From contig JAOQAG010000017.1 of NCBI GenBank assembly GCA_025963715.1, forward strand, positions 124,001-188,000: 64,000 nucleotides of DNA, read 5' to 3'. This DNA is from Bacteroidota bacterium (GTDB lineage Bacteria > Bacteroidota > Bacteroidia > 2-12-FULL-35-15). Made by a program: the position numbers and the translations under genes. A model generated the notes under the pieces. That model saw only the letters and a list, made by a program, of their open reading frames with translations, ran no database searches and was not told the origin of the DNA. Numbering within the stretch: the stretch's first letter is position 1; the number at the start of each line of letters is the position of its first letter. Shown here one piece after another: positions 1 through 64,000 of this stretch.

Positions 1-186
1 TTTTTTATTACCTCGCGCATGATCGAAGCAAAAAAAGCATTTGAGAAAGATCCTTCTTTCGACCCGCAATTTTTTAACAATCTGTTTGTGAAATATCCTG
101 CTTTAAAGCCGTATTATCGCCCTTCATTCGCGGCAAAATTAGTATATTGCACAGTGATGTTAAGAAGAAAATTGAGAAAGCTTTAA
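1..186 (+). CDS. C-terminal fragment of a gene cut by the window edge
   Basis: Frame 1 is open from the first base to a TAA at 184-186, giving about 61 residues with no visible start. The fragment has a mixed charged start, aromatic-rich middle and a very basic end (RRKLRKL). It stops 13 bp before the next glycosyltransferase and is co-directional with it, so it is probably an upstream member of the same polysaccharide operon. I do not recognise the family from this fragment. Confidence 0.6.
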   Translation, partial: FFITSRMIEAKKAFEKDPSFDPQFFNNLFVKYPALKPYYRPSFAAKLVYCTVMLRRKLRKL

Positions 187-199
187 CCCATTTTTTGCA

Positions 200-1123
200 A
201 TGCCCGATATTTCAGTAGTCATCGTTAATTACAATGTAAAACAGCTGCTGCTGGATTGTTTGAATACGATATGTACTCATATTCCTGACGGTTTGGTTAT
301 TGAAATAATTGTGGTGGATAATAATTCTTCTGACGACAGTGTTACTGCTGTTACCGGTGCATTTCCGAAGGTAATCGTGATCGCTAATCAATTTAATGCA
401 GGTTTTTCGGGTGCCAATAATCAGGGAATGAACATCGCAAGAGGAAAGTTCATTTTTCTCCTAAATCCAGATACAGAAATTGTTGGAAATGCAATTGCAC
501 AATTATACAATTACATGTTAAGGGAACCGTCCTGTGTCATTGTTGCACCGCAATTATTAAATTCCGATCATTCTATTCAGTTATCCGTATGGAAAAATCA
601 CAGTGTGAGCGATTTAGTAATAGAAACATTTTTTTTGCACAAAATGATAAATACACTGCATTATCTGCCACCCAAGCTTAACACAACGTTTGAAGCAAAA
701 ACATTTTCAGGCGCTGCATTGTTTTTTAGGAAAGAATTAGTTGGAGAAATGGGAATGTTGGACGAACATTTATTCTGGATGGAAGATGTTGATTTTTGTT
801 TGCGTGCGCAGAAATACGGGAAATTAATGTATTTGCATTCCGCACAGGTGTTGCACCATAGCGGGCAAAGCCACAAGAAAAATTACAACATTGTGATCTC
901 CAATCAACTGCTCAGCAAATTGAAATTTTATAAAAAACATTTTTCCATTTTTAATGTCCTCATCGCAAATCTCAGCTGCTTCATTTTTATCATTTCCAGG
1001 CTGATTGTTTTTTCACTATTATCTCCATTCAGAGAACGCTTTCATTTGAAAGCAAAAGCGTACTTTTATACACTCAAACGCTTTTTTAAGTATTTGTTTT
1101 TTAACGAGAAGCGGATCGTATAA
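200..1123 (+). CDS. GT2 family glycosyltransferase (rhamnosyltransferase-like)
   Basis: 307 residues. The N-terminus has the GT-A start ISVVIVNYN, followed by VVDNNSSDDS (nucleotide-sugar binding) and the LNPDTEI acidic motif near residue 95, as in WbbL-like rhamnosyltransferases. WMEDVDFCLRAQKYG near residue 195 is the usual ED-containing acceptor/base region. A hydrophobic stretch near residues 250-275 suggests attachment to the inner face of the cytoplasmic membrane. The likely role is adding a sugar, perhaps a deoxyhexose, to a lipid-linked glycan. The next gene starts 9 bp later, so they are probably co-transcribed. Sugar specificity cannot be read from the sequence. Confidence 0.88.
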   Translation: MPDISVVIVNYNVKQLLLDCLNTICTHIPDGLVIEIIVVDNNSSDDSVTAVTGAFPKVIVIANQFNAGFSGANNQGMNIARGKFIFLLNPDTEIVGNAIAQLYNYMLREPSCVIVAPQLLNSDHSIQLSVWKNHSVSDLVIETFFLHKMINTLHYLPPKLNTTFEAKTFSGAALFFRKELVGEMGMLDEHLFWMEDVDFCLRAQKYGKLMYLHSAQVLHHSGQSHKKNYNIVISNQLLSKLKFYKKHFSIFNVLIANLSCFIFIISRLIVFSLLSPFRERFHLKAKAYFYTLKRFFKYLFFNEKRIV

Positions 1124-1132
1124 CAGATCATT

Positions 1133-2224
1133 ATGAAAATTTTAATTCTTTCGGATATAAATTCTGCCCATACCCAAAAATGGACGGTGGCATTGGCTCA
1201 GAAAGGACTGGAAATTGCAATTTTTAGCCTGACAGCACCGGAATCAGATTGGTATTTGGAGCATGGGATCATGCTTTTCGGATCTAAAAGGCAACAAGCC
1301 AACTCCAGTTCCAAGCTCGGTTATTTAAAATCTGTACCGGCTTTAAAATCTGCCATTGCTTCGTATCAGCCACAGGTCGTACATGCACATTATGCAACCA
1401 GTTACGGATTATTAGGTGCATTAACCGGCTTTCATCCTTTTGTAATTTCAGCATGGGGAAGCGATGTGATGGAGTTCCCACATAAAAATTTTATTAATAA
1501 AAAAATATTAAAATATAATTTCAAAAAAGCTGATGCGATTCTTGCAACCAGCCAGGTCCTGGTAGACGAGATAGGACATTTCAGTGCAAAAAAAGTATTC
1601 AAAATTCCTTTCGGCATCGACATCAATTTTTTCAAGCCCGCGGCAGCTGTTAACCCGCTTTTTCCGGAAGGAACGGTAGTGATCGGTACTGTAAAATCGC
1701 TGGAAAGCATTTATGGAACAGACATTTTAATTGCCGCCTTTAAAAAAATAAGAGACAAGTATCCTGATAAAAAAATCAAGTTATTGGTCGTTGGCGGAGG
1801 AAGCAAAGAGCAGGAATACAAAGCGTTGACTACATCGTTAAATCTCGATCAGGATGTTGTTTTTACAGGGAAAGTTAAATACGAAAATGTGCTCAATTAT
1901 CACAATATGATTGATATATTTGTAAATGTTTCACGGAACGAAAGCTTTGGTGTGGCAGTATTGGAAGCCGCCGCCTGCGAAAAGGTAGTGATCGCATCCA
2001 ATATTGGAGGGTTAACAGAAGTAGTGAAAAATGGAACGACGGGTTTTTTGGTCGCACCGGAAAACATACAGGAAACGGCAGATGCAATTGAAGAACTAAT
2101 TTTGAACGAATTTTTAAGGGTACGAATGGGGAAAGCAGGACGGGTATTCGTACAAAAACAATTCGATTTCAGCAGTAATGTGGAGGAAACCTACGCTGTT
2201 TACAAACAGGTGCTGACAAAATAA
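1133..2224 (+). CDS. GT4 family glycosyltransferase
   Basis: 363 residues with a GT-B fold pattern. The N-terminal half has HAHYATSYG and SAWGSDV, and the C-terminal half has the retaining GT4 E-x7-E motif in NESFGVAVLEAA near residue 265, followed by the SNIGGLTEVV donor-binding loop. No membrane segment is obvious. It likely transfers a nucleotide-activated sugar to the growing lipid-linked polysaccharide at the cytoplasmic face. It lies 9 bp after the GT2 gene and 47 bp before the acetyltransferase, in one operon-like run. Donor and acceptor are unknown. Confidence 0.9.
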   Translation: MKILILSDINSAHTQKWTVALAQKGLEIAIFSLTAPESDWYLEHGIMLFGSKRQQANSSSKLGYLKSVPALKSAIASYQPQVVHAHYATSYGLLGALTGFHPFVISAWGSDVMEFPHKNFINKKILKYNFKKADAILATSQVLVDEIGHFSAKKVFKIPFGIDINFFKPAAAVNPLFPEGTVVIGTVKSLESIYGTDILIAAFKKIRDKYPDKKIKLLVVGGGSKEQEYKALTTSLNLDQDVVFTGKVKYENVLNYHNMIDIFVNVSRNESFGVAVLEAAACEKVVIASNIGGLTEVVKNGTTGFLVAPENIQETADAIEELILNEFLRVRMGKAGRVFVQKQFDFSSNVEETYAVYKQVLTK

Positions 2225-2271
2225 ATGGAATAGAAATTAAGACAGAAATATAAATCATTAATCGCCCTCAA

Positions 2272-2820
2272 ATGACAAAGCCACCAAAACCAGGAATTGT
2301 AATAATAGGAGCAGGCGGACACGCTAAAGTGATCTGCGACGCTATTATTGCCGGGGATGAATACCACGTTGCCGGTTTTACAGATGCCGTTGTACCTGCA
2401 GACACACTTGTGCAATACGATTACCGCGTGATCGCACACCAGGATCATTTACAGGACATTACTAACCGTGCCGAATATTTTATTGTTGCCATTGGCAGCA
2501 ATCCGGTACGTGAAGAATTATATGAAAAAGCGCTGCAGTTTTTCAAACCGGTAAGCATCATTCATCCTACTGCTATCATCGCGCAAAGCGCTGAAATAAA
2601 GCTGGGAGCAGTTTGCCTTGCCGGTTCCATCGTCAATTCCAATTGCGTGATTTCCGAAAATGTCATCATCAATTCCGGTGCTGTCGTTGACCACGATTGT
2701 ATCATCGAAAAAAATGTGCACATCTCCATTGGCACGATGGTAGGAAGCAATTCAATTGTTGCGGAAGGGGTTACCACTTCGATCGGCGAGCGCATTGAAT
2801 CATTTTCAAAAATAAATTAA
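2272..2820 (+). CDS. NeuD/PglD-like sugar O/N-acetyltransferase, short form
   Basis: 182 residues. The N-terminus is a small nucleotide-binding domain (IVIIGAGGHAKVICDAI), typical of the NeuD/PglD family, which acetylates amino sugars or sialic acids using acetyl-CoA. The rest has left-handed beta-helix hexapeptide turns (for example IIHPTAIIAQSAEI and VISENVIINSGAVVDHDCIIEKNVHI), with the catalytic His expected in VVDHDCII. Family members usually run to about 205-220 residues and finish with further turns and a GNPA-type end. This one stops in ESFSKIN, so it is short at the C-terminus. With the DegT aminotransferase and PglC-like transferase in the same cluster, a bacillosamine-like sugar is a reasonable inference. 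Confidence 0.82.
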   Translation: MTKPPKPGIVIIGAGGHAKVICDAIIAGDEYHVAGFTDAVVPADTLVQYDYRVIAHQDHLQDITNRAEYFIVAIGSNPVREELYEKALQFFKPVSIIHPTAIIAQSAEIKLGAVCLAGSIVNSNCVISENVIINSGAVVDHDCIIEKNVHISIGTMVGSNSIVAEGVTTSIGERIESFSKIN

Positions 2821-2822
2821 GC

Positions 2823-3833
2823 GTGAAAACAGTTGCCATTGTCATCCCCTGCAGAAACGAAGAGAAGTACATTGCAAAGTGCCTCGATTCTATCTTAGCG
2901 CAGGATTACGATGTCTCGAAGATCAGCGTATATGTGTGTGACGGAAAAAGCACGGACGGAACGGCAGCAATCGTGAACGAATACGCGGGTAGAAATTCAA
3001 ATATATTTTTGCTCATCAACGAAAAACAAACCACGCCCTTTGCGTTGAACCTTGGCATTAAAGCTTCCACAGCCGATGTGTCCATTATTCTTGGTGCGCA
3101 TTCTGAGCTGTATCCCGATTATGTTTCCAATTGCATCGCGGCTTTCGCTCATGGCGATCTGATCGGATGCACCGGCGGCATCATCGAAAATGTGTACGAA
3201 AATGAAGTGGCGGAAGTGATCGGAAAAGCCATGTCGTCGGGATTTGGTGTGGGAAATGCGCATTTCAGGACAGGCAATAAAGACGGTTATGTAGATACCG
3301 TTGCTTTTGGCGCTTACAAAAAAGAAGTGTTTGAAACCATCGGCTTTTTTGATGAAGAGCTGATCCGTAACCAGGACGATGAATTTAATTTCCGGGTGCT
3401 TAAAAATAATTTTTCCATTTACCTGGCGCGTAACATCCGCTCCAAATATTATGTGCGTGCGGCATTCGACAAATTATTCAAACAATATTATCAATACGGC
3501 TACTGGAAAGTATACGTCAATAAAAAACACCGCACGGTAACCACAGCGCGGCAATTAGTACCGCTGGCATTTGTGCTTTTTTTACTGGTGGGTTTTATCA
3601 GTTCCTTTTTCAGTCACATTTTTTTATACCTGTTCCTTGCGGGATTAACCTCGTACGCGCTGTTATCCGCTTATAGCGCTGCCAGATTGAGCAGCAATAT
3701 CAAACAGACATTCCAGATCATGAAAGCATTTTTTATCCTGCATTTTAGCTACGGTATCGGCTATTTGCAAGGCGTGATCGATTTTTTTATTTTTCAGAAA
3801 CAGATCAAAAAAGAAGAAGTATTAACACGTTAA
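2823..3833 (+). CDS. GT2 glycosyltransferase, ExoA-like, membrane-anchored
   Basis: 336 residues from a GTG start 2 bp after the previous stop, which implies translational coupling. No upstream in-frame alternative is as good, because the domain begins at residue 4 (VAIVIPCRNEEKYI). The motifs YVCDGKSTDGT and the NQDDEFNFRV acceptor motif match ExoA-type succinoglycan glycosyltransferases. Two or three membrane segments lie in residues 240-325 (LVPLAFVLFLLVGF, LYLFLAGLTSYALL). The likely role is sugar addition during repeat-unit assembly at the membrane. It ends the first operon block: a 190 bp gap follows, with an AT-rich inverted repeat (arms 3830-3839 and 3859-3868). Confidence 0.88.
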   Translation: MKTVAIVIPCRNEEKYIAKCLDSILAQDYDVSKISVYVCDGKSTDGTAAIVNEYAGRNSNIFLLINEKQTTPFALNLGIKASTADVSIILGAHSELYPDYVSNCIAAFAHGDLIGCTGGIIENVYENEVAEVIGKAMSSGFGVGNAHFRTGNKDGYVDTVAFGAYKKEVFETIGFFDEELIRNQDDEFNFRVLKNNFSIYLARNIRSKYYVRAAFDKLFKQYYQYGYWKVYVNKKHRTVTTARQLVPLAFVLFLLVGFISSFFSHIFLYLFLAGLTSYALLSAYSAARLSSNIKQTFQIMKAFFILHFSYGIGYLQGVIDFFIFQKQIKKEEVLTR

Positions 3834-4025
3834 CAATTAATATTCTTCAAGCTATAAATAATTGTTAATTAATGTCTTGATCAGACTCTCTCCTTTTAAT
3901 TTTAATATTTAATTATAGAATATCCATAATTAGACAGCATATTCTATACATTCCTCTCAATTATAAAAAAATTAAGCACTTTTTGTTTAAATTCACACCT
4001 TATTAAACTCAAAACCATTACTACT

Positions 4026-5099
4026 ATGAATATCTCAAAACACATCAGTTTTTTCTTGACATTAATTCTTATAAGTAAATTATCACTTGCACAATTTTCA
4101 ACAGGCAGTGGAAATATTACTCAGGTAACTACCGGAAATGTAGGGATTGGAACACCATCTCCCACAACTAACCTGGATGTACAAGCAGCAAATCCTATCA
4201 TACGGGCGAAAATTAACTCTGGGGTAACCTCTTATGCGGCTGTATATGTAGAATCAAATACATCGGGCGTTAACCTTATTCAATTAATGGGAGGTCAGGC
4301 AATGACAGGAACTTTATTTGGTGTTAATCGTGCCGGAGCGGCTCAGATTTACTGTAATAATTCCCCGCTTATGATCGGTACTGGTCATGGCTATGATTTT
4401 ACACTTGGAACAAATGCTACAGCAAACATAACTATAAAAAATGGTGGGAATGTAGGGATTGGTACTACTACTCCGGAAGGAAATTTGCAGGTAGGAACCG
4501 GAATTGCAAAATTGGTATTTGGAGCAGCTACGGCAAGCACCATGGGATACGGAACAGGCTACCTTGGATTTAACGCATCCCGCCAAACTGCTGGCACCTG
4601 GACAGCTGCCGGAGATGGTGCTCACAACGGAGGATCAATCATATACGGGAATGTTAACGGTGATCTTCTTTTTTCCTCTATAGGTAATACAGGCGCTTCT
4701 ACACAATCCGGAATTACAGATGCGACCATTGTGAGTAATGTAAAAGTAATGATCACAAGTGCTGGGAATCTTTTGATCAATAAAACATCACAAACAAATT
4801 CCAGCTACAGATTAGATGTAAATGGCATGGTAAGGGTAAATGAGATCAGGGTTAATCTTACCGGTGCTGATTTTGTTTTTGGAAGAGGATACAAATTAAT
4901 GCCATTAAAGGATTTAGAATTCTATATCAGCCAAAATAATCACCTTCCGGAGATTGCTTCTGCAAAAGAAATGGAAACAAATGAAGGTGTTGCCATTGGT
5001 GAAATGCAGACAAAATTGCTTCAGAAAATTGAAGAGCTTACTTTATACATCATTGAGCAGAATAAACGCATTGAGGCACTGGAAAAGGCCAGTCAATAA
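4026..5099 (+). CDS. Secreted tail-fibre-like protein with coiled-coil C-terminus
   Basis: 357 residues with a signal peptide (hydrophobic core FFLTLILISKLSLAQ, cleavage near residue 23). NVGIGT-type motifs occur twice, near residues 37 and 141, each followed by a short beta-rich segment; this motif is widespread in Bacteroidota proteins that resemble phage tail fibres. The end, from about residue 290, has the MPLKDLEFYISQNNHLPEI block and then a heptad-rich coiled coil (about 320-355), consistent with a trimeric fibre. There is no type IX sorting domain and no peptidase S74 dyad that I can identify. It is probably a surface fibre or adhesin. It sits between polysaccharide genes and directly upstream of the T9SS-secreted protein. 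Confidence 0.75.
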   Translation: MNISKHISFFLTLILISKLSLAQFSTGSGNITQVTTGNVGIGTPSPTTNLDVQAANPIIRAKINSGVTSYAAVYVESNTSGVNLIQLMGGQAMTGTLFGVNRAGAAQIYCNNSPLMIGTGHGYDFTLGTNATANITIKNGGNVGIGTTTPEGNLQVGTGIAKLVFGAATASTMGYGTGYLGFNASRQTAGTWTAAGDGAHNGGSIIYGNVNGDLLFSSIGNTGASTQSGITDATIVSNVKVMITSAGNLLINKTSQTNSSYRLDVNGMVRVNEIRVNLTGADFVFGRGYKLMPLKDLEFYISQNNHLPEIASAKEMETNEGVAIGEMQTKLLQKIEELTLYIIEQNKRIEALEKASQ

Positions 5100-5172
5100 T
5101 TATTTTTTGTAAAGTTTCTGATTAATATTAATTATGCGGCATCGGCTAATTGATACTAATGCATAATATTCA

Positions 5173-7989
5173 ATGCTCAAAAAAATACACATGAAATATT
5201 TAAACTCAATTATACACGTTAAAACTAAATGTTTGTTTTTGTTGTTGATTCTCATCACGGAGATCAACACAAACGCTTTTGCACAGACCTACAGGCAGCA
5301 ATACGATAAGTTGGATCAAATTTATTATACAGATGACTTCCTTGATAGAAATAATTTCGACGAAGTCCTGCATAATGTTACAGGCTCTTTAATGCGTTCT
5401 TATGTGATCATGTACCGTGGAACCGCTGATCTCAAATACCTTAATAAATTTATTGTGGCCTCGAAGAGGGTAATAGATAGAAGAGATGATAATTGGACTG
5501 CAATTAAAGCATATACAACCCATTTGGGAAGCGCAAGTGGAACAATATTAAGCAATAGTAGCTATGGCTGGTCAAGGATTAGTGGCGGAGTGGTATCAAC
5601 ACGATATATGGAAACAGGGACAATTACCCGTCCGATGATTGAATTTATGCTGTTGATGCAGGAACATCCAGAACTGGACAATACACCGCTGCCTACAGAA
5701 GTTGGAACACCATTAGGCCAAACATCCTTTCACGATTATGCAATGTGGTTAAGAAGTAAAGTCGTCGAATCATTAAACTGGGAATATACTTACCATTGGG
5801 ATCAAACCAATGAATATTTTGGCGTAGGTATCAGTGGTAATTCAGATGCTGAAGGTATAAACCAGCAAGCTTCCTTAGGTCTTGCTTATCTTTTAATGTA
5901 CAAAGTATATATAAATGACGGGCTTGCCGATCCCGGATTCGGGATCATCGGGAAGCGCGTTGCTACACATCTTTATGATGTCATGATTACTAGAGGTACT
6001 ACTAATTCTTCGTCTACTGGTGGCTGGCAAAGTTGGATTGGTGGGTCTACCGGAGGTGCCAGTACGGTTATTGAAGATGTTTTTCATGCCCGGCTGGATG
6101 ATGAGATGGCCCAAGAAATGGTGGATCAAGGTCTAAATAACTCAAGCGGTTCGCCTTTCTCCGGTACTCAGATGGATGAGGTTGCCAACGGATTTTATTA
6201 CCATATTGGAGCGGTTCCCCGTACTATATATATGAATGTTGCAGCCACTAACAGTACTTGTAACCAAGCGTGTGACGGTTCGCCTGATGATACATATTAT
6301 ATGGCAGGTGCGTATGCTTATCTTTGCCGTTATTACTCGGGGATCTACCAGGAAGTAAGTGATATTTATTCCCCTGACCAGGTTATAAATGGAGCTCAAA
6401 ATACTGTTTTTGCGGGAGCCCCTTTCGATGTAAGTGGTAGTGGTGGTATCGTTATGCTTGGGCTTTCGCAGCTGGTTTATCATGAGCATCTTTTTAACCC
6501 ATTAAGTGTTAGAGCAAGCGCTGCAATTACTACACAGGTTGGTGGAGCTACATCTTTTAATTTTTTAAATAGCTCCAGCACCAAAGAAATTGCCGTTGCT
6601 AATAATACTGCACATTATATAAGGATTTATAATTTTGATAACAACTACAATATAAGTGCTCCTACGGACTTTAGTATCTCCGGTTTATCACTTAAAGGGT
6701 TAGCTGCAAGTAATTTTGATACGTCCACTCCAGAAGATGAGCTAGTGGCATTTGATGCGATCAGTCAAAAAATATATATCTATAAAAAAAGTGGAACAAC
6801 CATCGCATTACTAACTTCAAGTTCTGCACTTTCAATCACTGCAATTGGTTTGGCAACGGGAGAATTTAATTCCAGTAATCCCGGCAATGAAATTTTACTT
6901 GTAACGGCCAGCGGCGATGTTTCCATGTACAAGTATGATGCAACGACCAATACCGTTGTAGCTCTTTCTTTAAGCGGCAGTGCCACGGGATTAGCAAATG
7001 TTGCAGGAATGACTGTAGGTGATTTTGATGGGAATGGTGTGGATGAGATTGCTTTGGTAAACAATACAACAGGCTTAATCAATACGTATTCTATAACTGG
7101 AGGTAATACATTACAATCTGATGCTGTAAGTTCAAGCACGGGTGTAACCAATCAATGGAACGGAATTACCAGTGGCGATTTTGATGGCGATGGCTTAAAT
7201 GAAATAATGGTACACCGTAATTATGACGGGGCTTTTATGCTTTATAAGCGATCACTCACAAATATTATTTATAAGGATATGGAAATATTTCCTGTATCTC
7301 AGGGAAATGGGGTAATGTGTAAAACCAGCTTTGTAAATAGCCTTGGTAAAGATGGTTTAGTTACACTTAGAACGTTTGATGGACAAGTATCTCTATTCAA
7401 TCTCGATGGCTTTTGTAAAGGCTTGGACTTAAATAACCAAACGCTTGATGCAACAGCAAGTCTTGGAAATTATTATCCCATAGATTACCATGTAAATAAT
7501 CTATTGATTGCGGGAAATAATTTTTCCATTCCTTCGCCAAGTATCGTACAAATGTCATCAGGTAAAGAAATAAGATTTACTGATGGTTTTACAGCATCCG
7601 CCGGTAGCGATGTCCATGGATATATTGATTCTGCTTTAACCTGTAATCCGGACGTTTTTCTTCATAAACAGCCACAGCCGCACCGGAATCAAACACGGGA
7701 ATATTCTTCTACTGAAAAAACGCGACCCGCGCTCATTGATAATGAGATCATTATTTCACCTAATCCCAATAATGGTAATTTTATTGTAACATTTACCAGG
7801 AACGATCAAGCTATTACAATAAAAGAAATAAAAGTTTTTGACATATACGGGAAGATCGTATGGTCAGTCGGCGCATCATCCAATGCTACAATTAACATTG
7901 ATATTTCCAGTTATTCGGCAGGTATTTATTACGTGCGTATAATTAATACTATGGGAGAAATTAAAATGAAAAAATTTATTAAGCAATAA
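5173..7989 (+). CDS. Large T9SS-secreted protein with helical domain and FG-GAP-like repeats
   Basis: 938 residues. A signal peptide ends near residue 38 (NAFAQ); the ATG at 5191 would give a shorter leader. Residues about 40-440 form a helix-rich domain with regularly spaced aromatic and Asn/Gln-rich segments (EGINQQASLGLAYLL), which could be an alpha/alpha toroid as in polysaccharide lyases, but I do not recognise the family. Residues about 470-740 are beta-propeller-like FG-GAP/VCBS repeats with calcium-type loops DFDGNGVDE (about 617) and DFDGDGLNE (about 670). A GKEIRFTDGFTASAGS segment follows, then a type A T9SS C-terminal domain from about 859 (ISPNPNNGNF) to the basic end KKFIKQ. It is probably exported across the outer membrane and displayed or released. 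Its place in a polysaccharide locus hints at glycan binding or processing. Confidence 0.8.
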   Translation: MLKKIHMKYLNSIIHVKTKCLFLLLILITEINTNAFAQTYRQQYDKLDQIYYTDDFLDRNNFDEVLHNVTGSLMRSYVIMYRGTADLKYLNKFIVASKRVIDRRDDNWTAIKAYTTHLGSASGTILSNSSYGWSRISGGVVSTRYMETGTITRPMIEFMLLMQEHPELDNTPLPTEVGTPLGQTSFHDYAMWLRSKVVESLNWEYTYHWDQTNEYFGVGISGNSDAEGINQQASLGLAYLLMYKVYINDGLADPGFGIIGKRVATHLYDVMITRGTTNSSSTGGWQSWIGGSTGGASTVIEDVFHARLDDEMAQEMVDQGLNNSSGSPFSGTQMDEVANGFYYHIGAVPRTIYMNVAATNSTCNQACDGSPDDTYYMAGAYAYLCRYYSGIYQEVSDIYSPDQVINGAQNTVFAGAPFDVSGSGGIVMLGLSQLVYHEHLFNPLSVRASAAITTQVGGATSFNFLNSSSTKEIAVANNTAHYIRIYNFDNNYNISAPTDFSISGLSLKGLAASNFDTSTPEDELVAFDAISQKIYIYKKSGTTIALLTSSSALSITAIGLATGEFNSSNPGNEILLVTASGDVSMYKYDATTNTVVALSLSGSATGLANVAGMTVGDFDGNGVDEIALVNNTTGLINTYSITGGNTLQSDAVSSSTGVTNQWNGITSGDFDGDGLNEIMVHRNYDGAFMLYKRSLTNIIYKDMEIFPVSQGNGVMCKTSFVNSLGKDGLVTLRTFDGQVSLFNLDGFCKGLDLNNQTLDATASLGNYYPIDYHVNNLLIAGNNFSIPSPSIVQMSSGKEIRFTDGFTASAGSDVHGYIDSALTCNPDVFLHKQPQPHRNQTREYSSTEKTRPALIDNEIIISPNPNNGNFIVTFTRNDQAITIKEIKVFDIYGKIVWSVGASSNATINIDISSYSAGIYYVRIINTMGEIKMKKFIKQ

Positions 7990-8043
7990 TGATAAGAAGC
8001 AATGGCTAATTTTTTGCATAATTAATCCGAATAAAATTTAAAG

Positions 8044-9291
8044 GTGATAAAAAAGCAATTTCATATCAAAGCACACCAGTATCTCTTACTGCTGATCGCT
8101 TTTTGTTTGCCTTTTGCACGATTGGTAGCCATCTTTATTGCTTTGTTACTGCTCAACTGGCTGCTGGAAGGCGATTTTAAAAATAAGCTCCATACAATCT
8201 TCAAAAATAAATTCGCGTTGTTGTTCCTTGCGTTTTATGTGCTGCATTTAGTTGGATTATTGTACACGCAAAATATGGAAGCCGGTTTGTTCGATATCCA
8301 GGTAAAGCTTTCCCTGCTCATCTTTCCACTGATCTTAGGATCCCGCCCGGTAGATAAAACGGATAGAGATACTATTTTTTTAGCACTCATTGCGGGCGGT
8401 ATTTTTTCCGCATTGATGATGCTCACACGTGCTATTTTTACTTACTTCACAACCGGCGAAGAAAACTTTTATTACGAAGCCTTCTCTTCTTTTCTCATTC
8501 ATCCAAGCTACATTTCTATGTACCTGAATGTAGTCATTAGCTGGATGCTCATCAATTTAATGAATGGAGGTTTTGCCGGAAAAAAATTCTCGAATAAGAT
8601 CGCAGTTGCTATTATTTTATTTTTCTCCTTCATCATCGTATTGCTTTCTTCCAAAATGGGATTGATCACGCTGCTGCTGATCTATATTTCGTTCTTGGTT
8701 TATTTTATCATCAAAAGAAAAAAATACCTGTTGGGATTTTCCGGGATCGTGCTGATCTTCCTCGCCATCTTTTTGGTATTGCAGCTTTCGCCGGAAATTA
8801 AAGGCCGCGTTACCCGTGCCATCAGCGCAGTAACCAACGATAACCCCGATCAGAAGAACGCAGAAAGCACCGCTGTGCGCATGCTGGTTTGGAAAGCAGC
8901 CAACCAGGTGATTTCAGAGCATCCGTTGTTGGGAGCCGGAACAGGAGATGCCAAAGACGAGCTGATGAAGGAGTATGAAAATCGTGGAATGACCGGCGCC
9001 ATCGAACATAAATTAAATTCGCACAACGAGTTTTACCAGGTATTTGTCGCACTGGGATTGATTGGTTTAATTTTATTACTTGCCGGTTTATTCCTGCCTA
9101 TGATCTTCGCCATCCGCAAACCAGATCCCATTTATTTTTGTTTCCTGCTGATCATCATCTTTAATTTTTTACCGGAATCCATGCTCGAAACACAGGCTGG
9201 AGTGATGTTTTATGCATTTTTTAATAGCATGCTTTGTTTTTGTAACTTTAAAGTAACCAAAGAACCGGCAGTAACCGGAACTGTAAATTAA
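8044..9291 (+). CDS. O-antigen ligase/polymerase family protein (Wzy_C)
   Basis: 415 residues from a GTG start. It is a polytopic membrane protein with about ten or more hydrophobic segments and a larger loop near residues 270-325. That loop contains AESTAVRMLVWKAANQVI and HPLLGAGTGDAKDEL, followed by HNEFYQVFVALGLIGLI, the conserved pattern of the Wzy_C/WaaL superfamily (R and H residues in the periplasmic loop). It would either polymerise repeat units or ligate a glycan to a carrier at the periplasmic face. The sequence alone does not separate ligase from polymerase, or an O-glycosylating ligase. It precedes the DUF393 gene by 11 bp. Confidence 0.88.
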   Translation: MIKKQFHIKAHQYLLLLIAFCLPFARLVAIFIALLLLNWLLEGDFKNKLHTIFKNKFALLFLAFYVLHLVGLLYTQNMEAGLFDIQVKLSLLIFPLILGSRPVDKTDRDTIFLALIAGGIFSALMMLTRAIFTYFTTGEENFYYEAFSSFLIHPSYISMYLNVVISWMLINLMNGGFAGKKFSNKIAVAIILFFSFIIVLLSSKMGLITLLLIYISFLVYFIIKRKKYLLGFSGIVLIFLAIFLVLQLSPEIKGRVTRAISAVTNDNPDQKNAESTAVRMLVWKAANQVISEHPLLGAGTGDAKDELMKEYENRGMTGAIEHKLNSHNEFYQVFVALGLIGLILLLAGLFLPMIFAIRKPDPIYFCFLLIIIFNFLPESMLETQAGVMFYAFFNSMLCFCNFKVTKEPAVTGTVN

Positions 9292-9302
9292 CAAAAGCAA
9301 TC

Positions 9303-9710
9303 ATGGAAGAAAAGTACAGAGGATACGATATTGTTTTTTTTGACGGGGTGTGTAATTTTTGTAATGCCGCAGTAGACCGTATTTACCGGAGAAACAAAAA
9401 AAGAAATATTTATTACTCTTCCCTGCAATCAGAGTTTGCAAAAAAAAATTTGCCGCCGGAAGCAACAAATAACATAGATACCATTATTTTTTATTCCGGA
9501 GGAAACCTGTATTACCGGTCTTCCGCAGTGCTGCAGATCGCAAAACGCCTGGATGGCGCTTACCGGTTATTGGTTGCATTGTACATATTTCCACGTTTTA
9601 TCCGCGATGCGGTTTACAAGCTCATCGCGAAGAACAGGTATAAATGGTTCGGTAAAAAGGAATCCTGCAGGATCCCGACAGCCGGAGAAAAAAAATATTT
9701 TTTAGAATAA
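9303..9710 (+). CDS. DCC-family thiol-disulfide oxidoreductase (DUF393)
   Basis: 135 residues. The N-terminus FFDGVCNFCN carries the DxxCxxC signature of the DCC family, a thioredoxin-like predicted oxidoreductase group. The family motif YRSSAVLQIAKRL follows. There is no signal peptide, so it is probably cytoplasmic or membrane-associated. The biological substrate is not known for most members. It is packed between the O-antigen ligase (11 bp) and the DegT aminotransferase (22 bp), so it is probably in the same transcript, but a specific role in glycan synthesis cannot be shown. Confidence 0.9.
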   Translation: MEEKYRGYDIVFFDGVCNFCNAAVDRIYRRNKKRNIYYSSLQSEFAKKNLPPEATNNIDTIIFYSGGNLYYRSSAVLQIAKRLDGAYRLLVALYIFPRFIRDAVYKLIAKNRYKWFGKKESCRIPTAGEKKYFLE

Positions 9711-9732
9711 ATCTTAAAACAACATTTAAACA

Positions 9733-10947
9733 ATGATTCCATTTTCGCCACCGCGTATTGATCAGAAAGTAATTGACGAAGTTACCAAAGTGCTTAAATC
9801 CGGTTGGATCACCACCGGGCCACGCACCAAACAATTTGAAAAAGAGCTGACCGCGTATTGCGGAAATAAAAACACTTTGTGCCTGAACAGCGCTACTGCA
9901 GGCCTGGAGATCATGCTCCGCTGGTTCGGCGTGAAAGAAGGTGATGAAGTGATTTTACCGGCTTATACCTATTCCGCTACTGCGAATGTGGTGATCCACT
10001 GCGGCGCTATTCCTGTGTTTGTGGATGTGAATCCCGATGATTTCAACATCTCGGTAACGAACGTGGAAAAAGCCATTACCGCAAAAACAAAAGTGATCAT
10101 GCCGGTTGATTTTGGCGGTTATCCCTGTGATTATGATGGTTTGAATGCGCTCGTAAAAAAACACGCCCGAACATTTGTTGCTGCAAACGATATTCAAAAA
10201 ACACTGGGCCGGATTTTAATCCTTTCTGATTCGGCGCACTCTTTCGGTGCCTGGTACAACGGAAAACGTGCTGGATCATTAACAGATGTTTCCGTATTTT
10301 CTTTTCACGCCGTAAAAAATTTAACAACAGCAGAAGGCGGTTCCGTGGCTTTGAATTTGCCGGAACCGTTCAACAATGAAGAAGTTTACAAAGCACTTTG
10401 CGTAAAAACATTGCACGGGCAAGACAAGGACGCACTGGCAAAAACACAAAAAGGGAATTGGCGCTACGACATTGTGGAAGCGGGTTATAAATGCAACATG
10501 ACCGATATCATGGCCGTGATTGGCCAGATAGAGCTGGAGCGTTACGACAAAGAAACATTACCCAGAAGAAAAGACATTTGCGAAAAATACACAGCCGCGC
10601 TTTCAAAATACGATTGGGCGCAATTGCCGGTTTTGCAATCGGGCACTAACACCGAAGGTTGTTATCACTTGTATGCTTTGCGCATTAAAAATGCAACCGA
10701 AATGCAGCGGGATGCCATTATCAAAGAAATTTTTGACAAAGATGTTTCCGTAAACGTGCATTTTATTCCCGTACCGATGATGAGCTTTTACAAAGGTTTG
10801 GGTTACGACGTACACAATTACCCGGTAACATTTGACAATTATTCCCGCGAAATTTCATTACCGGTATTTTTCGACCTGAGTGATGGGATGGTGAATACCG
10901 TGATTGATGCTGTAGCCACTTCCGTAAATAAAATAATGGGGAAATAA
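9733..10947 (+). CDS. DegT/DnrJ/EryC1/StrS (PglE-like) sugar aminotransferase
   Basis: 404 residues, in the usual range for PLP-dependent nucleotide-sugar aminotransferases. It begins IPFSPPRIDQKVIDEV, has the LNSATAGLEIML cofactor-binding region near residue 55, and the Schiff-base lysine in FSFHAVKNLTTAEGG near residue 198. It would transfer an amino group from glutamate to a 4-keto (or 3-keto) nucleotide sugar. Compared with simple family members there is an extra segment around residues 140-160 before ILSDSAHSFGA. Beside a PglD-like acetyltransferase and a PglC-like transferase, it could make a bacillosamine-type diamino sugar. The PglF-like dehydratase needed before it is not in the window. 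Confidence 0.92.
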   Translation: MIPFSPPRIDQKVIDEVTKVLKSGWITTGPRTKQFEKELTAYCGNKNTLCLNSATAGLEIMLRWFGVKEGDEVILPAYTYSATANVVIHCGAIPVFVDVNPDDFNISVTNVEKAITAKTKVIMPVDFGGYPCDYDGLNALVKKHARTFVAANDIQKTLGRILILSDSAHSFGAWYNGKRAGSLTDVSVFSFHAVKNLTTAEGGSVALNLPEPFNNEEVYKALCVKTLHGQDKDALAKTQKGNWRYDIVEAGYKCNMTDIMAVIGQIELERYDKETLPRRKDICEKYTAALSKYDWAQLPVLQSGTNTEGCYHLYALRIKNATEMQRDAIIKEIFDKDVSVNVHFIPVPMMSFYKGLGYDVHNYPVTFDNYSREISLPVFFDLSDGMVNTVIDAVATSVNKIMGK

Positions 10948-11007
10948 TCAATTATGGTTATGTTGTAGAACATTGTTGTTTATGGAAACAGAAATACTTT
11001 CTTAAGC

Positions 11008-11099
11008 TGTCATCCCGGGCTAGACCCGGGATCTGCCAATTAAGAACTGTGTAGGTGCTGCAAGTATTTAACAGACCCCGGGTCAAGCCCGGGATGACA
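11008..11099. repeat. CCCGGG inverted-repeat pair
   Basis: Two oppositely oriented copies of the TGTCATCCCGGG... unit are separated by about 40 bp. Each unit is itself a hairpin (CCCGGG, a short loop, CCCGGG). It fills most of the 263 bp between the aminotransferase and the sugar transferase. Other copies in the window are annotated separately. Confidence 0.85.
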
Positions 11100-11210
11100 A
11101 TATTATTTGTGAACATTGTAAAAAAACAACATTTTACTACAACATAACCTCGATTATTAAAAACTAATAATAAAACCGTCTACAAACTACGAACAACCAA
11201 CTACTAACCA

Positions 11211-11801
11211 ATGACGAAGCGGCTCTTCGATATATTTTTTTCACTTACCGGATTGCTGATCCTGCTGATCCCATTTTTGATCATCTCACTGATCATTGCA
11301 TTGGATTCACGTGGCGGCGTTTTTTATAAGCAGGTAAGAGTAGGGAAGAATGGAGCTGATTTTAAGTTGTTGAAATTCCGCTCCATGCGTACCGGCGCGG
11401 ATAAAAGCGGGTTGCTTACTGTTGGTGGTCGCGACAACCGCATTACCAAAGTGGGGTATTTTATCCGTAAATACAAAATAGATGAATTACCACAACTGAT
11501 CAATGTATTGAAAGGCGATATGAGCCTGGTAGGGCCGCGCCCTGAAGTCCGCAAATACGTGGACATGTACACACCCGTACAATTAAAAGTACTGGAAGCA
11601 AAACCCGGGATCACCGATTATGCAAGCATTGAATACAGCAGCGAGAATGAATTATTGGGAAAGGCTGCGGATCCCGAGCAATTGTATATTGATGAAATTA
11701 TGCCTGCAAAATTAAAGCTGAATTTAAAATACATTGAAGAGCAGGGAATAAAAACAGATTTTAAGATCATCTTCCGGACCATCGGAAAAATTTTAAAATG
11801 A
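11211..11801 (+). CDS. PglC-like initiating sugar-phosphate transferase
   Basis: 196 residues, the size of minimal monotopic phosphoglycosyl transferases such as PglC and shorter than WbaP/WcaJ. There is one hydrophobic hairpin near the N-terminus ([20 protein letters not shown]), then [19 protein letters not shown], the catalytic Asp-Glu in [12 protein letters not shown], and SLVGPRPE. It transfers a sugar phosphate from a UDP-sugar to undecaprenyl phosphate on the cytoplasmic face, the first membrane step of glycan assembly. The ClC gene starts 12 bp later. The sugar is unknown; UDP-diNAcBac is possible given the PglD- and PglE-like neighbours. Confidence 0.93.
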
Positions 11802-11813
11802 AGAAAAGTAAAA

Positions 11814-13607
11814 ATGGCAATCAAGATAAAGAGTTTAGGATTAGGATTGATCGAACGCATATTGAGTTGGCTTCACAATCAATTATCTGAAAAACAATTT
11901 CTGATCCTTTCCAGTGCATTAGTTGGACTCAGCGCGGGAATCGCCGCTGCCATCCTTAAAGCATTCGTTTACCTGATCCATCATTATGTAGTCGATCAGA
12001 AAATATTTACCAACGGCTTCAAATATATTTTTGTGATCCTGCCGCTCATCGGGATCGGGCTTACCGTTGTAATCGTTCGTCGTTTTTTCAAAAATAAAAT
12101 GGATCGCGGTAACGCTGCTATTTTATTATCCATTGCCAAAAAAGGTAGCTTTCTTCCTTTCAATCAAATGTATTCGCATTTGCTTACCAGCGCTGTAACG
12201 GTTGGTTTTGGTGGCTCTGCGGGATTGGAGTCGCCGATCGTAAGCACCGGTTCTGCCATTGGTTCCAATTATGCACGCACCTATAAATTGAATTATAAAG
12301 ATCGCACACTCTTGCTGGCTTGCGGCGCTGCAGGCGGAATTGCAGGCGCGTTCAACTCGCCCATTGCAGGCGTATTGTTTGCATTGGAAGTATTATTAGT
12401 CGGGATCAACATCACCGCGTTTATTCCACTGCTCATCGCAGCAGCTTCCGGCGCGCTCATTTCCAAAATTATTTTCCGTGAAAACGTATTGCTGTATTTT
12501 CGTTTGCAACAGCCTTTCGATTATCACAACCTCCCGTTTTACATTATACTGGGCGTTCTGGCCGGATTTTTATCGGTGTATTACGTCAACTCATTTGATA
12601 AAACCGAGCATTTTATTGCAAAAATAAACAGTCCTGTAAAACGGTTGATGATCGGCGGCTTGTTATTAGGCTTGCTTATCGCGATGTTCCCTTCCTTATT
12701 TGGCGAGGGTTACGAGAGCATTAAAAATCTCGCGAATGGTAATATCAAAGAATTATTCAAAGACAGTGTGCTCGAAAAATACATTACCGGCAACTGGCTG
12801 ATCTTCATTTGCATTTCAGCGGTGATGCTGCTCAAAGCATTTGCAACGGGATTAACATTGGGAAGCGGCGGTAACGGAGGAAATTTTGCACCCACTTTAT
12901 TCGTTGGCGCTTACCTCGGATTTGCATTTTCTTTTATTTTAAAAATGATCGGCTTCAAGGATATTCCCGTAAGCAACTTCACGATCGTGGCCATGTCGGG
13001 TGTATTGGCAGGCGTTTTTCATGCGCCCTTAACCGGGATTTTCCTCATCGCAGAAATTACCGGTGGTTACGAATTGATGATCCCGCTCATGATCGTATCT
13101 GCGAGCAGCTATACACTTGTCAAATATTTTCACCCCGATTCGCTCGATGTGATCCGCCTTAAAAAGCTGGGAGCGTACATCTCGGAAGACAAGGACAAAG
13201 CGATCCTCGGAAAGATAGAAGTGGAAGGAATGATCGAAAAAAACTTTACGACGCTGGAGCTGGATGTAAAGCTGGGCGCGATTGTCGAGAAAATAAAACA
13301 TTCGTCACGCAACGTGTTCCCGGTTATCAATAAACATAACCGCCTGCTGGGTGTTATATTATTGGATTCCATCCGCGAGGAAATGTTCAACCAGGAATTG
13401 TATAACAAAGTGATCGCGAAAGAATTGATGCAAAAAGTAGATGCAAAGATTGACATCAATACGGACGATATTTTTTCCATCATGAAAAAATTTGACGAAT
13501 CGGGGCAATGGAATTTACCCGTGGTCGATAATGATAAATACGTTGGATTCCTTTCCAAATCAACCATTCTCACAAAATACAGGGCCGAATTATTGAACTC
13601 CTATTAA
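11814..13607 (+). CDS. ClC-family chloride channel/antiporter with CBS pair
   Basis: 597 residues. About 440 residues of polytopic membrane domain are followed by two CBS domains (about 465-595; for example NVFPVINKHNRLLGVI and WNLPVVDNDKYVGFLS). The gating-glutamate region is GSAGLESPIV near residue 140 and the GxFxP-type region is GGNGGNFAPTLFVG near residue 360. The usual GSGIP-type loop of the first chloride-binding segment is not evident: the expected position reads MDRGNAAILL. The likely role is chloride or proton-coupled anion flux with nucleotide-sensing CBS control. It follows the sugar transferase by 12 bp, though a functional link is doubtful. Confidence 0.92.
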   Translation: MAIKIKSLGLGLIERILSWLHNQLSEKQFLILSSALVGLSAGIAAAILKAFVYLIHHYVVDQKIFTNGFKYIFVILPLIGIGLTVVIVRRFFKNKMDRGNAAILLSIAKKGSFLPFNQMYSHLLTSAVTVGFGGSAGLESPIVSTGSAIGSNYARTYKLNYKDRTLLLACGAAGGIAGAFNSPIAGVLFALEVLLVGINITAFIPLLIAAASGALISKIIFRENVLLYFRLQQPFDYHNLPFYIILGVLAGFLSVYYVNSFDKTEHFIAKINSPVKRLMIGGLLLGLLIAMFPSLFGEGYESIKNLANGNIKELFKDSVLEKYITGNWLIFICISAVMLLKAFATGLTLGSGGNGGNFAPTLFVGAYLGFAFSFILKMIGFKDIPVSNFTIVAMSGVLAGVFHAPLTGIFLIAEITGGYELMIPLMIVSASSYTLVKYFHPDSLDVIRLKKLGAYISEDKDKAILGKIEVEGMIEKNFTTLELDVKLGAIVEKIKHSSRNVFPVINKHNRLLGVILLDSIREEMFNQELYNKVIAKELMQKVDAKIDINTDDIFSIMKKFDESGQWNLPVVDNDKYVGFLSKSTILTKYRAELLNSY

Positions 13608-13628
13608 CGCAATTTAAAACGTCAGACA

Positions 13629-14993
13629 TTGGATCATCAAAAAATAATTACCGCACAGCAGCTTTATTTTTCATCCGATGAAACCAAAAACATCGTATTC
13701 AGAAAAGCGCAGCTGAAAAAACTCAAAGCATTGCTTATTGCGAACGAACCGGCATTGTGCGAAGCCATCTATAAAGATTTTAAAAAATCAACATTCGAAA
13801 CCTACGCAACCGAATTAAGCCTGGTGTATCACGAAATTGATACAGCAGTTAAAAAGTTAGCACGCTGGAGCAGCCGTCAGCGAGTAGCCACCAACATGGC
13901 AAATTTTCCGGCAAAAAGTTACATTATTCCCGAGCCGTTAGGCGTAACATTTATTATGGGTGCCTGGAATTATCCCTACCAACTATCACTGGCGCCGGTA
14001 GTGGCAGCAATGGCTGCAGGCAATACTATTATTTTAAAACCAAGTGAAATCCCGGTTCACAGTTCCGCGATCCTCGCAAAGCTTATCAATGAACATTTTC
14101 CTCCGGATTATTTTACCGTGATCGAAGGTGGAGTAGAGGTAACCACCGGATTGTTAAAATTAAAATTCGATAAGATCTTTTTTACCGGCAGCACCACCGT
14201 TGGTAAAATTGTTTACAAAGCTGCCGCTGAACACCTCACGCCCGTAACGCTGGAACTGGGCGGCAAAAGTCCGGCTTTTGTTTTAAAGGATTGTAACATA
14301 AACCGCACAGCGCAACGCCTTGTATGGGCCAAATTTTTAAATGCCGGTCAAACCTGTATCGCGCCCGATTATGTATTGGTTGATCAATCCATTGAAAAAG
14401 AATTTTTAGAAGCACTGAAAAAATACATACAGCAATTTTATTCGGAAAATAACTTCGAAAATTATGTGCAGATCATCAACGATAAGAATTTTGAACGTTT
14501 GCTAAACCTGATCGAGCCAAACAAGATCTATTTTGGCGGCAATCATAACAAAACGGAACGGTACATCGCTCCAACGATCCTTCAAAATGTAAGTTTTAAC
14601 GACAAAGTAATGCAGGAAGAGATCTTTGGGCCCATTTTACCTGTGATCACGTTTACAGATTTAAATAAAATAACCGCGGAAGTAAAACAACATCCGAAAC
14701 CATTGTCGTGTTACGTTTTTTCCAATAATACAAAACAGGTTGAGCACTTATTACACACACTTTCTTTTGGTGGTGGCGCCGTAAACGATGCTGTGATGCA
14801 CATTTCAAACGGGCATCTTCCGTTTGGCGGCGTGGGTAACAGCGGTATGGGAAATTACCACGGAGAAGCAGGATTCAAAGCGTTTTCGCATTACAAAAGT
14901 ATTTTGCACAAGCCGTTTTGGTTTGAAGCAAACATGAAATACGCGCCTTATACCAGCTTAAAGTTAAAGCTCATTAAAAAATTACTCGGCTGA
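13629..14993 (+). CDS. ALDH3-type aldehyde dehydrogenase
   Basis: 454 residues from a TTG start 21 bp after the ClC gene; no ATG lies near enough to keep the N-terminal helix. The active-site Glu is in TLELGGKSPAF near residue 215 and the nucleophile Cys in NAGQTCIAPDYV near residue 249. The NAD(P)-binding segments PWNYPYQLSLAP and FFTGSTTVGKIV are present. Length and the PWNYP motif fit class 3 (fatty and aromatic aldehyde) dehydrogenases, which convert aldehydes to acids. A hairpin terminator follows at 15008-15032. Confidence 0.93.
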   Translation: MDHQKIITAQQLYFSSDETKNIVFRKAQLKKLKALLIANEPALCEAIYKDFKKSTFETYATELSLVYHEIDTAVKKLARWSSRQRVATNMANFPAKSYIIPEPLGVTFIMGAWNYPYQLSLAPVVAAMAAGNTIILKPSEIPVHSSAILAKLINEHFPPDYFTVIEGGVEVTTGLLKLKFDKIFFTGSTTVGKIVYKAAAEHLTPVTLELGGKSPAFVLKDCNINRTAQRLVWAKFLNAGQTCIAPDYVLVDQSIEKEFLEALKKYIQQFYSENNFENYVQIINDKNFERLLNLIEPNKIYFGGNHNKTERYIAPTILQNVSFNDKVMQEEIFGPILPVITFTDLNKITAEVKQHPKPLSCYVFSNNTKQVEHLLHTLSFGGGAVNDAVMHISNGHLPFGGVGNSGMGNYHGEAGFKAFSHYKSILHKPFWFEANMKYAPYTSLKLKLIKKLLG

Positions 14994-15007
14994 TTTTATT
15001 TGCAATA

Positions 15008-15032
15008 AATTCCACAGGTTTGTGGATTTTTA
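15008..15032 (+). terminator. Hairpin terminator after aldehyde dehydrogenase
   Basis: TCCACA, the loop GGTT, then TGTGGA followed by TTTTTAT, 15 bp after the TGA stop. This is a short but well-formed intrinsic terminator pattern. Confidence 0.6.
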
Positions 15033-15078
15033 TCATCATTTTGAATATAAAAAGCTACTTTTTTTACAATTTATGACG

Positions 15079-15086
15079 TAACTTTG
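15079..15086 (+). promoter_or_regulatory. Bacteroidota-type -7 box TAACTTTG
   Basis: It matches TAnnTTTG exactly. No clear TTTG -33 element is at the ideal distance, only a T-rich run. There is no gene downstream on this strand before 18528, only a non-coding stretch ending in a strong terminator near 15281, so it may drive a small RNA. Confidence 0.45.
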
Positions 15087-15092
15087 TGGTAC

Positions 15093-15281
15093 GATTATTT
15101 CTATTTCCCTGTGAATCCGACTAATAAAATAGTTCGTGAATAATTTAAAGAAATGAATAAAATTCTGGTCTGAATTTTGAGATATTAAATGTGCTTGCAC
15201 CCAGTTAAGTAGTAGTGGTTAGTGTTTAATTAGGGTAAGTAATGAGGGTTTCTGATAGTATCAGGACCCTTATTTTTTTGT
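15093..15281 (+). ncRNA. Candidate small RNA A with 3' terminator
   Basis: This is a stretch of about 190 nt between a TAnnTTTG box and an intrinsic terminator. The terminator is AGGGT, TT, CTGATA, G, TATCAG, G, ACCCT followed by TATTTTTTT (about 15243-15279). No ORF longer than a few codons is present; the one short frame, ATGAATAAAATTCTGGTCTGA reduced to its product, is only MNKILV. The 3' half shares the exact 12-mer AGTGTTTAATTA and the terminator layout with a second element ending near 15942. The boundaries are inferred. Confidence 0.4.
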
Positions 15282-15380
15282 AGTTACCTGAACGTCTATT
15301 TATTTTCGTTTCTCATTTCGAGTGGAGTCGAGAAAGGATTTACCGATATGTTTAATTGGAATTATAATTTTATTTTATGC

Positions 15381-15474
15381 TGTCATCCCGGGCTTGACCC
15401 GGGATCTCATAAATGTTTGCAGTCTTACCTGCCCGTTTTTAATTAACAGATCCCGGGTCAAGCCCGGGATGACA
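15381..15474. repeat. CCCGGG inverted-repeat pair
   Basis: Two facing units, TGTCATCCCGGGCTTGACCC on the left and its near-perfect complement ending GGGATGACA on the right, with a spacer of about 40 bp that includes ATAAATGTTTGCAG. The same spacer word recurs in the copies at 56741 and 62864. Confidence 0.85.
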
Positions 15475-15540
15475 GTAAATTGCTGAGCGCTGCTAATAAT
15501 TAAAATTCATCAGAGCTTTTTTTGTGTGAACCGTTTTCAA

Positions 15541-15566
15541 CTGTCATTTCGAGCGGAGTCGGGAAA
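15541..15566. repeat. TTCGAG...GGAGTCG short repeat
   Basis: TGTCATTTCGAGCGGAGTCG is followed by GGAAAGG. A second copy without the TGT lies at 15316-15340 (CATTTCGAGTGGAGTCGAGA), and a variant at 20782-20811 has a palindrome inserted after TTCGAG. Confidence 0.6.
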
Positions 15567-15589
15567 GGCAGTGCAAAATTCGTAATAAA

Positions 15590-15698
15590 GCCACAGATTC
15601 ACGGATTAAAAAGTATAAGGGAATCACACAGATTAAAAATCGCTTTGCGATTTAATCTGTGTAATAATTTTTAAGTAGAAAATCCGTGAATCTGTGGC
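15590..15698. repeat. CCACAGATT inverted repeat, about 110 bp
   Basis: The left arm starts GCCACAGATTCACGGATT and the right arm ends AATCCGTGAATCTGTGGC. Inside is a second dyad, ATCACACAGATTAAAAATCG and its complement around CGCTTTGCGATT. The whole element can fold into one long hairpin. Other copies are at 20974, 51844 and 55504. Confidence 0.85.
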
Positions 15699-15755
15699 AA
15701 AAACAGCTAACAATTTCAGCGTGTTTAGTAACTAAGAAGATTAAGTTTATTCTGC

Positions 15756-15945
15756 TGATAATCAGGAGAATGAAAGATTTTTTTTAGAAAATCAACCCAA
15801 ATTAAATCCGGGAAGATTTCAATCCCGTACATCACACGTTACACTTGGTGTAATTTCATGTTAGTAAGTGTTTAATTAATGTCTGTGGTTAGCATTAATT
15901 AATATTAACAAGGGTTTCCTCTCCTGGAGCCCTTGTTTTTATTTA
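15756..15945 (+). ncRNA. Candidate small RNA B with 3' terminator
   Basis: The 3' end is an intrinsic terminator, ACAAGGG, TT, TCC, loop, GGA, G, CCCTTGT, then TTTTTATTT (15907-15943). It shares with element A the 12-mer AGTGTTTAATTA and the same asymmetric TT/G internal loop in the terminator stem. A near-match -7 box TAAGTTTA lies at 15742-15749. A TTACAC...GTGTAA dyad lies at about 15840-15855. There is no ORF. The 5' end is inferred. Confidence 0.35.
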
Positions 15946-15961
15946 TACGGTACGTATATTT

Positions 15962-18361
15962 TTACTTACACTTATTGTCGTTGTAATCCTTTTTCACAAG
16001 CGGATTATCCAGTACCTGGAACGTTAAATACGGTTGCCCGAATAATTTACAATAACGGTCGTGATTTGCTTTTTCCGCTTTTTCCAGCGCGGTCACAAAT
16101 AAACGGGAATTAACCAGTTCCTGCTCCTGCGAGCAGAACGAAATAAACGCAAACAACAATTGCTCATCCGGTTTATCTTCTTTCACAAACGACGATAATA
16201 TACTGGAAGCAAATTTATAATCCTTGAAGCGGGCAAACACATACGATAATTTCAAGGCATTTTGCCAGGACCCGTCTTTAAAATTATAAAAAGCCTTGAT
16301 CCTGTTAATGCTCGCTTCCACAACCGGTGCGCCGGTTTCCATCGTGTCATACACATCAATGATCCTGAATTGCCATTCCGCATTCAGTGCATCCACATAT
16401 TTTTTCGGTACTTCCGTTTTATACATCGCATCGATCTTCGCCTGCATATCGTCCTGCGCTTTTTTATCGCCGATCGTGCTGTCCAGCTTCACAGCGCAAT
16501 ACAAATTATTGAATTTAATGTAATTGTTTGCCGGATCTAAAACCGCCAGTTTTTTCATCGCTTCAAAATCCTCATCATCCGCCACATTGCTGACCATATA
16601 ATGGTAAACCACCTGGTTGTTCAACAAACCGGAATATTTAGCATCGGCCGGGATCTGCATTTTTGATGGTGCTTCGGCTGTATATTTTTGGTCGCGCACC
16701 TGCTTGCCGATGTAGTACTGAATTTTATACGCCTGTTTCAGATCTGCTTTTTTCACCGCCTGGTTGAATTTGCTTACCGAGAATTTTTCTTCTTTCGGCC
16801 CGGTAATATCATACGTTACATCCATCACGATTTGTGCAAAACGCTCTTTTCCAAGGATCGGTTCCAGTTCGCCTGCCAGGTTTTTCGAATTGATCTCCTG
16901 GATCGCTTTTTCCTTCGTCATTTTTGCTAAATAATCATATTTGCCGTCTTCGGTTTCCATTTGGAACAGGTTCCAGGAGTCGCTTGTTTTTACGTTCGTA
17001 ACCACACCCGCTTTTTGCATGTTCGACAATGCTTTGATGATGCTTTCCGCACGTTTTTTCTGCAGGCTGGCATTCGCGGAAGCATCGCCTTCAATCGACG
17101 AATAAGCGGTGATATACAATCCTTCAATAAAGAAATCCGGTTCCTGCAAAGCATCTAAAAACGGCTGCAGGTCGGTAGGCTTGTAATCCGATTTGTTTTT
17201 TTCAAACGGAATGGAAAAGTTCAATAACGTAGATTCCGATTTAGGCTCAAACGGCGGCTTGCTGTAAGCATCGTCCTCCGGCATCAGCAGCATTGTAAGC
17301 GGACTGTTGGATTCCTGGTCGCCCTGTTCGATGTACGATTTGCGGATCGTTTTACATAATTTACCATCCTGGATCACCAGCAAATTAATTTCATAATCCC
17401 CTTTCAGTGTCGATGGGATCGTCCCGATCTGCACATCCAGCTTGGTTACTTTTTTGCCTTTTTTCTCCGGTTTTACTAAATTTTTACTCGCGATCTTGTC
17501 CTTCGTCATTGTTTTTTGAAGGATCCCCTTACTCAATAAATTATTATCGTAAATGTTGTATTTCGGGTTATCGTATTGTGCTTTTTGTACAAAATCGATC
17601 GCCAGACCATCCTTCGGTTTTTTGATCAGCTTGTTAAACGATTTCAGATCCGCATATTTCAGATACACTTTATTCCCTTTCACATAAATTCCTTTTTGTA
17701 AACCGTCATAATCCTTGAATTTATCGCAGTTCTTGCAGGTACGCGCATCCGGTGATGCAATTTTTTTATTCTTGGAAGTATAAGGCGTTTTTAATTCTTT
17801 TTTCATTTTAGCGCCATCGTTCACAATATTAAATCCGCCAAAAACCACGGAGATATATGCTTTTTTTCCGGTTTCATCCAGCTTCACCGATGGGCTTGCA
17901 AACACATAATTCCCGTTCTTGATGATCGCCAGTTCCCTTTTACCCATCTTCCATTTTGTGATCACGGCATCGGCAACATCCTTAGGGCTTGCAGCACTTT
18001 TCCCTTTTAATGCAGATACGGAGATCACCGTTTCTTCCGCATTTTTTGTTCCGCCCGAAGCGATCACCCGCTTTGCCGTTGTTTTGTATTTTCCTTTGCT
18101 GCCTTCCAGCTGCGCCTTGTTATTTTTTGCCATGTCATCCGCTTGCAGGCTGCTGGCTTTAGAAAGGATGTCGTTTGTTTCCAGCGTATCCAGGTTAAAG
18201 GAGATCCGCAGTGCGTTCAGTTCCTGCAGGATCAACTTTTCAGCTGCCGCTGTTTCCACCGTTTTCTTTTCGGAAGGATCGGTTTTAGAAGATTTTTTTT
18301 GAGAGAAAACAAAAGTACTTGTTGTAATAAATAACAGGAAGAGAGTAGTCTTTTTGATCAT
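15962..18361 (-). CDS. Envelope protein with CAP-like and OmpA-like regions
   Basis: 799 residues with a signal peptide (LFLLFITTSTFVFSQ, cleavage near residue 20). Residues about 35-180 resemble a bacterial CAP/SCP domain (ILQELNALRISFNLDTLE, ADDMAKNN, then ITKWKMGKRELAI and YISVVFGG), although the canonical catalytic histidines are not obvious. Residues about 378-460 resemble an OmpA C-terminal peptidoglycan-binding domain (FSIPFEKNKSDYKPTDL, ITAYSSIEGDASANASLQKK, RAESIIKAL). The C-terminal 300 residues look helical and TPR-like. It is probably periplasmic or outer-membrane-associated and murein-binding. Transcribed alone, divergent from accC with 166 bp between them. Confidence 0.7.
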   Translation of the reverse strand: MIKKTTLFLLFITTSTFVFSQKKSSKTDPSEKKTVETAAAEKLILQELNALRISFNLDTLETNDILSKASSLQADDMAKNNKAQLEGSKGKYKTTAKRVIASGGTKNAEETVISVSALKGKSAASPKDVADAVITKWKMGKRELAIIKNGNYVFASPSVKLDETGKKAYISVVFGGFNIVNDGAKMKKELKTPYTSKNKKIASPDARTCKNCDKFKDYDGLQKGIYVKGNKVYLKYADLKSFNKLIKKPKDGLAIDFVQKAQYDNPKYNIYDNNLLSKGILQKTMTKDKIASKNLVKPEKKGKKVTKLDVQIGTIPSTLKGDYEINLLVIQDGKLCKTIRKSYIEQGDQESNSPLTMLLMPEDDAYSKPPFEPKSESTLLNFSIPFEKNKSDYKPTDLQPFLDALQEPDFFIEGLYITAYSSIEGDASANASLQKKRAESIIKALSNMQKAGVVTNVKTSDSWNLFQMETEDGKYDYLAKMTKEKAIQEINSKNLAGELEPILGKERFAQIVMDVTYDITGPKEEKFSVSKFNQAVKKADLKQAYKIQYYIGKQVRDQKYTAEAPSKMQIPADAKYSGLLNNQVVYHYMVSNVADDEDFEAMKKLAVLDPANNYIKFNNLYCAVKLDSTIGDKKAQDDMQAKIDAMYKTEVPKKYVDALNAEWQFRIIDVYDTMETGAPVVEASINRIKAFYNFKDGSWQNALKLSYVFARFKDYKFASSILSSFVKEDKPDEQLLFAFISFCSQEQELVNSRLFVTALEKAEKANHDRYCKLFGQPYLTFQVLDNPLVKKDYNDNKCK

Positions 18362-18437
18362 GCAAAGGGATGTTTTAGGGTGTTAAAAAGTGCTTATAAG
18401 TGATTTTAAATTTTAGTTCATTCACACTTTTTTTTAT

Positions 18438-18445
18438 TAGGTTTG
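18438..18445 (+). promoter_or_regulatory. Bacteroidota-type -7 box TAGGTTTG upstream of accC
   Basis: An exact TAnnTTTG match 82 bp upstream of the accC ATG, in the divergent gap with the CAP-like gene. The region about 20 bp upstream is T-rich without a perfect TTTG. Confidence 0.45.
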
Positions 18446-18527
18446 TACAAGTCGCTGTTTTGAGCAGCGAACCTTCACAAATATATTTTTTGGGATGGAA
18501 TAACAGCAATTTATTAATCAACATTTT

Positions 18528-20012
18528 ATGAACAAGATCTTAGTAGCCAATCGTGGCGAAATTGCATTGCGTGTTATGCGTTCCTGCCGCGAGATGGGAA
18601 TAAAAACCGTAGCCGTTTTTTCCGAAGCCGATAGAAATGCCCCTTTTGTAAAATATGCCGATGAAGCCGTATGCATTGGCCCGCCGCCTTCCAACCAGTC
18701 GTATTTGCTGGGCGATAAGATCATTGAAGTGTGTAAACAGCTGAATGTTGACGGGATCCATCCCGGTTACGGCTTTTTATCCGAAAACGCCGGTTTTGCC
18801 GCAGCTGTTAAAAAAGCAGGGCTGATCTTTATCGGGCCTTCACCGGAAGCTATGAACATGATGGGCGATAAGCTCTCTGCCAAAGCAGCCGCTAAAAAAT
18901 ACAAGATCCCAATGGTACCGGGTTCCGAAGGCGCCATCGAAAGCATTGAAGAAGGCAAAAAAATAGCGCTGGAAACCGGCTTTCCTTTACTCATCAAAGC
19001 AAGCGCCGGTGGTGGCGGAAAAGGAATGCGCATTGTCGAAAATATTGAAGAATTTGAAGAGCAGATGAAGCTGGCAGTCAGTGAGGCTACTTCCGCTTTT
19101 GGCGATGGTTCTGTGTTCATCGAGCGGTACGTTGCCGGTCCAAGGCACATCGAGATCCAGATCCTGGGCGACAGCCACGGAAACATTGTGTATTTATTCG
19201 AGCGCGAATGCTCCGTTCAGCGCCGTCACCAAAAAGTGATCGAAGAAGCGCCTTCCTCCGTTTTAACACCGGAGATCCGTAAAGCAATGGGCGAATGTGC
19301 TGTAAACGTAGGCAAAGCCTGCGATTATACCGGAGCCGGAACTGTGGAGTTTTTGCTGGACGAAAATAAGAATTTTTATTTCCTGGAAATGAACACCCGC
19401 TTGCAGGTGGAGCATCCGGTAACGGAAATGATCACCGGAATTGACCTGGTAAAAGAACAAATTAAAGTAGCACGTGGTGAAAAATTATCATTTACACAGG
19501 ACGATTTGAAAATCCATGGACACAGTGTGGAAGTACGCGTATACGCGGAAGATCCAACCAATAATTTCCTTCCGGACATCGGAAAATTAGTAACGTATCA
19601 GCGCCCGCAAGGCCTGGGTGTGCGTGTTGACGATGGTTTTGAAGAAGGAATGGACATTCCGATCTATTACGATCCGATGATCTCCAAGCTGATCTCTTAC
19701 GGAAAAGACCGTGAAGAAGCCATTAACAGAATGATCCGCGCCATTGACGATTATAAGATTATTGGTGTGGAAACAACGCTTCCGTTTTGTAAATTTGTAT
19801 TAAAGCACGAAGCGTTCACCTCCGGAAATTTTGATACGCATTTTATCAAGCATTATTTTAAGCCCGAAATGCTGGCGCAGGAAAACGAAGATGAAGCAGA
19901 AATTGCAGCCTTGTTCGGCGCTAAATTAATGAACGCAAAAAGATCGGCAAAAAGTGCCGATTCCAATGCACCGGTGGCGGTTTCCAAATGGAAAGCCAAT
20001 CGTTTAAATTAA
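18528..20012 (+). CDS. accC: Biotin carboxylase subunit of acetyl-CoA/acyl-CoA carboxylase
   Basis: 494 residues. It starts at the conserved MNKILVANRGEIALRVMRSC. The ATP-grasp glycine-rich loop KASAGGGGKGMR is at about 156-167, followed by ERECSVQRRHQKVIEE and the biotin/bicarbonate region EMNTRLQVEHPVTEM near 290. It carboxylates the biotin of a carrier protein using ATP and bicarbonate. It is about 45 residues longer than E. coli AccC, with an acidic/Ala-rich tail (about 450-494), a length also seen in biotin carboxylases of propionyl-CoA-type complexes. It stands alone without accB, and accA lies 37 kb away, so which complex it serves is open. Confidence 0.93.
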   Translation: MNKILVANRGEIALRVMRSCREMGIKTVAVFSEADRNAPFVKYADEAVCIGPPPSNQSYLLGDKIIEVCKQLNVDGIHPGYGFLSENAGFAAAVKKAGLIFIGPSPEAMNMMGDKLSAKAAAKKYKIPMVPGSEGAIESIEEGKKIALETGFPLLIKASAGGGGKGMRIVENIEEFEEQMKLAVSEATSAFGDGSVFIERYVAGPRHIEIQILGDSHGNIVYLFERECSVQRRHQKVIEEAPSSVLTPEIRKAMGECAVNVGKACDYTGAGTVEFLLDENKNFYFLEMNTRLQVEHPVTEMITGIDLVKEQIKVARGEKLSFTQDDLKIHGHSVEVRVYAEDPTNNFLPDIGKLVTYQRPQGLGVRVDDGFEEGMDIPIYYDPMISKLISYGKDREEAINRMIRAIDDYKIIGVETTLPFCKFVLKHEAFTSGNFDTHFIKHYFKPEMLAQENEDEAEIAALFGAKLMNAKRSAKSADSNAPVAVSKWKANRLN

Positions 20013-20129
20013 GAATGCGGGAAGAAAAGCAGAGGGGAAATACAATTTTTATCGGTGAATACATAACTTTTTATATAGTTACGCGTTATAGATAAAAATT
20101 GGGTACGTGATTTGTATTCAGACAGCCAA

Positions 20130-20732
20130 ATGGCAAAAAAAATTATAATACTCCTTTTACTTTTTCCCTTGCTCAGCATGGGTCAAAAAGACGTTCTCAA
20201 AGGCCTCGTACTTCCTGTAAAAGGGGTGTATGTTCGCACTACGATATATGAAGGCGATACCATTCCTTACGTTGTTTTGCCAGCCATTAATTGTTATACC
20301 GACCGTGTTTTCAGAAATGAAGCACAAAAAACAGCCTGGACCAGGATCAAATACAACGTTAAAAAAGTATATCCGTATGCCATTCTCGCTGCCGCGAAAT
20401 TAAAAGAATACGACCGGATCCTGGCCGCAATGCCGGAAAACCAACGCGCAGCCTATACAAAAAAAGCCGAACAGGAATTAAAAGATCAGTTTGGTGAAGA
20501 AATGAAAAACCTGAGTGTAAATCAGGGACGTTTATTGATCAAATTAATTGACCGTGAAACCGGTCACACCACGTATGATGTGGTAAAAGACATGCGCGGT
20601 TCCTTTTCCGCTTTTATGTGGCAGGGCGTTGCGCTGATGTTCAATTCCAGCTTAAAATCGGAGTATGATGCTGACGGCGATGATAAAGCGGTGGAAGAAG
20701 CCATTAAACTGGTGGAAAACGGCGATTTTTAA
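20130..20732 (+). CDS. DUF4294 family secreted protein
   Basis: 200 residues from the ATG at 20130. A TTG six codons upstream (20112) is possible but adds a polar stretch before the signal peptide. The leader IIILLLLFPLLSMGQ suggests export. The body matches DUF4294 (DTIPYVVLPAINCY, YNVKKVYPYAILAAAKL, RLLIKLIDRETGHTTYDVV, GSFSAFMWQGVALMFNSSLK), a family found mainly in Bacteroidota with no assigned function. It lies 117 bp after accC on the same strand. Confidence 0.85.
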   Translation: MAKKIIILLLLFPLLSMGQKDVLKGLVLPVKGVYVRTTIYEGDTIPYVVLPAINCYTDRVFRNEAQKTAWTRIKYNVKKVYPYAILAAAKLKEYDRILAAMPENQRAAYTKKAEQELKDQFGEEMKNLSVNQGRLLIKLIDRETGHTTYDVVKDMRGSFSAFMWQGVALMFNSSLKSEYDADGDDKAVEEAIKLVENGDF

Positions 20733-21206
20733 ATTAGTTTAAAGTTCAAAGTTGGAAAGTTCAAAGTTTGCTGAATGTTTGTGTCAGTTCGAGTCCGCCG
20801 CGGCGGAAGAACCAGAAACATATCATAAAATTACAGTTATCCCGGGGTCCCGTTCCGGGATCTTTTATTTAAAGACGATAAGTTTTTTACAATTCAAATA
20901 GCAACGCCTTTTTTCACCACATAAGGCACAAAAGAAAATATAAGGCGATACTCAAAAGCGCTAGTTATTTTTTGCCACAGCCCCGATAGCTATCGGGACA
21001 CAGATTTTTTATTTGTGTAACTGCTCGATCTGGAAACAAATTACAAAACGTACTGTCATCCCGCATTTATTGCGGGATCGGTTAATTAAAAAAATATTAC
21101 ACAGATTAATCGCTTTGCTAGTTTCGATCAGCGTAATTCTTTATTATAAATTTTTTTAATCTGTGAATCTGTGGCTTTCTATTATCCAGTCATTGTCAAT
21201 TTTCAA
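20733..21206. other. Repeat-filled gap between the DUF4294 gene and mpl
   Basis: 474 bp between convergent genes, almost all repeats. In order: an AAAGTTCAAAGTT tract (about 20740-20770); the palindrome TCCGCCGCGGCGGA at 20794-20807 inside a GTCAGTTCGAG repeat; a degenerate CCCGG hairpin at 20835-20862; CACCACATAAGGCACAAAAG at about 20917; a CCACAGATT element at 20974-21175 that carries the palindrome CCCGATAGCTATCGGG (20982-20997) and a nested CCCGC hairpin at 21054-21081. No gene was seen. Confidence 0.75.
20974..21175. repeat. CCACAGATT inverted repeat interrupted by other repeats
   Basis: The left arm GCCACAG is followed directly by CCCGATAGCTATCGGG in place of the usual ATT, then continues CACAGATT. 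The right arm ends AATCTGTGAATCTGTGGC. A GTCATCCCGC/GCGGGAT hairpin (21054-21081) sits between the arms. It reads as a composite of three repeat families. Confidence 0.75.
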
Positions 21207-22571
21207 TTATCCCTTGTCAATTATTTTCTCCCCCAGCTCTTTAAAATCAATCCCGTCAAAATTCCCGGAGCTCATCATCAATAAATTTTTATTGGTGAAA
21301 TCTTTTTTTAATAATTCTTCCAGCAATGCTTTTGAGTCGGTGAACACTACAATATTGTTACCGCCAAAAGCTTGTTTTACCTGCTCAACAGTAATTGGTT
21401 TTAGTTTTTTATGTTCGATGGTATGCGGGTTAAAATAAACAATGGCTTCATCAGCCAGCGCCATGGAATCGTTGTATTCTTTCAGGAAATTTTCCGTAAG
21501 GCTGCTGAATGTATGCAGCTCCATGCAGGCAATTAATTTACGATCAGGGAATTGCTTTTTTACCGCCTGCGTGGTTGCTTTTAATTTGGAAGGCGAGTGC
21601 GCAAAATCTTTGTAAACAGCGGTGGTTTCATTTTTTGCAACCAGTTCCAACCGTTTTGAAGCGCCGCTAAAGCTTTGAATCGCTTCATAAAATTGTTCAT
21701 CGCTGATACCGATTTGATTACAGACTAAACGTGCGCCGTTCACATTCATTAAGTTATGATCGCCGAACACACTTAACGGAATTTTTTTTGTACCGACGTG
21801 TAAAAATGAAACGCCATTTTCGATACTGTTGGCGGGAATACCATAAGGTAATTTTTTAATATCAGCGCGTGCAGCTTCACCCACTTTTTTTACTTCCGGG
21901 TCCAGCTCACAATACACAAGGCTTCCATCCGGTTCGATCAGGTTTGTGAAAATAGTGAACTGTTCCACATAATTTTCAAACGTAGGGAACACATTGATGT
22001 GATCCCAGGCAATGCCGCTTAAAATAGCCACATTGGGTTTGTACAAATGAAATTTCGGGCGGCGGTCGATCGGTGACGATAAATATTCATCGCCTTCAAT
22101 GATGGCGATCTTCGCTTCCTTGCTAAGTTTTACCATGGTATCGAATCCTGCCAGTTGCGCGCCTACCATGTAATCGCAATCCACGTTGTTAAAATGCAGC
22201 ACGTGCAGGATCATGGCGGTGATGGTGGTTTTGCCATGACTACCGCCAACCACCACACGCAGCTTGTCTTTGGTTTGTTCGTAAATGTATTCGGGATACG
22301 AATATATTTTTAATCCCAACTCCTGGGCTTTCAATAATTCGGGATTATCAGCACAGGCATGCATTCCAAGAATAATTGCATCTAACCCGGCGTGAATGTT
22401 ATTAACGTCCCAGCCTTCTTTTGCAGGCAACAGATTTAATTTTGCCAGCCTGCTTTTGGAAGGTTCAAAGATCTCATCATCCGATCCGGTAACGTGATAT
22501 CCTTTTTTATGCATGGCAAGGGCCATGTTATGCATGGCGCTTCCGCCGATAGCGATCAGGTGTATATTCAT
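21207..22571 (-). CDS. mpl: UDP-MurNAc:L-alanyl-D-glutamyl-meso-DAP ligase
   Basis: 454 residues, typical for Mpl. It begins MNIHLIAIGGSAMHNMALAM, has the Mur-ligase P-loop GGSHGKTTITAMILHVL near residue 107, EGDEYLSSP, HINVFPTFENYVEQF, and in the C-terminal domain DFAHSPSKLKATTQAVKKQF. It reattaches the tripeptide recovered from murein turnover to UDP-MurNAc in the cytoplasm, bypassing MurC-MurD-MurE. The motif AIIEGDEY and the lack of MurC-specific features favour Mpl. It stands alone, convergent with the DUF4294 gene. Confidence 0.92.
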   Translation of the reverse strand: MNIHLIAIGGSAMHNMALAMHKKGYHVTGSDDEIFEPSKSRLAKLNLLPAKEGWDVNNIHAGLDAIILGMHACADNPELLKAQELGLKIYSYPEYIYEQTKDKLRVVVGGSHGKTTITAMILHVLHFNNVDCDYMVGAQLAGFDTMVKLSKEAKIAIIEGDEYLSSPIDRRPKFHLYKPNVAILSGIAWDHINVFPTFENYVEQFTIFTNLIEPDGSLVYCELDPEVKKVGEAARADIKKLPYGIPANSIENGVSFLHVGTKKIPLSVFGDHNLMNVNGARLVCNQIGISDEQFYEAIQSFSGASKRLELVAKNETTAVYKDFAHSPSKLKATTQAVKKQFPDRKLIACMELHTFSSLTENFLKEYNDSMALADEAIVYFNPHTIEHKKLKPITVEQVKQAFGGNNIVVFTDSKALLEELLKKDFTNKNLLMMSSGNFDGIDFKELGEKIIDKG

Positions 22572-23066
22572 TTAAGTTCAAAGTTTTTTAGGTACGGATA
22601 ACGCCCGCCTGAACGATTCGGGCAGGAACAGGAGCGAAACTACGAATCTGTGTGTTAAAAAATAACAGACTAAAGTTGTTTGTAAATCCTGTTACAACCG
22701 TTGATGCTAAACTAATAAATGTGCAAATGTTATAAGAATGATTTTATTGAAGTTGTAAACAAGGAATCGTTAATAGAAGAGATTGTCACCAGGCAGAGCT
22801 TGACGCCCACGTGTACACAAGAAAATTAATTTTGCTTTCTGATTGGCAGATCCCGGGGTCAGGCCCGGAATGACAGTATAAATAGAGGGTGTGCTCCGAT
22901 CTGGCAGATACGACACTCTCTTTTTTCTCTGCGTCTTCTTTGCGCTCTCTGCGGTTAAAAACGTAGCATCTGCACAAAGCAAACTTTAAACCTTGAACTT
23001 TGAACTTGTTTTTAACGTAGCATCTGCGCCAAGCAAACTTTAAACTTTTGAACTTTAAACTTTGAA
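22572..23066. other. Repeat-rich gap upstream of mpl
   Basis: 495 bp with no convincing gene. It holds a GGATAACG...AACAGGAGCG repeat carrying a 23 bp near-palindrome (22604-22626), a CCCGGGGTCAGGCCCGG hairpin ending ATGACA (22849-22874), and a direct duplication of about 50 bp: AACGTAGCATCTGC at about 22960 and again at about 23013, each followed by an AAACTTTAAAC...TTTGAACTT tract. The second tract abuts the stop of the permease gene. Confidence 0.7.
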
Positions 23067-24425
23067 CTATTTCTTAAGCCGTGGATCCAACGCATCCCGC
23101 AAGCCTTCGCCCAATAAATTGTAGATGGTTACGGTAATAAAAATAGCGAGGCCCGGGAAGATCACCAGCCACCAGGCACTGTATTGCTCGCGGCCCGCAT
23201 TTAGTAAGGATCCCCAGGTAACGGTACCCGGAGGCACGCCGATCCCTAAAAAGGATAAAGCAGATTCGGTCAATATTGCGGAAGCCACACCAAATGCAAT
23301 GGCCACCAATGCAGGTGCTAAAGCGTTGGGTAATGCATGTTTGAATACAATCCGGAATTCTTTAAAGCCCATTGATTTTGCTGCCTGGATATACTCGAGG
23401 TTGGATACACGCAGAAATTCGGCGCGCGTAAACCTTGCAATGCTTGTCCAGCCGGTGAGCCCGATGATGATAATGATGTTGATGAGCGATTTTTCTTTGG
23501 CTATTGCTGCTACCGAAATGATGAGGATGAGCAACGGCATGGAAATTAAAATTTCGATGATGCGTGAAATGATCGAATCTACAGGGATGTAGACCAGCGT
23601 ATGCAGGAAGGGGATTTTTCCGATTGCTTTTCCAAGCCAGTAAAAAAGAGCGGCAACGATCACAAAAATAAAGAAGCTGATGCATAATTGCTGCAGCATG
23701 GCGGCAGTGGAAGTAGCGGCACCATCGCTGATGCTGTAAGCACGTACGGAAAAACCGTAATAATAGGCAAACACCAGCCCGATCACAAATGTCCAGAAGG
23801 AGCCGCGTGTGGTTTGTAATTTTTTATCGCCGAAATAACCCGCCATCGCGCCAAGCACAAGCCCCAGGAACCCTGCAATGCTCATGGATAAAATTCCGAT
23901 GGAAAATGAAATGCGTGTACCATTTATCAATCCCGATAATACATCTTCGCCGCTTTTTCCGGTGCCGAGCCAGTGCCGGAATCTTGTTGGCATGGGAATG
24001 GTTTGCCCGTCTTTATTAGTGAATCCCTGCTTGCTGCCCGGTGATACATAATCGATATTATCGTAATCGGTTTTTTTCGGATCATAGGCGACAGGTGCAA
24101 AAACGATGCTTTCCACATCCATTTTTTTCCAGTCGGCTATATCGTATTGAATGTTTTCGATCTCACCGGTCTTCGGATCTTTGACCGCGCAATTGTTGGA
24201 GAACGAAAATGCGGGGAACATGGTAACGCCTTTGTATTTGCAATACAGCGGCTGATCGGTAGCAAGGATGGGTGAAAGAATGGCAATAACCGCCAGCAGA
24301 ACCAGCAGCTTGTATGAATAATACGCTGCTTTATTTTTTTTGAATTGCTCCCAGGCGTATTTCTTAAAGCTGAAATCGGCTTTGGTGATTATTGCTGTTG
24401 TGTGTTGTTCCGTTTCTTCTGCCAT
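23067..24425 (-). CDS. Oligopeptide/dipeptide ABC transporter permease (OppC/DppC-like)
   Basis: 452 residues from the ATG at 24425, 4 bp after the stop of the upstream permease. A longer frame to 24479 overlaps that gene and would add an unlikely leader. The N-terminal membrane segment (LLVLLAVIAILSPILA) is followed by a periplasmic insert of about 110 residues. The BPD_transp_1 domain carries the EAA-type loop YIQAAKSMGFKEFRIVFKHALPNALAPAL near 350-380, which contacts the ATPase. Unusually, the region with AISDGAATSTAAML suggests an extra hydrophobic pair inside the domain. It works with the OppB-like partner in peptide or nickel-type solute uptake. No ATPase gene is adjacent. Confidence 0.92.
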   Translation of the reverse strand: MAEETEQHTTAIITKADFSFKKYAWEQFKKNKAAYYSYKLLVLLAVIAILSPILATDQPLYCKYKGVTMFPAFSFSNNCAVKDPKTGEIENIQYDIADWKKMDVESIVFAPVAYDPKKTDYDNIDYVSPGSKQGFTNKDGQTIPMPTRFRHWLGTGKSGEDVLSGLINGTRISFSIGILSMSIAGFLGLVLGAMAGYFGDKKLQTTRGSFWTFVIGLVFAYYYGFSVRAYSISDGAATSTAAMLQQLCISFFIFVIVAALFYWLGKAIGKIPFLHTLVYIPVDSIISRIIEILISMPLLILIISVAAIAKEKSLINIIIIIGLTGWTSIARFTRAEFLRVSNLEYIQAAKSMGFKEFRIVFKHALPNALAPALVAIAFGVASAILTESALSFLGIGVPPGTVTWGSLLNAGREQYSAWWLVIFPGLAIFITVTIYNLLGEGLRDALDPRLKK

Positions 24426-24429
24426 GTTT

Positions 24430-25902
24430 TTATTTGTAGGAGATTCGTGGATCAACAATGGCGTACAAAAGATCTGCAAAGAGATAACCTACGAGCGTTA
24501 AAAAGCCGGTAAGGGTAAGTATGGCAATGATCATCGGGTAATTGTTGTTATAGATCGCAAACACAGCTTCGGAGCCCATTCCGGGGATAGTGAAAATACT
24601 TTCGATGATCACGGAGCCGCCGATGGCTGCCGGAAATACATTGGCAAATACGGTAATGATGGGTAATAAGGAATTGCGGAAGGCATGCTTCCAGATCACT
24701 TTATTTTCGGGCAATCCTTTGGCACGTGCGGTACGGATATAATCCTGGCCTACAGTTTCGATCATGGACACGCGCATGATACGGGATAAGAACGCGAAGG
24801 AGCTGTAGATGTAGCAGATGGCCGGAAGTATAATGTAAGGCAGCGACAATTTTACTTTTCCGAAAAAACCGATAGTATCCGGGTAACCGGTAGCGGGTTT
24901 TACTCCCGAAGCTGGCAGCCAGTGAAACACATCCGGGTTGGCGAAGGTCATTAACAGCAATGTTGCCAGCCAGAAGGAAGGCATGGAATAAAGCATGAAT
25001 AAAATAAGGGAAGAAAATTTGTCGAAGCGCGAACCTTTTTTTGCTGCTGCTTTTACACCGATCGGGATGCTGACGATATAGGCGAATACGATGGAAAGCA
25101 CGGAGAAAAAAAGTGTCCAGCCGATCTTGGACCAGATGACATCGGAGATGGGTTGTTTGGTGACATAGGAAGTGCCAAAATCGCCGTGCAATAATCCGCG
25201 CGAGAATTTGCCGCCATCGCCGAACAGCCATTGCTGGTATTGGTTGTGACGGTAGAATGCCAAACGCGGGATGTAATTTTTCCAGCCGCTTGTCGTTGTT
25301 TTAACGGTTGTATAATTGTTTTTGAGTGATTCAAATTGCGGTTGGAGTTTGCTGAAAAAAGGATAGGAGGAAAGCAGCGCGCCGATGGTGTTGAATTTGG
25401 AGCTGATCACATTATCGAGGTAAGTAGAGCGGAGCGACAGTGATTGATAACGCAGTTGGTTGATAACGTCGCTGATCTTACTTTTATCGTATGTTTTCAG
25501 TTGATTGCTATCCGGTGCAAAGGCTAATAATGCATTGTAAAATGTGCCGGTGGTGTGATAATAATCCTGGATCTGGGGCCAGTTGCCATACATGGCGATC
25601 AGGCGGTCAAGCGCTTCCTTTTCGCTTTTATCATAAATTTTATAAAGCGTATCGGGGCGGGAAACGGAGGTGAGTGAAACGTAAAAAACAGGAAGATCGA
25701 GTCCCAGTTTTTTGCGCCAGAATATTTTTTGTTCCAGCAGGTTGGCGCTTTGCGTGCTAACTTCGCCGCCGCTTTGTGCCGCCGAAACCATTCGTTCTAC
25801 AGGATCTCCCGGCGCATTTACGCTGATCACAAACCCCAGGAGGGTAATGACAATGAGCGTGGGAATAAAAATTAAAATCCGTTTAAAGATGTATTTAAGC
25901 AT
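24430..25902 (-). CDS. Oligopeptide/dipeptide ABC transporter permease (OppB/DppB-like)
   Basis: 490 residues, well above the roughly 310-340 of classical DppB. It starts MLKYIFKRILIFIPTLIVITLLGF, the usual first membrane segment with the GDPVE motif. The extra length is a periplasmic insertion, about residues 60-240, between the first membrane helix and the transport domain. The EAA loop IRTARAKGLPENKVIWKHAFRNSLLPII is near 400-425. It is the first gene of a two-permease unit, and the solute-binding lipoprotein lies 380 bp upstream. The long insertion is seen in other Bacteroidota OppB proteins and is probably a lineage trait. Confidence 0.92.
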   Translation of the reverse strand: MLKYIFKRILIFIPTLIVITLLGFVISVNAPGDPVERMVSAAQSGGEVSTQSANLLEQKIFWRKKLGLDLPVFYVSLTSVSRPDTLYKIYDKSEKEALDRLIAMYGNWPQIQDYYHTTGTFYNALLAFAPDSNQLKTYDKSKISDVINQLRYQSLSLRSTYLDNVISSKFNTIGALLSSYPFFSKLQPQFESLKNNYTTVKTTTSGWKNYIPRLAFYRHNQYQQWLFGDGGKFSRGLLHGDFGTSYVTKQPISDVIWSKIGWTLFFSVLSIVFAYIVSIPIGVKAAAKKGSRFDKFSSLILFMLYSMPSFWLATLLLMTFANPDVFHWLPASGVKPATGYPDTIGFFGKVKLSLPYIILPAICYIYSSFAFLSRIMRVSMIETVGQDYIRTARAKGLPENKVIWKHAFRNSLLPIITVFANVFPAAIGGSVIIESIFTIPGMGSEAVFAIYNNNYPMIIAILTLTGFLTLVGYLFADLLYAIVDPRISYK

Positions 25903-26000
25903 TATTTGATTAAATCTCTGTGATCTTTTTAATTTAAAATGAGTATTGGGAACGTTGTACTAAGGGATGCTGTTTTTTAATTAGTTCAATTAATTACATT

Positions 26001-26190
26001 TTTACTTTTTGAAGGCAAAAAGTAACAATCCGCCGCGGCGGACTGCCTGTAAGGTAATTTTTCCTTCCGCTGGCGCTACAGGAAAACCGCGGTTAATTTC
26101 GCGGATGCGCTTTACCGCTCCGTAGCTATAATTTTTCTGCCGCTCATTCCCGCTATTACTGAACAGGCCGAAAGAGTCTGCAGAATAAGT
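26001..26190 (+). repeat. Dispersed 190 bp repeat, copy 1
   Basis: It begins with the hairpin CTTTTTGAAGGCAAAAAG, continues with TCCGCCGCGGCGGA (26029-26042), CTGCCTGTAAGGTAATTTTT, CCTTCCGCTGGCGCT and CCGCGGTTAATTTCGCGG, and ends near AAAGAGTCTGCAGAAT. It is homologous along its length to 33546-33734 and, inverted, to 50764-50957. It has no convincing ORF. It occupies most of the 380 bp gap between the OppB-like permease and the binding-protein gene. Confidence 0.85.
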
Positions 26191-26282
26191 ATTGTATTAT
26201 TTTATAAATTAGGATTTCAATAAACTCAATAGCGTTAATGCAAAAAAACATTTGGTATAAAGTTCCCGGTACTCATTTATTT

Positions 26283-28175
26283 TTAATTTGCCGCTGCCGG
26301 TTTTTGCATTGTTCCTTCGTTCGAAAGCAATTTTAAATTGGTAAGCCAGTTGCCGGGGCGCTCGAAATACATTTCCTGGTTGCCGAAACGTTTGTGAATG
26401 ATGTTGCGGCGTAAAGATGCGAACAGGAAAATATACGGCTGATCGTCGTACACCAGTTGCTGGAATTTTTCAAGCAATGGAATGCGTTTGGCATCATCGA
26501 TCTCCGATTTGATGGCATCGATCACTGCATCGGATTCTGCATTTCCAAAACCGCCGTAGTTGGAGCCTTTGGAAGCCCAGGAAGAGCTATGCCAGATCTG
26601 CGTGTAATCTTCAGGTGCAAAGGTGCCCGACCAAACGGCCACCATCATATCAAAATCATGATTTTTTGCATTGTCGTACATTACTGCAAAATCCAGCGGA
26701 TCAAGGTCGGCTTTTACGCCTGCTTTGTACATTTGCTCGGCGGTCATTTGCGACATGTCTTTCCAGGAAATATCGGTGGTCATGTAGCTCAAATTAAATT
26801 CCAGCTTTACTTTTTCACCGTCAATCATTTTATCGCGGATGTTATCGCCGTCGGTATCTTTCCAACCGGCTTCGTCCAGTAATTTTTTTGCACCTTCAAT
26901 GTCAAACGGGATCAGTTTCAGATTTTTATTGTAGCCCGGTTTTAACGGAGATACAGGGCCAACCACGCGTTTATACAATCCGCCGTTCACCACTTTGTTG
27001 ATCTCATCCATTGGTGTAAGCATGGCCATGGCGCGGCGCACTTTCTGATCGGTAAAGATCTTTTTGTGCTTGATGCCATCGGGTTTCATGTTCATAGCAA
27101 TGTAGCTGTAATTATAAGTATCCGTAAAATTCGAATTGTAATTGGCATTAAATTTCGGATCTTTTCTTAGTTCCTTCAGTGTTTTGGTGGATGTGTAAGT
27201 AGAAGCATCCAGTGTTTGGGCTTTAAATTCAAGCATTTGAGAGTTCGGATCTTTATTGATCTTGAAAATAATCTTATCCGGGTACGAATTTTCGTACATG
27301 TTTTTCTGACTGGATTTAAAGCTCCAGTGATTTTTTTTGCGGGTAAGAATCATGCTTTCGCCAGCATCCCATTTTTCTACATAATAGGGACCGGCACCTG
27401 CTAAATATTTAGGATCCCGGCCGTATTTGGCGCTGTTGAATTCGGTAGCCCAATCGTTCAGATCTTTGTGTGCGTCCGCTTTAAAAGTGGGATCGTCAAA
27501 CTGTGCGAAGGTATATTTTGCGAGCACGTTGTTTTTATCGAAGAAGCTGCGCTGCATCAGGGGATAATCCGATAAAAACGCGATGTTCTGTACATATTTG
27601 CGTTTTACTTTCAATACAAATTTACGCGGGTTGGTTTTGTCGGGGATAATGTCGGCAATGTTCTCCAGGTAAGGTTTTGCGTGCGGGTTGTCGGTAAGTG
27701 GACATTTGTTGGCTTTGAACGTATAAATAACATCTTCCACACTTAGTGGCGCGCCATCATCAAAGGTAATGTCATCACGTAATTCGTATGTAAACTGCAA
27801 TCCGTCGGCGGAGATCTCCGGCAATGCTTTTACGGCATCGGGGCGAGCCACCAGGTTTTCATAATCCACGCCGATCAGGTATACCTGCGTGTATCCCATA
27901 CGTTCGGTACGTGAGCCGGAAAGGCCGTTGCAGGGGTGCATATTGTCGGGTTCGCTCAGATCGTGGCAAACAAGGATGTTTTCTTTTGACCAGGAAGGAT
28001 CGATTTGAGTGGCATCGGCAATTTTGATGAATTTAACATCAGCAGCATTGATGCTTTTATTGTCGGGATTGTCCTGTGCGGTTTCGGTAGAGCCGTTTCC
28101 GCCACAGCTTGAAAAAAATGCAATCAGGGATAGAAAAAAAAGATTTTTAACAGAGGGAATGCGATGGATTGCCAT
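26283..28175 (-). CDS. Peptide-binding lipoprotein of an ABC transporter (SBP_bac_5)
   Basis: 630 residues. The N-terminal lipobox FFSSC puts the lipidated Cys at residue 24. The solute-binding family 5 fold is visible: LQFTYELRDDITFDDGAPLSVEDVIYTFKA near residue 130, KKIFTDQKVRRAMAML near 400, and NAESDAVIDAIKSEID near 565. It captures peptides or related solutes and hands them to the OppB/OppC-like permeases encoded just downstream. At 630 residues it is about 80 longer than OppA, with insertions typical of Bacteroidota. The ATPase subunits are not in the window. Confidence 0.93.
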   Translation of the reverse strand: MAIHRIPSVKNLFFLSLIAFFSSCGGNGSTETAQDNPDNKSINAADVKFIKIADATQIDPSWSKENILVCHDLSEPDNMHPCNGLSGSRTERMGYTQVYLIGVDYENLVARPDAVKALPEISADGLQFTYELRDDITFDDGAPLSVEDVIYTFKANKCPLTDNPHAKPYLENIADIIPDKTNPRKFVLKVKRKYVQNIAFLSDYPLMQRSFFDKNNVLAKYTFAQFDDPTFKADAHKDLNDWATEFNSAKYGRDPKYLAGAGPYYVEKWDAGESMILTRKKNHWSFKSSQKNMYENSYPDKIIFKINKDPNSQMLEFKAQTLDASTYTSTKTLKELRKDPKFNANYNSNFTDTYNYSYIAMNMKPDGIKHKKIFTDQKVRRAMAMLTPMDEINKVVNGGLYKRVVGPVSPLKPGYNKNLKLIPFDIEGAKKLLDEAGWKDTDGDNIRDKMIDGEKVKLEFNLSYMTTDISWKDMSQMTAEQMYKAGVKADLDPLDFAVMYDNAKNHDFDMMVAVWSGTFAPEDYTQIWHSSSWASKGSNYGGFGNAESDAVIDAIKSEIDDAKRIPLLEKFQQLVYDDQPYIFLFASLRRNIIHKRFGNQEMYFERPGNWLTNLKLLSNEGTMQKPAAAN

Positions 28176-28334
28176 TGTATAAAGCTTTATTGGTGGTTAT
28201 ATTAAACTGAAAGGCAAATATAATACTCCGTCCTGATTATTGCTATAAAAGTTGATAAATGTTGATGAATAAGCCGTTTAGCGTTTTTGTCAGCAATTTT
28301 GTTCTTTTTTGTTTTAGAATAAAAAATCTTTTTC

Positions 28335-28342
28335 TACATTTG
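28335..28342 (+). promoter_or_regulatory. -7 box TACATTTG upstream of tRNA-Ser
   Basis: An exact TAnnTTTG match 27 bp before the mature tRNA 5' end. A TTTG at 28308-28311 could serve as the -33 element, with slightly long spacing (23 bp). Confidence 0.55.
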
Positions 28343-28369
28343 CATTCCTTTAAAAATAAAAGGTATGTA

Positions 28370-28456
28370 GGTGAGGTGCCTGAGAGGCCGAAAGGACCAG
28401 TTTGCTAAACTGGCGTACGGGTAACTGTACCGAGGGTTCGAATCCCTCCCTCACCG
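28370..28456 (+). tRNA. tRNA-Ser(GCT)
   Basis: 87 nt with the long variable arm of serine tRNAs. The acceptor stem is GGTGAGG/CCTCACC with discriminator G. The anticodon stem-loop CCAGTTTGCTAAACTGG puts GCT at 28404-28406 (reads AGC/AGU). The variable arm is CGTACGGGTAACTGTACC and the T arm GAGGGTTCGAATCCCTC. CCA is not encoded. A terminator hairpin follows at 28487. Confidence 0.96.
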
Positions 28457-28486
28457 CAGATTCATTTAAATGAATCAAATTCAATT

Positions 28487-28522
28487 AAAAGTGATTTAGA
28501 TTAATCTAGATCACTTTTTTTT
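28487..28522 (+). terminator. Terminator after tRNA-Ser
   Basis: The stem AAAAGTGATTTAGA pairs with TCTAGATCACTTTT around a TTA loop and ends in a run of eight T. It lies 31 bp downstream of the tRNA. Confidence 0.8.
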
Positions 28523-28662
28523 ATCCCTTTTTACTGCTAAAAGTTCGAACTCAGTAAACTTGCCTTCATTTTTCAGGTAAAATCAATTTCTTATAATTCG
28601 ACATCCTTAACGTTAAGTGTAAAATAATTTTTATTTGCAATCAGATAACGCAGGGATACTTT

Positions 28663-29019
28663 TTACCTTGACTTAATAATCTCTCTATGCTTTAGACCCC
28701 ATCTGCCTAAAGTTCTTGCAATTTCAATAAAAGATTTCCCATATTCAGTTACATTATATTCAACAGTAACAGGTTTTGTATCATGTACCGTACGTTCAAC
28801 AAGTGTATTTAATTCTAAATCCTTTAATTCTTTTGAAAGCACCTTAGCTGAAATCCCTGAGATATTTCGTTTTATCTCCATGAAGCAATTTTTCTCGTTT
28901 TTATTCCAAGAAAGATAAAGCATAATTAACAACTTCCATTTCCCTCCCCAAATATCAATACTATCACGCATAGCCATTAGTGCATTATTACAATCTTCAA
29001 ACGTTCCTTCTTTATTCAT
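28663..29019 (-). CDS. HxlR-family transcriptional regulator
   Basis: 118 residues. It has the HxlR winged-helix pattern: an N-terminal Cys (FEDCNNAL, residue 10), IWGGKWKLLIMLYL, FMEIKRNISGISAKVLSKELKDLE and the wing VTVEYNVTEYG. Members often sense redox or electrophile stress through such a cysteine. It is divergent from a F420/NADP-type reductase. The shared 152 bp region carries several GTTACC/GGTAAC dyads and overlapping -7 boxes, so it likely regulates both itself and the reductase. Confidence 0.93.
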   Translation of the reverse strand: MNKEGTFEDCNNALMAMRDSIDIWGGKWKLLIMLYLSWNKNEKNCFMEIKRNISGISAKVLSKELKDLELNTLVERTVHDTKPVTVEYNVTEYGKSFIEIARTLGRWGLKHREIIKSR

Positions 29020-29031
29020 TATTAGCAGATA

Positions 29032-29100
29032 GTTACCTTAAGTTAACTGGTTACCACCAGGTAACTCAATACAAAAGTAAGTTACTTCAAATTACTTTTG
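29032..29100. promoter_or_regulatory. HxlR operator region with two divergent -7 boxes
   Basis: GTTACC (29032), GTTAAC (29042) and the dyad GTTACC-ACCA-GGTAAC (29050-29065) are followed by the odd palindrome AAGTAAGTTACTT (29075-29087). A minus-strand TACTTTTG (29072-29079) overlaps that palindrome and faces the regulator. A plus-strand TACTTTTG (29093-29100) faces the reductase. The layout suggests HxlR binding that blocks both promoters. Confidence 0.55.
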
Positions 29101-29171
29101 CCATGTAAATGAAAATTAATTTTAGTGCTAATAAAAAAGTTTCTATTAATGTTTAAAAAATAAATGAAAAG

Positions 29172-29783
29172 ATGAAAATTGGAATAATAGGGTCAGGGCG
29201 TATGGGAGGTACACTTGGTAAATTATGGGCTGCTTGCGGTCATGAAATTATGTTTAGCTCACGCAATCCGCAAAGTTCTGCTATACAAGAGTTGCTTAAA
29301 GCAGCAGGTAAAAATGCACAATCAGGTTTGGTAAAAGAAGCGGTACAATTTAGTGATGTTTTGCTTTTAGCCTTGCCACCTGAGGCTGTTGACCCTTTTT
29401 TAGAAGAAATTGGAGATTTAAATAATAAAATACTTATAAACGCTACGAATCGTCGTGACGGAAAATCCGCAGGAACAGAGGTAATTAGGCTGGCAAAAAA
29501 TGGAAGAGTAATCAGGGCTTTTAACTTAGTGCCGTGGGAAATTTTATCAAAGCCAAAATATCAAGAAACTAATGCGAGTATATTTATTATTGGGGATGAT
29601 TCTGAGGCTAAGGAAGTTGTTTCTAAATTGTGTAAGGACATTAACTTCGACCCTGTAGATGCAGGCAAGTCAGAGAACATCGTCCCACTTGAAACGGCAA
29701 TGGGTCTTTTGTGGAAGGTGTTTTCACCTAATTTTGGTCGTGATTATAGCTTCCGCATATTAAGAAGGAATCAAGGAATTTAG
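29172..29783 (+). CDS. NADPH-dependent F420 reductase-like protein
   Basis: 203 residues with an N-terminal Rossmann fold: KIGIIGSGRMGGTLGKLWAACGHEIMFSSRNP, i.e. GxGxMG with an SSRNP segment that favours NADP(H). The family covers F420:NADP oxidoreductases and related dehydrogenases. In organisms without F420 the substrate is uncertain, and nothing here indicates F420 use. It is likely controlled by the divergent HxlR regulator. The pair lies between a tRNA-Ser and a possible tRNA remnant, so it may have been acquired. Confidence 0.88.
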   Translation: MKIGIIGSGRMGGTLGKLWAACGHEIMFSSRNPQSSAIQELLKAAGKNAQSGLVKEAVQFSDVLLLALPPEAVDPFLEEIGDLNNKILINATNRRDGKSAGTEVIRLAKNGRVIRAFNLVPWEILSKPKYQETNASIFIIGDDSEAKEVVSKLCKDINFDPVDAGKSENIVPLETAMGLLWKVFSPNFGRDYSFRILRRNQGI

Positions 29784-30282
29784 CAGTCCGCCATATAGAC
29801 TACAATTCGATAGTATTCATAAACTCATTTATTGCTATTAAATCCTCTGTCAAATTATCAGAAATAGTTACATTTGCTTCTGAAGAAATTTTGTGAGGAG
29901 AAACTGGCTTTTTTAAACGACTGTCAGCCAACTCACTAAGAGGTTTGAGGTTCGAAATTTGTCCCTTCTTTCCCGCACAGATAAAATGAAGCCCCGCTTT
30001 CCGCGGGGTTTCTGTTTTTCCGGAAAGCTGAAAGCTTGCTTCCGGGAATTTCCAGGAAAATAGAAAAGAAGCTAATTCAATCCCTCAGTGCAACAAAGCA
30101 GAAAAGATCTGGTAGAATTTGATTTCTGCTTTATAATATGGGAAAGTGATAACTAAAAAAGTATTTATCCTTTTCCGAACTATTTAAGACTACCTTTCAC
30201 GCAATTCCTATTTATCCCGCAACTGATTCTTTTCCAACCGGAAAATAAAATCCGGAATACCAGCTTAAAAAATAAACAGCAG
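29784..30282. other. Gap after the HxlR islet, possible tRNA remnant and terminator
   Basis: 499 bp without a gene. At 29948-29982 GAGGTTCGAA is followed by a TCCCTTCTTTCCCGCACAGA stretch that loosely resembles the 3' part of the upstream tRNA-Ser. A strong GC-rich terminator comes straight after (29988). From 30020 to 30282 I see only AT-rich sequence leading to the kinase ATG. Confidence 0.4.
29988..30019 (+). terminator. GC-rich intrinsic terminator
   Basis: AAGCCCCGC, loop TTTC, then CGCGGGGTTTCTGTTTTT. It is strong and does not directly follow an intact gene: the nearest upstream CDS stop is 205 bp away. Confidence 0.75.
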
Positions 30283-31794
30283 ATGAGCATAATCATTACC
30301 AAAGAAGAGGTTGCTTTTCAAAACGAAGAGAAAGAAAAACGTGCCGCAGAATTAAGCGTTGCCAATAAGCAGCTTGCTTTTCAAAATAAGGAAAAGGAAA
30401 AGCGTGCAGCGGAATTGAGTATTGCTAATAAGGAACTGGCTTTTCAAAACAATCAGAAAGAGAAACGGGCGGAGGAGCTGGTTGTTGCGAATAAAGAATT
30501 GGCCTACCAAAATGAGGTAAAAGAAAAACGTGCAGCCGAATTGATCATTGCAAACGAAGAGCTTGCTTTTCAAAATGCAGAGAAAGAAAAACGTGCGGCA
30601 GAATTAAGCGTTGCCAATATTGAGCTGGCGTATCAAAATGAGGAAAAAGAAAACCGGGCTGCCGAACTGATCATTGCTAACAAGGAATTGGCTTTTCAAA
30701 ATGAAGAGAAAGAAAAGCGGGCAGCAGAGCTAAGTATTGCCAATAAGGAACTGGCTTATCAAAACAAGGAAAAGGAAAAACGTGCAGCCGAATTAATTAT
30801 AGCCAACAAGGAGCTTGCTTTTCAAAATGAAGAAAAAGAAAAGCGGGCAACCGAATTAATCATTGCCAATAAAGAGCTGGCTTACCAAAATGAGGTAAAA
30901 GAGAAACGTGCAGCGGAATTGATCATTGCCAATGAAGAGCTTGCTTTTCAAAATCATGAAAAAGAAAAACGTGCAGCCGAATTAAGTATTGCGAATATTG
31001 AGCTGGCGTATCAAAATGAAGAAAAAGAAAATCGCGCTGCCGAATTGATTATTGCCAATAAGGAACTTGTTTTTCAAAACGAAGAAAAGGAAAAACGTGC
31101 GACAGAGCTGGTAATTGCCAATAAGGAGCTGGAACAGTTTTCATACATCGCCTCACATGATTTGCAGGAGCCGCTTCGTACGGTTTCTAATTATATGAAG
31201 GTTTTTGAAGAGGATTATACAGATGTATTGGACAACAATGCACACAAATATCTTCATTCGGTAAATAGTGCGATCAAAAGAATGAGTTTGCTTGTTAAAT
31301 CGCTTTTGGATTTTTCGAGACTGGGGCATAATACCAACCTGGCTTTTGTTGATTGTAAAAATTTAATTGATGTTGTGCTCCTGGACCTGGAAACGATGAT
31401 TGAAAAATCAAACACGCTTATTGAGGTATCGGAAATGCCCCAATTAAATGTGTATGAGATTGAGATCCGCCAGGTGTTCCAAAACCTGATCACGAATGCA
31501 ATAAAATTCCGGAAAGAAAATACCCGTCCTCACATAAAAATTCATTCGGAAAAAATAAATGACGAATGGAAATTTTCCGTTAATGATAATGGAATAGGGA
31601 TTAATCCGGTTTATTTTGAACGGATCTTTGATATTTTTCAGCGGTTGCACACCAATGAACAATACGAAGGAAACGGGATCGGGCTTTCCAATTGTAAAAA
31701 AATAATTCAGGCACACCAGGGAACAATTTGGGTTGAATCGGACCCGGAACGGGGAACTACTTTTTATTTCACAATACCTAATTTAACAACATGA
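30283..31794 (+). CDS. Cytosolic histidine kinase with thirteen 21-residue coiled-coil repeats
   Basis: 503 residues, no signal peptide or membrane segment. Residues 9-281 are thirteen consecutive 21-residue units built on ELAFQNEEKEKRAAEL plus a short variable end (ANK, ANE or ANI). Each unit is three heptads, so a long rod-like coiled coil is expected. The kinase follows directly: H-box SHDLQEPLR with His292, N-box NLITNAIKF, DNGIGI and the GNGIGLSNCKKII ATP-lid region. The HisKA subtype is that of phytochrome-like kinases. The response regulator gene overlaps by 4 nt (ATGA), so the two are coupled partners. There is no recognisable sensor domain, so the coiled coil may itself carry the input or mediate assembly. 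Confidence 0.92.
   Translation: MSIIITKEEVAFQNEEKEKRAAELSVANKQLAFQNKEKEKRAAELSIANKELAFQNNQKEKRAEELVVANKELAYQNEVKEKRAAELIIANEELAFQNAEKEKRAAELSVANIELAYQNEEKENRAAELIIANKELAFQNEEKEKRAAELSIANKELAYQNKEKEKRAAELIIANKELAFQNEEKEKRATELIIANKELAYQNEVKEKRAAELIIANEELAFQNHEKEKRAAELSIANIELAYQNEEKENRAAELIIANKELVFQNEEKEKRATELVIANKELEQFSYIASHDLQEPLRTVSNYMKVFEEDYTDVLDNNAHKYLHSVNSAIKRMSLLVKSLLDFSRLGHNTNLAFVDCKNLIDVVLLDLETMIEKSNTLIEVSEMPQLNVYEIEIRQVFQNLITNAIKFRKENTRPHIKIHSEKINDEWKFSVNDNGIGINPVYFERIFDIFQRLHTNEQYEGNGIGLSNCKKIIQAHQGTIWVESDPERGTTFYFTIPNLTT
30307..31125 (+). repeat. Thirteen in-frame 63 bp tandem repeats
   Basis: The units encode the kinase's coiled coil. Unit sequence is alternately FQN- and YQN-type, and units 4-7 correspond to units 10-13 (the order EVKEK, then ANI end, then KENRA, then ATEL/AAEL), which indicates a higher-order period of six units (378 bp). 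Confidence 0.9.
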
Positions 31795-32201
31795 ACAAAA
31801 AGTTAAAGTGCATTATGCTGGTTGATGACAACGCAGATGATAATTTTTTCCATGGACGGATAATTGAAAAAAGTGATCCGGCGTATGTAGTTGTTGCAGA
31901 ACAAACGGGAAAGGATGCGCTAGAATATTTAAAATCGGAGAAAAAGAATAATGCGCTGCATCCGGATCTGATTTTCCTGGATATTAATATGCCGGGTATG
32001 AATGGATGGGAGTTCCTGGAAGCGTATGATAAGCTGGAAGAAAAATATAAAAGCCGTGCTATTGTAATTATGCTTACCACTTCGGAAAATCCGGACGATA
32101 GGACGAAAGCGAGGGCGATGAATATTGCTTCTGATTTTAAAACAAAACCATTGACCCAGGAAATGCTGGAAGAGATCGTTCGTAAATATTTTACAGAATG
32201 A
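31791..32201 (+). CDS. Single-domain response regulator (Rcp1-like)
   Basis: 136 residues, receiver domain only. Acidic pair Asp12/Asp13 (MLVDDNADD), phospho-acceptor Asp64 (FLDINMPGMNG), Thr in MLTTS near 97 and Lys119 (KTKP). There is no output domain, as in Rcp1/CheY-like shuttle proteins that act by protein contact. It overlaps the upstream kinase by 4 nt and is almost certainly its partner. A terminator follows at 32324. Confidence 0.95.
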   Translation: MNKKLKCIMLVDDNADDNFFHGRIIEKSDPAYVVVAEQTGKDALEYLKSEKKNNALHPDLIFLDINMPGMNGWEFLEAYDKLEEKYKSRAIVIMLTTSENPDDRTKARAMNIASDFKTKPLTQEMLEEIVRKYFTE

Positions 32202-32323
32202 GCCGCTTCTTTAATTGCTTTTGAAATGCACATCCGGCATACCGGTTTTTTCTTATGTTTCCTGAAGATCTATCTGCCGTAAAGAAGCCTGATAAAGTAT
32301 TGCAGGAAGTAATTCTTTGCCTT

Positions 32324-32354
32324 AAAAAATTCCCGCTTCGTGCGGGAATTTTTG
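32324..32354 (+). terminator. Terminator after the kinase/regulator pair
   Basis: AAAAATTCCCGC, TTCG loop, then GCGGGAATTTTTGTTTT. It lies 122 bp after the regulator stop and closes this two-gene unit. Confidence 0.85.
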
Positions 32355-32402
32355 TTTTGTTAAAATATTTATCTTTATGCTATAACAAAGCAAATTGTTT
32401 TG

Positions 32403-33050
32403 ATGGAAAAACCGGAAGAAAAAAACTTACAATTGGAACGGCTCGTGTTTTTTAGTGATGCCGTTGTTGCTATTGCTATAACGCTGCTGGCGCTGGATAT
32501 AAAAATTGAGCACATTCCCGGTGAGCATCTTACTTTTTCAATGATCACTGCCAAGTGGCAAACATTTGCGGCATTTTTTCTTTCGTTCATTAACATTGCC
32601 ACTTATTGGAAAACGCATCATACTTTTTTTGTGCACATCAAAAAAATAGACGAACGCTTGCTTTGGGCAAACATCCTGTGGTTATTTTTTATTGTACTGC
32701 TGCCTTTTTCCACTTCGCTGATAGGTGTTTATTCTTTTGATACACCGGCGATCTTTACGTACAGCCTTAATTTATTACTGATCTCTGTTTTTCAAAACAT
32801 GATCTGGGATTATTCTTCCTTTGCGGGCTTTTCAAAACAGGATAAAAAAGAAGATACCACGATCTCGCACATTCCGATCCGGCTTTATTGTAACCTCGAT
32901 ATGATCAACTGCATAATTGCAATTGTGATCTCCTTTTTCAGCCCGGTTACGGCATTTATTTTATTGTTTACCAAGCTTCCGCTGATCATATTAGCACGCT
33001 TTTTTTTCCTACCGAAAAGCGGCGGAAAAAAAACAAAAGGTAAACGCTGA
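32403..33050 (+). CDS. TMEM175-like potassium channel (DUF1211)
   Basis: 215 residues from the ATG at 32403; a TTG one codon earlier is less likely. The conserved helix-1 signature RLVFFSDAVVAIAITLLALDIK contains the FSD motif that is diagnostic for TMEM175, a tetrameric K+ channel family with two-repeat or single six-helix subunits. Five more hydrophobic segments follow. The C-terminus is very basic (GGKKTKGKR). Bacterial members conduct K+ at the cytoplasmic membrane. It is monocistronic by position. Confidence 0.9.
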   Translation: MEKPEEKNLQLERLVFFSDAVVAIAITLLALDIKIEHIPGEHLTFSMITAKWQTFAAFFLSFINIATYWKTHHTFFVHIKKIDERLLWANILWLFFIVLLPFSTSLIGVYSFDTPAIFTYSLNLLLISVFQNMIWDYSSFAGFSKQDKKEDTTISHIPIRLYCNLDMINCIIAIVISFFSPVTAFILLFTKLPLIILARFFFLPKSGGKKTKGKR

Positions 33051-33120
33051 TATTAAAGACTTGTCGCGATTGCCCTGCATAAATGACATTTTTAACCGCG
33101 GGATCTTAAACTTTGGTTTG

Positions 33121-33128
33121 TAAATTTG
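33121..33128 (+). promoter_or_regulatory. -7 box TAAATTTG upstream of the DUF1801 gene
   Basis: An exact TAnnTTTG match 23 bp before the ATG at 33151. A second TTTG lies too close upstream to be a proper -33 element. Confidence 0.4.
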
Positions 33129-33150
33129 TGAAGAGCTAAACCGGAAAATA

Positions 33151-33528
33151 ATGGCAAAAAAAAGCGCAAATGCGGTGGATCTGTACATTGCAGATTTTCC
33201 GAAAGAAACCCAACAAAAACTGCAGCAGTTAAGGGAAATAATCCTGGAAGCAGCTCCCGGAGCGGAGGAGAAGCTCAGCTATAAAATGCCGTATTATTCC
33301 TATCACGGCAGGCTGGTTTATTTTGCAGGTTACAAACACCACATTGGTTTGTACCCGATGGCATCGGGGATCACAAAATTCAAGAAAGAAATTTCCGGTT
33401 ATAAAAATGCAAAAGGGTCTGTGCAGTTTCCGCTGGATGAACCGCTGCCGGTAAAGTTGATCAGGAAGATGATGGTATTCAGGGCGAAAGAAAATCTTAA
33501 AAAAGAGTCTTGCATTAGTAAAATGTAG
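33151..33528 (+). CDS. DUF1801 (YdhG/YobT-like) protein
   Basis: 125 residues. It matches the DUF1801 pattern: YIADFPKETQQKLQQLREIILEAAPGAEEKLSYKMP, then YYSYHGRLVYFAGYKHHIGLYP and the C-terminal VQFPLDEPLPVKLIRKMM. The fold is small and cytoplasmic, and some members are called iron chaperones in databases on thin evidence. No operon partner is visible. A copy of the 190 bp dispersed repeat begins 18 bp after its stop. Confidence 0.88.
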   Translation: MAKKSANAVDLYIADFPKETQQKLQQLREIILEAAPGAEEKLSYKMPYYSYHGRLVYFAGYKHHIGLYPMASGITKFKKEISGYKNAKGSVQFPLDEPLPVKLIRKMMVFRAKENLKKESCISKM

Positions 33529-33545
33529 TTTTTATCTATACTTTA

Positions 33546-33734
33546 CTTTTAACTTTTTGAAGGCAAAAAGTTACAAAAACCTTTTCTGCCTGTAAGGTAA
33601 TTTTTCCTTCCGCTGGCGCTCTAGGAAAACCGCGGTTAATTTCGCGCATGCGGTTGGTCGCTTCGTAGCTATGATTTTTCTGGCGCTTATTCCCGCTATT
33701 ACTGGACAGGCTGAAAGAGTCCTCAGAATGAGTA
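33546..33734 (+). repeat. Dispersed 190 bp repeat, copy 2
   Basis: Same order of blocks as copy 1 (CTTTTTGAAGGCAAAAAG, CTGCCTGTAAGG, CCTTCCGCTGGCGCT, CCGCGGTTAATTTCGCG, ending AAAGAGTCCTCAGAAT). Where copies 1 and 3 have TCCGCCGCGGCGGA, this copy has an unrelated AAACCTTTT. Confidence 0.85.
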
Positions 33735-34150
33735 TCCTATTTTTTTTTAAATTGGCAGTAGAATGTTTGAGAAATGTAGTGCGGTTTTAATCTATCCGAT
33801 CCGGAGGGAGTAAGAAAAATAAATTTAGAAGGGCGCGGTGGCCGGAACAAGTAGCGGGGACGCGTCGGATGGTGCGTAAGGCCGATGGCTTGTTCTTGAA
33901 TTTTTTGTTTCTTTTTGTTTCAAGACAAAAAGAAAAGAAGATGAAATGAAGCAGCATTCGATTTTATACTTCTAAAGATTCAGACAAAAACCTACATTTT
34001 TCTAATAAAAAATCTTAAAAAAGTAATTAGTCGTTAGCACTGTAAATACAAATGTGTGTAACCTTTTCCCGATCCACCCGAATAATGATACATAATCCTT
34101 CTTTTATCGGTAAAGGCAGAGAATAAGCACTACCTTTAAGAAAAAACGGG
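33735..34150. other. Gap with a GC-rich dyad upstream of a response regulator
   Basis: The section 33825-33950 contrasts with its AT-rich surroundings: GGGCGCGGTGGCCGGAACAAG and further on GGCTTGTTC give a GAACAAG/CTTGTTC dyad around a GC-rich core. Next comes a T-rich CTTTTTGTTTCAAGACAAAAAG hairpin (about 33912-33933). From 33950 to 34150 there is AT-rich sequence with a near-match -7 box TACCTTTA at about 34130. No gene was seen. Confidence 0.5.
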
Positions 34151-34540
34151 ATGGCAGGTAGGACTTTTATGATAGTGGATGATGATACGGATGACCGCTT
34201 TTTTTTCCGAAAGGCAATAGACGAGATCGATTCCTCGAATATATGCCAGGAGGCCTGTAACGGCCAGGATGCGCTGGATCAGCTCCGGAAGATGGAGCAA
34301 TTCCCGGATTTTATTTTTCTTGACCTGAACATGTACATCATGAATGGTAAGGAGTGTTTGGCCGAATTAAAAAAAGATGAACGGTTAAAAAAAATTCCTG
34401 TTATTATTTATTCCACCTCTTTATATGCGCAGGACATTGAGAATATGCGCAAGCTTGGGGCTGTTCACTACCTTGCCAAACCCTTTGATATTACAAAGCT
34501 TTCCCAGGAGATTACCGCTATTTTAGCCGGATTGCAATAA
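34151..34540 (+). CDS. Single-domain response regulator with altered switch motif
   Basis: 129 residues, receiver only. Acidic residues Asp10-Asp12 (MIVDDDTDD), phospho-acceptor Asp58 (FLDLNMYIMNG), Ser/Thr in IIYSTS and Lys in YLAKPFD. The proline that normally follows DxxM is Tyr62 here, a rare change in the beta3-alpha3 loop. It lies 67 bp upstream of the CheB-CheR-kinase gene, so it is likely that kinase's receiver. It resembles the regulator at 31791 in type but is clearly divergent in sequence. Confidence 0.93.
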   Translation: MAGRTFMIVDDDTDDRFFFRKAIDEIDSSNICQEACNGQDALDQLRKMEQFPDFIFLDLNMYIMNGKECLAELKKDERLKKIPVIIYSTSLYAQDIENMRKLGAVHYLAKPFDITKLSQEITAILAGLQ

Positions 34541-34607
34541 GCTGTAATTGCAGCATTTGTATTTCTGTCTCTTCATTTTTTTCTTTTTAATTTTATTATT
34601 CCGACCA

Positions 34608-37600
34608 ATGGCTTTAAAAAAAAGTAAATCAGCCCCGCCTGCTTCCGTGCAGGATTTTCCTATTGTTGGTATTGGTGCGTCGGCTGGCGGATTGGATGCA
34701 TTCAGGCGTTTTTTGAAAGCCGTTCCTGTCAATTCGGGCATGGCCTATGTGTTGGTGCAGCACCTGGATCCTTTGCATGAAAGCATTCTTCCGGAGCTTC
34801 TTGCTAAAGTGACAAAGATCCCGGTAAATGAAATTACCGATGAGATTCACCTGGCGCCCAATCATATTTATGTGATCCCCGAAAATAAAGTGCTTACTTC
34901 CGTAGATGGTATTCTGAGACTAAGCCCACGCGAAAAAAAGAGTTCTTCCCAGCCGATAGATGTTTTTTTTACATCGCTTGCCGAAGCCCACCTGGGTTTG
35001 GCTGTGGGTATTGTGCTTTCCGGTAACGGGAGCGATGGTACACTTGGATTAAAATCGATCAAAGAACATGCGGGAATTACTTTTGCACAGGATGAGGAAT
35101 CTGCTTCAAACAAGGAAATGCCCTGGAATGCGGTAAATGCAGATGCTGTTGATTTTGTGCTGCCACCTGAAAAAATGCCTGCAAAATTATTGGAATTGAT
35201 GCAGGTGTATTACGGTGAGCAAGGGACAAAAAAAGAAACTGCTGACGATGAAGGTACTTACAAACAGATTATTACACTTTTGCGACAAAGCAGCGGAGTG
35301 GATTTTACAAATTACAAACAAACCACCATACGCAGGCGTATTATGCGGAGAATGGCGATGAGCAAGAGTGAAAAATTAACAGATTATTTAAAATTACTGC
35401 GAAAAGAAAAAACGGAGCAGGCATTACTTTTTCAGGATATGCTGATCCCGGTTACTGCATTTTTTCGCGATCCGCTGATCTTTAAAATCATTACGGAAAA
35501 AGTATTCCCTACCCTGATCAAAAATAAGCTGGCAGTGGACCCTATCCGGATTTGGGTGGCGGGATGCTCCACAGGTGAGGAGGCGTACACATTAGCAATT
35601 ATGCTGCATGAATTTTTAGGAAAAAAAATAGCAGGGCGACAGATCCAGATCTTTGCATCTGATATTTCAGATGCGGCAATTGCAAAGGCAAGAGCCGGGC
35701 TGTATTCTAAAGTAGAATTAAGAAATATGTCGCCGTCGTTATTGAAAAAATATTTTAAAAAAGAAAATGAAAATTACCAGGTGAGTCGGCAGATTCGCGA
35801 TGTGTGCGTGTTTGCGATCCACGATTTTTTGAAAGACCCTCCTTTTGCAAAAATGGACCTGATCAGCTGCAGGAATGTATTGATTTATATGGATACCTTT
35901 TTGCAGAAAAAAGCGCTCAGTACGTTTCATTATGCGCTGAAAGAAACGGGCTTTCTTTTTCTTGGAAAATCGGAAACAACGGGAGGTGTATCCGAATTGT
36001 TTGCGCCTTTTGGGAATTATAAAATATATTCGAAAAAGTCGGTGCTCCACCGCTTTGTGCCTACTGTTAGAGCTAATAAGGAAGATGCCGGAAAAGCCCC
36101 TGCCGCACTACAAAACCGTGCAAAGGTGCCAAAAGTGGAAGTGCCGCAAAACGACTTCCGGAAAACAGCGGAAACAATTTTGCTTTCGGAATTTACGCCC
36201 GCCGGTGTGGTTATAAATGATCAGATGGACATTGTTCACATTCACGGAACGGTGGCTCCTTTTCTTGAACCGCCAAGTGGCAAGCCTACATTCAATCTTT
36301 TAAAAATGGCACATGAAGGCCTTGCTTTTGAATTGCGGAATGCTTTTCATAAATCCAAAAGCAGCCAGGCTATTGTTACCAAAAAAAATATCTCCATTAA
36401 GGTAAATGATAAACAGCGCCTGGTAACGATCAAGTTCATTCCGCTTACAAATACCATTGATCCTCATTTTCTGATCATTTTCCGCAAATCGCTGGCTCCA
36501 AAAGAAAAAAACAGATGGGATATTTCAGCTGAACAAACGAATAGCGAATCGTTGCAGCGGATAGCACTTGAAAAAGAGCTCGTACAAACGCGTGAAGATA
36601 TGCGTGCGATCACGGAAGAGCAGGAAGCGGCAAACGAAGAGCTGCAGAGTGCTAATGAAGAGCTGCTGAGCAGCAGCGAAGAGCTGCAAAGCCTGAATGA
36701 AGAACTGGAAACATCTAAGGAAGAAACGCAATCCAGTAATGAAGAGCTGATCAGCGTGAACCAGGAATTGCTTGAAAAGCAGGAACAGATCAAGGTGATG
36801 CTGCTGTATGCCGAATCGATTACGGATACTGTGCGGGAACCGCTTGTGGTGCTTGACAAAGCATTTTACATTAAAAGCGTCAATCCGGCTTTTGCAAAAA
36901 AATTCAGCATTACGGAAGAGGATGCGGAAGGCAAATTGATCTTTCAAATAAAAGATAAGCTGTTTGATAATTCGCAAATGCGTTCGCTGCTTGAAAAAGT
37001 GCTGCCGCAGCAAATGGAGATGAATGATTATGAGATCACGATCAATTTGCCTTTGGGCGAATCGACCATGTTGCTGAACGCCCGGCAGGTAATCAATGAA
37101 AAAAACAAAGAGCAATTAATTTTGCTGGCGATTGAAGACATTACGGAACGAAAAATAAGAGAGAAAAAGAAAAAAGAGTTTTCGGAAGAGCTGGAGCAAA
37201 AAGTGAAAGAGCGGACGTTACAGCTGGAGCAAAGCCATGTGCAGCTGGATCAGTTTGCACATACTACCAGCCACGAATTCCAGGAACCGTTGCGCAAGAT
37301 CATCACTTTTTCGAAGATCCTCCAGGATAATAAAAAGGACATTGATCCTAAAACAGTAAAGGAATATTTGAACAAAATAGAAGGCGCTTCGCTGCGGATG
37401 ACAAAGCTGATCCACGACATGCTTAATTTTGCAGGCGTAACAAATTATGAAATGTTGTTTGTAAAAACGGATTTGAATGAAGTGCTGAAAGGTATTTTAT
37501 TTGATTTTGAATTGCTGATTGCTGAAAAAAAGGCAAAGATCACGATTGACAAGCTGCCTGAAATTGAAGCGGTACCTTTCCAGATGAACCAGCTTTTTTA

Positions 37601-38006
37601 TGACCTGATCCACAATGCACTTAAATTTTCAAAAACGGATGTAGCACCTGTAATTAAAATCTCTTCGCGAAAGCTTACAAAAGCGCAGCTTAAATTGCAT
37701 CCGGACCTGAATCAATCGCTTACGTACTACGAAATAATATTTAAAGACAACGGTATTGGTTTTGACCAGAAATACGGGCAGCAGATCTTCACCATGTTCC
37801 AGCGGTTGAGCAGGAGCGGGCATTATGCAGGCACTGGAATTGGACTGGCCATTTGTAAAAAAATTGTACAAACGTATGCGGGACAAATATTTGCAGAAGG
37901 CATTGAAAATAAAGGAGCCATATTTCATGTGTTGCTTCCGGTGCAGCAGGCAAAAAATATAACAGGGGAAAAGGGTCTTGGTTTTAAGCAGGGGTACCGG
38001 AATTGA
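34608..38006 (+). CDS. CheB-CheR-PAS-histidine kinase fusion protein
   Basis: 1132 residues from the ATG at 34608. A TTG 20 codons upstream would add a hydrophobic leader (LYFCLFIFFFLILLF) not expected on a CheB domain. CheB methylesterase: VGIGASAGGLDAF with Ser about 25, QHLDPLHESILPELL and LSGNGSDGTLG. CheR methyltransferase, about 210-480: YKQTTIRRRIMRRM, WVAGCSTGEEAYTLA (SAM site) and LISCRNVLIYMD. A linker follows, then a long coiled coil (about 650-735, ANEELQSANEELLSSSEEL), a PAS domain (about 740-850), HisKA with His about 889 (TTSHEFQEPLRK) and an HATPase domain (NALKF, DNGIGFD, GTGIGLAICKKIV). CheB and CheR look catalytically intact. These fusions are common in Bacteroidota; their target is usually not a classical chemoreceptor, and none is encoded here. 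Confidence 0.92.
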   Translation: MALKKSKSAPPASVQDFPIVGIGASAGGLDAFRRFLKAVPVNSGMAYVLVQHLDPLHESILPELLAKVTKIPVNEITDEIHLAPNHIYVIPENKVLTSVDGILRLSPREKKSSSQPIDVFFTSLAEAHLGLAVGIVLSGNGSDGTLGLKSIKEHAGITFAQDEESASNKEMPWNAVNADAVDFVLPPEKMPAKLLELMQVYYGEQGTKKETADDEGTYKQIITLLRQSSGVDFTNYKQTTIRRRIMRRMAMSKSEKLTDYLKLLRKEKTEQALLFQDMLIPVTAFFRDPLIFKIITEKVFPTLIKNKLAVDPIRIWVAGCSTGEEAYTLAIMLHEFLGKKIAGRQIQIFASDISDAAIAKARAGLYSKVELRNMSPSLLKKYFKKENENYQVSRQIRDVCVFAIHDFLKDPPFAKMDLISCRNVLIYMDTFLQKKALSTFHYALKETGFLFLGKSETTGGVSELFAPFGNYKIYSKKSVLHRFVPTVRANKEDAGKAPAALQNRAKVPKVEVPQNDFRKTAETILLSEFTPAGVVINDQMDIVHIHGTVAPFLEPPSGKPTFNLLKMAHEGLAFELRNAFHKSKSSQAIVTKKNISIKVNDKQRLVTIKFIPLTNTIDPHFLIIFRKSLAPKEKNRWDISAEQTNSESLQRIALEKELVQTREDMRAITEEQEAANEELQSANEELLSSSEELQSLNEELETSKEETQSSNEELISVNQELLEKQEQIKVMLLYAESITDTVREPLVVLDKAFYIKSVNPAFAKKFSITEEDAEGKLIFQIKDKLFDNSQMRSLLEKVLPQQMEMNDYEITINLPLGESTMLLNARQVINEKNKEQLILLAIEDITERKIREKKKKEFSEELEQKVKERTLQLEQSHVQLDQFAHTTSHEFQEPLRKIITFSKILQDNKKDIDPKTVKEYLNKIEGASLRMTKLIHDMLNFAGVTNYEMLFVKTDLNEVLKGILFDFELLIAEKKAKITIDKLPEIEAVPFQMNQLFYDLIHNALKFSKTDVAPVIKISSRKLTKAQLKLHPDLNQSLTYYEIIFKDNGIGFDQKYGQQIFTMFQRLSRSGHYAGTGIGLAICKKIVQTYAGQIFAEGIENKGAIFHVLLPVQQAKNITGEKGLGFKQGYRN

Positions 38007-38147
38007 CAGATTTCCCTGATCCGTTAATAATATTATAGCAGCATGAATTTATTGTAATAATCCCTGAATCTCAGGTAAGTTATACCTATGCTGTACCCGG
38101 CACAAAACAAAAAAGCCTCCCGGTTTCCCGAAAGACTTATCTATGTG

Positions 38148-38224
38148 TGGTGGTCTCGTTGCGATTCGAACGCAAGACCTACTGCTTAGAAGGCAGTTGC
38201 TCTATCCAGCTGAGCTACGAAACC
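38148..38224 (-). tRNA. tRNA-Arg(TCT)
   Basis: 77 nt including an encoded CCA. The acceptor stem is GGTTTCG/CGAGACC (one G-U pair), the D arm GCTCAGCTGGATAGAGC, the anticodon loop CTTCTAA with TCT (complement of 38188-38190), and the T arm TGCGTTCGAATCGCA. It decodes AGA/AGG. Confidence 0.95.
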
Positions 38225-38328
38225 GGGAATGTTTTACTTTTATTACTCAAAAAAAAAGCTAATCAACCAATCTGAAAATTTGAAAATTTAATTTCAAATT
38301 ACCGAATTAACCAATTAGCTAATTTAAG

Positions 38329-38403
38329 TCGGGGCGGCAAGATTCGAACTTGCGACCTCCTGGTCCCAAACCAGGCGCGATGACCGGACTACGCTACGCC
38401 CCG
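38329..38403 (-). tRNA. tRNA-Pro(TGG)
   Basis: 75 nt without encoded CCA. Acceptor stem CGGGGCG/CGCCCCG with discriminator A, anticodon loop TTTGGGA with TGG (complement of 38366-38368), T arm GCAAGTTCGAATCTTGC. The start CGGGGCGTAGCGTAG is typical of bacterial tRNA-Pro. It is 104 bp upstream of tRNA-Arg on the same strand, so they may share a transcript. Confidence 0.95.
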
Positions 38404-38739
38404 AACTATTATTTTTTATCTTAAATTGAAAGAACTGCCTGTTTAAAATGCCTCGGGGATTTCTTCCTAAAGCGGATGCAAATGTAATATATTTTTCTAA
38501 TCAACAAACAAAATATTTCTTTTTTGTTTGTTTTTTTCTGCTCCCGAATAAAAAGGAAGTTATAAATACGAAGAAGATTGATGCTTTAACGGCTGATAAT
38601 TAGTGGGTTATTGCTCTCTATCGCAATTTGTATGATCAGCCTGACAATTTTAACAAATAACCCGGCAGTATCCGCATGGTATAAAAATTTAGTTCCTGAT
38701 AGTAAACAATTAGTTTATTAATCACTAAAACTAAAGATC
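38404..38739. other. Gap between tRNA-Pro and the collagen-like gene
   Basis: 336 bp. It must contain the promoter of the divergent tRNA pair and of the collagen-like gene, but no exact TAnnTTTG with a proper -33 stands out. I see no repeat and no gene. Confidence 0.4.
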
Positions 38740-39060
38740 ATGAAAAAATCAATTATAGTAGTGCTTGTGGGGCTGGGAATAAATACGCTTACCGCACAGA
38801 TCAACAATCCAACAACCGGTTTGCCGCCTGCACCGGGCAGTCCGGGCTCAACAGGGATAACGGGTGCAACGGGATTTACAGGCACTATCGGTACAACCGG
38901 AACAACCGGCTTTACCGGCTCAACAGGGAGCAATGGCTCTATGGGAATTACCGGAACTACCGGCGGCACTACACCGATGGGTGTACCCACACCTTTGCCA
39001 ACAGGCACACAAGGGGTAAGCGGGCCAACGGGAACATCTTATAAGGATTCAAAAAAATAA
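38740..39060 (+). CDS. Small secreted collagen-like protein
   Basis: 106 residues. A signal peptide ([19 protein letters not shown]) is followed by a PGSPGSTG start and then about a dozen Gly-X-Thr/Ser triplets (for example [19 protein letters not shown]), residues about 31-70. A shorter [11 protein letters not shown] patch follows and the tail is basic (KDSKK). Gly-X-Thr repeats form collagen-type triple helices in bacterial and phage surface fibres such as Bacillus BclA. No anchor or sorting domain follows, so where it ends up is unclear. It is a single gene with its own terminator at 39114. The antisense frame is a proline/valine-rich artefact. Confidence 0.82.
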
Positions 39061-39113
39061 CATGATTCTTTTGGACAAAAAACTCCGCAAATAAATTACT
39101 GTACCAGTTAAAT

Positions 39114-39149
39114 AAAAAGCTGCATGAATAATTTCATGCAGCTTTTTTT
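39114..39149 (+). terminator. Terminator after the collagen-like gene
   Basis: AAAAGCTGCATGAA and TTCATGCAGCTTTT pair around AAT and are followed by TTTTTTTG. It is 54 bp after the stop. Confidence 0.85.
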
Positions 39150-39197
39150 GTATGATCCTTCGACAAGCCCGGGATGACAATGAATTTCGGAATAAAT

Positions 39198-40166
39198 TTA
39201 TTTCCCTGTATTGGTGCTGTCTTTCGCTTCTTTTTTAAAATACCTTCTCAATAAAAAATTGTGCTGTAATGCTTCCAGGTCCTGATCCAGTTTTTTAGAA
39301 CCGCTGTTCAGGTTTTTGATCGTGGCTTTTAAATTGGCGCCGGTTTCTTCATCCCGCAATAAAACACCAACCGGACTTTTAGGATTGCGGGTTGCATTGT
39401 TGAGATTGGCAATGAACAAAGATGCCGTATCCGCAATGTTATGAAGCTCCAGCACGGATTGTTTGATGGAATTAAAAACGACGGTATCCGTTACCAGCTG
39501 ATTGGCGAAGGTTCCTTTTTTATTCAGGCCATTGCTGAATGTGGAAAGCGAGCTGATCAACTGCTCGGCTCGCTGCGATGCTTTTTGCAGCGAATTGCCT
39601 GTTGCGGCGATGCTGTTGTAGATCGAATCGCTTTTTAATAATTTGCCGATCGTGCCTTGTCCTTCCGCAAGTCCTTTGCTCACTACTTTAAAATCATTCG
39701 TAATAGCCAGTACATTTTTATTGTTTTCCTGCAGCATGTTGATCATGTCTTCGGTTGAAAATGTTTTTTCAACGCTCAGTGTATCACCTGCCAACACTTG
39801 TTCTGCGTTGGCCGTTCCGCCGTAGATCACTAAAATTTTATTTCCGATCAAACCATCAGTGCTTACTTTTACCTTCGCATCCCTGCGGATATACGACTGT
39901 ACTTTTTCATCAATGTTCATGATCACTTTTACCTGCCGCCCATTGAGATCAACCCTTTTAATGGTGCCGATCTTTACGCCGGAAAACCAGATGTTGTTTC
40001 CTTTTTGCAGGCCGTTCACATCATCAAAAAAAGTAGTGACTTCCAACTTGCTGGTAAATGTAGTGTGCAGGTCGCCAATGATGAGCACACCCGCAACAAG
40101 CAGGGCAATGCCTACAAAGATAAATACGCCCACAATCACCGGCCGTTTGTTTTTTGATTCTTTCAT
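39198..40166 (-). CDS. mlaD: MCE-domain lipid-transport protein (MlaD-like)
   Basis: 322 residues. One N-terminal membrane helix (VIVGVFIFVGIALLVAGVLII) anchors it in the inner membrane. One MCE domain spans about 38-115 (VTTFFDDVNGLQKGNNIWFSG, VKIGTIKRVDL). A helical tail (about 130-310) is longer than in E. coli MlaD and could form a tube or bridge. It binds phospholipid between membranes as partner of the MlaE/MlaF-like transporter encoded upstream, 3 bp before it. It is the last gene of a three-gene operon. Confidence 0.9.
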   Translation of the reverse strand: MKESKNKRPVIVGVFIFVGIALLVAGVLIIGDLHTTFTSKLEVTTFFDDVNGLQKGNNIWFSGVKIGTIKRVDLNGRQVKVIMNIDEKVQSYIRRDAKVKVSTDGLIGNKILVIYGGTANAEQVLAGDTLSVEKTFSTEDMINMLQENNKNVLAITNDFKVVSKGLAEGQGTIGKLLKSDSIYNSIAATGNSLQKASQRAEQLISSLSTFSNGLNKKGTFANQLVTDTVVFNSIKQSVLELHNIADTASLFIANLNNATRNPKSPVGVLLRDEETGANLKATIKNLNSGSKKLDQDLEALQHNFLLRRYFKKEAKDSTNTGK

Positions 40167-40169
40167 GGT

Positions 40170-40949
40170 TTATTGTATAAAATTGTAATTGAAAAAACGT
40201 TGTACCCGCTCATCGGTTTGTGCAAATACATCATCAAAGCTTCCTACTTTTAAAAACACGCCGTCCATCAGCATGGCCACGCGGTTGCCTGTTGCTTTGG
40301 CACAGGTAAGGTCGTGCGTGATAATAATAGAGCTTGTTTTGTATTGTTGCTGTACATCGTTGATCAGGTTGTTGATCTCGATGCTCGTGATCGGGTCCAG
40401 GCCCGATGTAGGCTCGTCGTACAGCATGATCTCCGGTTTTAAGATCAGCGTGCGCGCGATACCGATGCGTTTGCGTTGTCCACCCGACAGATCAGAAGGA
40501 AGCTGATCTATTTTATCTTTCAATCCAACCGCTTCCAGCACTTCTTCCACGGCTTTATCCACTTCGTTTTTTTTTAAATCCGGATAATTCATTTTTAATG
40601 GAAATTCCAGGTTTTGCCGCACGTTCATACTGTCATACAAAGCACTGTTCTGAAACGAAAAACCAATTTTCAGCCGCAATGCATCCAGCTCTTTTTGATT
40701 TAATTTATCCACCTGTTTGTCCAGCACCATTATATTTCCGGCATCGGGTTTTAGCAGCCCCACCAATATTTTTATCAATACCGATTTACCCGTTCCGGAA
40801 CGCCCGAGCACTGCCACATTCTCGCCTTTAAAAACATCCAGGTCGATGCCTTTCAATACATCGAGCGGCCCAAATGATTTATACAGGCCGCGGATGGAGA
40901 TCACGGCTTCCGTGTGGTTGATGCTGCTATCGTCGTTTTTTTTGTGCAT
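40170..40949 (-). CDS. mlaF: ABC transporter ATPase of the Mla lipid system
   Basis: 259 residues from the ATG at 40949. The frame is open to 40988 but would overlap the upstream permease, and the extra residues do not look like ATPase sequence. Walker A LGRSGTGKSVL, Q-loop SFQNSALYDSMNV, signature LSGGQRKRIG, Walker B IMLYDEPTSGLDP and H-loop ITHD are all present. It powers lipid movement by the MlaE-like permease. It is 4 bp after that gene and 3 bp before the MCE gene, a tightly coupled operon. Confidence 0.94.
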   Translation of the reverse strand: MHKKNDDSSINHTEAVISIRGLYKSFGPLDVLKGIDLDVFKGENVAVLGRSGTGKSVLIKILVGLLKPDAGNIMVLDKQVDKLNQKELDALRLKIGFSFQNSALYDSMNVRQNLEFPLKMNYPDLKKNEVDKAVEEVLEAVGLKDKIDQLPSDLSGGQRKRIGIARTLILKPEIMLYDEPTSGLDPITSIEINNLINDVQQQYKTSSIIITHDLTCAKATGNRVAMLMDGVFLKVGSFDDVFAQTDERVQRFFNYNFIQ

Positions 40950-40953
40950 GATT

Positions 40954-41748
40954 TTAAAAATAACGGATCCAGTTACTGATCTGTACAATTACAATTTCTT
41001 CTATAAACACCAGGAACATCGAAAGCACCACTGCCTGGTTGGCAGCACGGCCAACACCCTGCGTTCCGTTGGAAGCATTGTATCCTTTGTAACATCCCAC
41101 GATCCCGATGGTAAAACCGAAAACAATAGATTTTACAACCGATGTAAATACATCCAGGAAGGTGATGGTGGCAAATCCTTCTTTAAAAAAGCTGATAAAA
41201 CTAACGGCTTCATGGGCGTTTACATTCACAAAGGAACCCAGTAAACCCACAAATCCGCAGTAAAGCGCCAGCATTGGAATGGTAATGGTAGTGGCGAGTA
41301 CGCGGCTTACAACTAAATATTTAAAAGGATTGATGGCCGAAACTTCCATGGCATCGATCTGTTCTGTTACTCTCATAGAGCCTAATTCGGCGCCAATGCT
41401 GGAGCCTACTTTTCCGGCGCAGATCAAGGCAGTGACAAGGGATCCTAATGCCCTTACCAATGCAATGGAAATAAGGGAAGGCAGCCAGGATGTGGCGCCG
41501 AATGTTTCGAGTGAGAGACGGGATTGTTTGGTAAACACCATCCCGGTAATAAATCCGGTTAAGGTGATCAGCGGAAGTGAACGCAAGCCTATTTCATAAC
41601 ATTGATTGATGATCTCACGCACATGAAACGGCGCTTTTGATGCTTGTCTGAAAAAACGCCCGATGAATTGAAAGGCGCTGCTTACGCCCGAAAAATAATC
41701 ATCAATGCCTTTGGAAAATACAAACGATTTGGGTTTCGATTCCATCAT
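40954..41748 (-). CDS. mlaE: MlaE-family ABC permease
   Basis: 264 residues with about five hydrophobic segments. Family motifs are GLRSLPLITLTGFITGMVFTKQ, GSSIGAELGSMRVTEQIDAMEVSAI and FNAS-like GYNASNGTQGVGRAANQAVV, all diagnostic of MlaE/TrnL-type permeases. It forms the inner-membrane core of a phospholipid transporter that helps keep outer-membrane asymmetry. It is first in the operon with mlaF and mlaD. The MlaB and MlaC partners of proteobacteria are absent, which is usual in Bacteroidota. Confidence 0.93.
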   Translation of the reverse strand: MMESKPKSFVFSKGIDDYFSGVSSAFQFIGRFFRQASKAPFHVREIINQCYEIGLRSLPLITLTGFITGMVFTKQSRLSLETFGATSWLPSLISIALVRALGSLVTALICAGKVGSSIGAELGSMRVTEQIDAMEVSAINPFKYLVVSRVLATTITIPMLALYCGFVGLLGSFVNVNAHEAVSFISFFKEGFATITFLDVFTSVVKSIVFGFTIGIVGCYKGYNASNGTQGVGRAANQAVVLSMFLVFIEEIVIVQISNWIRYF

Positions 41749-42034
41749 ATTTAAAGCATTACTTTTTAAAGCAGTAATACCAGCAGCATTGGAATTACCG
41801 TGCCACTGATTAAAACGGTAATTGGGGATTTAAATGCTCAACGGATTGCTGTTTCGCTCAAAAATGCAGCGGGGGAAGAGGGAAAATACTTACCCAAAAG
41901 GATTACTGATATACTGATGTGCAAATGTGCAGGCGAGTTGTGTGATTTTAAGACCTGATAAAGGAAATATGTAATTTTTTAATTCAACATTCGGGAATCC
42001 GGGTCTTTATGGATCTACAATTAAAATTTAATTT

Positions 42035-42140
42035 TGCACATCAGTAATCATTCTGCACGTAGTTCGTTATCTGCACATCAGAAATCTGCACATTAGTAAT
42101 CATTCTATGCGCATCAGGAATCTGCATACCAGGAATTATT
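42035..42140. repeat. Degenerate tandem repeat CTGCACATCAG...
   Basis: About six imperfect units of 15-19 bp: TGCACATCAGTAATCATTC, then TGCACGTAGTTCGTTATC, TGCACATCAGAAATC, TGCACATTAGTAATCATTC, TGCGCATCAGGAATC and TGCATACCAGGAATTA. They lie in the 478 bp gap (41749-42226) between the divergent mlaE and TPR-kinase genes. Spacing is irregular and there are no unique spacers. The rest of the gap is AT-rich with no gene. Confidence 0.65.
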
Positions 42141-42157
42141 TTTTCAATAATTCCACC

Positions 42158-42165
42158 TATATTTG
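42158..42165 (+). promoter_or_regulatory. -7 box TATATTTG upstream of the TPR kinase
   Basis: An exact TAnnTTTG match 61 bp upstream of the TTG start, just after the degenerate tandem repeat. A T-rich stretch (TTATTTTTTC) occupies the -33 area. Confidence 0.5.
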
Positions 42166-42226
42166 AACGGCTTGGTAAAAAATACCGGATTAAGCTACGC
42201 ACTAAACTAAACGAAATTTTTACATC

Positions 42227-44353
42227 TTGAAAAGGAAAATAAACTCTTGCATTTTAGTGCTGGCTTTACTGTTATGCCAACTTTATACATTTGCACAAGC
42301 AAATAAAATTGACTCGCTGCGTACCGTTTTACCTACTTTAAAGCAGGATACCAGTATTGTGAATACGCTCAACCTGCTAAGTCGGCAATTGTTTATAAAA
42401 GGAAAATACGACACTGCCATGCTTTGCGCGAACAATGCAAAAGCGCTTGCCGAAAAAAGCGGTTATAAAAAAGGAATAGGTCTTTCGTATAATAGTATCG
42501 GGAATATCAATTTTACGAAAGGAAAACAGGACGAAGCGCTGGATAATTATTCCACCGCTTTAAAGTTTCAGAAAGAGGTAGAAAACCTTCCGGGTGTAAA
42601 AAAAGGAATTGCCGCATCGTACAGCAACATTGGCAATATTTACATTGGGCGCGGTAATTACGATGAAGCCTTAAAAAATTACGCGATCGCTTTAAAGCTG
42701 CGCCTGGAGATTGTTGATAAGCAGGATATTGCTATTTCGTACAGCAACATCGGCGTGGTGTATTATTATCAGGGAAATTATCCGGAAGCCTTGAAAAATT
42801 ATTTGCTGGCCTTAAAGCTCGAAAAAGAGATCGGCGATAATGTAGCCATAGCACGCACTTACAACAACAGCGGTAACATTTACCTGCAGCAGGAAAATTA
42901 TTCCGAAGCCTTAAAAAATTATTTTGCTGCCATACTGATCCAAAAACAGGTGGGCGATAAGCAGGGAATAGGACGTGCGTTTAACAACATTGGCAATGTT
43001 TATTTTCTGCAAAAAAAATACGACAAAGCGCTCCACTTTTTTTTCGTGGCGCTTCAAAAGAAAACGGAGATCGGCGACAGGGACGGCATTGGCCGCTCCT
43101 TCATCAATATCGGCAACAGCTATTACACGCAAAGTTTTTTACCGGGTGTAACACCTGCGGAACACGAGCGTTTGCTTAACGATGCGCTAACGGAGTTCAT
43201 GACGGGCTTCCGCATCCTGGAGGATGTGGACGATCAGCAGGGAGTTGCCATGTCGTACAACGATATTGGAGTGTTGTATGTGGCGCAGCATAAAACAGCA
43301 GATGCTATTGATTACCTGAACAATGGACTTGCGGTTGCAAAAGCGATCGGCAGCAAGGAGGATATCAAAGCCAGCTATACCGGCCTGGCTTCGGCCGATA
43401 GCGCCAGCGGAAATTTTAAATCTGCCTACGAACATCATAAATTATTTTTGATCTATCGCGACAGTTTGCTGAATGAAGAGAGCACAAAAAAGACCGTTCA
43501 GGCACAAATGAATTTTGATTTCGAACAAAAAGAGATCAAACAAAAAGCAGAGCAGGATCAGAAAGATGCGATCTACCGGGAAAAAATAAAACGGCAAAAA
43601 GTAATTGCCTGGTCGGCTGCCGGTATTTTTGGATTTATATTATTGTCTGCTTTTTTACTGTTTAACCGCTCGCGCTTAAAGCAAAAAAATCTGTATCAGC
43701 AAAAGCTTAACCAGCAGCAAAAAGAGCAGGCTGTTGCCGTGATGGAAACGCAGGAGCAGGAACGAAAGCGCATTGCAGAGGATCTGCACGACAGCCTTGG
43801 ACATTTGCTTTCCACCATTAAATTAAATTTGCAGACATTACCCGAAGAGCAAAAGCAATATTATGTTAATTCATTGCAATTGCTCAACCAGGCTTCCACC
43901 GAGATCCATAATATTTCTTTCGACCTGATGCCGCAAACGCTGGAAGAGGAAGGATTGGTGCCTGCTTTGCGCGAATTGGCGGATAAGATCCGTAGATCCA
44001 GCCTGTATGATATTATGCTGCAGGTACACGATATGGATAATTTTACGCTCGACAAGCAAACTAAATTTAATATTTACCGCATTGTGCAGGAAGCCGTGAA
44101 CAACATCCTGAAACACGCGGAAGCAAAAGAGATCAACATTCAGCTGATCAAGCAGGACGATCATTTAACGATCATGATCGAGGACGATGGAAAAGGATTT
44201 AATAAAGCGGATCTGAAAATGAACGGCCGCGGATTGCGTAATATTACTGCCCGTTCGGAATGGCTTGATGGAACGATTACTATTGATTCCACACCCGGAA
44301 GAGGCACCACCATTGTGATTGAAATACCTGTAAATTTGGAAAATGAACATTAG
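42227..44353 (+). CDS. TPR-repeat membrane histidine kinase (NarX-type, HisKA_3)
   Basis: 708 residues from a TTG start; the signal peptide MKRKINSCILVLALLLCQL begins right there, and no ATG precedes it. Residues about 55-400 are TPR repeats in the periplasm (for example GLSYNSIGNINFTKGKQDEA and YSNIGVVYYYQGNYPEALKN). A membrane helix lies at about 458-480, followed by a coiled coil. The HisKA_3 box is ERKRIAEDLHDSLGHLLS with His521. The HATPase domain has EAVNNILKHA, DDGKGFN and GRGLRNI. It phosphorylates the LuxR-type regulator whose gene overlaps its end by 11 nt. TPR sensors of this kind are common in Bacteroidota; the ligand or partner protein is unknown. Confidence 0.94.
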   Translation: MKRKINSCILVLALLLCQLYTFAQANKIDSLRTVLPTLKQDTSIVNTLNLLSRQLFIKGKYDTAMLCANNAKALAEKSGYKKGIGLSYNSIGNINFTKGKQDEALDNYSTALKFQKEVENLPGVKKGIAASYSNIGNIYIGRGNYDEALKNYAIALKLRLEIVDKQDIAISYSNIGVVYYYQGNYPEALKNYLLALKLEKEIGDNVAIARTYNNSGNIYLQQENYSEALKNYFAAILIQKQVGDKQGIGRAFNNIGNVYFLQKKYDKALHFFFVALQKKTEIGDRDGIGRSFINIGNSYYTQSFLPGVTPAEHERLLNDALTEFMTGFRILEDVDDQQGVAMSYNDIGVLYVAQHKTADAIDYLNNGLAVAKAIGSKEDIKASYTGLASADSASGNFKSAYEHHKLFLIYRDSLLNEESTKKTVQAQMNFDFEQKEIKQKAEQDQKDAIYREKIKRQKVIAWSAAGIFGFILLSAFLLFNRSRLKQKNLYQQKLNQQQKEQAVAVMETQEQERKRIAEDLHDSLGHLLSTIKLNLQTLPEEQKQYYVNSLQLLNQASTEIHNISFDLMPQTLEEEGLVPALRELADKIRRSSLYDIMLQVHDMDNFTLDKQTKFNIYRIVQEAVNNILKHAEAKEINIQLIKQDDHLTIMIEDDGKGFNKADLKMNGRGLRNITARSEWLDGTITIDSTPGRGTTIVIEIPVNLENEH

Positions 44354-44984
44354 ACTTATCATAGCGGATGATCATCCCATTTTTATTGATGGTATGAAAG
44401 GATTACTCAGCTCCGTTGCCGGGATAGAAGTAATTGCGGAAGCGCTCAACGGAAACGAGCTGGTTGAAAAAGTGCGCGCTTTAAAACCGGATGTGGTGCT
44501 TACCGATATTCAAATGCCGGTGAAGGACGGGATTGAAGCCACGAAGGAAATTCACAAACAATTTCCGGATATAAAAGTGGTGGCGCTTACCATGCTGAAC
44601 GAAAGTTTATACATCAAAAAAATGCTGGAAGCAGGCGCTTCCGGTTATGTTTTAAAAACAATCGATAAAGAAGAGCTCATTGCAGTAATCAAAAAAGTGG
44701 CAGCTGGCGAAAAACATTTCAGCGCTGAAGTCACATCACAGCTGTTAAATAATTATTCAGGCAAAACTTCCCCGCCGCAAACGCTTGCAGATACATTAAC
44801 AAAAAGAGAAAAAGAGATCCTTGTATACATTGCGCATGGTTTAACTGATAAAGAAATTGCTGAAAAAGTATACCTGAGTCCGCTTACCATTATTACGCAC
44901 CGTAAAAATATATTGAGCAAGCTGGGATTAAAAAACAAAGCGGAGCTAACGCGGTTTGCGATGGAGAATAATTTAGGCGCTTGA
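44343..44984 (+). CDS. NarL/LuxR-type response regulator
   Basis: 213 residues. The receiver has Asp11-Asp12 (IIADDHP), phospho-acceptor Asp55 (VVLTDIQMPVKDG), Thr in VVALTML and Lys in YVLKTIDKEE. The LuxR helix-turn-helix is residues about 148-210: LTKREKEILVYIAHGLTDKEIAEKVYLSPLTIITHRKNI. It is a DNA-binding transcription factor activated by the TPR kinase upstream, with which it overlaps by 11 nt. Target genes cannot be identified from the window. Confidence 0.96.
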   Translation: MNIRLIIADDHPIFIDGMKGLLSSVAGIEVIAEALNGNELVEKVRALKPDVVLTDIQMPVKDGIEATKEIHKQFPDIKVVALTMLNESLYIKKMLEAGASGYVLKTIDKEELIAVIKKVAAGEKHFSAEVTSQLLNNYSGKTSPPQTLADTLTKREKEILVYIAHGLTDKEIAEKVYLSPLTIITHRKNILSKLGLKNKAELTRFAMENNLGA

Positions 44985-44999
44985 TGGCGCGGAAAAAAA

Positions 45000-45192
45000 T
45001 TCACCACATAAGGCACAAAGAAACAAATAAGACGTAGCGCAAAAAAGGTTCACCACAAAAGGAACAAAAGAAAAACAAAAGGCGAAGTCTGACATACCAA
45101 TGTGCAGCATTTCATTGCTATTCCAGTACGTGCTTTACACCTTGTGTAACACTCCCGTTCTTTTGATTCTTTTGTTTTCTTTTGTGGTTCAA
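45000..45192. repeat. ACCACATAAGGCACAAAG-type inverted repeat
   Basis: The left part has TTCACCACATAAGGCACAAAG and, 45 bp later, TTCACCACAAAAGGAACAAA. The right part (about 45155-45190) has TTTTGATTCTTTTGTTTTC, TTTTGTGGTTCAAAA, complementary to the left. It follows the LuxR-type regulator within 20 bp. A CTCCCCCAAATGGGGGAG hairpin lies further on at about 45245-45265. No gene was seen in the gap to 45341. Confidence 0.6.
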
Positions 45193-45341
45193 AAGGGGGC
45201 GGGGCTCACGTTAGTAAGTCATAACCTGCGGTATGTGGTAGAAGTCTCCCCCAAATGGGGGAGCATTCAATATCCTCTCATTGAGTGTTTTTTCACTCGT
45301 TATTATGTTTCATTTTTGTAGCACTAAACCAAAAAAACGCT

Positions 45342-46082
45342 ATGAAAATAAAAACCACCATTCTCTCCATTTTTATTGCATTCATCGGGATCATTACCAG
45401 CAACAGCGCAAAAGCGCAGGATACCATCGTAAAAACAAACGGCGAAATTATTTATGGGAAAGTGCTGGAAGTAGGCACCAATGGCGTATCCTATAAAAAA
45501 GCGCCGATCAAGGAAAGCACTACGTATGTGGATAATAAAAAGGATATTTTGTACATCCGTTTTCACAACGGCGAAAAACAATTGTTTGCCAACACAACCA
45601 CTGTTCCGGTGTTACCCAATTCAAATCAAACACCCACAAACACAGTTCCTATGGCTTCCGGCGATAATGGTTATTTAAAATCCGGACCGGTAAGTAACCA
45701 GTACAAGATCGATCATATTGACAGAAAATTTACGATCAACGGACAAAAAGCAGGAATAAAAGATGTGGACCGTTTGCTGGCAAAATCTACCAATCCGGCG
45801 GTGCAGATCGCTGCAAAAACAGCAAAAGCAACCAAGATCGCGCAAAAAATTATTAAGCTTACATCTATTGGAACTACCGTGGGCGGCGGCTTTACATCTG
45901 TAGCTACCATTTCGCAATTTGTAACGGCTTATCAAACCAAAACCCTTTCACCAAAATATTACGTAAATGCAGGTGTGAGCTTATTAGGCACTATGAGTTT
46001 GCCGATCACATCGAAGATCTTAAAAAACAGGCGCGATAAATTGTATGATAAAGCAATTGACCTGTACAATTTAAAAAACTAA
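45342..46082 (+). CDS. Secreted protein of unknown function
   Basis: 246 residues from the ATG at 45342. The frame is open upstream to 45285, but the extra 19 residues precede a normal signal peptide (MKIKTTILSIFIAFIGIITS, cleavage after KAQ). The mature N-terminus has a short repeat-like beta unit (TIVKTNGEIIYGKVLEVGTN, then VSYKKAP, DILYIRFHNGEKQLF) seen in many Bacteroidota secreted proteins. The C-terminal half has two hydrophobic patches (GTTVGGGFTSVATI and AGVSLLGTMSLPI), possibly membrane-associated. I do not recognise a named family. A terminator follows at 46113. Confidence 0.8.
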   Translation: MKIKTTILSIFIAFIGIITSNSAKAQDTIVKTNGEIIYGKVLEVGTNGVSYKKAPIKESTTYVDNKKDILYIRFHNGEKQLFANTTTVPVLPNSNQTPTNTVPMASGDNGYLKSGPVSNQYKIDHIDRKFTINGQKAGIKDVDRLLAKSTNPAVQIAAKTAKATKIAQKIIKLTSIGTTVGGGFTSVATISQFVTAYQTKTLSPKYYVNAGVSLLGTMSLPITSKILKNRRDKLYDKAIDLYNLKN

Positions 46083-46112
46083 GAACATATTTTGTAGATA
46101 AACCCGGAAAAG

Positions 46113-46139
46113 CCTTTCAGATCATCGAAAGGTTTTTTT
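46113..46139 (+). terminator. Terminator after the secreted protein
   Basis: GCCTTTC, AGATCATC, GAAAGG followed by TTTTTTTATT, 30 bp after the stop codon. Confidence 0.7.
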
Positions 46140-46190
46140 ATTAAATAAGTATCCGGAATTTTGGACTATAAAAGAAATTATTTTAAGAAC

Positions 46191-46313
46191 GTCATTGCGA
46201 GGGCTTTTCGCCCGAAGCAATCTCATTCAGGTTTTATACTCTGGTGTGAGATTGCTTCGGGCGAAAAGCCCTGTGCCACCGCTAAAGCTACGGCGACACG
46301 CGGTCGCAATGAC
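46191..46313. repeat. MITE-like 123 bp element with GTCATTGCGA ends
   Basis: Terminal inverted repeats GTCATTGCGA/TCGCAATGAC bound the element. Inside, 26 bp perfect arms (46200-46225 and 46247-46272; AGGGCTTTTCGCCCGAAGCA on the left) flank a 21 bp loop. The right end adds a GTGCCACCGCTAAAGC segment and a CGGCGACACGCGG stretch. It encodes no protein. Only one copy was noticed here. Confidence 0.75.
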
Positions 46314-46376
46314 GCGTTAATTAAACTGTTTACGATAAAAATAAAATTGGTGTACGTTTTCTTCTCTCCATTTTTA

Positions 46377-48806
46377 TTAATTCGTTTTCAGGCGGTTCAG
46401 CTCGTCCTGTGTACCTTTTTGTTTTTCCTGCCTTTGAAACTGCGATCTTCCCAGCTTCCAGGTAAGTGTTAAACGTACGCGCTGCGAATCGCTGTAAAAT
46501 TTTGACGTGTAATTAATATTCTGAAATTTTTCGGTATTCGAGTAACGGTCCGTATGAAATACATCGCCGCAGCTAAGCCTTGCTGTAGCTTTTCCTTTGG
46601 CAAATATTTTACGGATCCCGGCATCTGTCACAAAAATGGGTGCATTTACCACATAGCCATTAATGTTCACCGTGCGGTAAAATACGTTTACTTCAAACGA
46701 CCAGTCGTGCGACAAATTAATCGAATTCAGCAAATTAGCGATCGCTGTATAACCCGCTTTGCTGTAATATCCTTCCTGGCTGTTGCCGAAATAGTGATCG
46801 TGAAAAGCGTTCACCGTTGCAGTTAACGTCCACCATTTTGTAGGATGCAGCGTTGATGTCACTAAAATATTAAAAGAGTTATACGTGCTCATGTTTTCGC
46901 TGATCGTATACAGCACATGCGTGCTTTCATTCTGATGTGTGGCATCGGAGATCACATTTGTCATGTGCAGGAAACCCAAACTGACGCTGAAAAAACCTTT
47001 ATACAAGTAATCAATACCTAAATTATCACTCAATTGCGGTTGCAGGTAAGGATTGCCGACACTATATGTATACGGGTTACGGTAAAACCGGAAAGGATTC
47101 AGTTCACCATAATCCGGGCGGTCGATCCGGCGGCTGTACGAAAAATTAAGCGTATTGCTGCTGTCCACTTTCCAGTTCACAAAAAACGAAGGGAAAATTT
47201 TAAAATAATTGATCTTTACCGTCGAATCATTTATTTTCTGAATGCCTCTGGCATTGGTGCCTTCGCCACGCAGACCGATCTGCATCTCTACTTTTTTAGA
47301 AAGCGGTTTTGAAAAATTCAGATAGCCCGCATAAATATTTTCGCGGTATACAAAATGATTTGTTTTAGCAGTGTCGTTCACCGCAATACCATTGTTCACA
47401 TTCCAGTAATGCGCATAGTTCTCCGATGCCACATCGCTTGCTTTCAGCCCCGTTTCAATCTTTCCGTTTTTCCACACCGGCTGTTCGTAATCCACATTCG
47501 CAGCAAGAATGTTCACCGTTTCCGGAAGCTTGTAACGCAGCGTGGTAGAGTAGACCGGGTACTGATTTTGAGTCGCTGCATGCCGCGTTACATCTTCTTC
47601 ATTGCCTGTGAAAGAATACGCCACATAATCCACATTCGCCGAAAATTCTTTCCCCGTTGTATCGATCTTGTATTTATAATTAAGATTGCCGCCAAAGTTA
47701 TACGATACGCCGGTTTTGGTAGTGGCTGTATTTAATACCGAATCCATTTCATTATTGGCATTGTACACTTTTGATTCATCATCTCCGGCTGCCTGGTTGG
47801 CATTCCAGTAAACTTCAGCCACTGCACCCAGCGTTTGTTTTTTATTGATCTCGTAATCCATACCGGCACGGCCGCCACTTCCCTCATTATGGTTCAATTG
47901 CAGCCAGTGCTCATTAAATTCGGCTGAAGTAACGCCATTTTCCGTAAAAATATTTTTCTGGTCCGATGCATTATAAGATTTCATATAATATGAATTATTA
48001 TTTGCAAAAAAATTGAACTTTTTTGTCCGGTAATTCATATTAAAGCCGCCGCCTTTGCCACTGTAAAAGCCTTGTCCGTAAATTCCATATACCTGCGCAT
48101 TCAATCCCAGGTTCTTATCTTTTACCAATACAATATTAATCACCGCGTTTCCGCTCGCATCAAATTTGGAAGAAGGGTTCGTGATCACTTCGATCTTCTC
48201 GATCTGGCTTGCATCCAGGCTTTTTAAAAAGTTAGCCGCATCGGCTGCCGACATATACGAAGCGCGCCCGTCGATCATGATCAGTACGCCCGATTTTCCC
48301 CTTACGGAGATCTGATCGTTGCCATCCACCGTTACACCGGGAAGTTTTTTCAATACTTCCAATCCGTTAAATCCCGCTCCGATAATACTGTTCTGGATGT
48401 TATAAACCGTGCGGTCGATCTTGTGTTCCATAAACGACCGCTCGGCCACTACTTCCACATCCTTCAATAATTTTGCATCTTCCTGCAGTTTGATCGTGCC
48501 GGTGTTGATCCCTGCCTTTTTATCCGTGATCGTGATCGGGTTGCTTTTCCATTTTTTATAGCCGGTATAATTTATCCCTACGTAAAAAGTACCGGTATCT
48601 TTGATCTCCAGCTGAAAAAAGCCTGCACTATCAGTTGTAGCGCCGGTGATCAGTAATGAATCCGATGATCGCAACAGTAAAACATTGCAATACGGAATGC
48701 TTTTTTGTGAAGCATCTGTTATTTTACCGCTGATCTGTGCATGCACAAAAACAGGTAAAATAAAGAGGAACAGGAGAAATGTATTTTTTATGTAGTGGTT
48801 AGCCAT
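46377..48806 (-). CDS. TonB-dependent receptor-like outer membrane protein (OMP_b-brl_3)
   Basis: 809 residues. Signal peptide (FLLFLFILPVFVHAQ, cleavage near 24). A carboxypeptidase-regulatory-like domain spans about 25-110 (GKITDASQKSIPYCNVLLL). The plug domain (about 115-230) includes LKKLPGVTVDGNDQISVRGK and VLIMIDGRASYMSA. A 22-strand-type barrel of the outer-membrane beta-barrel family 3 ends the protein. The last residues (QRQEKQKGTQDELNRLKTN) are polar and do not end in an aromatic residue, unusual for a barrel but common in this subfamily. It is likely an outer-membrane transporter or adhesin; no SusD partner is nearby and the substrate is unknown. Confidence 0.9.
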   Translation of the reverse strand: MANHYIKNTFLLFLFILPVFVHAQISGKITDASQKSIPYCNVLLLRSSDSLLITGATTDSAGFFQLEIKDTGTFYVGINYTGYKKWKSNPITITDKKAGINTGTIKLQEDAKLLKDVEVVAERSFMEHKIDRTVYNIQNSIIGAGFNGLEVLKKLPGVTVDGNDQISVRGKSGVLIMIDGRASYMSAADAANFLKSLDASQIEKIEVITNPSSKFDASGNAVINIVLVKDKNLGLNAQVYGIYGQGFYSGKGGGFNMNYRTKKFNFFANNNSYYMKSYNASDQKNIFTENGVTSAEFNEHWLQLNHNEGSGGRAGMDYEINKKQTLGAVAEVYWNANQAAGDDESKVYNANNEMDSVLNTATTKTGVSYNFGGNLNYKYKIDTTGKEFSANVDYVAYSFTGNEEDVTRHAATQNQYPVYSTTLRYKLPETVNILAANVDYEQPVWKNGKIETGLKASDVASENYAHYWNVNNGIAVNDTAKTNHFVYRENIYAGYLNFSKPLSKKVEMQIGLRGEGTNARGIQKINDSTVKINYFKIFPSFFVNWKVDSSNTLNFSYSRRIDRPDYGELNPFRFYRNPYTYSVGNPYLQPQLSDNLGIDYLYKGFFSVSLGFLHMTNVISDATHQNESTHVLYTISENMSTYNSFNILVTSTLHPTKWWTLTATVNAFHDHYFGNSQEGYYSKAGYTAIANLLNSINLSHDWSFEVNVFYRTVNINGYVVNAPIFVTDAGIRKIFAKGKATARLSCGDVFHTDRYSNTEKFQNINYTSKFYSDSQRVRLTLTWKLGRSQFQRQEKQKGTQDELNRLKTN

Positions 48807-49258
48807 GGGTTCAAATATAAAGCAAATTGATGCAGGCGTTTCAACCGCTCAACACATTTTAACCTTTTTTAAAAGGGAAATTGTTAAAATAGCATAACGC
48901 GGAATTCGCTTTTAGATACAAAGACGCAGAAAATAAAGTACGGATGATACGGATAACGAACAGGAGCGAATATTACGAATCTGTGCATTGGAAATAAATC
49001 AATAAACGGTCTGTCATCCCGGGCGTGACCCGGGATGACAGCTTATAAGAAAAAGTTTACATAAAATTATGCATCTTAACACGCAGCATCCACCCGGTTT
49101 CGTAATATTCGCTCCTGTTCGTTATCCGTACCACACAGATTCGTAAATTTGTAATCATTCGTAACATATACACAGATTCGTTATTCGTTAAATTCGTTAT
49201 TCGCTGTTTCAAACACAGCAAACTTTAAACTTTTGAACTTTAAACTTTGAACTAACAT
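48807..49258. other. Repeat-rich gap upstream of the pirin gene
   Basis: 452 bp. Repeats in order: GGATAACGAACAGGAGCGAA...ACGAATCTGTG (48951-48985); a CCCGGG hairpin (49012-49040); the same GGATAACG repeat inverted (49101-49132); then ACACAGATTCGTTATTCG fragments; and an AAACTTTAAACTTTTGAACT tract (about 49219-49254) that ends 4 bp before the pirin ATG. No gene was seen. Confidence 0.7.
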
Positions 49259-50146
49259 ATGTCCAACATCAACTTAATAATCGAAGAACGGCCTGCCGAC
49301 ATCGGCTCTTTTATGGTGGGCCGCTTATTGCCTTTCCGTGGAAAACGTATGGTAGGGCCTTTCATCTTTATCGATCACATGGGCCCAGCGCAGTTAACCG
49401 GTAGCGAAAATTTTGATGTGCCGCCGCATCCGCACATCGGGCTTTCCACGCTTACGTACCTTTTTGAAGGTAAGATCATGCACCGCGATAGTTTGGGAAC
49501 CGCCATCGAGATCAAGCCGCAGCAGGTAAACTGGATGACTGCGGGAAAAGGCATTGTGCATTCGGAACGCACACCCGAATATTTACGTCATGCGGATAAA
49601 TCCATGCACGGATTGCAGATCTGGGTAGCCATGCCAAAAGAGTTGGAACAATCGGAACCCTCCTTTTTTCATGCCAATGAAGAAGAGCTGCCAGCATGGG
49701 AAACAGAGGGCATTCATTATAAACTGATCGCAGGAAAAGCATTTGGAAAACAATCGCCGGTGCCTGTACACAGCAATTTATTTTTGCTGGAATTAAAAAG
49801 CAAACAAGCACAAAAAGTCAATATCGGGCATGAGCTCTTCGGCGAAGCTGCCATTTATATTTTAGAAGGAAACATTGAGAACGAAGGAATAACATACGAA
49901 CCGAAACGTATCCTGGTGGCAAAAGAAAGCCAGCTGTGCGAATTTACACTGGCAGCAAACAGTACTATTTATATTTTCGGTGGAGATGCTTTTCCCGAAG
50001 AACGCTTTATTTACTGGAATTTTGTTGCCAGCAGCCAGGAGCTGATCGAAAATGCAAAACAAAAATGGCAGGCACAAACATTTCCAATAATAGCAGGCGA
50101 AACAGAATTTGTACCGCTGCCGCCATCACATCCTAACTTTAAATAA
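49259..50146 (+). CDS. Pirin family protein
   Basis: 295 residues, the typical pirin length. The N-terminal cupin holds the metal site: FIDHMGPAQL, PHPHIGLSTLTYLFEGKI (two His), and HSERTPEY (His plus Glu). The second cupin is at about 170-285. Bacterial pirins include quercetin 2,3-dioxygenases and redox-linked regulators; which activity applies here cannot be told. It starts at the ATG 49259, directly after an AAACTTTGAACT repeat tract, and ends 2 bp before an OsmC gene, so the two are co-transcribed. Confidence 0.94.
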   Translation: MSNINLIIEERPADIGSFMVGRLLPFRGKRMVGPFIFIDHMGPAQLTGSENFDVPPHPHIGLSTLTYLFEGKIMHRDSLGTAIEIKPQQVNWMTAGKGIVHSERTPEYLRHADKSMHGLQIWVAMPKELEQSEPSFFHANEEELPAWETEGIHYKLIAGKAFGKQSPVPVHSNLFLLELKSKQAQKVNIGHELFGEAAIYILEGNIENEGITYEPKRILVAKESQLCEFTLAANSTIYIFGGDAFPEERFIYWNFVASSQELIENAKQKWQAQTFPIIAGETEFVPLPPSHPNFK

Positions 50147-50148
50147 AT

Positions 50149-50544
50149 ATGGTTACCATCAACGCACACATTGCTAAAGAAAAATACCAAACCACGATTA
50201 AAAGCGCTACCAATTTAATTGTAGCCGATGAGCCCGAAGAGAATGGCGGAAACGATTTCGGATTTTCTCCTTCTGAGCTGCTTGCGGCATCGCTGGGCGC
50301 TTGTACATCCATTACCCTGCGTATGTATGCCGACCGGAAAGGCTGGGACCTGGAGGATCTGAATGTGGAAGTTTCGTTTACGCGCGATCCTGAAAAAAAC
50401 ATGTCTACGTTTACACGCAAGATCAAATTCACAGGCAGTTTAACCGGGGAGCAAAAAGAACGGCTGATGAAGATCGCCGACAGCTGCCCTACGCACAAAG
50501 CGCTCACCAACCCGATCACGGTAAATACCGAACAGGTAGCATAA
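50149..50544 (+). CDS. OsmC-family peroxiredoxin-like protein
   Basis: 131 residues. Both redox cysteines of the family are present: LAASLGACTSITLRMYA (near residue 49) and IADSCPTHKALTNPI (near 113). Such proteins reduce organic hydroperoxides in the cytoplasm. It begins 2 bp after pirin. The two may form a small oxidative-stress unit, followed 440 bp later by an aldo/keto reductase. No OhrR-type regulator is adjacent. Confidence 0.94.
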   Translation: MVTINAHIAKEKYQTTIKSATNLIVADEPEENGGNDFGFSPSELLAASLGACTSITLRMYADRKGWDLEDLNVEVSFTRDPEKNMSTFTRKIKFTGSLTGEQKERLMKIADSCPTHKALTNPITVNTEQVA

Positions 50545-50587
50545 TTTTAAAAGAGTATCAGGAACTTTGCAGCACAAAAAAATTTTA

Positions 50588-50675
50588 ACCACATAAGGCA
50601 CAAAGAAAACATAAGCTCTGAGTGTTATTGCTTAGTTTACGCTTAGCCTTATGTTTTCTTTGTGCCTTATGTGGT
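50588..50675. repeat. ACCACATAAGGCACAAAG inverted repeat
   Basis: Left arm ACCACATAAGGCACAAAGAA continuing to AAACATAAG. The right arm is its complement, CTTATGTTTTCTTTGTGCC, ending TTATGTGGT. Arms are about 28 bp around a spacer of about 30 bp. It lies 44 bp after osmC and could act as a terminator for both strands. Confidence 0.8.
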
Positions 50676-50763
50676 AGAAGTAAGGGAGTAGAATTTATAA
50701 GAGCATGGAAGCAGGTTAAACCAGATTGAAATATTCTGCTGCCAATTGGTTAAAAATAAGAGA

Positions 50764-50957
50764 ATGCTCATTCTGCAGACTCTTTCGGCCTGTTCAGTAA
50801 TAGCGGTAATGAGCGGTAGAAGAATTAAAGCTACGAAGCCATGACTGCGTCGGTGAAATTATCCGCGGTTTTCCTGCAGCGTTAGCGGAAGGAAAAATTA
50901 CCTTACAGGCCGGTCCGCCGCGGCGGATTGTAACTTTTTGCCTTCAAAAAGTTAAAA
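50764..50957 (-). repeat. Dispersed 190 bp repeat, copy 3 (inverted)
   Basis: On the minus strand it reads the same block order as copies 1 and 2, with TCCGCCGCGGCGGA at 50914-50927. It starts on the plus strand with ATTCTGCAGACTCTTTC and ends with the hairpin CTTTTTGCCTTCAAAAAG, 27 bp before the aldo/keto reductase ATG. Confidence 0.85.
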
Positions 50958-50983
50958 TATAAATTTTAAAATAATCATTACTC

Positions 50984-51826
50984 ATGGAAACAACAAAACA
51001 TTTAACCTTCCGGATAGGAGGGGAGCTGGAAATAAACCGCCTCGGTTATGGCGGCATGCGACTTACCGGCCCGGGCGTATGGGGCGATGTAGATGATCGT
51101 GAAAACGCAAAAAAAGTATTGAGAACAGCCGTGGAAGGCAGTGTAAATTTTATAGACACAGCCGAAGCATACGGCCCGTATACCAACGAAACGCTTATTG
51201 CGGAAGCATTGCACCCGTATCGCAAAGGATTGGTAATTGCTACCAAAAGCGGGCTCGACCGTATCGGGCCAAGTGAATGGCAGGTAAATGGCAGGCCGGA
51301 ACGCATTATACAGGGAATTGAAGGCAGCTTGAAACGCCTGAAAGTAGAGCAAATTGATCTTTGGCAATTACACCGGATCGACCCGAATGTGCCCGTGGAA
51401 GAAACACTGGGGCCGGTGGCGGATGCTGTAAAAGCCGGAAAGATCCGCTTTGTGGGATTATCCGAAGTAAACATTGCGCAGATCGAACAAGCCGAAAAGG
51501 TGATACCGATCGTATCCATACAGAATATGTACAACCTGGGCGAGCGTAAATGGGAAGAACTGGTAGATTATACTGCAAAACGCAACATGGCCTTCATTCC
51601 CTGGTATCCATTGGCTGCGGGGCCGGGCAAACTGGAAGAAAAGATTGTAAAGATCGCTGCAAAGCATAAAGCAACTACCGCACAGGTGGCGCTGGCATGG
51701 CTGCTGAAACGTTCTCCCAACATTTTACTGATTCCGGGAACGGGTTCTGTAGCACATTTAAAGGAAAACCTGGGCGGCGCAAATGTAAGCTTGTCGGATG
51801 CCGATTTTGAGGAATTATCTGCTTAA
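50984..51826 (+). CDS. Aldo/keto reductase
   Basis: 280 residues. The catalytic tetrad is visible: Asp and Tyr in FIDTAEAYGPYTNE (about 58-63), Lys in VIATKSGLD (about 88) and His in DLWQLHRID (about 127). NADPH-binding motifs LIPGTGSVAHLKENLGG are at the end. It reduces aldehydes or ketones in the cytoplasm; the substrate is not predictable. The start ATG follows a copy of the 190 bp repeat by 27 bp, so the repeat supplies part of its 5' region. Confidence 0.94.
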   Translation: METTKHLTFRIGGELEINRLGYGGMRLTGPGVWGDVDDRENAKKVLRTAVEGSVNFIDTAEAYGPYTNETLIAEALHPYRKGLVIATKSGLDRIGPSEWQVNGRPERIIQGIEGSLKRLKVEQIDLWQLHRIDPNVPVEETLGPVADAVKAGKIRFVGLSEVNIAQIEQAEKVIPIVSIQNMYNLGERKWEELVDYTAKRNMAFIPWYPLAAGPGKLEEKIVKIAAKHKATTAQVALAWLLKRSPNILLIPGTGSVAHLKENLGGANVSLSDADFEELSA

Positions 51827-51843
51827 CCGGTTGCAGAAAAGGA

Positions 51844-51968
51844 GCCACAGATTCACAGATTTTAAATAATAAAAAGGGAAATTATACAAATTATTAGTAA
51901 TCTCATCGCGGAAGCGGTGATAATCCTTTTTAATTTTTTTAACTCAAAAAAATCTGTGAATCTGTGGC
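51844..51968. repeat. CCACAGATT inverted repeat
   Basis: Left arm GCCACAGATTCACAGATTT, right arm AAATCTGTGAATCTGTGGC, with a central ATCTCATCGCGGAAGCGGTGAT hairpin about 51900-51922. It lies 18 bp after the aldo/keto reductase stop and may terminate it. Confidence 0.85.
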
Positions 51969-52071
51969 TAAAAACATTTGAAATTTCGGTGTAAAATATT
52001 GATTTTTAGTCTATTATGAGTTATTTCTCGATTCAGTCAACTCAAATTCTCGACTTTTTTCAATAAAATAG

Positions 52072-52101
52072 TTTGTGAAACAGAAAAACTTTTTATCTTT
52101 G
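52072..52101 (+). promoter_or_regulatory. rpmH promoter (TTTG ... TATCTTTG)
   Basis: TTTG at 52072-52075 and TATCTTTG at 52094-52101, 18 bp apart, match the Bacteroidota -33/-7 consensus closely. The ATG of rpmH is 85 bp downstream, leaving a leader of about 75 nt. Confidence 0.7.
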
Positions 52102-52185
52102 CATCCCGATTTAGAAATGGATCGCTGGTTTAAACAGAATATTAATTTGCTTTTCGGTTAAGAAAAGCGCAAATCATAGATAAAA

Positions 52186-52344
52186 ATGGCATTACGTACG
52201 TTCCAACCATCGCAAAAGAAAAGAAAAAACAAACACGGTTTCCGTGAAAGAATGGCATCTGCAAATGGTCGCAGAGTATTAAGATCACGTAGAGCTAAAG
52301 GAAGAAAAAAATTAACTGTTTCTGACGAAAAAACTCATAAATAG
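52186..52344 (+). CDS. rpmH: Ribosomal protein L34
   Basis: 52 residues: [19 protein letters not shown], then [17 protein letters not shown], then [12 protein letters not shown]. This is the highly conserved L34 sequence, with a C-terminal extension KTHK. L34 is part of the 50S subunit. The usual partner rnpA is not downstream; carB follows instead, so the rpmH-rnpA-dnaA arrangement is broken here, as often in Bacteroidota. It has its own promoter and terminator. Confidence 0.97.
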
Positions 52345-52382
52345 AAATTGATAAATGATATTTCAATTTGAATAATTCAATA

Positions 52383-52416
52383 AAAAATGCTTCTCGTAAG
52401 AGAAGCATTTTTTTTG
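52383..52416 (+). terminator. rpmH terminator
   Basis: AAAAATGCTTCTC, GTAA loop, GAGAAGCATTTTTTTT. It is 39 bp after the rpmH stop and separates it from carB. Confidence 0.9.
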
Positions 52417-52528
52417 CCCGGATATGTTGAAAATCTATAATAAAATTCAAATTAACAAACACTCAAAAATGATACTTTCGTAATCATTTTCAAATTAGAA
52501 AATTTTCAAATCAGCACATTAATAAGAT

Positions 52529-55345
52529 ATGCCAAAAGATAACTCCATAAAATCAGTATTAATTATCGGTAGCGGGCCCATTGTGATCGGGCAGGCCTGC
52601 GAATTTGACTATTCCGGTTCCCAGGCGGCACGCTCGCTCAAAGAAGAAGGGATCAGGGTAACGCTGATCAATTCCAATCCGGCTACCATCATGACGGATA
52701 AAGTAACAGCAGAAAATATATACCTGCTGCCGCTGGAAGTAAAATCCATCGTTAAAATATTAGAGGAAAATCCGGACATTGATGCCGTGTTGCCTACCAT
52801 GGGCGGACAAACGGCCCTGAACCTTGCTATGAAATGCGATGAAATGGGTATTTGGAAAAAATACAAGGTGCGCATGATCGGTGTGGATATTGACGCGATT
52901 GAAGTGACCGAAGACCGCGATAAGTTCCGTGCCCGCATGGAATCCATCGGTGTGGGAATGGCGCCCTCGCACATTGCCAAATCCTTTTTGGAAGGAAAAG
53001 AAATTGCGCAAAAATTCGGATTTCCGCTCGTGATCCGCCCTTCGTTTACCCTTGGTGGCAGCGGTGGAAGCGTGGTATACCAAAAAGAAGATTTTGATGC
53101 TGCGCTTAACCGCGGATTGCATACGTCGCCGATCCACGAAGTGCTGATCGACAAAGCTGTATTGGGTTGGAAAGAGTTTGAGCTGGAATTGCTGCGCGAT
53201 GGGAACGACAACGTGGCCATCATTTGTTCGATCGAGAATTTTGATCCTATGGGTGTGCATACCGGCGACAGCATTACCGTAGCACCGGCAATGACTTTAT
53301 CCGACAGTACGTTCCAGAAAATGCGGACGCTTTCTATTAAAATGATGCGCAGCATCGGGAATTTTGCAGGCGGCTGTAACGTACAGTTTGCGGTAAATCC
53401 GGATGATTCCGAAGATATTATTGCCATTGAGATCAATCCGCGCGTATCCCGTTCATCGGCGCTGGCAAGCAAAGCCACCGGTTACCCGATCGCAAAAATT
53501 GCAGCTAAATTAGCCATCGGTTACAACCTGGACGAGTTGGAAAACCAGATCACCAAATTAACATCTGCTTATTTTGAACCTACACTGGATTACGTGATCG
53601 TAAAAATTCCGCGCTGGAACTTTGATAAATTTAAAGGCGCTAACCGCGAGCTGGGTTTCCAGATGAAATCGGTTGGCGAAGTGATGGGTATTGGCCGCTG
53701 TTTCCAGGAAGCGCTTCAAAAAGCGTGTCAGAGTTTGGAAATCAAACGTAACGGATTGGGTGCCGACGGACGCGAAGTGACTAACCAGGACGAATTATTA
53801 AAAAGCCTGGAACGCCCGAGCTGGAACCGTTTATTCCATATTTACGATGCGATCAAAATGGGAATTTCCATCAAAACCATTCAGAAATTAACCCGCATCG
53901 ATCCATGGTTTTTAAACCAGATCGAAGAAATGATCCTGCTGGAAGGCGAAATTTCGAAATACACATTGCCATCGCTGCCACGCGATTTATTTTACGAAGC
54001 AAAACAAAAAGGATACGCCGATCGCCAAATCGCACATTTATTAAAATGCCTGGAAAGCGAAGTGTTCAACCGCAGAAATGAGCTGGACATCAAACGCGTT
54101 TACAAGCTGGTAGATACCTGTGCGGCAGAATTTGAAGCGAAAACTCCTTATTATTACAGCACGTTTGAGGATGAAAATGAATCGATCGCATCCGACAAGA
54201 AAAAAATTGTAGTGCTTGGAAGTGGTCCTAACCGCATCGGGCAGGGGATTGAGTTTGATTACAGTTGTGTACACGGTGTGCTTGCCGCGAAGGAATTGGG
54301 TTACGAAACCATTATGATCAATTGTAATCCGGAGACTGTTTCTACCGATTTTAACGTGGCCGATAAATTATATTTCGAGCCGGTTTTCTGGGAACACATT
54401 TATGATATTATTTTGAATGAAAAACCCGAAGGCGTGATCGTGCAGCTGGGCGGACAAACCGCGCTGAAGCTGGCGGAGAAGTTGGAACGTTACGGAATTA
54501 AGATCATCGGCACGGATTATAAATCGCTGGATCTGGCGGAAGACCGCGGAAGTTTTTCCAATTTATTAAAAGACAACGGCATTCCTTATCCGCAATTCGG
54601 CGTGATCGAAGATGCAGAACAAGCAGTGGAATTATCGAAAACACTGGGCTTTCCATTGTTGGTTCGTCCCTCGTATGTATTGGGCGGACAGAACATGAAG
54701 ATCGTGATCAACGAGCAGGAATTGGAGCAGCACGTGGTGAACTTACTGAAAGATCATCCCGGCAACCAGGTATTGCTGGATCACTTCCTGGAAGGCGCCA
54801 TAGAAGCGGAATCCGATTCGATTTGCGACGGTACTGATAATTACATCATCGGCATCATGGAGCACATCGAGCCTGCGGGCATTCACTCCGGCGATTCTTA
54901 CGCTGTATTACCTCCGTTTGACCTGAGCGAAAATGTAATGAAGCAGATCGAGCAGCATACAAAAACAATTGCGCTGGCTTTGAAAACGGTTGGTTTATTA
55001 AACATCCAGTTTGCGATCAAAGATGAGGTCGTGTACATCATCGAAGCAAATCCACGCGCATCACGCACGGTGCCGTTCATCGCGAAAGCGTACGACGAAC
55101 CGTATGTGAACTACGCCACCAAAGTAATGCTGGGTGCAAAAGTGAAGGATTTCAAATTCAATCCGCGTAAAAAAGGATATGCTATAAAAATTCCGGTTTT
55201 CTCTTATGAGAAATTCCCGGAAGTAACAAAAGAATTAGGGCCTGAAATGAAATCAACCGGCGAAGCGATCTATTTTATTGATGATTTGACGGATGAGTTT
55301 TTTCACAATATTTATTCTGAACGGAATTTATACTTAAGTAAGTAA
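52529..55345 (+). CDS. carB: Carbamoyl-phosphate synthase large subunit, short form
   Basis: 938 residues. It begins at the conserved [22 protein letters not shown]. Both ATP-grasp halves are complete: the carboxyphosphate half has [13 protein letters not shown] (about 167) and [14 protein letters not shown], and the carbamate half has [21 protein letters not shown] (about 562), [13 protein letters not shown] and [13 protein letters not shown]. The protein stops right after the second half ([12 protein letters not shown]). It lacks the C-terminal MGS-like domain of about 130 residues that carries ornithine, UMP and IMP regulation in E. coli CarB. CarA is not adjacent. It makes carbamoyl phosphate for arginine and pyrimidines. 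Confidence 0.95.
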
Positions 55346-55745
55346 AGAAGTTCAAAGTTTAAAGTTAGAAAGTTTAAAGTTTGCTGTATGGGTGCTGTGT
55401 TTATTTCGGAGTACAATTCTTCCATGTCCTGTCATCCCGGGCCTGACCCGGGATCTGTTAATTGTCCACTAAGGCAGTGAGAACGCTAAAAAAAATAAAT
55501 AAAGCCACAGATTCACAGATTAAAAAAATATTAGCAAATTACACAGATTAAAATCGCAAAGCGATTTTAATCTGTGTAATAATTTTGTCAATAAAAAAAT
55601 CTGTGAATCTGTGGCAATACACATAGCATTTTACATCCCGCTCTTTGTATCCTTTTGCTTTTTTTTGTGGTAAATTTTATCACACAGCAATCAACAATGC
55701 TTAGTGTCCTTAGTGCCTTAGTGGTAAAGTCCTTAGTGGTAAAAC
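55346..55745. other. Repeat-filled gap between carB and ispE
   Basis: 400 bp between convergent genes. It holds an AAGTTCAAAGTTTAAAGTT tract (about 55350-55383), a single CCCGGG hairpin (55430-55456), a CCACAGATT inverted repeat (55504-55615) and a CCTTAGTGCCTTAGTGGTAAAG repeat near 55696-55740. No gene was seen. Confidence 0.75.
55504..55615. repeat. CCACAGATT inverted repeat
   Basis: Left arm GCCACAGATTCACAGATT, inner dyad ACACAGATTAAAATCGC with GCGATTTTAATCTGTGT, right arm AATCTGTGAATCTGTGGC. The inner dyad matches that of the copy at 15590. Confidence 0.85.
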
Positions 55746-56570
55746 CTACAAAGCTCCTTCAAACACAAAACATCCCTCAAATTTATTTTTCAGATCCGTT
55801 TCCTCTTTGAAAATTCCATACAGCGTAGAGCCGCTTCCACTCATGGATGCATACGTTGCGCCCAGGTCGTATAATTTTTCCTTGATGCTTTTGATCTCCG
55901 GAAATTGCGGAAAAATAGAATCTTCAAAATCATTGTGAACAACACCTTTCCATTCCTCAACCGGTAAATTTAAAATGTCATTTTCCAGTGAGCGTGTTGC
56001 AGGCTTTGGTTTTACACCGCTGTAGGCTTTTGCCGTATCGATGTGAATGTTGGGATACACCAATACAACATAATATCCTTTTAAGCTCATGCTCAGCGAT
56101 TCATACTGGTCGCCTTTACCTTCTGCGAAAGCAGGCTTGTTGCTCACAAAAAAAGAACAATCGCTGCCCAGCTGTCTTGCATAATGGTGCATCTCTCCCC
56201 ATGAAATTCCCAGCTCAAATTTATCATTCAGCAAGCGGATAAAAAAAGCAGCATCGGCCGAACCGCCGCCTAAACCTGCACCAATCGGGATGTGTTTGTG
56301 CAAATGCACTTTTACATTTGGTAAGGGATAATCTGCTGCAATGGCATGATAGGCATAATAACATAAATTATCATCCGCATTTCCGGGGATCTCAATTCCC
56401 GATGTGGTGATCGTGATCCGTTCGCTACCGGCTTCTGTGTTTTCAACCACTTCCAGCGCATCACACAGCCCAACCGGGTAAAATACACTTTCAACGTTGT
56501 GAAAACCATCGTCGCGTTTTTCAATAATGTTGAGGCCGATATTTATTTTAGCATTCGGAAAAGAAATCAT
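55746..56570 (-). CDS. ispE: 4-diphosphocytidyl-2-C-methyl-D-erythritol kinase
   Basis: 274 residues. It begins MISFPNAKINIGLNIIEKRDDGFHN, the IspE substrate-binding start, and has the GHMP-kinase glycine loop HIPIGAGLGGGSADAAFF near residue 95 and ASMSGSGSTLYGIF near 240. It phosphorylates CDP-methylerythritol in the non-mevalonate isoprenoid pathway, in the cytoplasm. It is monocistronic and convergent with carB. Confidence 0.95.
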   Translation of the reverse strand: MISFPNAKINIGLNIIEKRDDGFHNVESVFYPVGLCDALEVVENTEAGSERITITTSGIEIPGNADDNLCYYAYHAIAADYPLPNVKVHLHKHIPIGAGLGGGSADAAFFIRLLNDKFELGISWGEMHHYARQLGSDCSFFVSNKPAFAEGKGDQYESLSMSLKGYYVVLVYPNIHIDTAKAYSGVKPKPATRSLENDILNLPVEEWKGVVHNDFEDSIFPQFPEIKSIKEKLYDLGATYASMSGSGSTLYGIFKEETDLKNKFEGCFVFEGAL

Positions 56571-57039
56571 GTATTTAGTAATTAAGTAATTAGTCGTGAG
56601 TCATTAATAATTAGTATTTACGAATTACGAATGAATACAAATGTACAAATCTGTGGGTGTTGCAAATGATGAATGAGTACAAATTTACAAATCCCGTATG
56701 TGCTGTATGCTAAATTTATTCATGTTCCTTCTTTCGAAGCTGTCATCCCGGGCCTGACACGGGATCTCATAAATGTTTGAAACGTGTTTTTTATCTTTAA
56801 TTAACCGATCCCGCAACATTGAGGGATGACAGACAATTTTGTAACTCATCTCCGATACACAGATTGGTATATTGGTACGAATTGGTATTTAGCAGATAAC
56901 ACAGATTCGTAATATTCGCTCCTGTTCCTGCCCGAATCGTTCAGGCGGGCGTTATCCGTACCTGCCAAAGCCACATATTGATTGGTTATTTCACATAATA
57001 TTTCGTATTTTAGCCCTCCATTAATCAAATTTCCTGAAG
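56571..57039. other. Repeat-rich gap between ispE and accA
   Basis: 469 bp between divergent genes. A CCCGGG pair lies at 56741-56831, its right unit having the variant CCCGCAACATTGAGGG. A GGATAACG/AACAGGAGCG repeat (inverted, about 56903-56962) carries a 23 bp near-palindrome at 56927-56949. A near-match -7 box TATTTTAG at about 57007 could serve accA. No gene was seen. Confidence 0.65.
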
Positions 57040-58002
57040 ATGAATTATTTAGATTTTGAAAAACCAATTGAAAGTTTGGTTGAACAATTAGAAAAAGTAA
57101 AACAAGTAGCAGAAAAAAGTGGTGTCGATGTTTCTAAAACAACTGCTGATATTGAAGAAAAGATAAGAGAAGCACGCAAAGAAATTTATTCAAATCTAAC
57201 TCCGTGGCAGCGGGTACAGGTATCCCGTCACCCGGACAGGCCTTACACATTGGCCTATATCGATTACATTACCGGCGGAACGTTCATGGAATTGCATGGC
57301 GACCGCACCGTAAAAGATGACAAAGCAATGGTAGGCGGTTTTGGAAGCATAGATGGCAAAACTGTGATGTTTATCGGGCAGCAAAAAGGGATCAATACCA
57401 AAATGCGCCAGATCCGTAATTTCGGGATGCCAAATCCGGAAGGTTACCGCAAAGCATTGCGTTTGATGAAACTGGCTGAGAAATTCAACAAACCCATCGT
57501 TACATTGATCGATACACCGGGTGCTTTTCCCGGCTTGGAAGCGGAGGAACGCGGACAAGGCGAAGCAATTGCCCGTAATTTAATGGAAATGGCGCAGTTA
57601 AAAGTGCCTGTAATTTGTATCATCATTGGTGAAGGCGCTTCCGGCGGTGCATTGGGAATTGGGATCGGCGATAAAGTAATGATGCTGGAAAATACCTGGT
57701 ATTCGGTTATTTCACCGGAATCCTGCTCGTCCATTTTATGGCGCAACTGGAACAATAAAGAACGTGCTGCCGAAGCATTAAAATTAACGGCGACCGATAT
57801 GCTGGGGAATAAATTAATTGATGGAATTATTCCGGAACCATTAGGCGGCGCACATGTAAACCATACCGAAATTTTTGCAACTGTAAAAGCGGAGATCTTA
57901 AAAAATATTGAAGCGCTGGAGAAAATAAACCCGAAAAAACGGGTGGATCAGCGCATCGAAAAATTCTGCGCAATGGGTGAAGTGGAAGAGATGGAAGCGT
58001 AA
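57040..58002 (+). CDS. accA: Acetyl-CoA carboxylase carboxyltransferase alpha subunit
   Basis: 320 residues. The N-terminal helical region [17 protein letters not shown] is followed by the carboxyltransferase domain: [78 protein letters not shown] and the oxyanion-hole region [20 protein letters not shown]. It transfers the carboxyl group from biotin to acetyl-CoA to make malonyl-CoA. AccD is not nearby and AccC is 37 kb upstream, so the complex genes are scattered. Confidence 0.96.
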
Positions 58003-58379
58003 AATAAAAAAGCTTTTTATTTTAGTTCAAAGTTTAAAGTTCAAAAGTTTAAAGTTTTGCTTTACGCAGATACTGTATGCGTTAAATCAGAGACAAATCT
58101 CTCTTCGCTCTGTCATCCCGGGCCTGACCCGGGATCTGTTCATTAAAAACCGTTAACAATATCCTGCAAACATTTAGGAGATCCCGGATCAAGTCCGGAA
58201 TGACAACTCCGAAAGGGAAATGACAGTAAAATAAAACATTCAGTATTTATACACAGCATCCGCACAAATCAACATCTTCAGATTACGCACCGCCTTTTGT
58301 TTCTTTTGTTTCTTTTGTGGTTCATCAAAACACAGTACTCACCCAGCTAACTTTAAACTTTTGAAATTAAACTTTGAAC
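58003..58379. other. Repeat-rich gap between accA and the DUF6702 gene
   Basis: 377 bp between convergent genes: a GTTCAAAGTTTAAAG tract (about 58023-58060), a CCCGGG pair (58111-58204) with a degenerate right unit (CCCGGATCAAGTCCGG), a CTTTTGTTTCTTTTGTGG fragment near 58305, and an AACTTTAAACTTTTG tract that abuts the DUF6702 stop. No gene was seen. Confidence 0.7.
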
Positions 58380-58904
58380 TCAAAAGGTAATCTCCACCAT
58401 CTTATCCGGGTTCGTGATCTTCGCACTTTTATCCTGGTCATCCCAATAAAAATTGATCATATTGGATTGTTCCGGCAAATAATCATACAGCAGCGTGTTG
58501 TAAATATTGATCGTACCCTTACTATTGAACGGAACCGTTTCGAGATAGCACCAGGTAGCATCCGTTTCCACTTCATATCCTACAAATGAAAGTACCTGCA
58601 GCTTGCCGCCCACATTGATCTTAAAATTTTCGTTGATGTATTTATTCAGCAATGCCTGTGTAGCTTTATCTTTGGTGCTGGTGGCAAGATCTGTTTTTTT
58701 ACCGTATTTTTTCAGCAGCACTTCTTCCAGGTCGTCTGTAAATAATTTACAGCTCACATCCATGGTTTTTTTGGAGGTGCTCACGCGTATTTCGGTCAGG
58801 CCGAGATAGAAGCGGTGAGCCGGAACAGTAAAGGCTGTTACTGCAATAAAAATGCAGAACGCCGTTAGTGATTTTGCGGAAAAAACAGTAAACTTGTTGA
58901 CCAT
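58380..58904 (-). CDS. DUF6702 family secreted protein
   Basis: 174 residues. Signal peptide (LTAFCIFIAVTAFTVPAHRF; the PAHRFY segment marks the family start). The body has LTEIRVSTSKKTMDVSCKLFTDDLEEVLLKKYG and the end YLPEQSNMINFYWDDQDKSAKIT, which fits DUF6702, a Bacteroidota family without assigned function. It is divergent from the HupE-like gene with only 18 bp between starts, and that gene is followed by an M1 peptidase. This neighbourhood suggests a shared envelope or metal-related role, but that is inference. Confidence 0.8.
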   Translation of the reverse strand: MVNKFTVFSAKSLTAFCIFIAVTAFTVPAHRFYLGLTEIRVSTSKKTMDVSCKLFTDDLEEVLLKKYGKKTDLATSTKDKATQALLNKYINENFKINVGGKLQVLSFVGYEVETDATWCYLETVPFNSKGTINIYNTLLYDYLPEQSNMINFYWDDQDKSAKITNPDKMVEITF

Positions 58905-58922
58905 AGTTCAAAAATACGAAAT

Positions 58923-59513
58923 TTGAATAACTTTTCCCTTTGGTTCACAACAGGTGTTGGACACATTACCGATTTTGAGGGTTATGACCACATGCTGTTC
59001 CTCCTTGCCTTGTGTGGTGTATATACGATAAACCAGTGGAAAAGTTTACTGGTGCTCATCACCGCATTTACCATCGGGCACTCGGTCACACTCGCGCTAA
59101 GCGTACTCGATATTTTTAGCATCAATACAAAACTGGTCGAATTCCTGATCCCGGTCACCATTTTATCCACCTGCGTGTATAATATCTATAACAGGAACAA
59201 GATCCGGGAAGGAAACTTTAAAGCAAATTACTGGATGGCATTGTTTTTCGGGCTGATCCACGGGCTGGGATTTTCCACACTTTTAAAATCCCTTTTAGGC
59301 AGTCAAAAAAATATTTTATCCCCGTTATTTGCCTTTAATACCGGAATAGAAGCCGGTCAGCTAATTATCGTAACAACTATTGTATTGTTTTCCTTATTTT
59401 TAACAAGCATTTTCAGGATCCGGCAAGTCCGCTTTAATTTTTTTATTTCCGTTGCCGTATTTGGAATAGCATTGCTGCTGGCCGCCCAGCGTTTTTATGA
59501 TTTGATCCATTAA
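58923..59513 (+). CDS. HupE/UreJ-family membrane protein
   Basis: 196 residues from a TTG start, which keeps the full family N-terminus (GVGHITDFEGYDHMLFLLAL). It has about six membrane segments. The HupE/UreJ motifs are GYDHMLFLLALC, TAFTIGHSVTLALSVL with His, and FGLIHGLGFSTLL with His. Members are linked with nickel or other metal transport in hydrogenase and urease loci, but many Bacteroidota copies, like this one, are not near such enzymes. It lies 14 bp before the M1 peptidase gene. Confidence 0.87.
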   Translation: MNNFSLWFTTGVGHITDFEGYDHMLFLLALCGVYTINQWKSLLVLITAFTIGHSVTLALSVLDIFSINTKLVEFLIPVTILSTCVYNIYNRNKIREGNFKANYWMALFFGLIHGLGFSTLLKSLLGSQKNILSPLFAFNTGIEAGQLIIVTTIVLFSLFLTSIFRIRQVRFNFFISVAVFGIALLLAAQRFYDLIH

Positions 59514-59527
59514 ATTTTTTAATTCGA

Positions 59528-61876
59528 ATGAAAAAAATTACCCTTTCAATTCACCTGCTGTCGCTTTTAAGCGCTGCGTTTGCACAAAACATTCAAAACA
59601 ATCCAAAAGCCAATCACGGAAATAAATTTGAGCAGCTGGGTACCATTTTACCAACACCCAACAGCTACCGTACTGCTTCCGGTGCGCCCGGAAGTGCTTA
59701 CTGGCAACAGCGTGCCGATTATGATATTGATGCATTTTTGAACGAGAAAGACCTGAAGCTGGAAGGATCGGAGCAGATCACCTACTATAACAATTCGCCT
59801 GATCCGCTGACGTATTTGTGGCTGCAGCTGGATGAGAATGAACACAATCCCAATGGCGAATCCAATTATTTCGACGGAAGTAAAATTTCGCAGCCGGTAA
59901 CGGATGTGCAGCTCGACGGGCTGGATGTGAAAAAGAAACTGGAAGGTTGCGGAGATAACATCATCAGCGTGACGGATGCATTGGGTAAAGAATTGCCGCA
60001 CACCATCAATTACACAATGATGCGCATTGATTTGCCAACGACGCTAAAACCCGGTCAGCAATTTGTTTTTAAAATAAAATGGAATTATAAAATTCCGGAG
60101 CGCATGAAAATTGGCGGCCGTGGCGGTTACGAATATTTTGAAGGTGATGGAAATAACCTGTTCACGATCACGCAATGGTACCCGCGCATGTGTGTGTACA
60201 ACGATTACGGCGGTTGGAACAACAAGCAATTTACCGGAAGAGGCGAATTTTCACTGGCATTCGGAAATTTTAAAGTACGCATGAAAGTGCCAGCCGACCA
60301 TGTGGTAGCCGCAACCGGGCAGTGCTCCAATTATGCAGCGGTATTAACACCGGCGCAGTTTGCTAAATGGACGCAGGCGCAAACCAGTGATAAACCGGTG
60401 GAAATTGTGACACTGGAAGAAGCAAAAAACAAAGAAAAAAATCCGGATCATACCAATTTTAAAACCTGGATCTATACAGCCGAAAACGTGCGCGATTTTG
60501 CATGGGGCAGCTCCCGCAAATTTGTGTGGGATGCCATGGGGATCAAACAAGCCGGTAAAACGGTAATGTGCATGAGCTATTATCCCAAAGAATCCTATGC
60601 GCTTTACAGCAAATATTCAACGAAAGTGGTGGCGCATACCATTCGCACATATTCAAAATATACGATCAATTATCCATACCCGACCGCCATCAGCGTGGAA
60701 GCATCCAACGGAATGGAATACCCGATGATCTGCTTTAATTACGGCAGAACGGAAGCGGACGGAACGTACACCGAAAAAACAAAATACGGAATGCTGGGCG
60801 TGATCATTCACGAAGTGGGACATAACTTTTTCCCGATGATCGTGAACAGCGATGAGCGCCAGTGGACCTGGATGGATGAAGGATTAAATACCTTCGTACA
60901 GTTTTTAACAGAACAGGAATTTGATAATAATTTTCCTTCCAACCGCGGCCCGGCCAATAAAATTGTGGATTACATGAAAATGTCGAAAGACCAGCTGGAG
61001 CCAATCATGACCAACAGCGAGAATATCAATAATTTTGGCGCAAACGCTTATGGAAAGCCTGCAACAGCATTAAATATTTTACGGGAGACGGTGATGGGCC
61101 GCGAATTGTTCGATTATTCATTCAAGCAATATGCGGAGCGTTGGGCGTTCAAACATCCAACACCTTCTGATTTTTTCAGGACCATGGAAGATGCTTCCGG
61201 CGTGGATCTGGATTGGTTTTGGAGAGGCTGGTTCTATGATACCGATCCAGTGGATATTTCACTGGACAGTGTAAAAGCATTTACTGTAAAAAATTCGGAT
61301 GTGGTTCCTGTAAAAATGGATACCATCCGGCCGAAGCCGCCTGTAAAGGATTTTGAGCACATTTCCAAAGTGCGCAATCGTGAAAGCGGAATGAAATTTT
61401 TGGTGGATACGGATACAACACTGCGTGATTTTTATTATTACAATAAAATGGCTGCAACAGATGTAACGCCGGTGATCCGTGATGAAAATGAAAAATTGAG
61501 CGCCATGCCGGGAGATGATTTTAAAAGTTATGAAGGTAATTTTTATTACGAATTGAATTTTAGCAACAAAGGCGGAACAGTCATGCCGATCATCATTCAA
61601 TGGAATTATGCCGACGGAACAAGCGAAGTAGAGCGCATCAGTGCTTATATCTGGCGCAAGGATGAAACCAAAGTGACCAAAACATTTGTAAAAACAAAAG
61701 AAGTAAAATCGATCCTGATCGATCCCTACAAAGAAACTGCCGACATTAACGAAGCCAATAATTCATGGCCGAAAACAGAAGTGAAAACACGTTTTGATGT
61801 GTACAAATCCAAACGCGGAAGCCGCTTTGATACGAATGATGTGAATTACATGCAGAGGGCGAAAGGGAAGAAGTAG
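59528..61876 (+). CDS. M1-family zinc metallopeptidase, secreted
   Basis: 782 residues. Signal peptide ends near residue 20 (LLSLLSAAFAQ). The N-terminal beta domain (about 60-280) contains NGESNYFDGSKI and WNYKIPERMKIGGRGGYEYF. The zinc site is HEVGH (His428, Glu429, His432) followed 18 residues later by Glu451 in WTWMDEGLNTFVQ, the canonical HExxH-x18-E of gluzincins. The C-terminal part (about 560-782) is beta-rich with a polar end. It is probably a periplasmic or surface peptidase; the GAMEN exopeptidase motif is represented by ASNGMEYPM. Co-directional with the HupE-like gene, 14 bp apart. Confidence 0.93.
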   Translation: MKKITLSIHLLSLLSAAFAQNIQNNPKANHGNKFEQLGTILPTPNSYRTASGAPGSAYWQQRADYDIDAFLNEKDLKLEGSEQITYYNNSPDPLTYLWLQLDENEHNPNGESNYFDGSKISQPVTDVQLDGLDVKKKLEGCGDNIISVTDALGKELPHTINYTMMRIDLPTTLKPGQQFVFKIKWNYKIPERMKIGGRGGYEYFEGDGNNLFTITQWYPRMCVYNDYGGWNNKQFTGRGEFSLAFGNFKVRMKVPADHVVAATGQCSNYAAVLTPAQFAKWTQAQTSDKPVEIVTLEEAKNKEKNPDHTNFKTWIYTAENVRDFAWGSSRKFVWDAMGIKQAGKTVMCMSYYPKESYALYSKYSTKVVAHTIRTYSKYTINYPYPTAISVEASNGMEYPMICFNYGRTEADGTYTEKTKYGMLGVIIHEVGHNFFPMIVNSDERQWTWMDEGLNTFVQFLTEQEFDNNFPSNRGPANKIVDYMKMSKDQLEPIMTNSENINNFGANAYGKPATALNILRETVMGRELFDYSFKQYAERWAFKHPTPSDFFRTMEDASGVDLDWFWRGWFYDTDPVDISLDSVKAFTVKNSDVVPVKMDTIRPKPPVKDFEHISKVRNRESGMKFLVDTDTTLRDFYYYNKMAATDVTPVIRDENEKLSAMPGDDFKSYEGNFYYELNFSNKGGTVMPIIIQWNYADGTSEVERISAYIWRKDETKVTKTFVKTKEVKSILIDPYKETADINEANNSWPKTEVKTRFDVYKSKRGSRFDTNDVNYMQRAKGKK

Positions 61877-61956
61877 TTAGTCTGTAGTCGTTAGTATTTA
61901 GATGTTACTTAAAATTAATATTGCTGGCATTATAGAAAAATAATCACACTATTTAC

Positions 61957-62066
61957 TGTCATCCCGGGCTTGACCCGGGATCTGTTAAAAAGGAATCGTA
62001 ATTTTTTTACCGGAATAAATACTATACTGCAAACATTTATGAGATCCCGCAACATTGCGGGATGAC
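61957..62066. repeat. CCCGGG inverted-repeat pair
   Basis: Left unit TGTCATCCCGGGCTTGACCC, right unit of the variant type CCCGCAACATTGCGGG followed by ATGAC, spacer about 55 bp. A second pair begins 74 bp further on. Confidence 0.8.
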
Positions 62067-62139
62067 GATACTCAAAGGAAATTGTATTTAAATATTAACT
62101 TTTTAAAATCATTATAATAAAACGAATCACGATACATAC

Positions 62140-62252
62140 TGTCATCCCGCATTTATTGTGGGATCGGTTAAAAAAGAATCGTAGTTTTTTAACCGGAATA
62201 AATACAGATACTGCGAACATTTATAAGATCCCGGGTCAGGCCCGGGATGACA
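62140..62252. repeat. CCCGGG inverted-repeat pair, swapped units
   Basis: Here the left unit is the short type (GTCATCCCGCATTTATTGTG) and the right unit the CCCGGGTCAGGCCCGGG type. The spacer word GGTTAAAAAAGAATCGTA resembles that of the preceding pair, so the two pairs look like a duplicated array. The remaining gap to 62337 is an AAACTTTTGAACTTTAAAC tract that touches the next ATG. Confidence 0.75.
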
Positions 62253-62337
62253 ACTTCGAAAGAAGAGCATTTATGAATTTAGCATCTGCGTACAGCTAAA
62301 TTAAACTTTTGAACTTTAAACTTTAAATTTTGAACTC

Positions 62338-62700
62338 ATGATATACGTAATAAAAGCCTTAATCATCATCATCGCGCTGGAACATGCGTATTTCCTATGG
62401 ATGGAAATGTTTGCCTGGACCACGGTCGGTAAAAAAGTATTCAAACAATTTCCGCCGGAATTATTTGAACCCACCAAAGCACTGGCTGCTAACCAGGGAT
62501 TGTACAATGGGTTTTTAGCGGCAGGTTTGATTTGGTCACTGTTCATCCAAAATGTGGAGTGGAGCCATTATGTAGCTATTTTCTTTTTGAGCTGTGTGGC
62601 TGTGGCCGGAATTTACGGCGCGTTAACGGCATCCAAACGTATTTTTGTAGTGCAGGCTTTACCGGCAATCATTGCCTTGTTTTTGATCTCGATATTGTAA
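62338..62700 (+). CDS. DUF1304 family membrane protein
   Basis: 120 residues with four hydrophobic segments. Family pattern: VIKALIIIIALEHAYFLWMEMFAW, FKQFPPELFEPTKALAANQGLYNGFLAAGL, and a C-terminal GALTASKRIFVVQALPAIIAL. DUF1304 proteins are small inner-membrane proteins without an assigned role. The start ATG immediately follows a repeat tract ending TTTTGAACTC. It ends 110 bp before a strong terminator. Confidence 0.92.
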   Translation: MIYVIKALIIIIALEHAYFLWMEMFAWTTVGKKVFKQFPPELFEPTKALAANQGLYNGFLAAGLIWSLFIQNVEWSHYVAIFFLSCVAVAGIYGALTASKRIFVVQALPAIIALFLISIL

Positions 62701-62808
62701 CGCGTGTTTTACCACTAAGGCGCAAAGACGCGAAGAAAAAATAATTCTTTTTCGTTATAAAAATGCGTGGCCACAAGTTGATAATTCATCTTCTCAGTAA
62801 TATAAATA

Positions 62809-62846
62809 AAAAGGCGCTTCATTTATTTGAAGCGCCTTTCTTTTTG
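62809..62846 (+). terminator. Terminator after the DUF1304 gene
   Basis: AAAGGCGCTTCA, ATTTAT-type loop, TGAAGCGCCTTT, then CTTTTTG. A CCCGCAACACGTGCGGG hairpin of the repeat family follows at 62864-62892. Confidence 0.85.
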
Positions 62847-62975
62847 TATCTGCAAGCATTTATGAGATCCCGCAACACGTGCGGGATGACAGTATAAAGA
62901 AAAATTGTATTTCATATTAAACACAGCTCGGGGTATCGCCCCCTCTCTTGCGGAGAGGGGATGAAGGGGTGAGGT

Positions 62976-64000
62976 CTATCCGCCGACTTTCACCGAAACC
63001 GTTGTTCCGCCTTCCCCACTGCTATCATGATCTTTGCCGTTGAATGATTTCGTATTGTTATCCGGCGTACGGTCAATTAATTTGTTGTACGGATCAATTC
63101 CCACTTTCACCGGTTCTTCATCTACTGTGATCTCAAATTCCATTTTGTTTTTATTGATCTTGCGTTTTTGAAAATACAATTCCGTTTCTGTTTTTTTACC
63201 GTCCACCAGCTTGCTACCAAATACGCCAATGTCGATCCAATCGGCAACCGGAACGGATTTCATACGGCCAATGCTATCGGATTTGAACTTCATGCATTCC
63301 ACCGAAAATTTCACAAGGTATTTTCCTTCTTTGGTTTTTGTGTAAGAACAGCTGGCCGTTTTATTTTCATAAATGGTGATCGTTTCAAACATATCATTGA
63401 TGATGTATTTTAAACTATCCGGTGTAGCTGCCCGCAGGTAATTCACAAACTCAATAGAGTTGGTGTATGGCGGTTCCTGGTAAGCCACTTTCTTAATGTA
63501 TTTAGCCAGTGCCGCATTCAGCGAATCTTCGCCGATGTAATCTTTCAGTGCATACATGATCACGCTGCCTTTGTTGTAGTGAATGTATTGCTGGTTTTCA
63601 CCCAACATCAACGGCAATTCTTTTTTCGTTTCCATAGCACGGCCACGCAAATAATTATTCATTTCGTATTTCAGAAATTTTTTCATTGCCTGTTTCCCGA
63701 ATTCTTTTTCCATTACCATCAGCGCGGAGTATTGCGACATGGTTTCCGACATCAGCGTGGAACCTTGTACATTGCCACCGATCACCTGGTGCGCCCACCA
63801 TTGATGCGCCACTTCATGCGACGTCACGTAAAACGGATAATCGATCGATTGCGGATCTTTATCATTTACTTTGGCAATGAAACCAATGCCTTCTGAAAAA
63901 GGAATGGTATTCGGGAACGATTGCGCAAAGGTGGCATACCTTGGAAATTCAATGATCCTCACTTGTTTGTGCTGATAAGGGCTGAAATTTTTCGTGTAAT
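62976..64000 (-). CDS. C-terminal part of an ABC permease/M1 aminopeptidase fusion (partial)
   Basis: The frame runs from the stop at 62976 to the end of the window without a real start. An internal GTG at 63962 is only a Val codon, because upstream codons encode YTKNFSPYQHKQVRI, which continues the conserved RIIEFPRYATFAQSFPNTI segment. About 341 residues are visible. The zinc site is SHEVAHQWW, then Glu in LMSETMSQYSALMV 19 residues after the HExxH His, the spacing of this subfamily. In full-length relatives of about 1200 residues an ABC-2-type membrane permease precedes this peptidase domain; that part lies outside the window. The exported substrate is unknown. Confidence 0.85.
   Translation of the reverse strand, partial: YTKNFSPYQHKQVRIIEFPRYATFAQSFPNTIPFSEGIGFIAKVNDKDPQSIDYPFYVTSHEVAHQWWAHQVIGGNVQGSTLMSETMSQYSALMVMEKEFGKQAMKKFLKYEMNNYLRGRAMETKKELPLMLGENQQYIHYNKGSVIMYALKDYIGEDSLNAALAKYIKKVAYQEPPYTNSIEFVNYLRAATPDSLKYIINDMFETITIYENKTASCSYTKTKEGKYLVKFSVECMKFKSDSIGRMKSVPVADWIDIGVFGSKLVDGKKTETELYFQKRKINKNKMEFEITVDEEPVKVGIDPYNKLIDRTPDNNTKSFNGKDHDSSGEGGTTVSVKVGG

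Follow-up and report, generated by a model that had tools for sequence, protein, structure and literature searches.

An aldehyde dehydrogenase gene and a convergent gene for a protein of 799 amino acid residues are separated by a gap of 968 bp, which raises the question of whether this gap carries two related small RNAs (sRNAs) and, if so, which part the two share and on what that part might act. The window, that is, the whole stretch of DNA analyzed (64,000 nt), lies on contig C7 of a 4.91-Mb genome. The length of the gap, as given in the preliminary description, agreed with the stops of the flanking genes (14993 and 15962), and three open frames of at least 50 codons, each of 50-54 codons, were found within it. 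For the 799-residue protein, the closest named record was JAOQAD010000041.1 (Bacteroidetes bacterium isolate RYN_273, a metagenome-assembled genome), with 85% identity. The two units in the gap, namely A and B, and the genes that flank them are located as follows.

13629-14993, plus strand: aldehyde dehydrogenase gene (PF00171)
15200-15235, plus strand: hairpin of unit A, stem 15203-15211 / 15223-15231, 9 pairs, 3 of them G-U
15200-15202 / 15233-15235, plus strand: CCC/GGG extension of the unit A stem
15212-15222, plus strand: loop of unit A, 11 nt, GTAGTGGTTAG
15215-15222, plus strand: loop core of unit A, GTGGTTAG, the proposed seed
15221-15232, plus strand: 12-mer AGTGTTTAATTA in A, covering the loop end and the 3' arm
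15867-15878, plus strand: 12-mer AGTGTTTAATTA in B, covering the 5' flank and the 5' arm
15872-15902, plus strand: hairpin of unit B, stem 15872-15881 / 15893-15902, 10 pairs
15882-15892, plus strand: loop of unit B, 11 nt, TCTGTGGTTAG
15885-15892, plus strand: loop core of unit B, GTGGTTAG, the proposed seed
15962-18361, minus strand: gene of the 799-residue protein, without a Pfam match, convergent on the gap

Both units have an AT-rich hairpin, whose 11-nt loop ends in GTGGTTAG, a few bases 5' of a predicted intrinsic terminator. In 816 kb of the same genome, GTGGTTAG was found at 11 sites (both strands), and it was borne by such a hairpin only at A and B, where 9 and 10 consecutive pairs enclose the 11-nt loop; at the other nine sites, there were four pairs at most. 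At least nine pairs around an 11-nt loop were present at 230 of 813,761 positions (0.03%) of this sample. When A and B were aligned on the loop with the corresponding hairpins of two congeners (G009 and G019, see below), the consensus nnnGTGGTTAG was obtained. It is highly probable that A and B are siblings.

The preliminary description had based their kinship on a shared 3' module, in which an exact 12-mer was followed by a terminator. The 12-mer AGTGTTTAATTA was confirmed in both stretches and was found nowhere else in the 4.91-Mb genome. A 12-mer present twice in 64 kb with up to one mismatch was, however, obtained in 16 of 100 shuffles, and such a match is thus not rare. As a homologous register the 12-mer was rejected: in the two congeners, the loop is kept, as is most of the pairing, but the AGTG is not. 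The 12-mer arises because the AT-rich arms of the two hairpins resemble each other. Of the preliminary description, two related, terminator-ended and probably non-coding units with a shared 3' module were supported, whereas the module as given was not, the conserved part being the loop. The shared hairpin loop is the stronger non-random feature.

The predicted terminators and the candidate promoter boxes of the two units are given below.

15079-15086, plus strand: TAACTTTG, candidate -7 promoter box for A, fitting TAnnTTTG by reading alone
15242-15279, plus strand: predicted intrinsic terminator of unit A (from the fold)
15742-15749, plus strand: TAAGTTTA, weak candidate -7 box for B, a near match to TAnnTTTG by reading alone
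15803-15810, plus strand: TAAATCCG, alternative -7-like box for B, suggestive only
15907-15945, plus strand: predicted intrinsic terminator of unit B with its T-rich tail (from the fold and a terminator scan)

In the predicted terminator of A, 14-15 pairs interrupted by a one-base bulge form the stem, and TTTTTTT follows; the predicted terminator of B has 12 pairs, again with a one-base bulge, followed by TTTTTATTT. A terminator scan of both strands returned five terminator-like sites (0.6 expected in shuffles); B was listed and A was not, probably since the scan allows no bulge. Terminators were hence predicted where the preliminary description had placed them, but the sequence build that it took to be common is not conserved in the congeners, which keep the presence of a terminator only. 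The exact TAnnTTTG box at 15079 and the near match at 15742 are also as described. No support was found for lengths of about 190 nt, for which the promoter-box matches were the sole basis, and the congeners do not conserve the 5' halves. In G009 and G019, the boxes TAAATCTG and TAAATCCG, respectively, lie about 30 nt 5' of the hairpins, and a block, GTGCTAAATCYG, is common to both genomes about 30 nt before the hairpin; this block is possibly the promoter, in which case the RNA would be about 100 nt rather than 190 nt long.

The distribution of the units was analyzed by DNA searches, model searches and pattern searches. When 59 genomes were searched with B, matches were obtained in G009 (94% over 34 nt, E 6e-8) and G019 (92% over 37 nt, E 3e-7), and the next best match had an E value of 0.0013. 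In both genomes, the hairpin adjoins the 3' end of the gene orthologous to that of the 799-residue protein, is oriented towards it, and is followed by a stem-loop with a T-rich tail of different sequence. Conservation in relatives, by which the preliminary description had proposed to judge the units, was accordingly found for the hairpin and terminator, adjoining the same neighbor gene in 2 of 35 congeners, and not for the 12-mer. In the alignment of A, B, G009, G019 and a doubtful fifth sequence (G020), 45 of 50 cells were paired and 7 were changed on both sides; the covariation was 0.55, compared with 0.32 in shuffled and at most 0.22 in slid alignments. In the same five sequences, two other measures, namely pairs changed on both sides (96/500) and further pair types (235/500), were not above shuffles.

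Two models were used for the searches: R2 was built from B, G009 and G019, and R1 includes the G020 row. In 36 genomes of the genus, strong R2 matches were confined to the three source genomes, and the exact pattern was found in the same three of 198 genomes; with one mismatch, the pattern gave 9 matches in the 198 genomes, compared with 13 for the reversed control, which is the chance level. R2 did not detect A at E values up to 10 (216 kb searched), A being recognized by the 8-nt loop core and the pairing, and no convincing third copy was found in the same genome with R1 and R2. When A was used for the DNA search of the 59 genomes, the best match beyond its own copy had an E value of 0.0013 over 27 nt, which was taken as chance; A appears, among the genomes searched, to be a copy found solely in its own genome. 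In these model searches, 150 first-look candidates were scored in many genomes, so that members can be missed. In G010, which has 86% identity to the neighbor gene over the C-terminal 199 residues and 24 bp to the next gene (L134), B was absent beside the orthologue and R2 gave no match; likewise, R2 found nothing at a record with 82% identity (L128).

Several weaker candidates were rejected. G020 is probably a chance match (R2 score of 21.5 bits, E 0.064 in 216 kb); it was absent from the R2 genome search, and its loop overlaps a promoter-like box, TATATTTG. The best weak R2 match (G029:C117, L102; E 0.026) is an AT-rich hairpin with another loop, located downstream of a ribosomal protein gene pair that is, by eye, of the rpsL-rpsG type. 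Each of the further weak R1 and R2 matches with loci in the 36 genomes was, by eye, without at least one of the three features (loop, stem and terminator); open frames were checked for seven R2 loci. A possible third copy in the same genome, C26:77370, has no hairpin of the A/B kind.

The surroundings of the units differ among these genomes. In G019 (L127) and G010 (L134), a gene for a 37-kD nucleoid-associated protein (PF04245) lies between the gene of the 799-residue protein and the next gene, which in L127 is an aldehyde dehydrogenase gene (PF00171); the PF04245 gene is present in G009 too. In the window, unit A and a set of repeats occupy the place of this gene. The repeats, which the preliminary description did not include, extend over 15303-15698, between the two units and outside both.

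15303 and 15534: copies of a 35-bp direct repeat
15380-15475: REP-like inverted repeat with 33-bp arms, of the GATCCCGGGTCAAGCCCGGG type
15590-15698: second inverted repeat, 18-bp perfect GCCACAGATTCACGGATT, enclosing a smaller inverted repeat

An 816-kb sample of the genome contained 21 copies of the arm word of the REP-like repeat, three of them in the window, and the core word of the repeat at 15590-15698 occurred twice in the 816-kb sample, both times within the window. A similar REP-like repeat is located upstream of B in G019.

The complement of the loop, CTAACCAC, was then located in the whole genome, in which 31 sites were found, two of them being A and B. The word is rare overall, its reverse having 192 sites, yet it is enriched before starts. 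At 16 of the 29 sites outside A and B, an ATG follows within 24 nt downstream. By eye, 11 of these 16 are gene starts, and nine are so by a strict rule in which the ATG is the first of a frame of at least 100 codons; the site begins 8-23 nt before the start codon. The other five lie inside open frames of 134-535 codons, and the remaining 13 of the 29 were counted as not at starts, the count covering ATG starts only.

The baseline was taken from the 32 nt before starts in 816 kb. At such positions were 58 of 5713 sites of 279 permutations of the word, 4 of 106 for permutations with CTAA, 10 of 229 for those with TAA, and 12 of 319 for one-mismatch neighbors, the range for comparable words being 1-4%. 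The probability of 9 in 29 is 8e-7 at 3.8% and 0.02 at an assumed baseline of 15%. Of the reversed control word, 30 of 82 rows were examined, and none of 25 sites was at a start. Markov models of order 1-3, from whose training the four sampled target leaders were left out, gave 1.0-1.7 expected leader sites per genome (P of at least 9, 8e-7 to 8e-5), and an order-4 model trained on leaders including the hits gave 4.6 (P 0.008 for at least 11). Among words of similar expectation (1875-3944 in the sample), 2, 1 and 5 reached at least 8 at orders 1, 2 and 3, the strongest being the promoter-box words TATATTTG and TATTTTTG. The sampled stretches came partly from contigs with known sites, so that the sampled leader counts of CTAACCAC are inflated and the whole-genome counts are not.

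In all 11 leaders, the base after CTAACCAC is an A (six) or a T (five). An A at this position matches the loop of B (U before GUGGUUAG) and a T matches that of A (A before GUGGUUAG), a match that is weak by itself because leaders are about 70% A+T. The duplexes predicted for the loop with the target leaders ranged from -11.4 to -14.2 kcal/mol, and the leader sites were 0.58-0.95 unpaired. Of 607 sampled leaders, 13 reached -11 kcal/mol with A and 12 with B; four of those leaders hold CTAACCAC itself.

Of the 11 predicted targets, the one in L179 is an acyltransferase and that in L173 a TPR protein, and the other nine had no Pfam match at E 0.001; the target in L230 is cut by the end of its locus. 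A signal peptide or lipobox was recognized by eye in seven (L199, L204, L163, L173, L230 and both L231 genes). At L231:1503-2300, two neighboring genes for secreted proteins have nearly identical leaders and signal peptides, and the mature parts are unrelated; because leader and signal peptide are shared, the pair was counted as one event, which leaves ten independent cases. The nine targets outside this pair are mutually unrelated, except that L173 weakly matches L229 (E 2e-4).

For seven targets, homologues from G009, G010, G019, G029 and G033 were compared, and the word was present in none of their 16 leaders, eight of which came from the B-bearing G009 and G019; the targets L189, L204 and the L231 pair were left out of this comparison. 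By eye, CTAACCAC was at starts at none of nine sites in G009 and at two of five in G019 (a third being ambiguous), that is, in the B-bearing congeners; where no B hairpin was found, it was at starts at one of four sites in G010 and one of 11 in G029. The regulon, if real, belongs to the source species, and the same loop in G009 must then act otherwise. In three congeners (L291, L292 and L294), a leader block, TTCGTTAATTGCAGT, stands directly before the ATG of the acyltransferase gene; the leader of this gene in the source genome differs from that block and carries CTAACCAC.

The shared hairpins, the conservation of the B hairpin and loop, the predicted terminators and the enrichment of the complement before starts were established by computation. 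Based on these results, we are inclined, with moderate confidence, to read A and B as sibling trans-acting sRNAs whose hairpin loop would pair with translation-initiation regions. Each unit would be a short transcript closed by its intrinsic terminator, and the AT-rich hairpin 5' of the terminator would present the 11-nt loop, with the last eight bases, GUGGUUAG, as the seed. In about 11 mRNAs, the 5' leader would be paired with the loop at CUAACCAC, over 8-10 bp that begin 8-23 nt before the start codon and lie within the ribosome footprint, and translation initiation would most likely be blocked by such pairing. B would be the older copy, kept beside the gene of the 799-residue protein in three species; the A loop would favor leaders reading CUAACCACU, and the B loop those reading CUAACCACA. 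Against this reading count the failure of R2 to detect A, the two pair measures that were not above shuffles, the shortness of the duplex, the absence of B beside the gene in G010, the lack of the word in the homologous leaders and its distribution among the starts of the congeners. More tentatively, a lineage-specific regulon might be envisaged, in which B was duplicated to A, the 8-nt address was gained independently by unrelated genes, many of which encode secreted or lipid-anchored proteins, and the base after the address picks the sibling.

The absence of CTAACCAC from the 16 homologous leaders, and from all starts in G009, where the B loop nevertheless shares this core, would also be expected if the sibling sRNAs were real but their loop bound a protein or other RNAs, the CTAACCAC leaders having another cause, for example a leader element read by a regulator. 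This appears rather unlikely: the word is the exact complement of the loop and was derived from it before the leaders were inspected, it is rare in the genome (31 sites), and in all 11 leaders it is followed by the A or T that would pair with the B or A loop, which, at about 70% A+T, is a weak point. It is improbable that B is a mere terminator region with an AT-rich palindrome (the end of the 799-residue protein gene, or an operator) and that the likeness of A to it is due to chance or to an AT-rich composition. AT-rich palindromes do arise easily, the terminator of B is sited at the end of the convergent gene, and A was not detected by R2; however, conservation covers the loop and not the arms alone, and the palindrome in the DNA is broken by a G-U pair in G009 and by mismatches in G019 while most of the RNA pairing is kept. 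Moreover, in B, G009 and G019, it is the sRNA side that carries the T-rich tail, and chance sharing of both loop and stem is improbable given the count of GTGGTTAG sites in 816 kb. The repeats at 15303-15698, with an arm word found 21 times in 816 kb, would suit decayed intergenic sequence without a transcript, but they lie between the units and not inside them, and the B hairpin is conserved at the same place in two other species, so that this reading is very improbable.

Read as sibling trans-acting sRNAs, A and B would belong to a known kind; two loci with a shared structure and seed were found in one genome (816 kb of 4.91 Mb). FopS and GibS of Bacteroides thetaiotaomicron are described as paralogous sRNAs with intrinsic terminators, mostly intergenic, whose pairing sites on several mRNAs are close to the start codon; many of these mRNAs encode outer-membrane SusC-like transporters, and translation repression was demonstrated in vitro; FopS has 14 members, with the seed R1' in a single-stranded 5' stretch (PMC11697453). 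These sRNAs are probably the closest in working to A and B and comparable in effect, the pairing of A and B being a predicted one. They share the phylum, the intergenic position and the paralogy; for A and B, terminators are predicted and the complement of the loop is enriched before starts. A and B, unlike FopS, are two members and have the proposed seed in a hairpin loop next to the terminator and not in a single-stranded 5' stretch. In an Rfam 15 scan of the window, three tRNAs were the only matches at the gathering score; at 14950-16000, with E values up to 5, none of 20 matches was FopS or GibS (the copy may lack a FopS model), and six matches with E below 0.01 were all on the REP-like repeat. 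Because the seed placement differs and no Rfam family matched, A and B were not assigned to FopS/GibS.

Five highly similar sRNAs in one genome, the csRNAs of Streptococcus pneumoniae, target comC (PMC4507080). They resemble A and B as similar sRNAs in one genome; they belong to another phylum, and the sequence comparison was limited to the Rfam scan. Among the papers listed by literature searches, none described the A/B RNA, and those listed for the loop letters GUGGUUAG concerned eukaryotic RNAs. LhrC is an sRNA with a loop seed that acts at translation starts; A and B would be alike in this respect, and LhrC belongs to another phylum, the comparison of sequences again being that of the Rfam scan.

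Regulation by sRNAs in the Bacteroidota is known mainly from Bacteroides. Here, sequence alone yielded a proposed seed for an uncultured lineage, along with the address that it would recognize and a list of predicted targets. In the comparison with the congeners, the putative sRNA is kept and the target sites are not, which, if true, would offer a direct test of the gain of an sRNA regulon.
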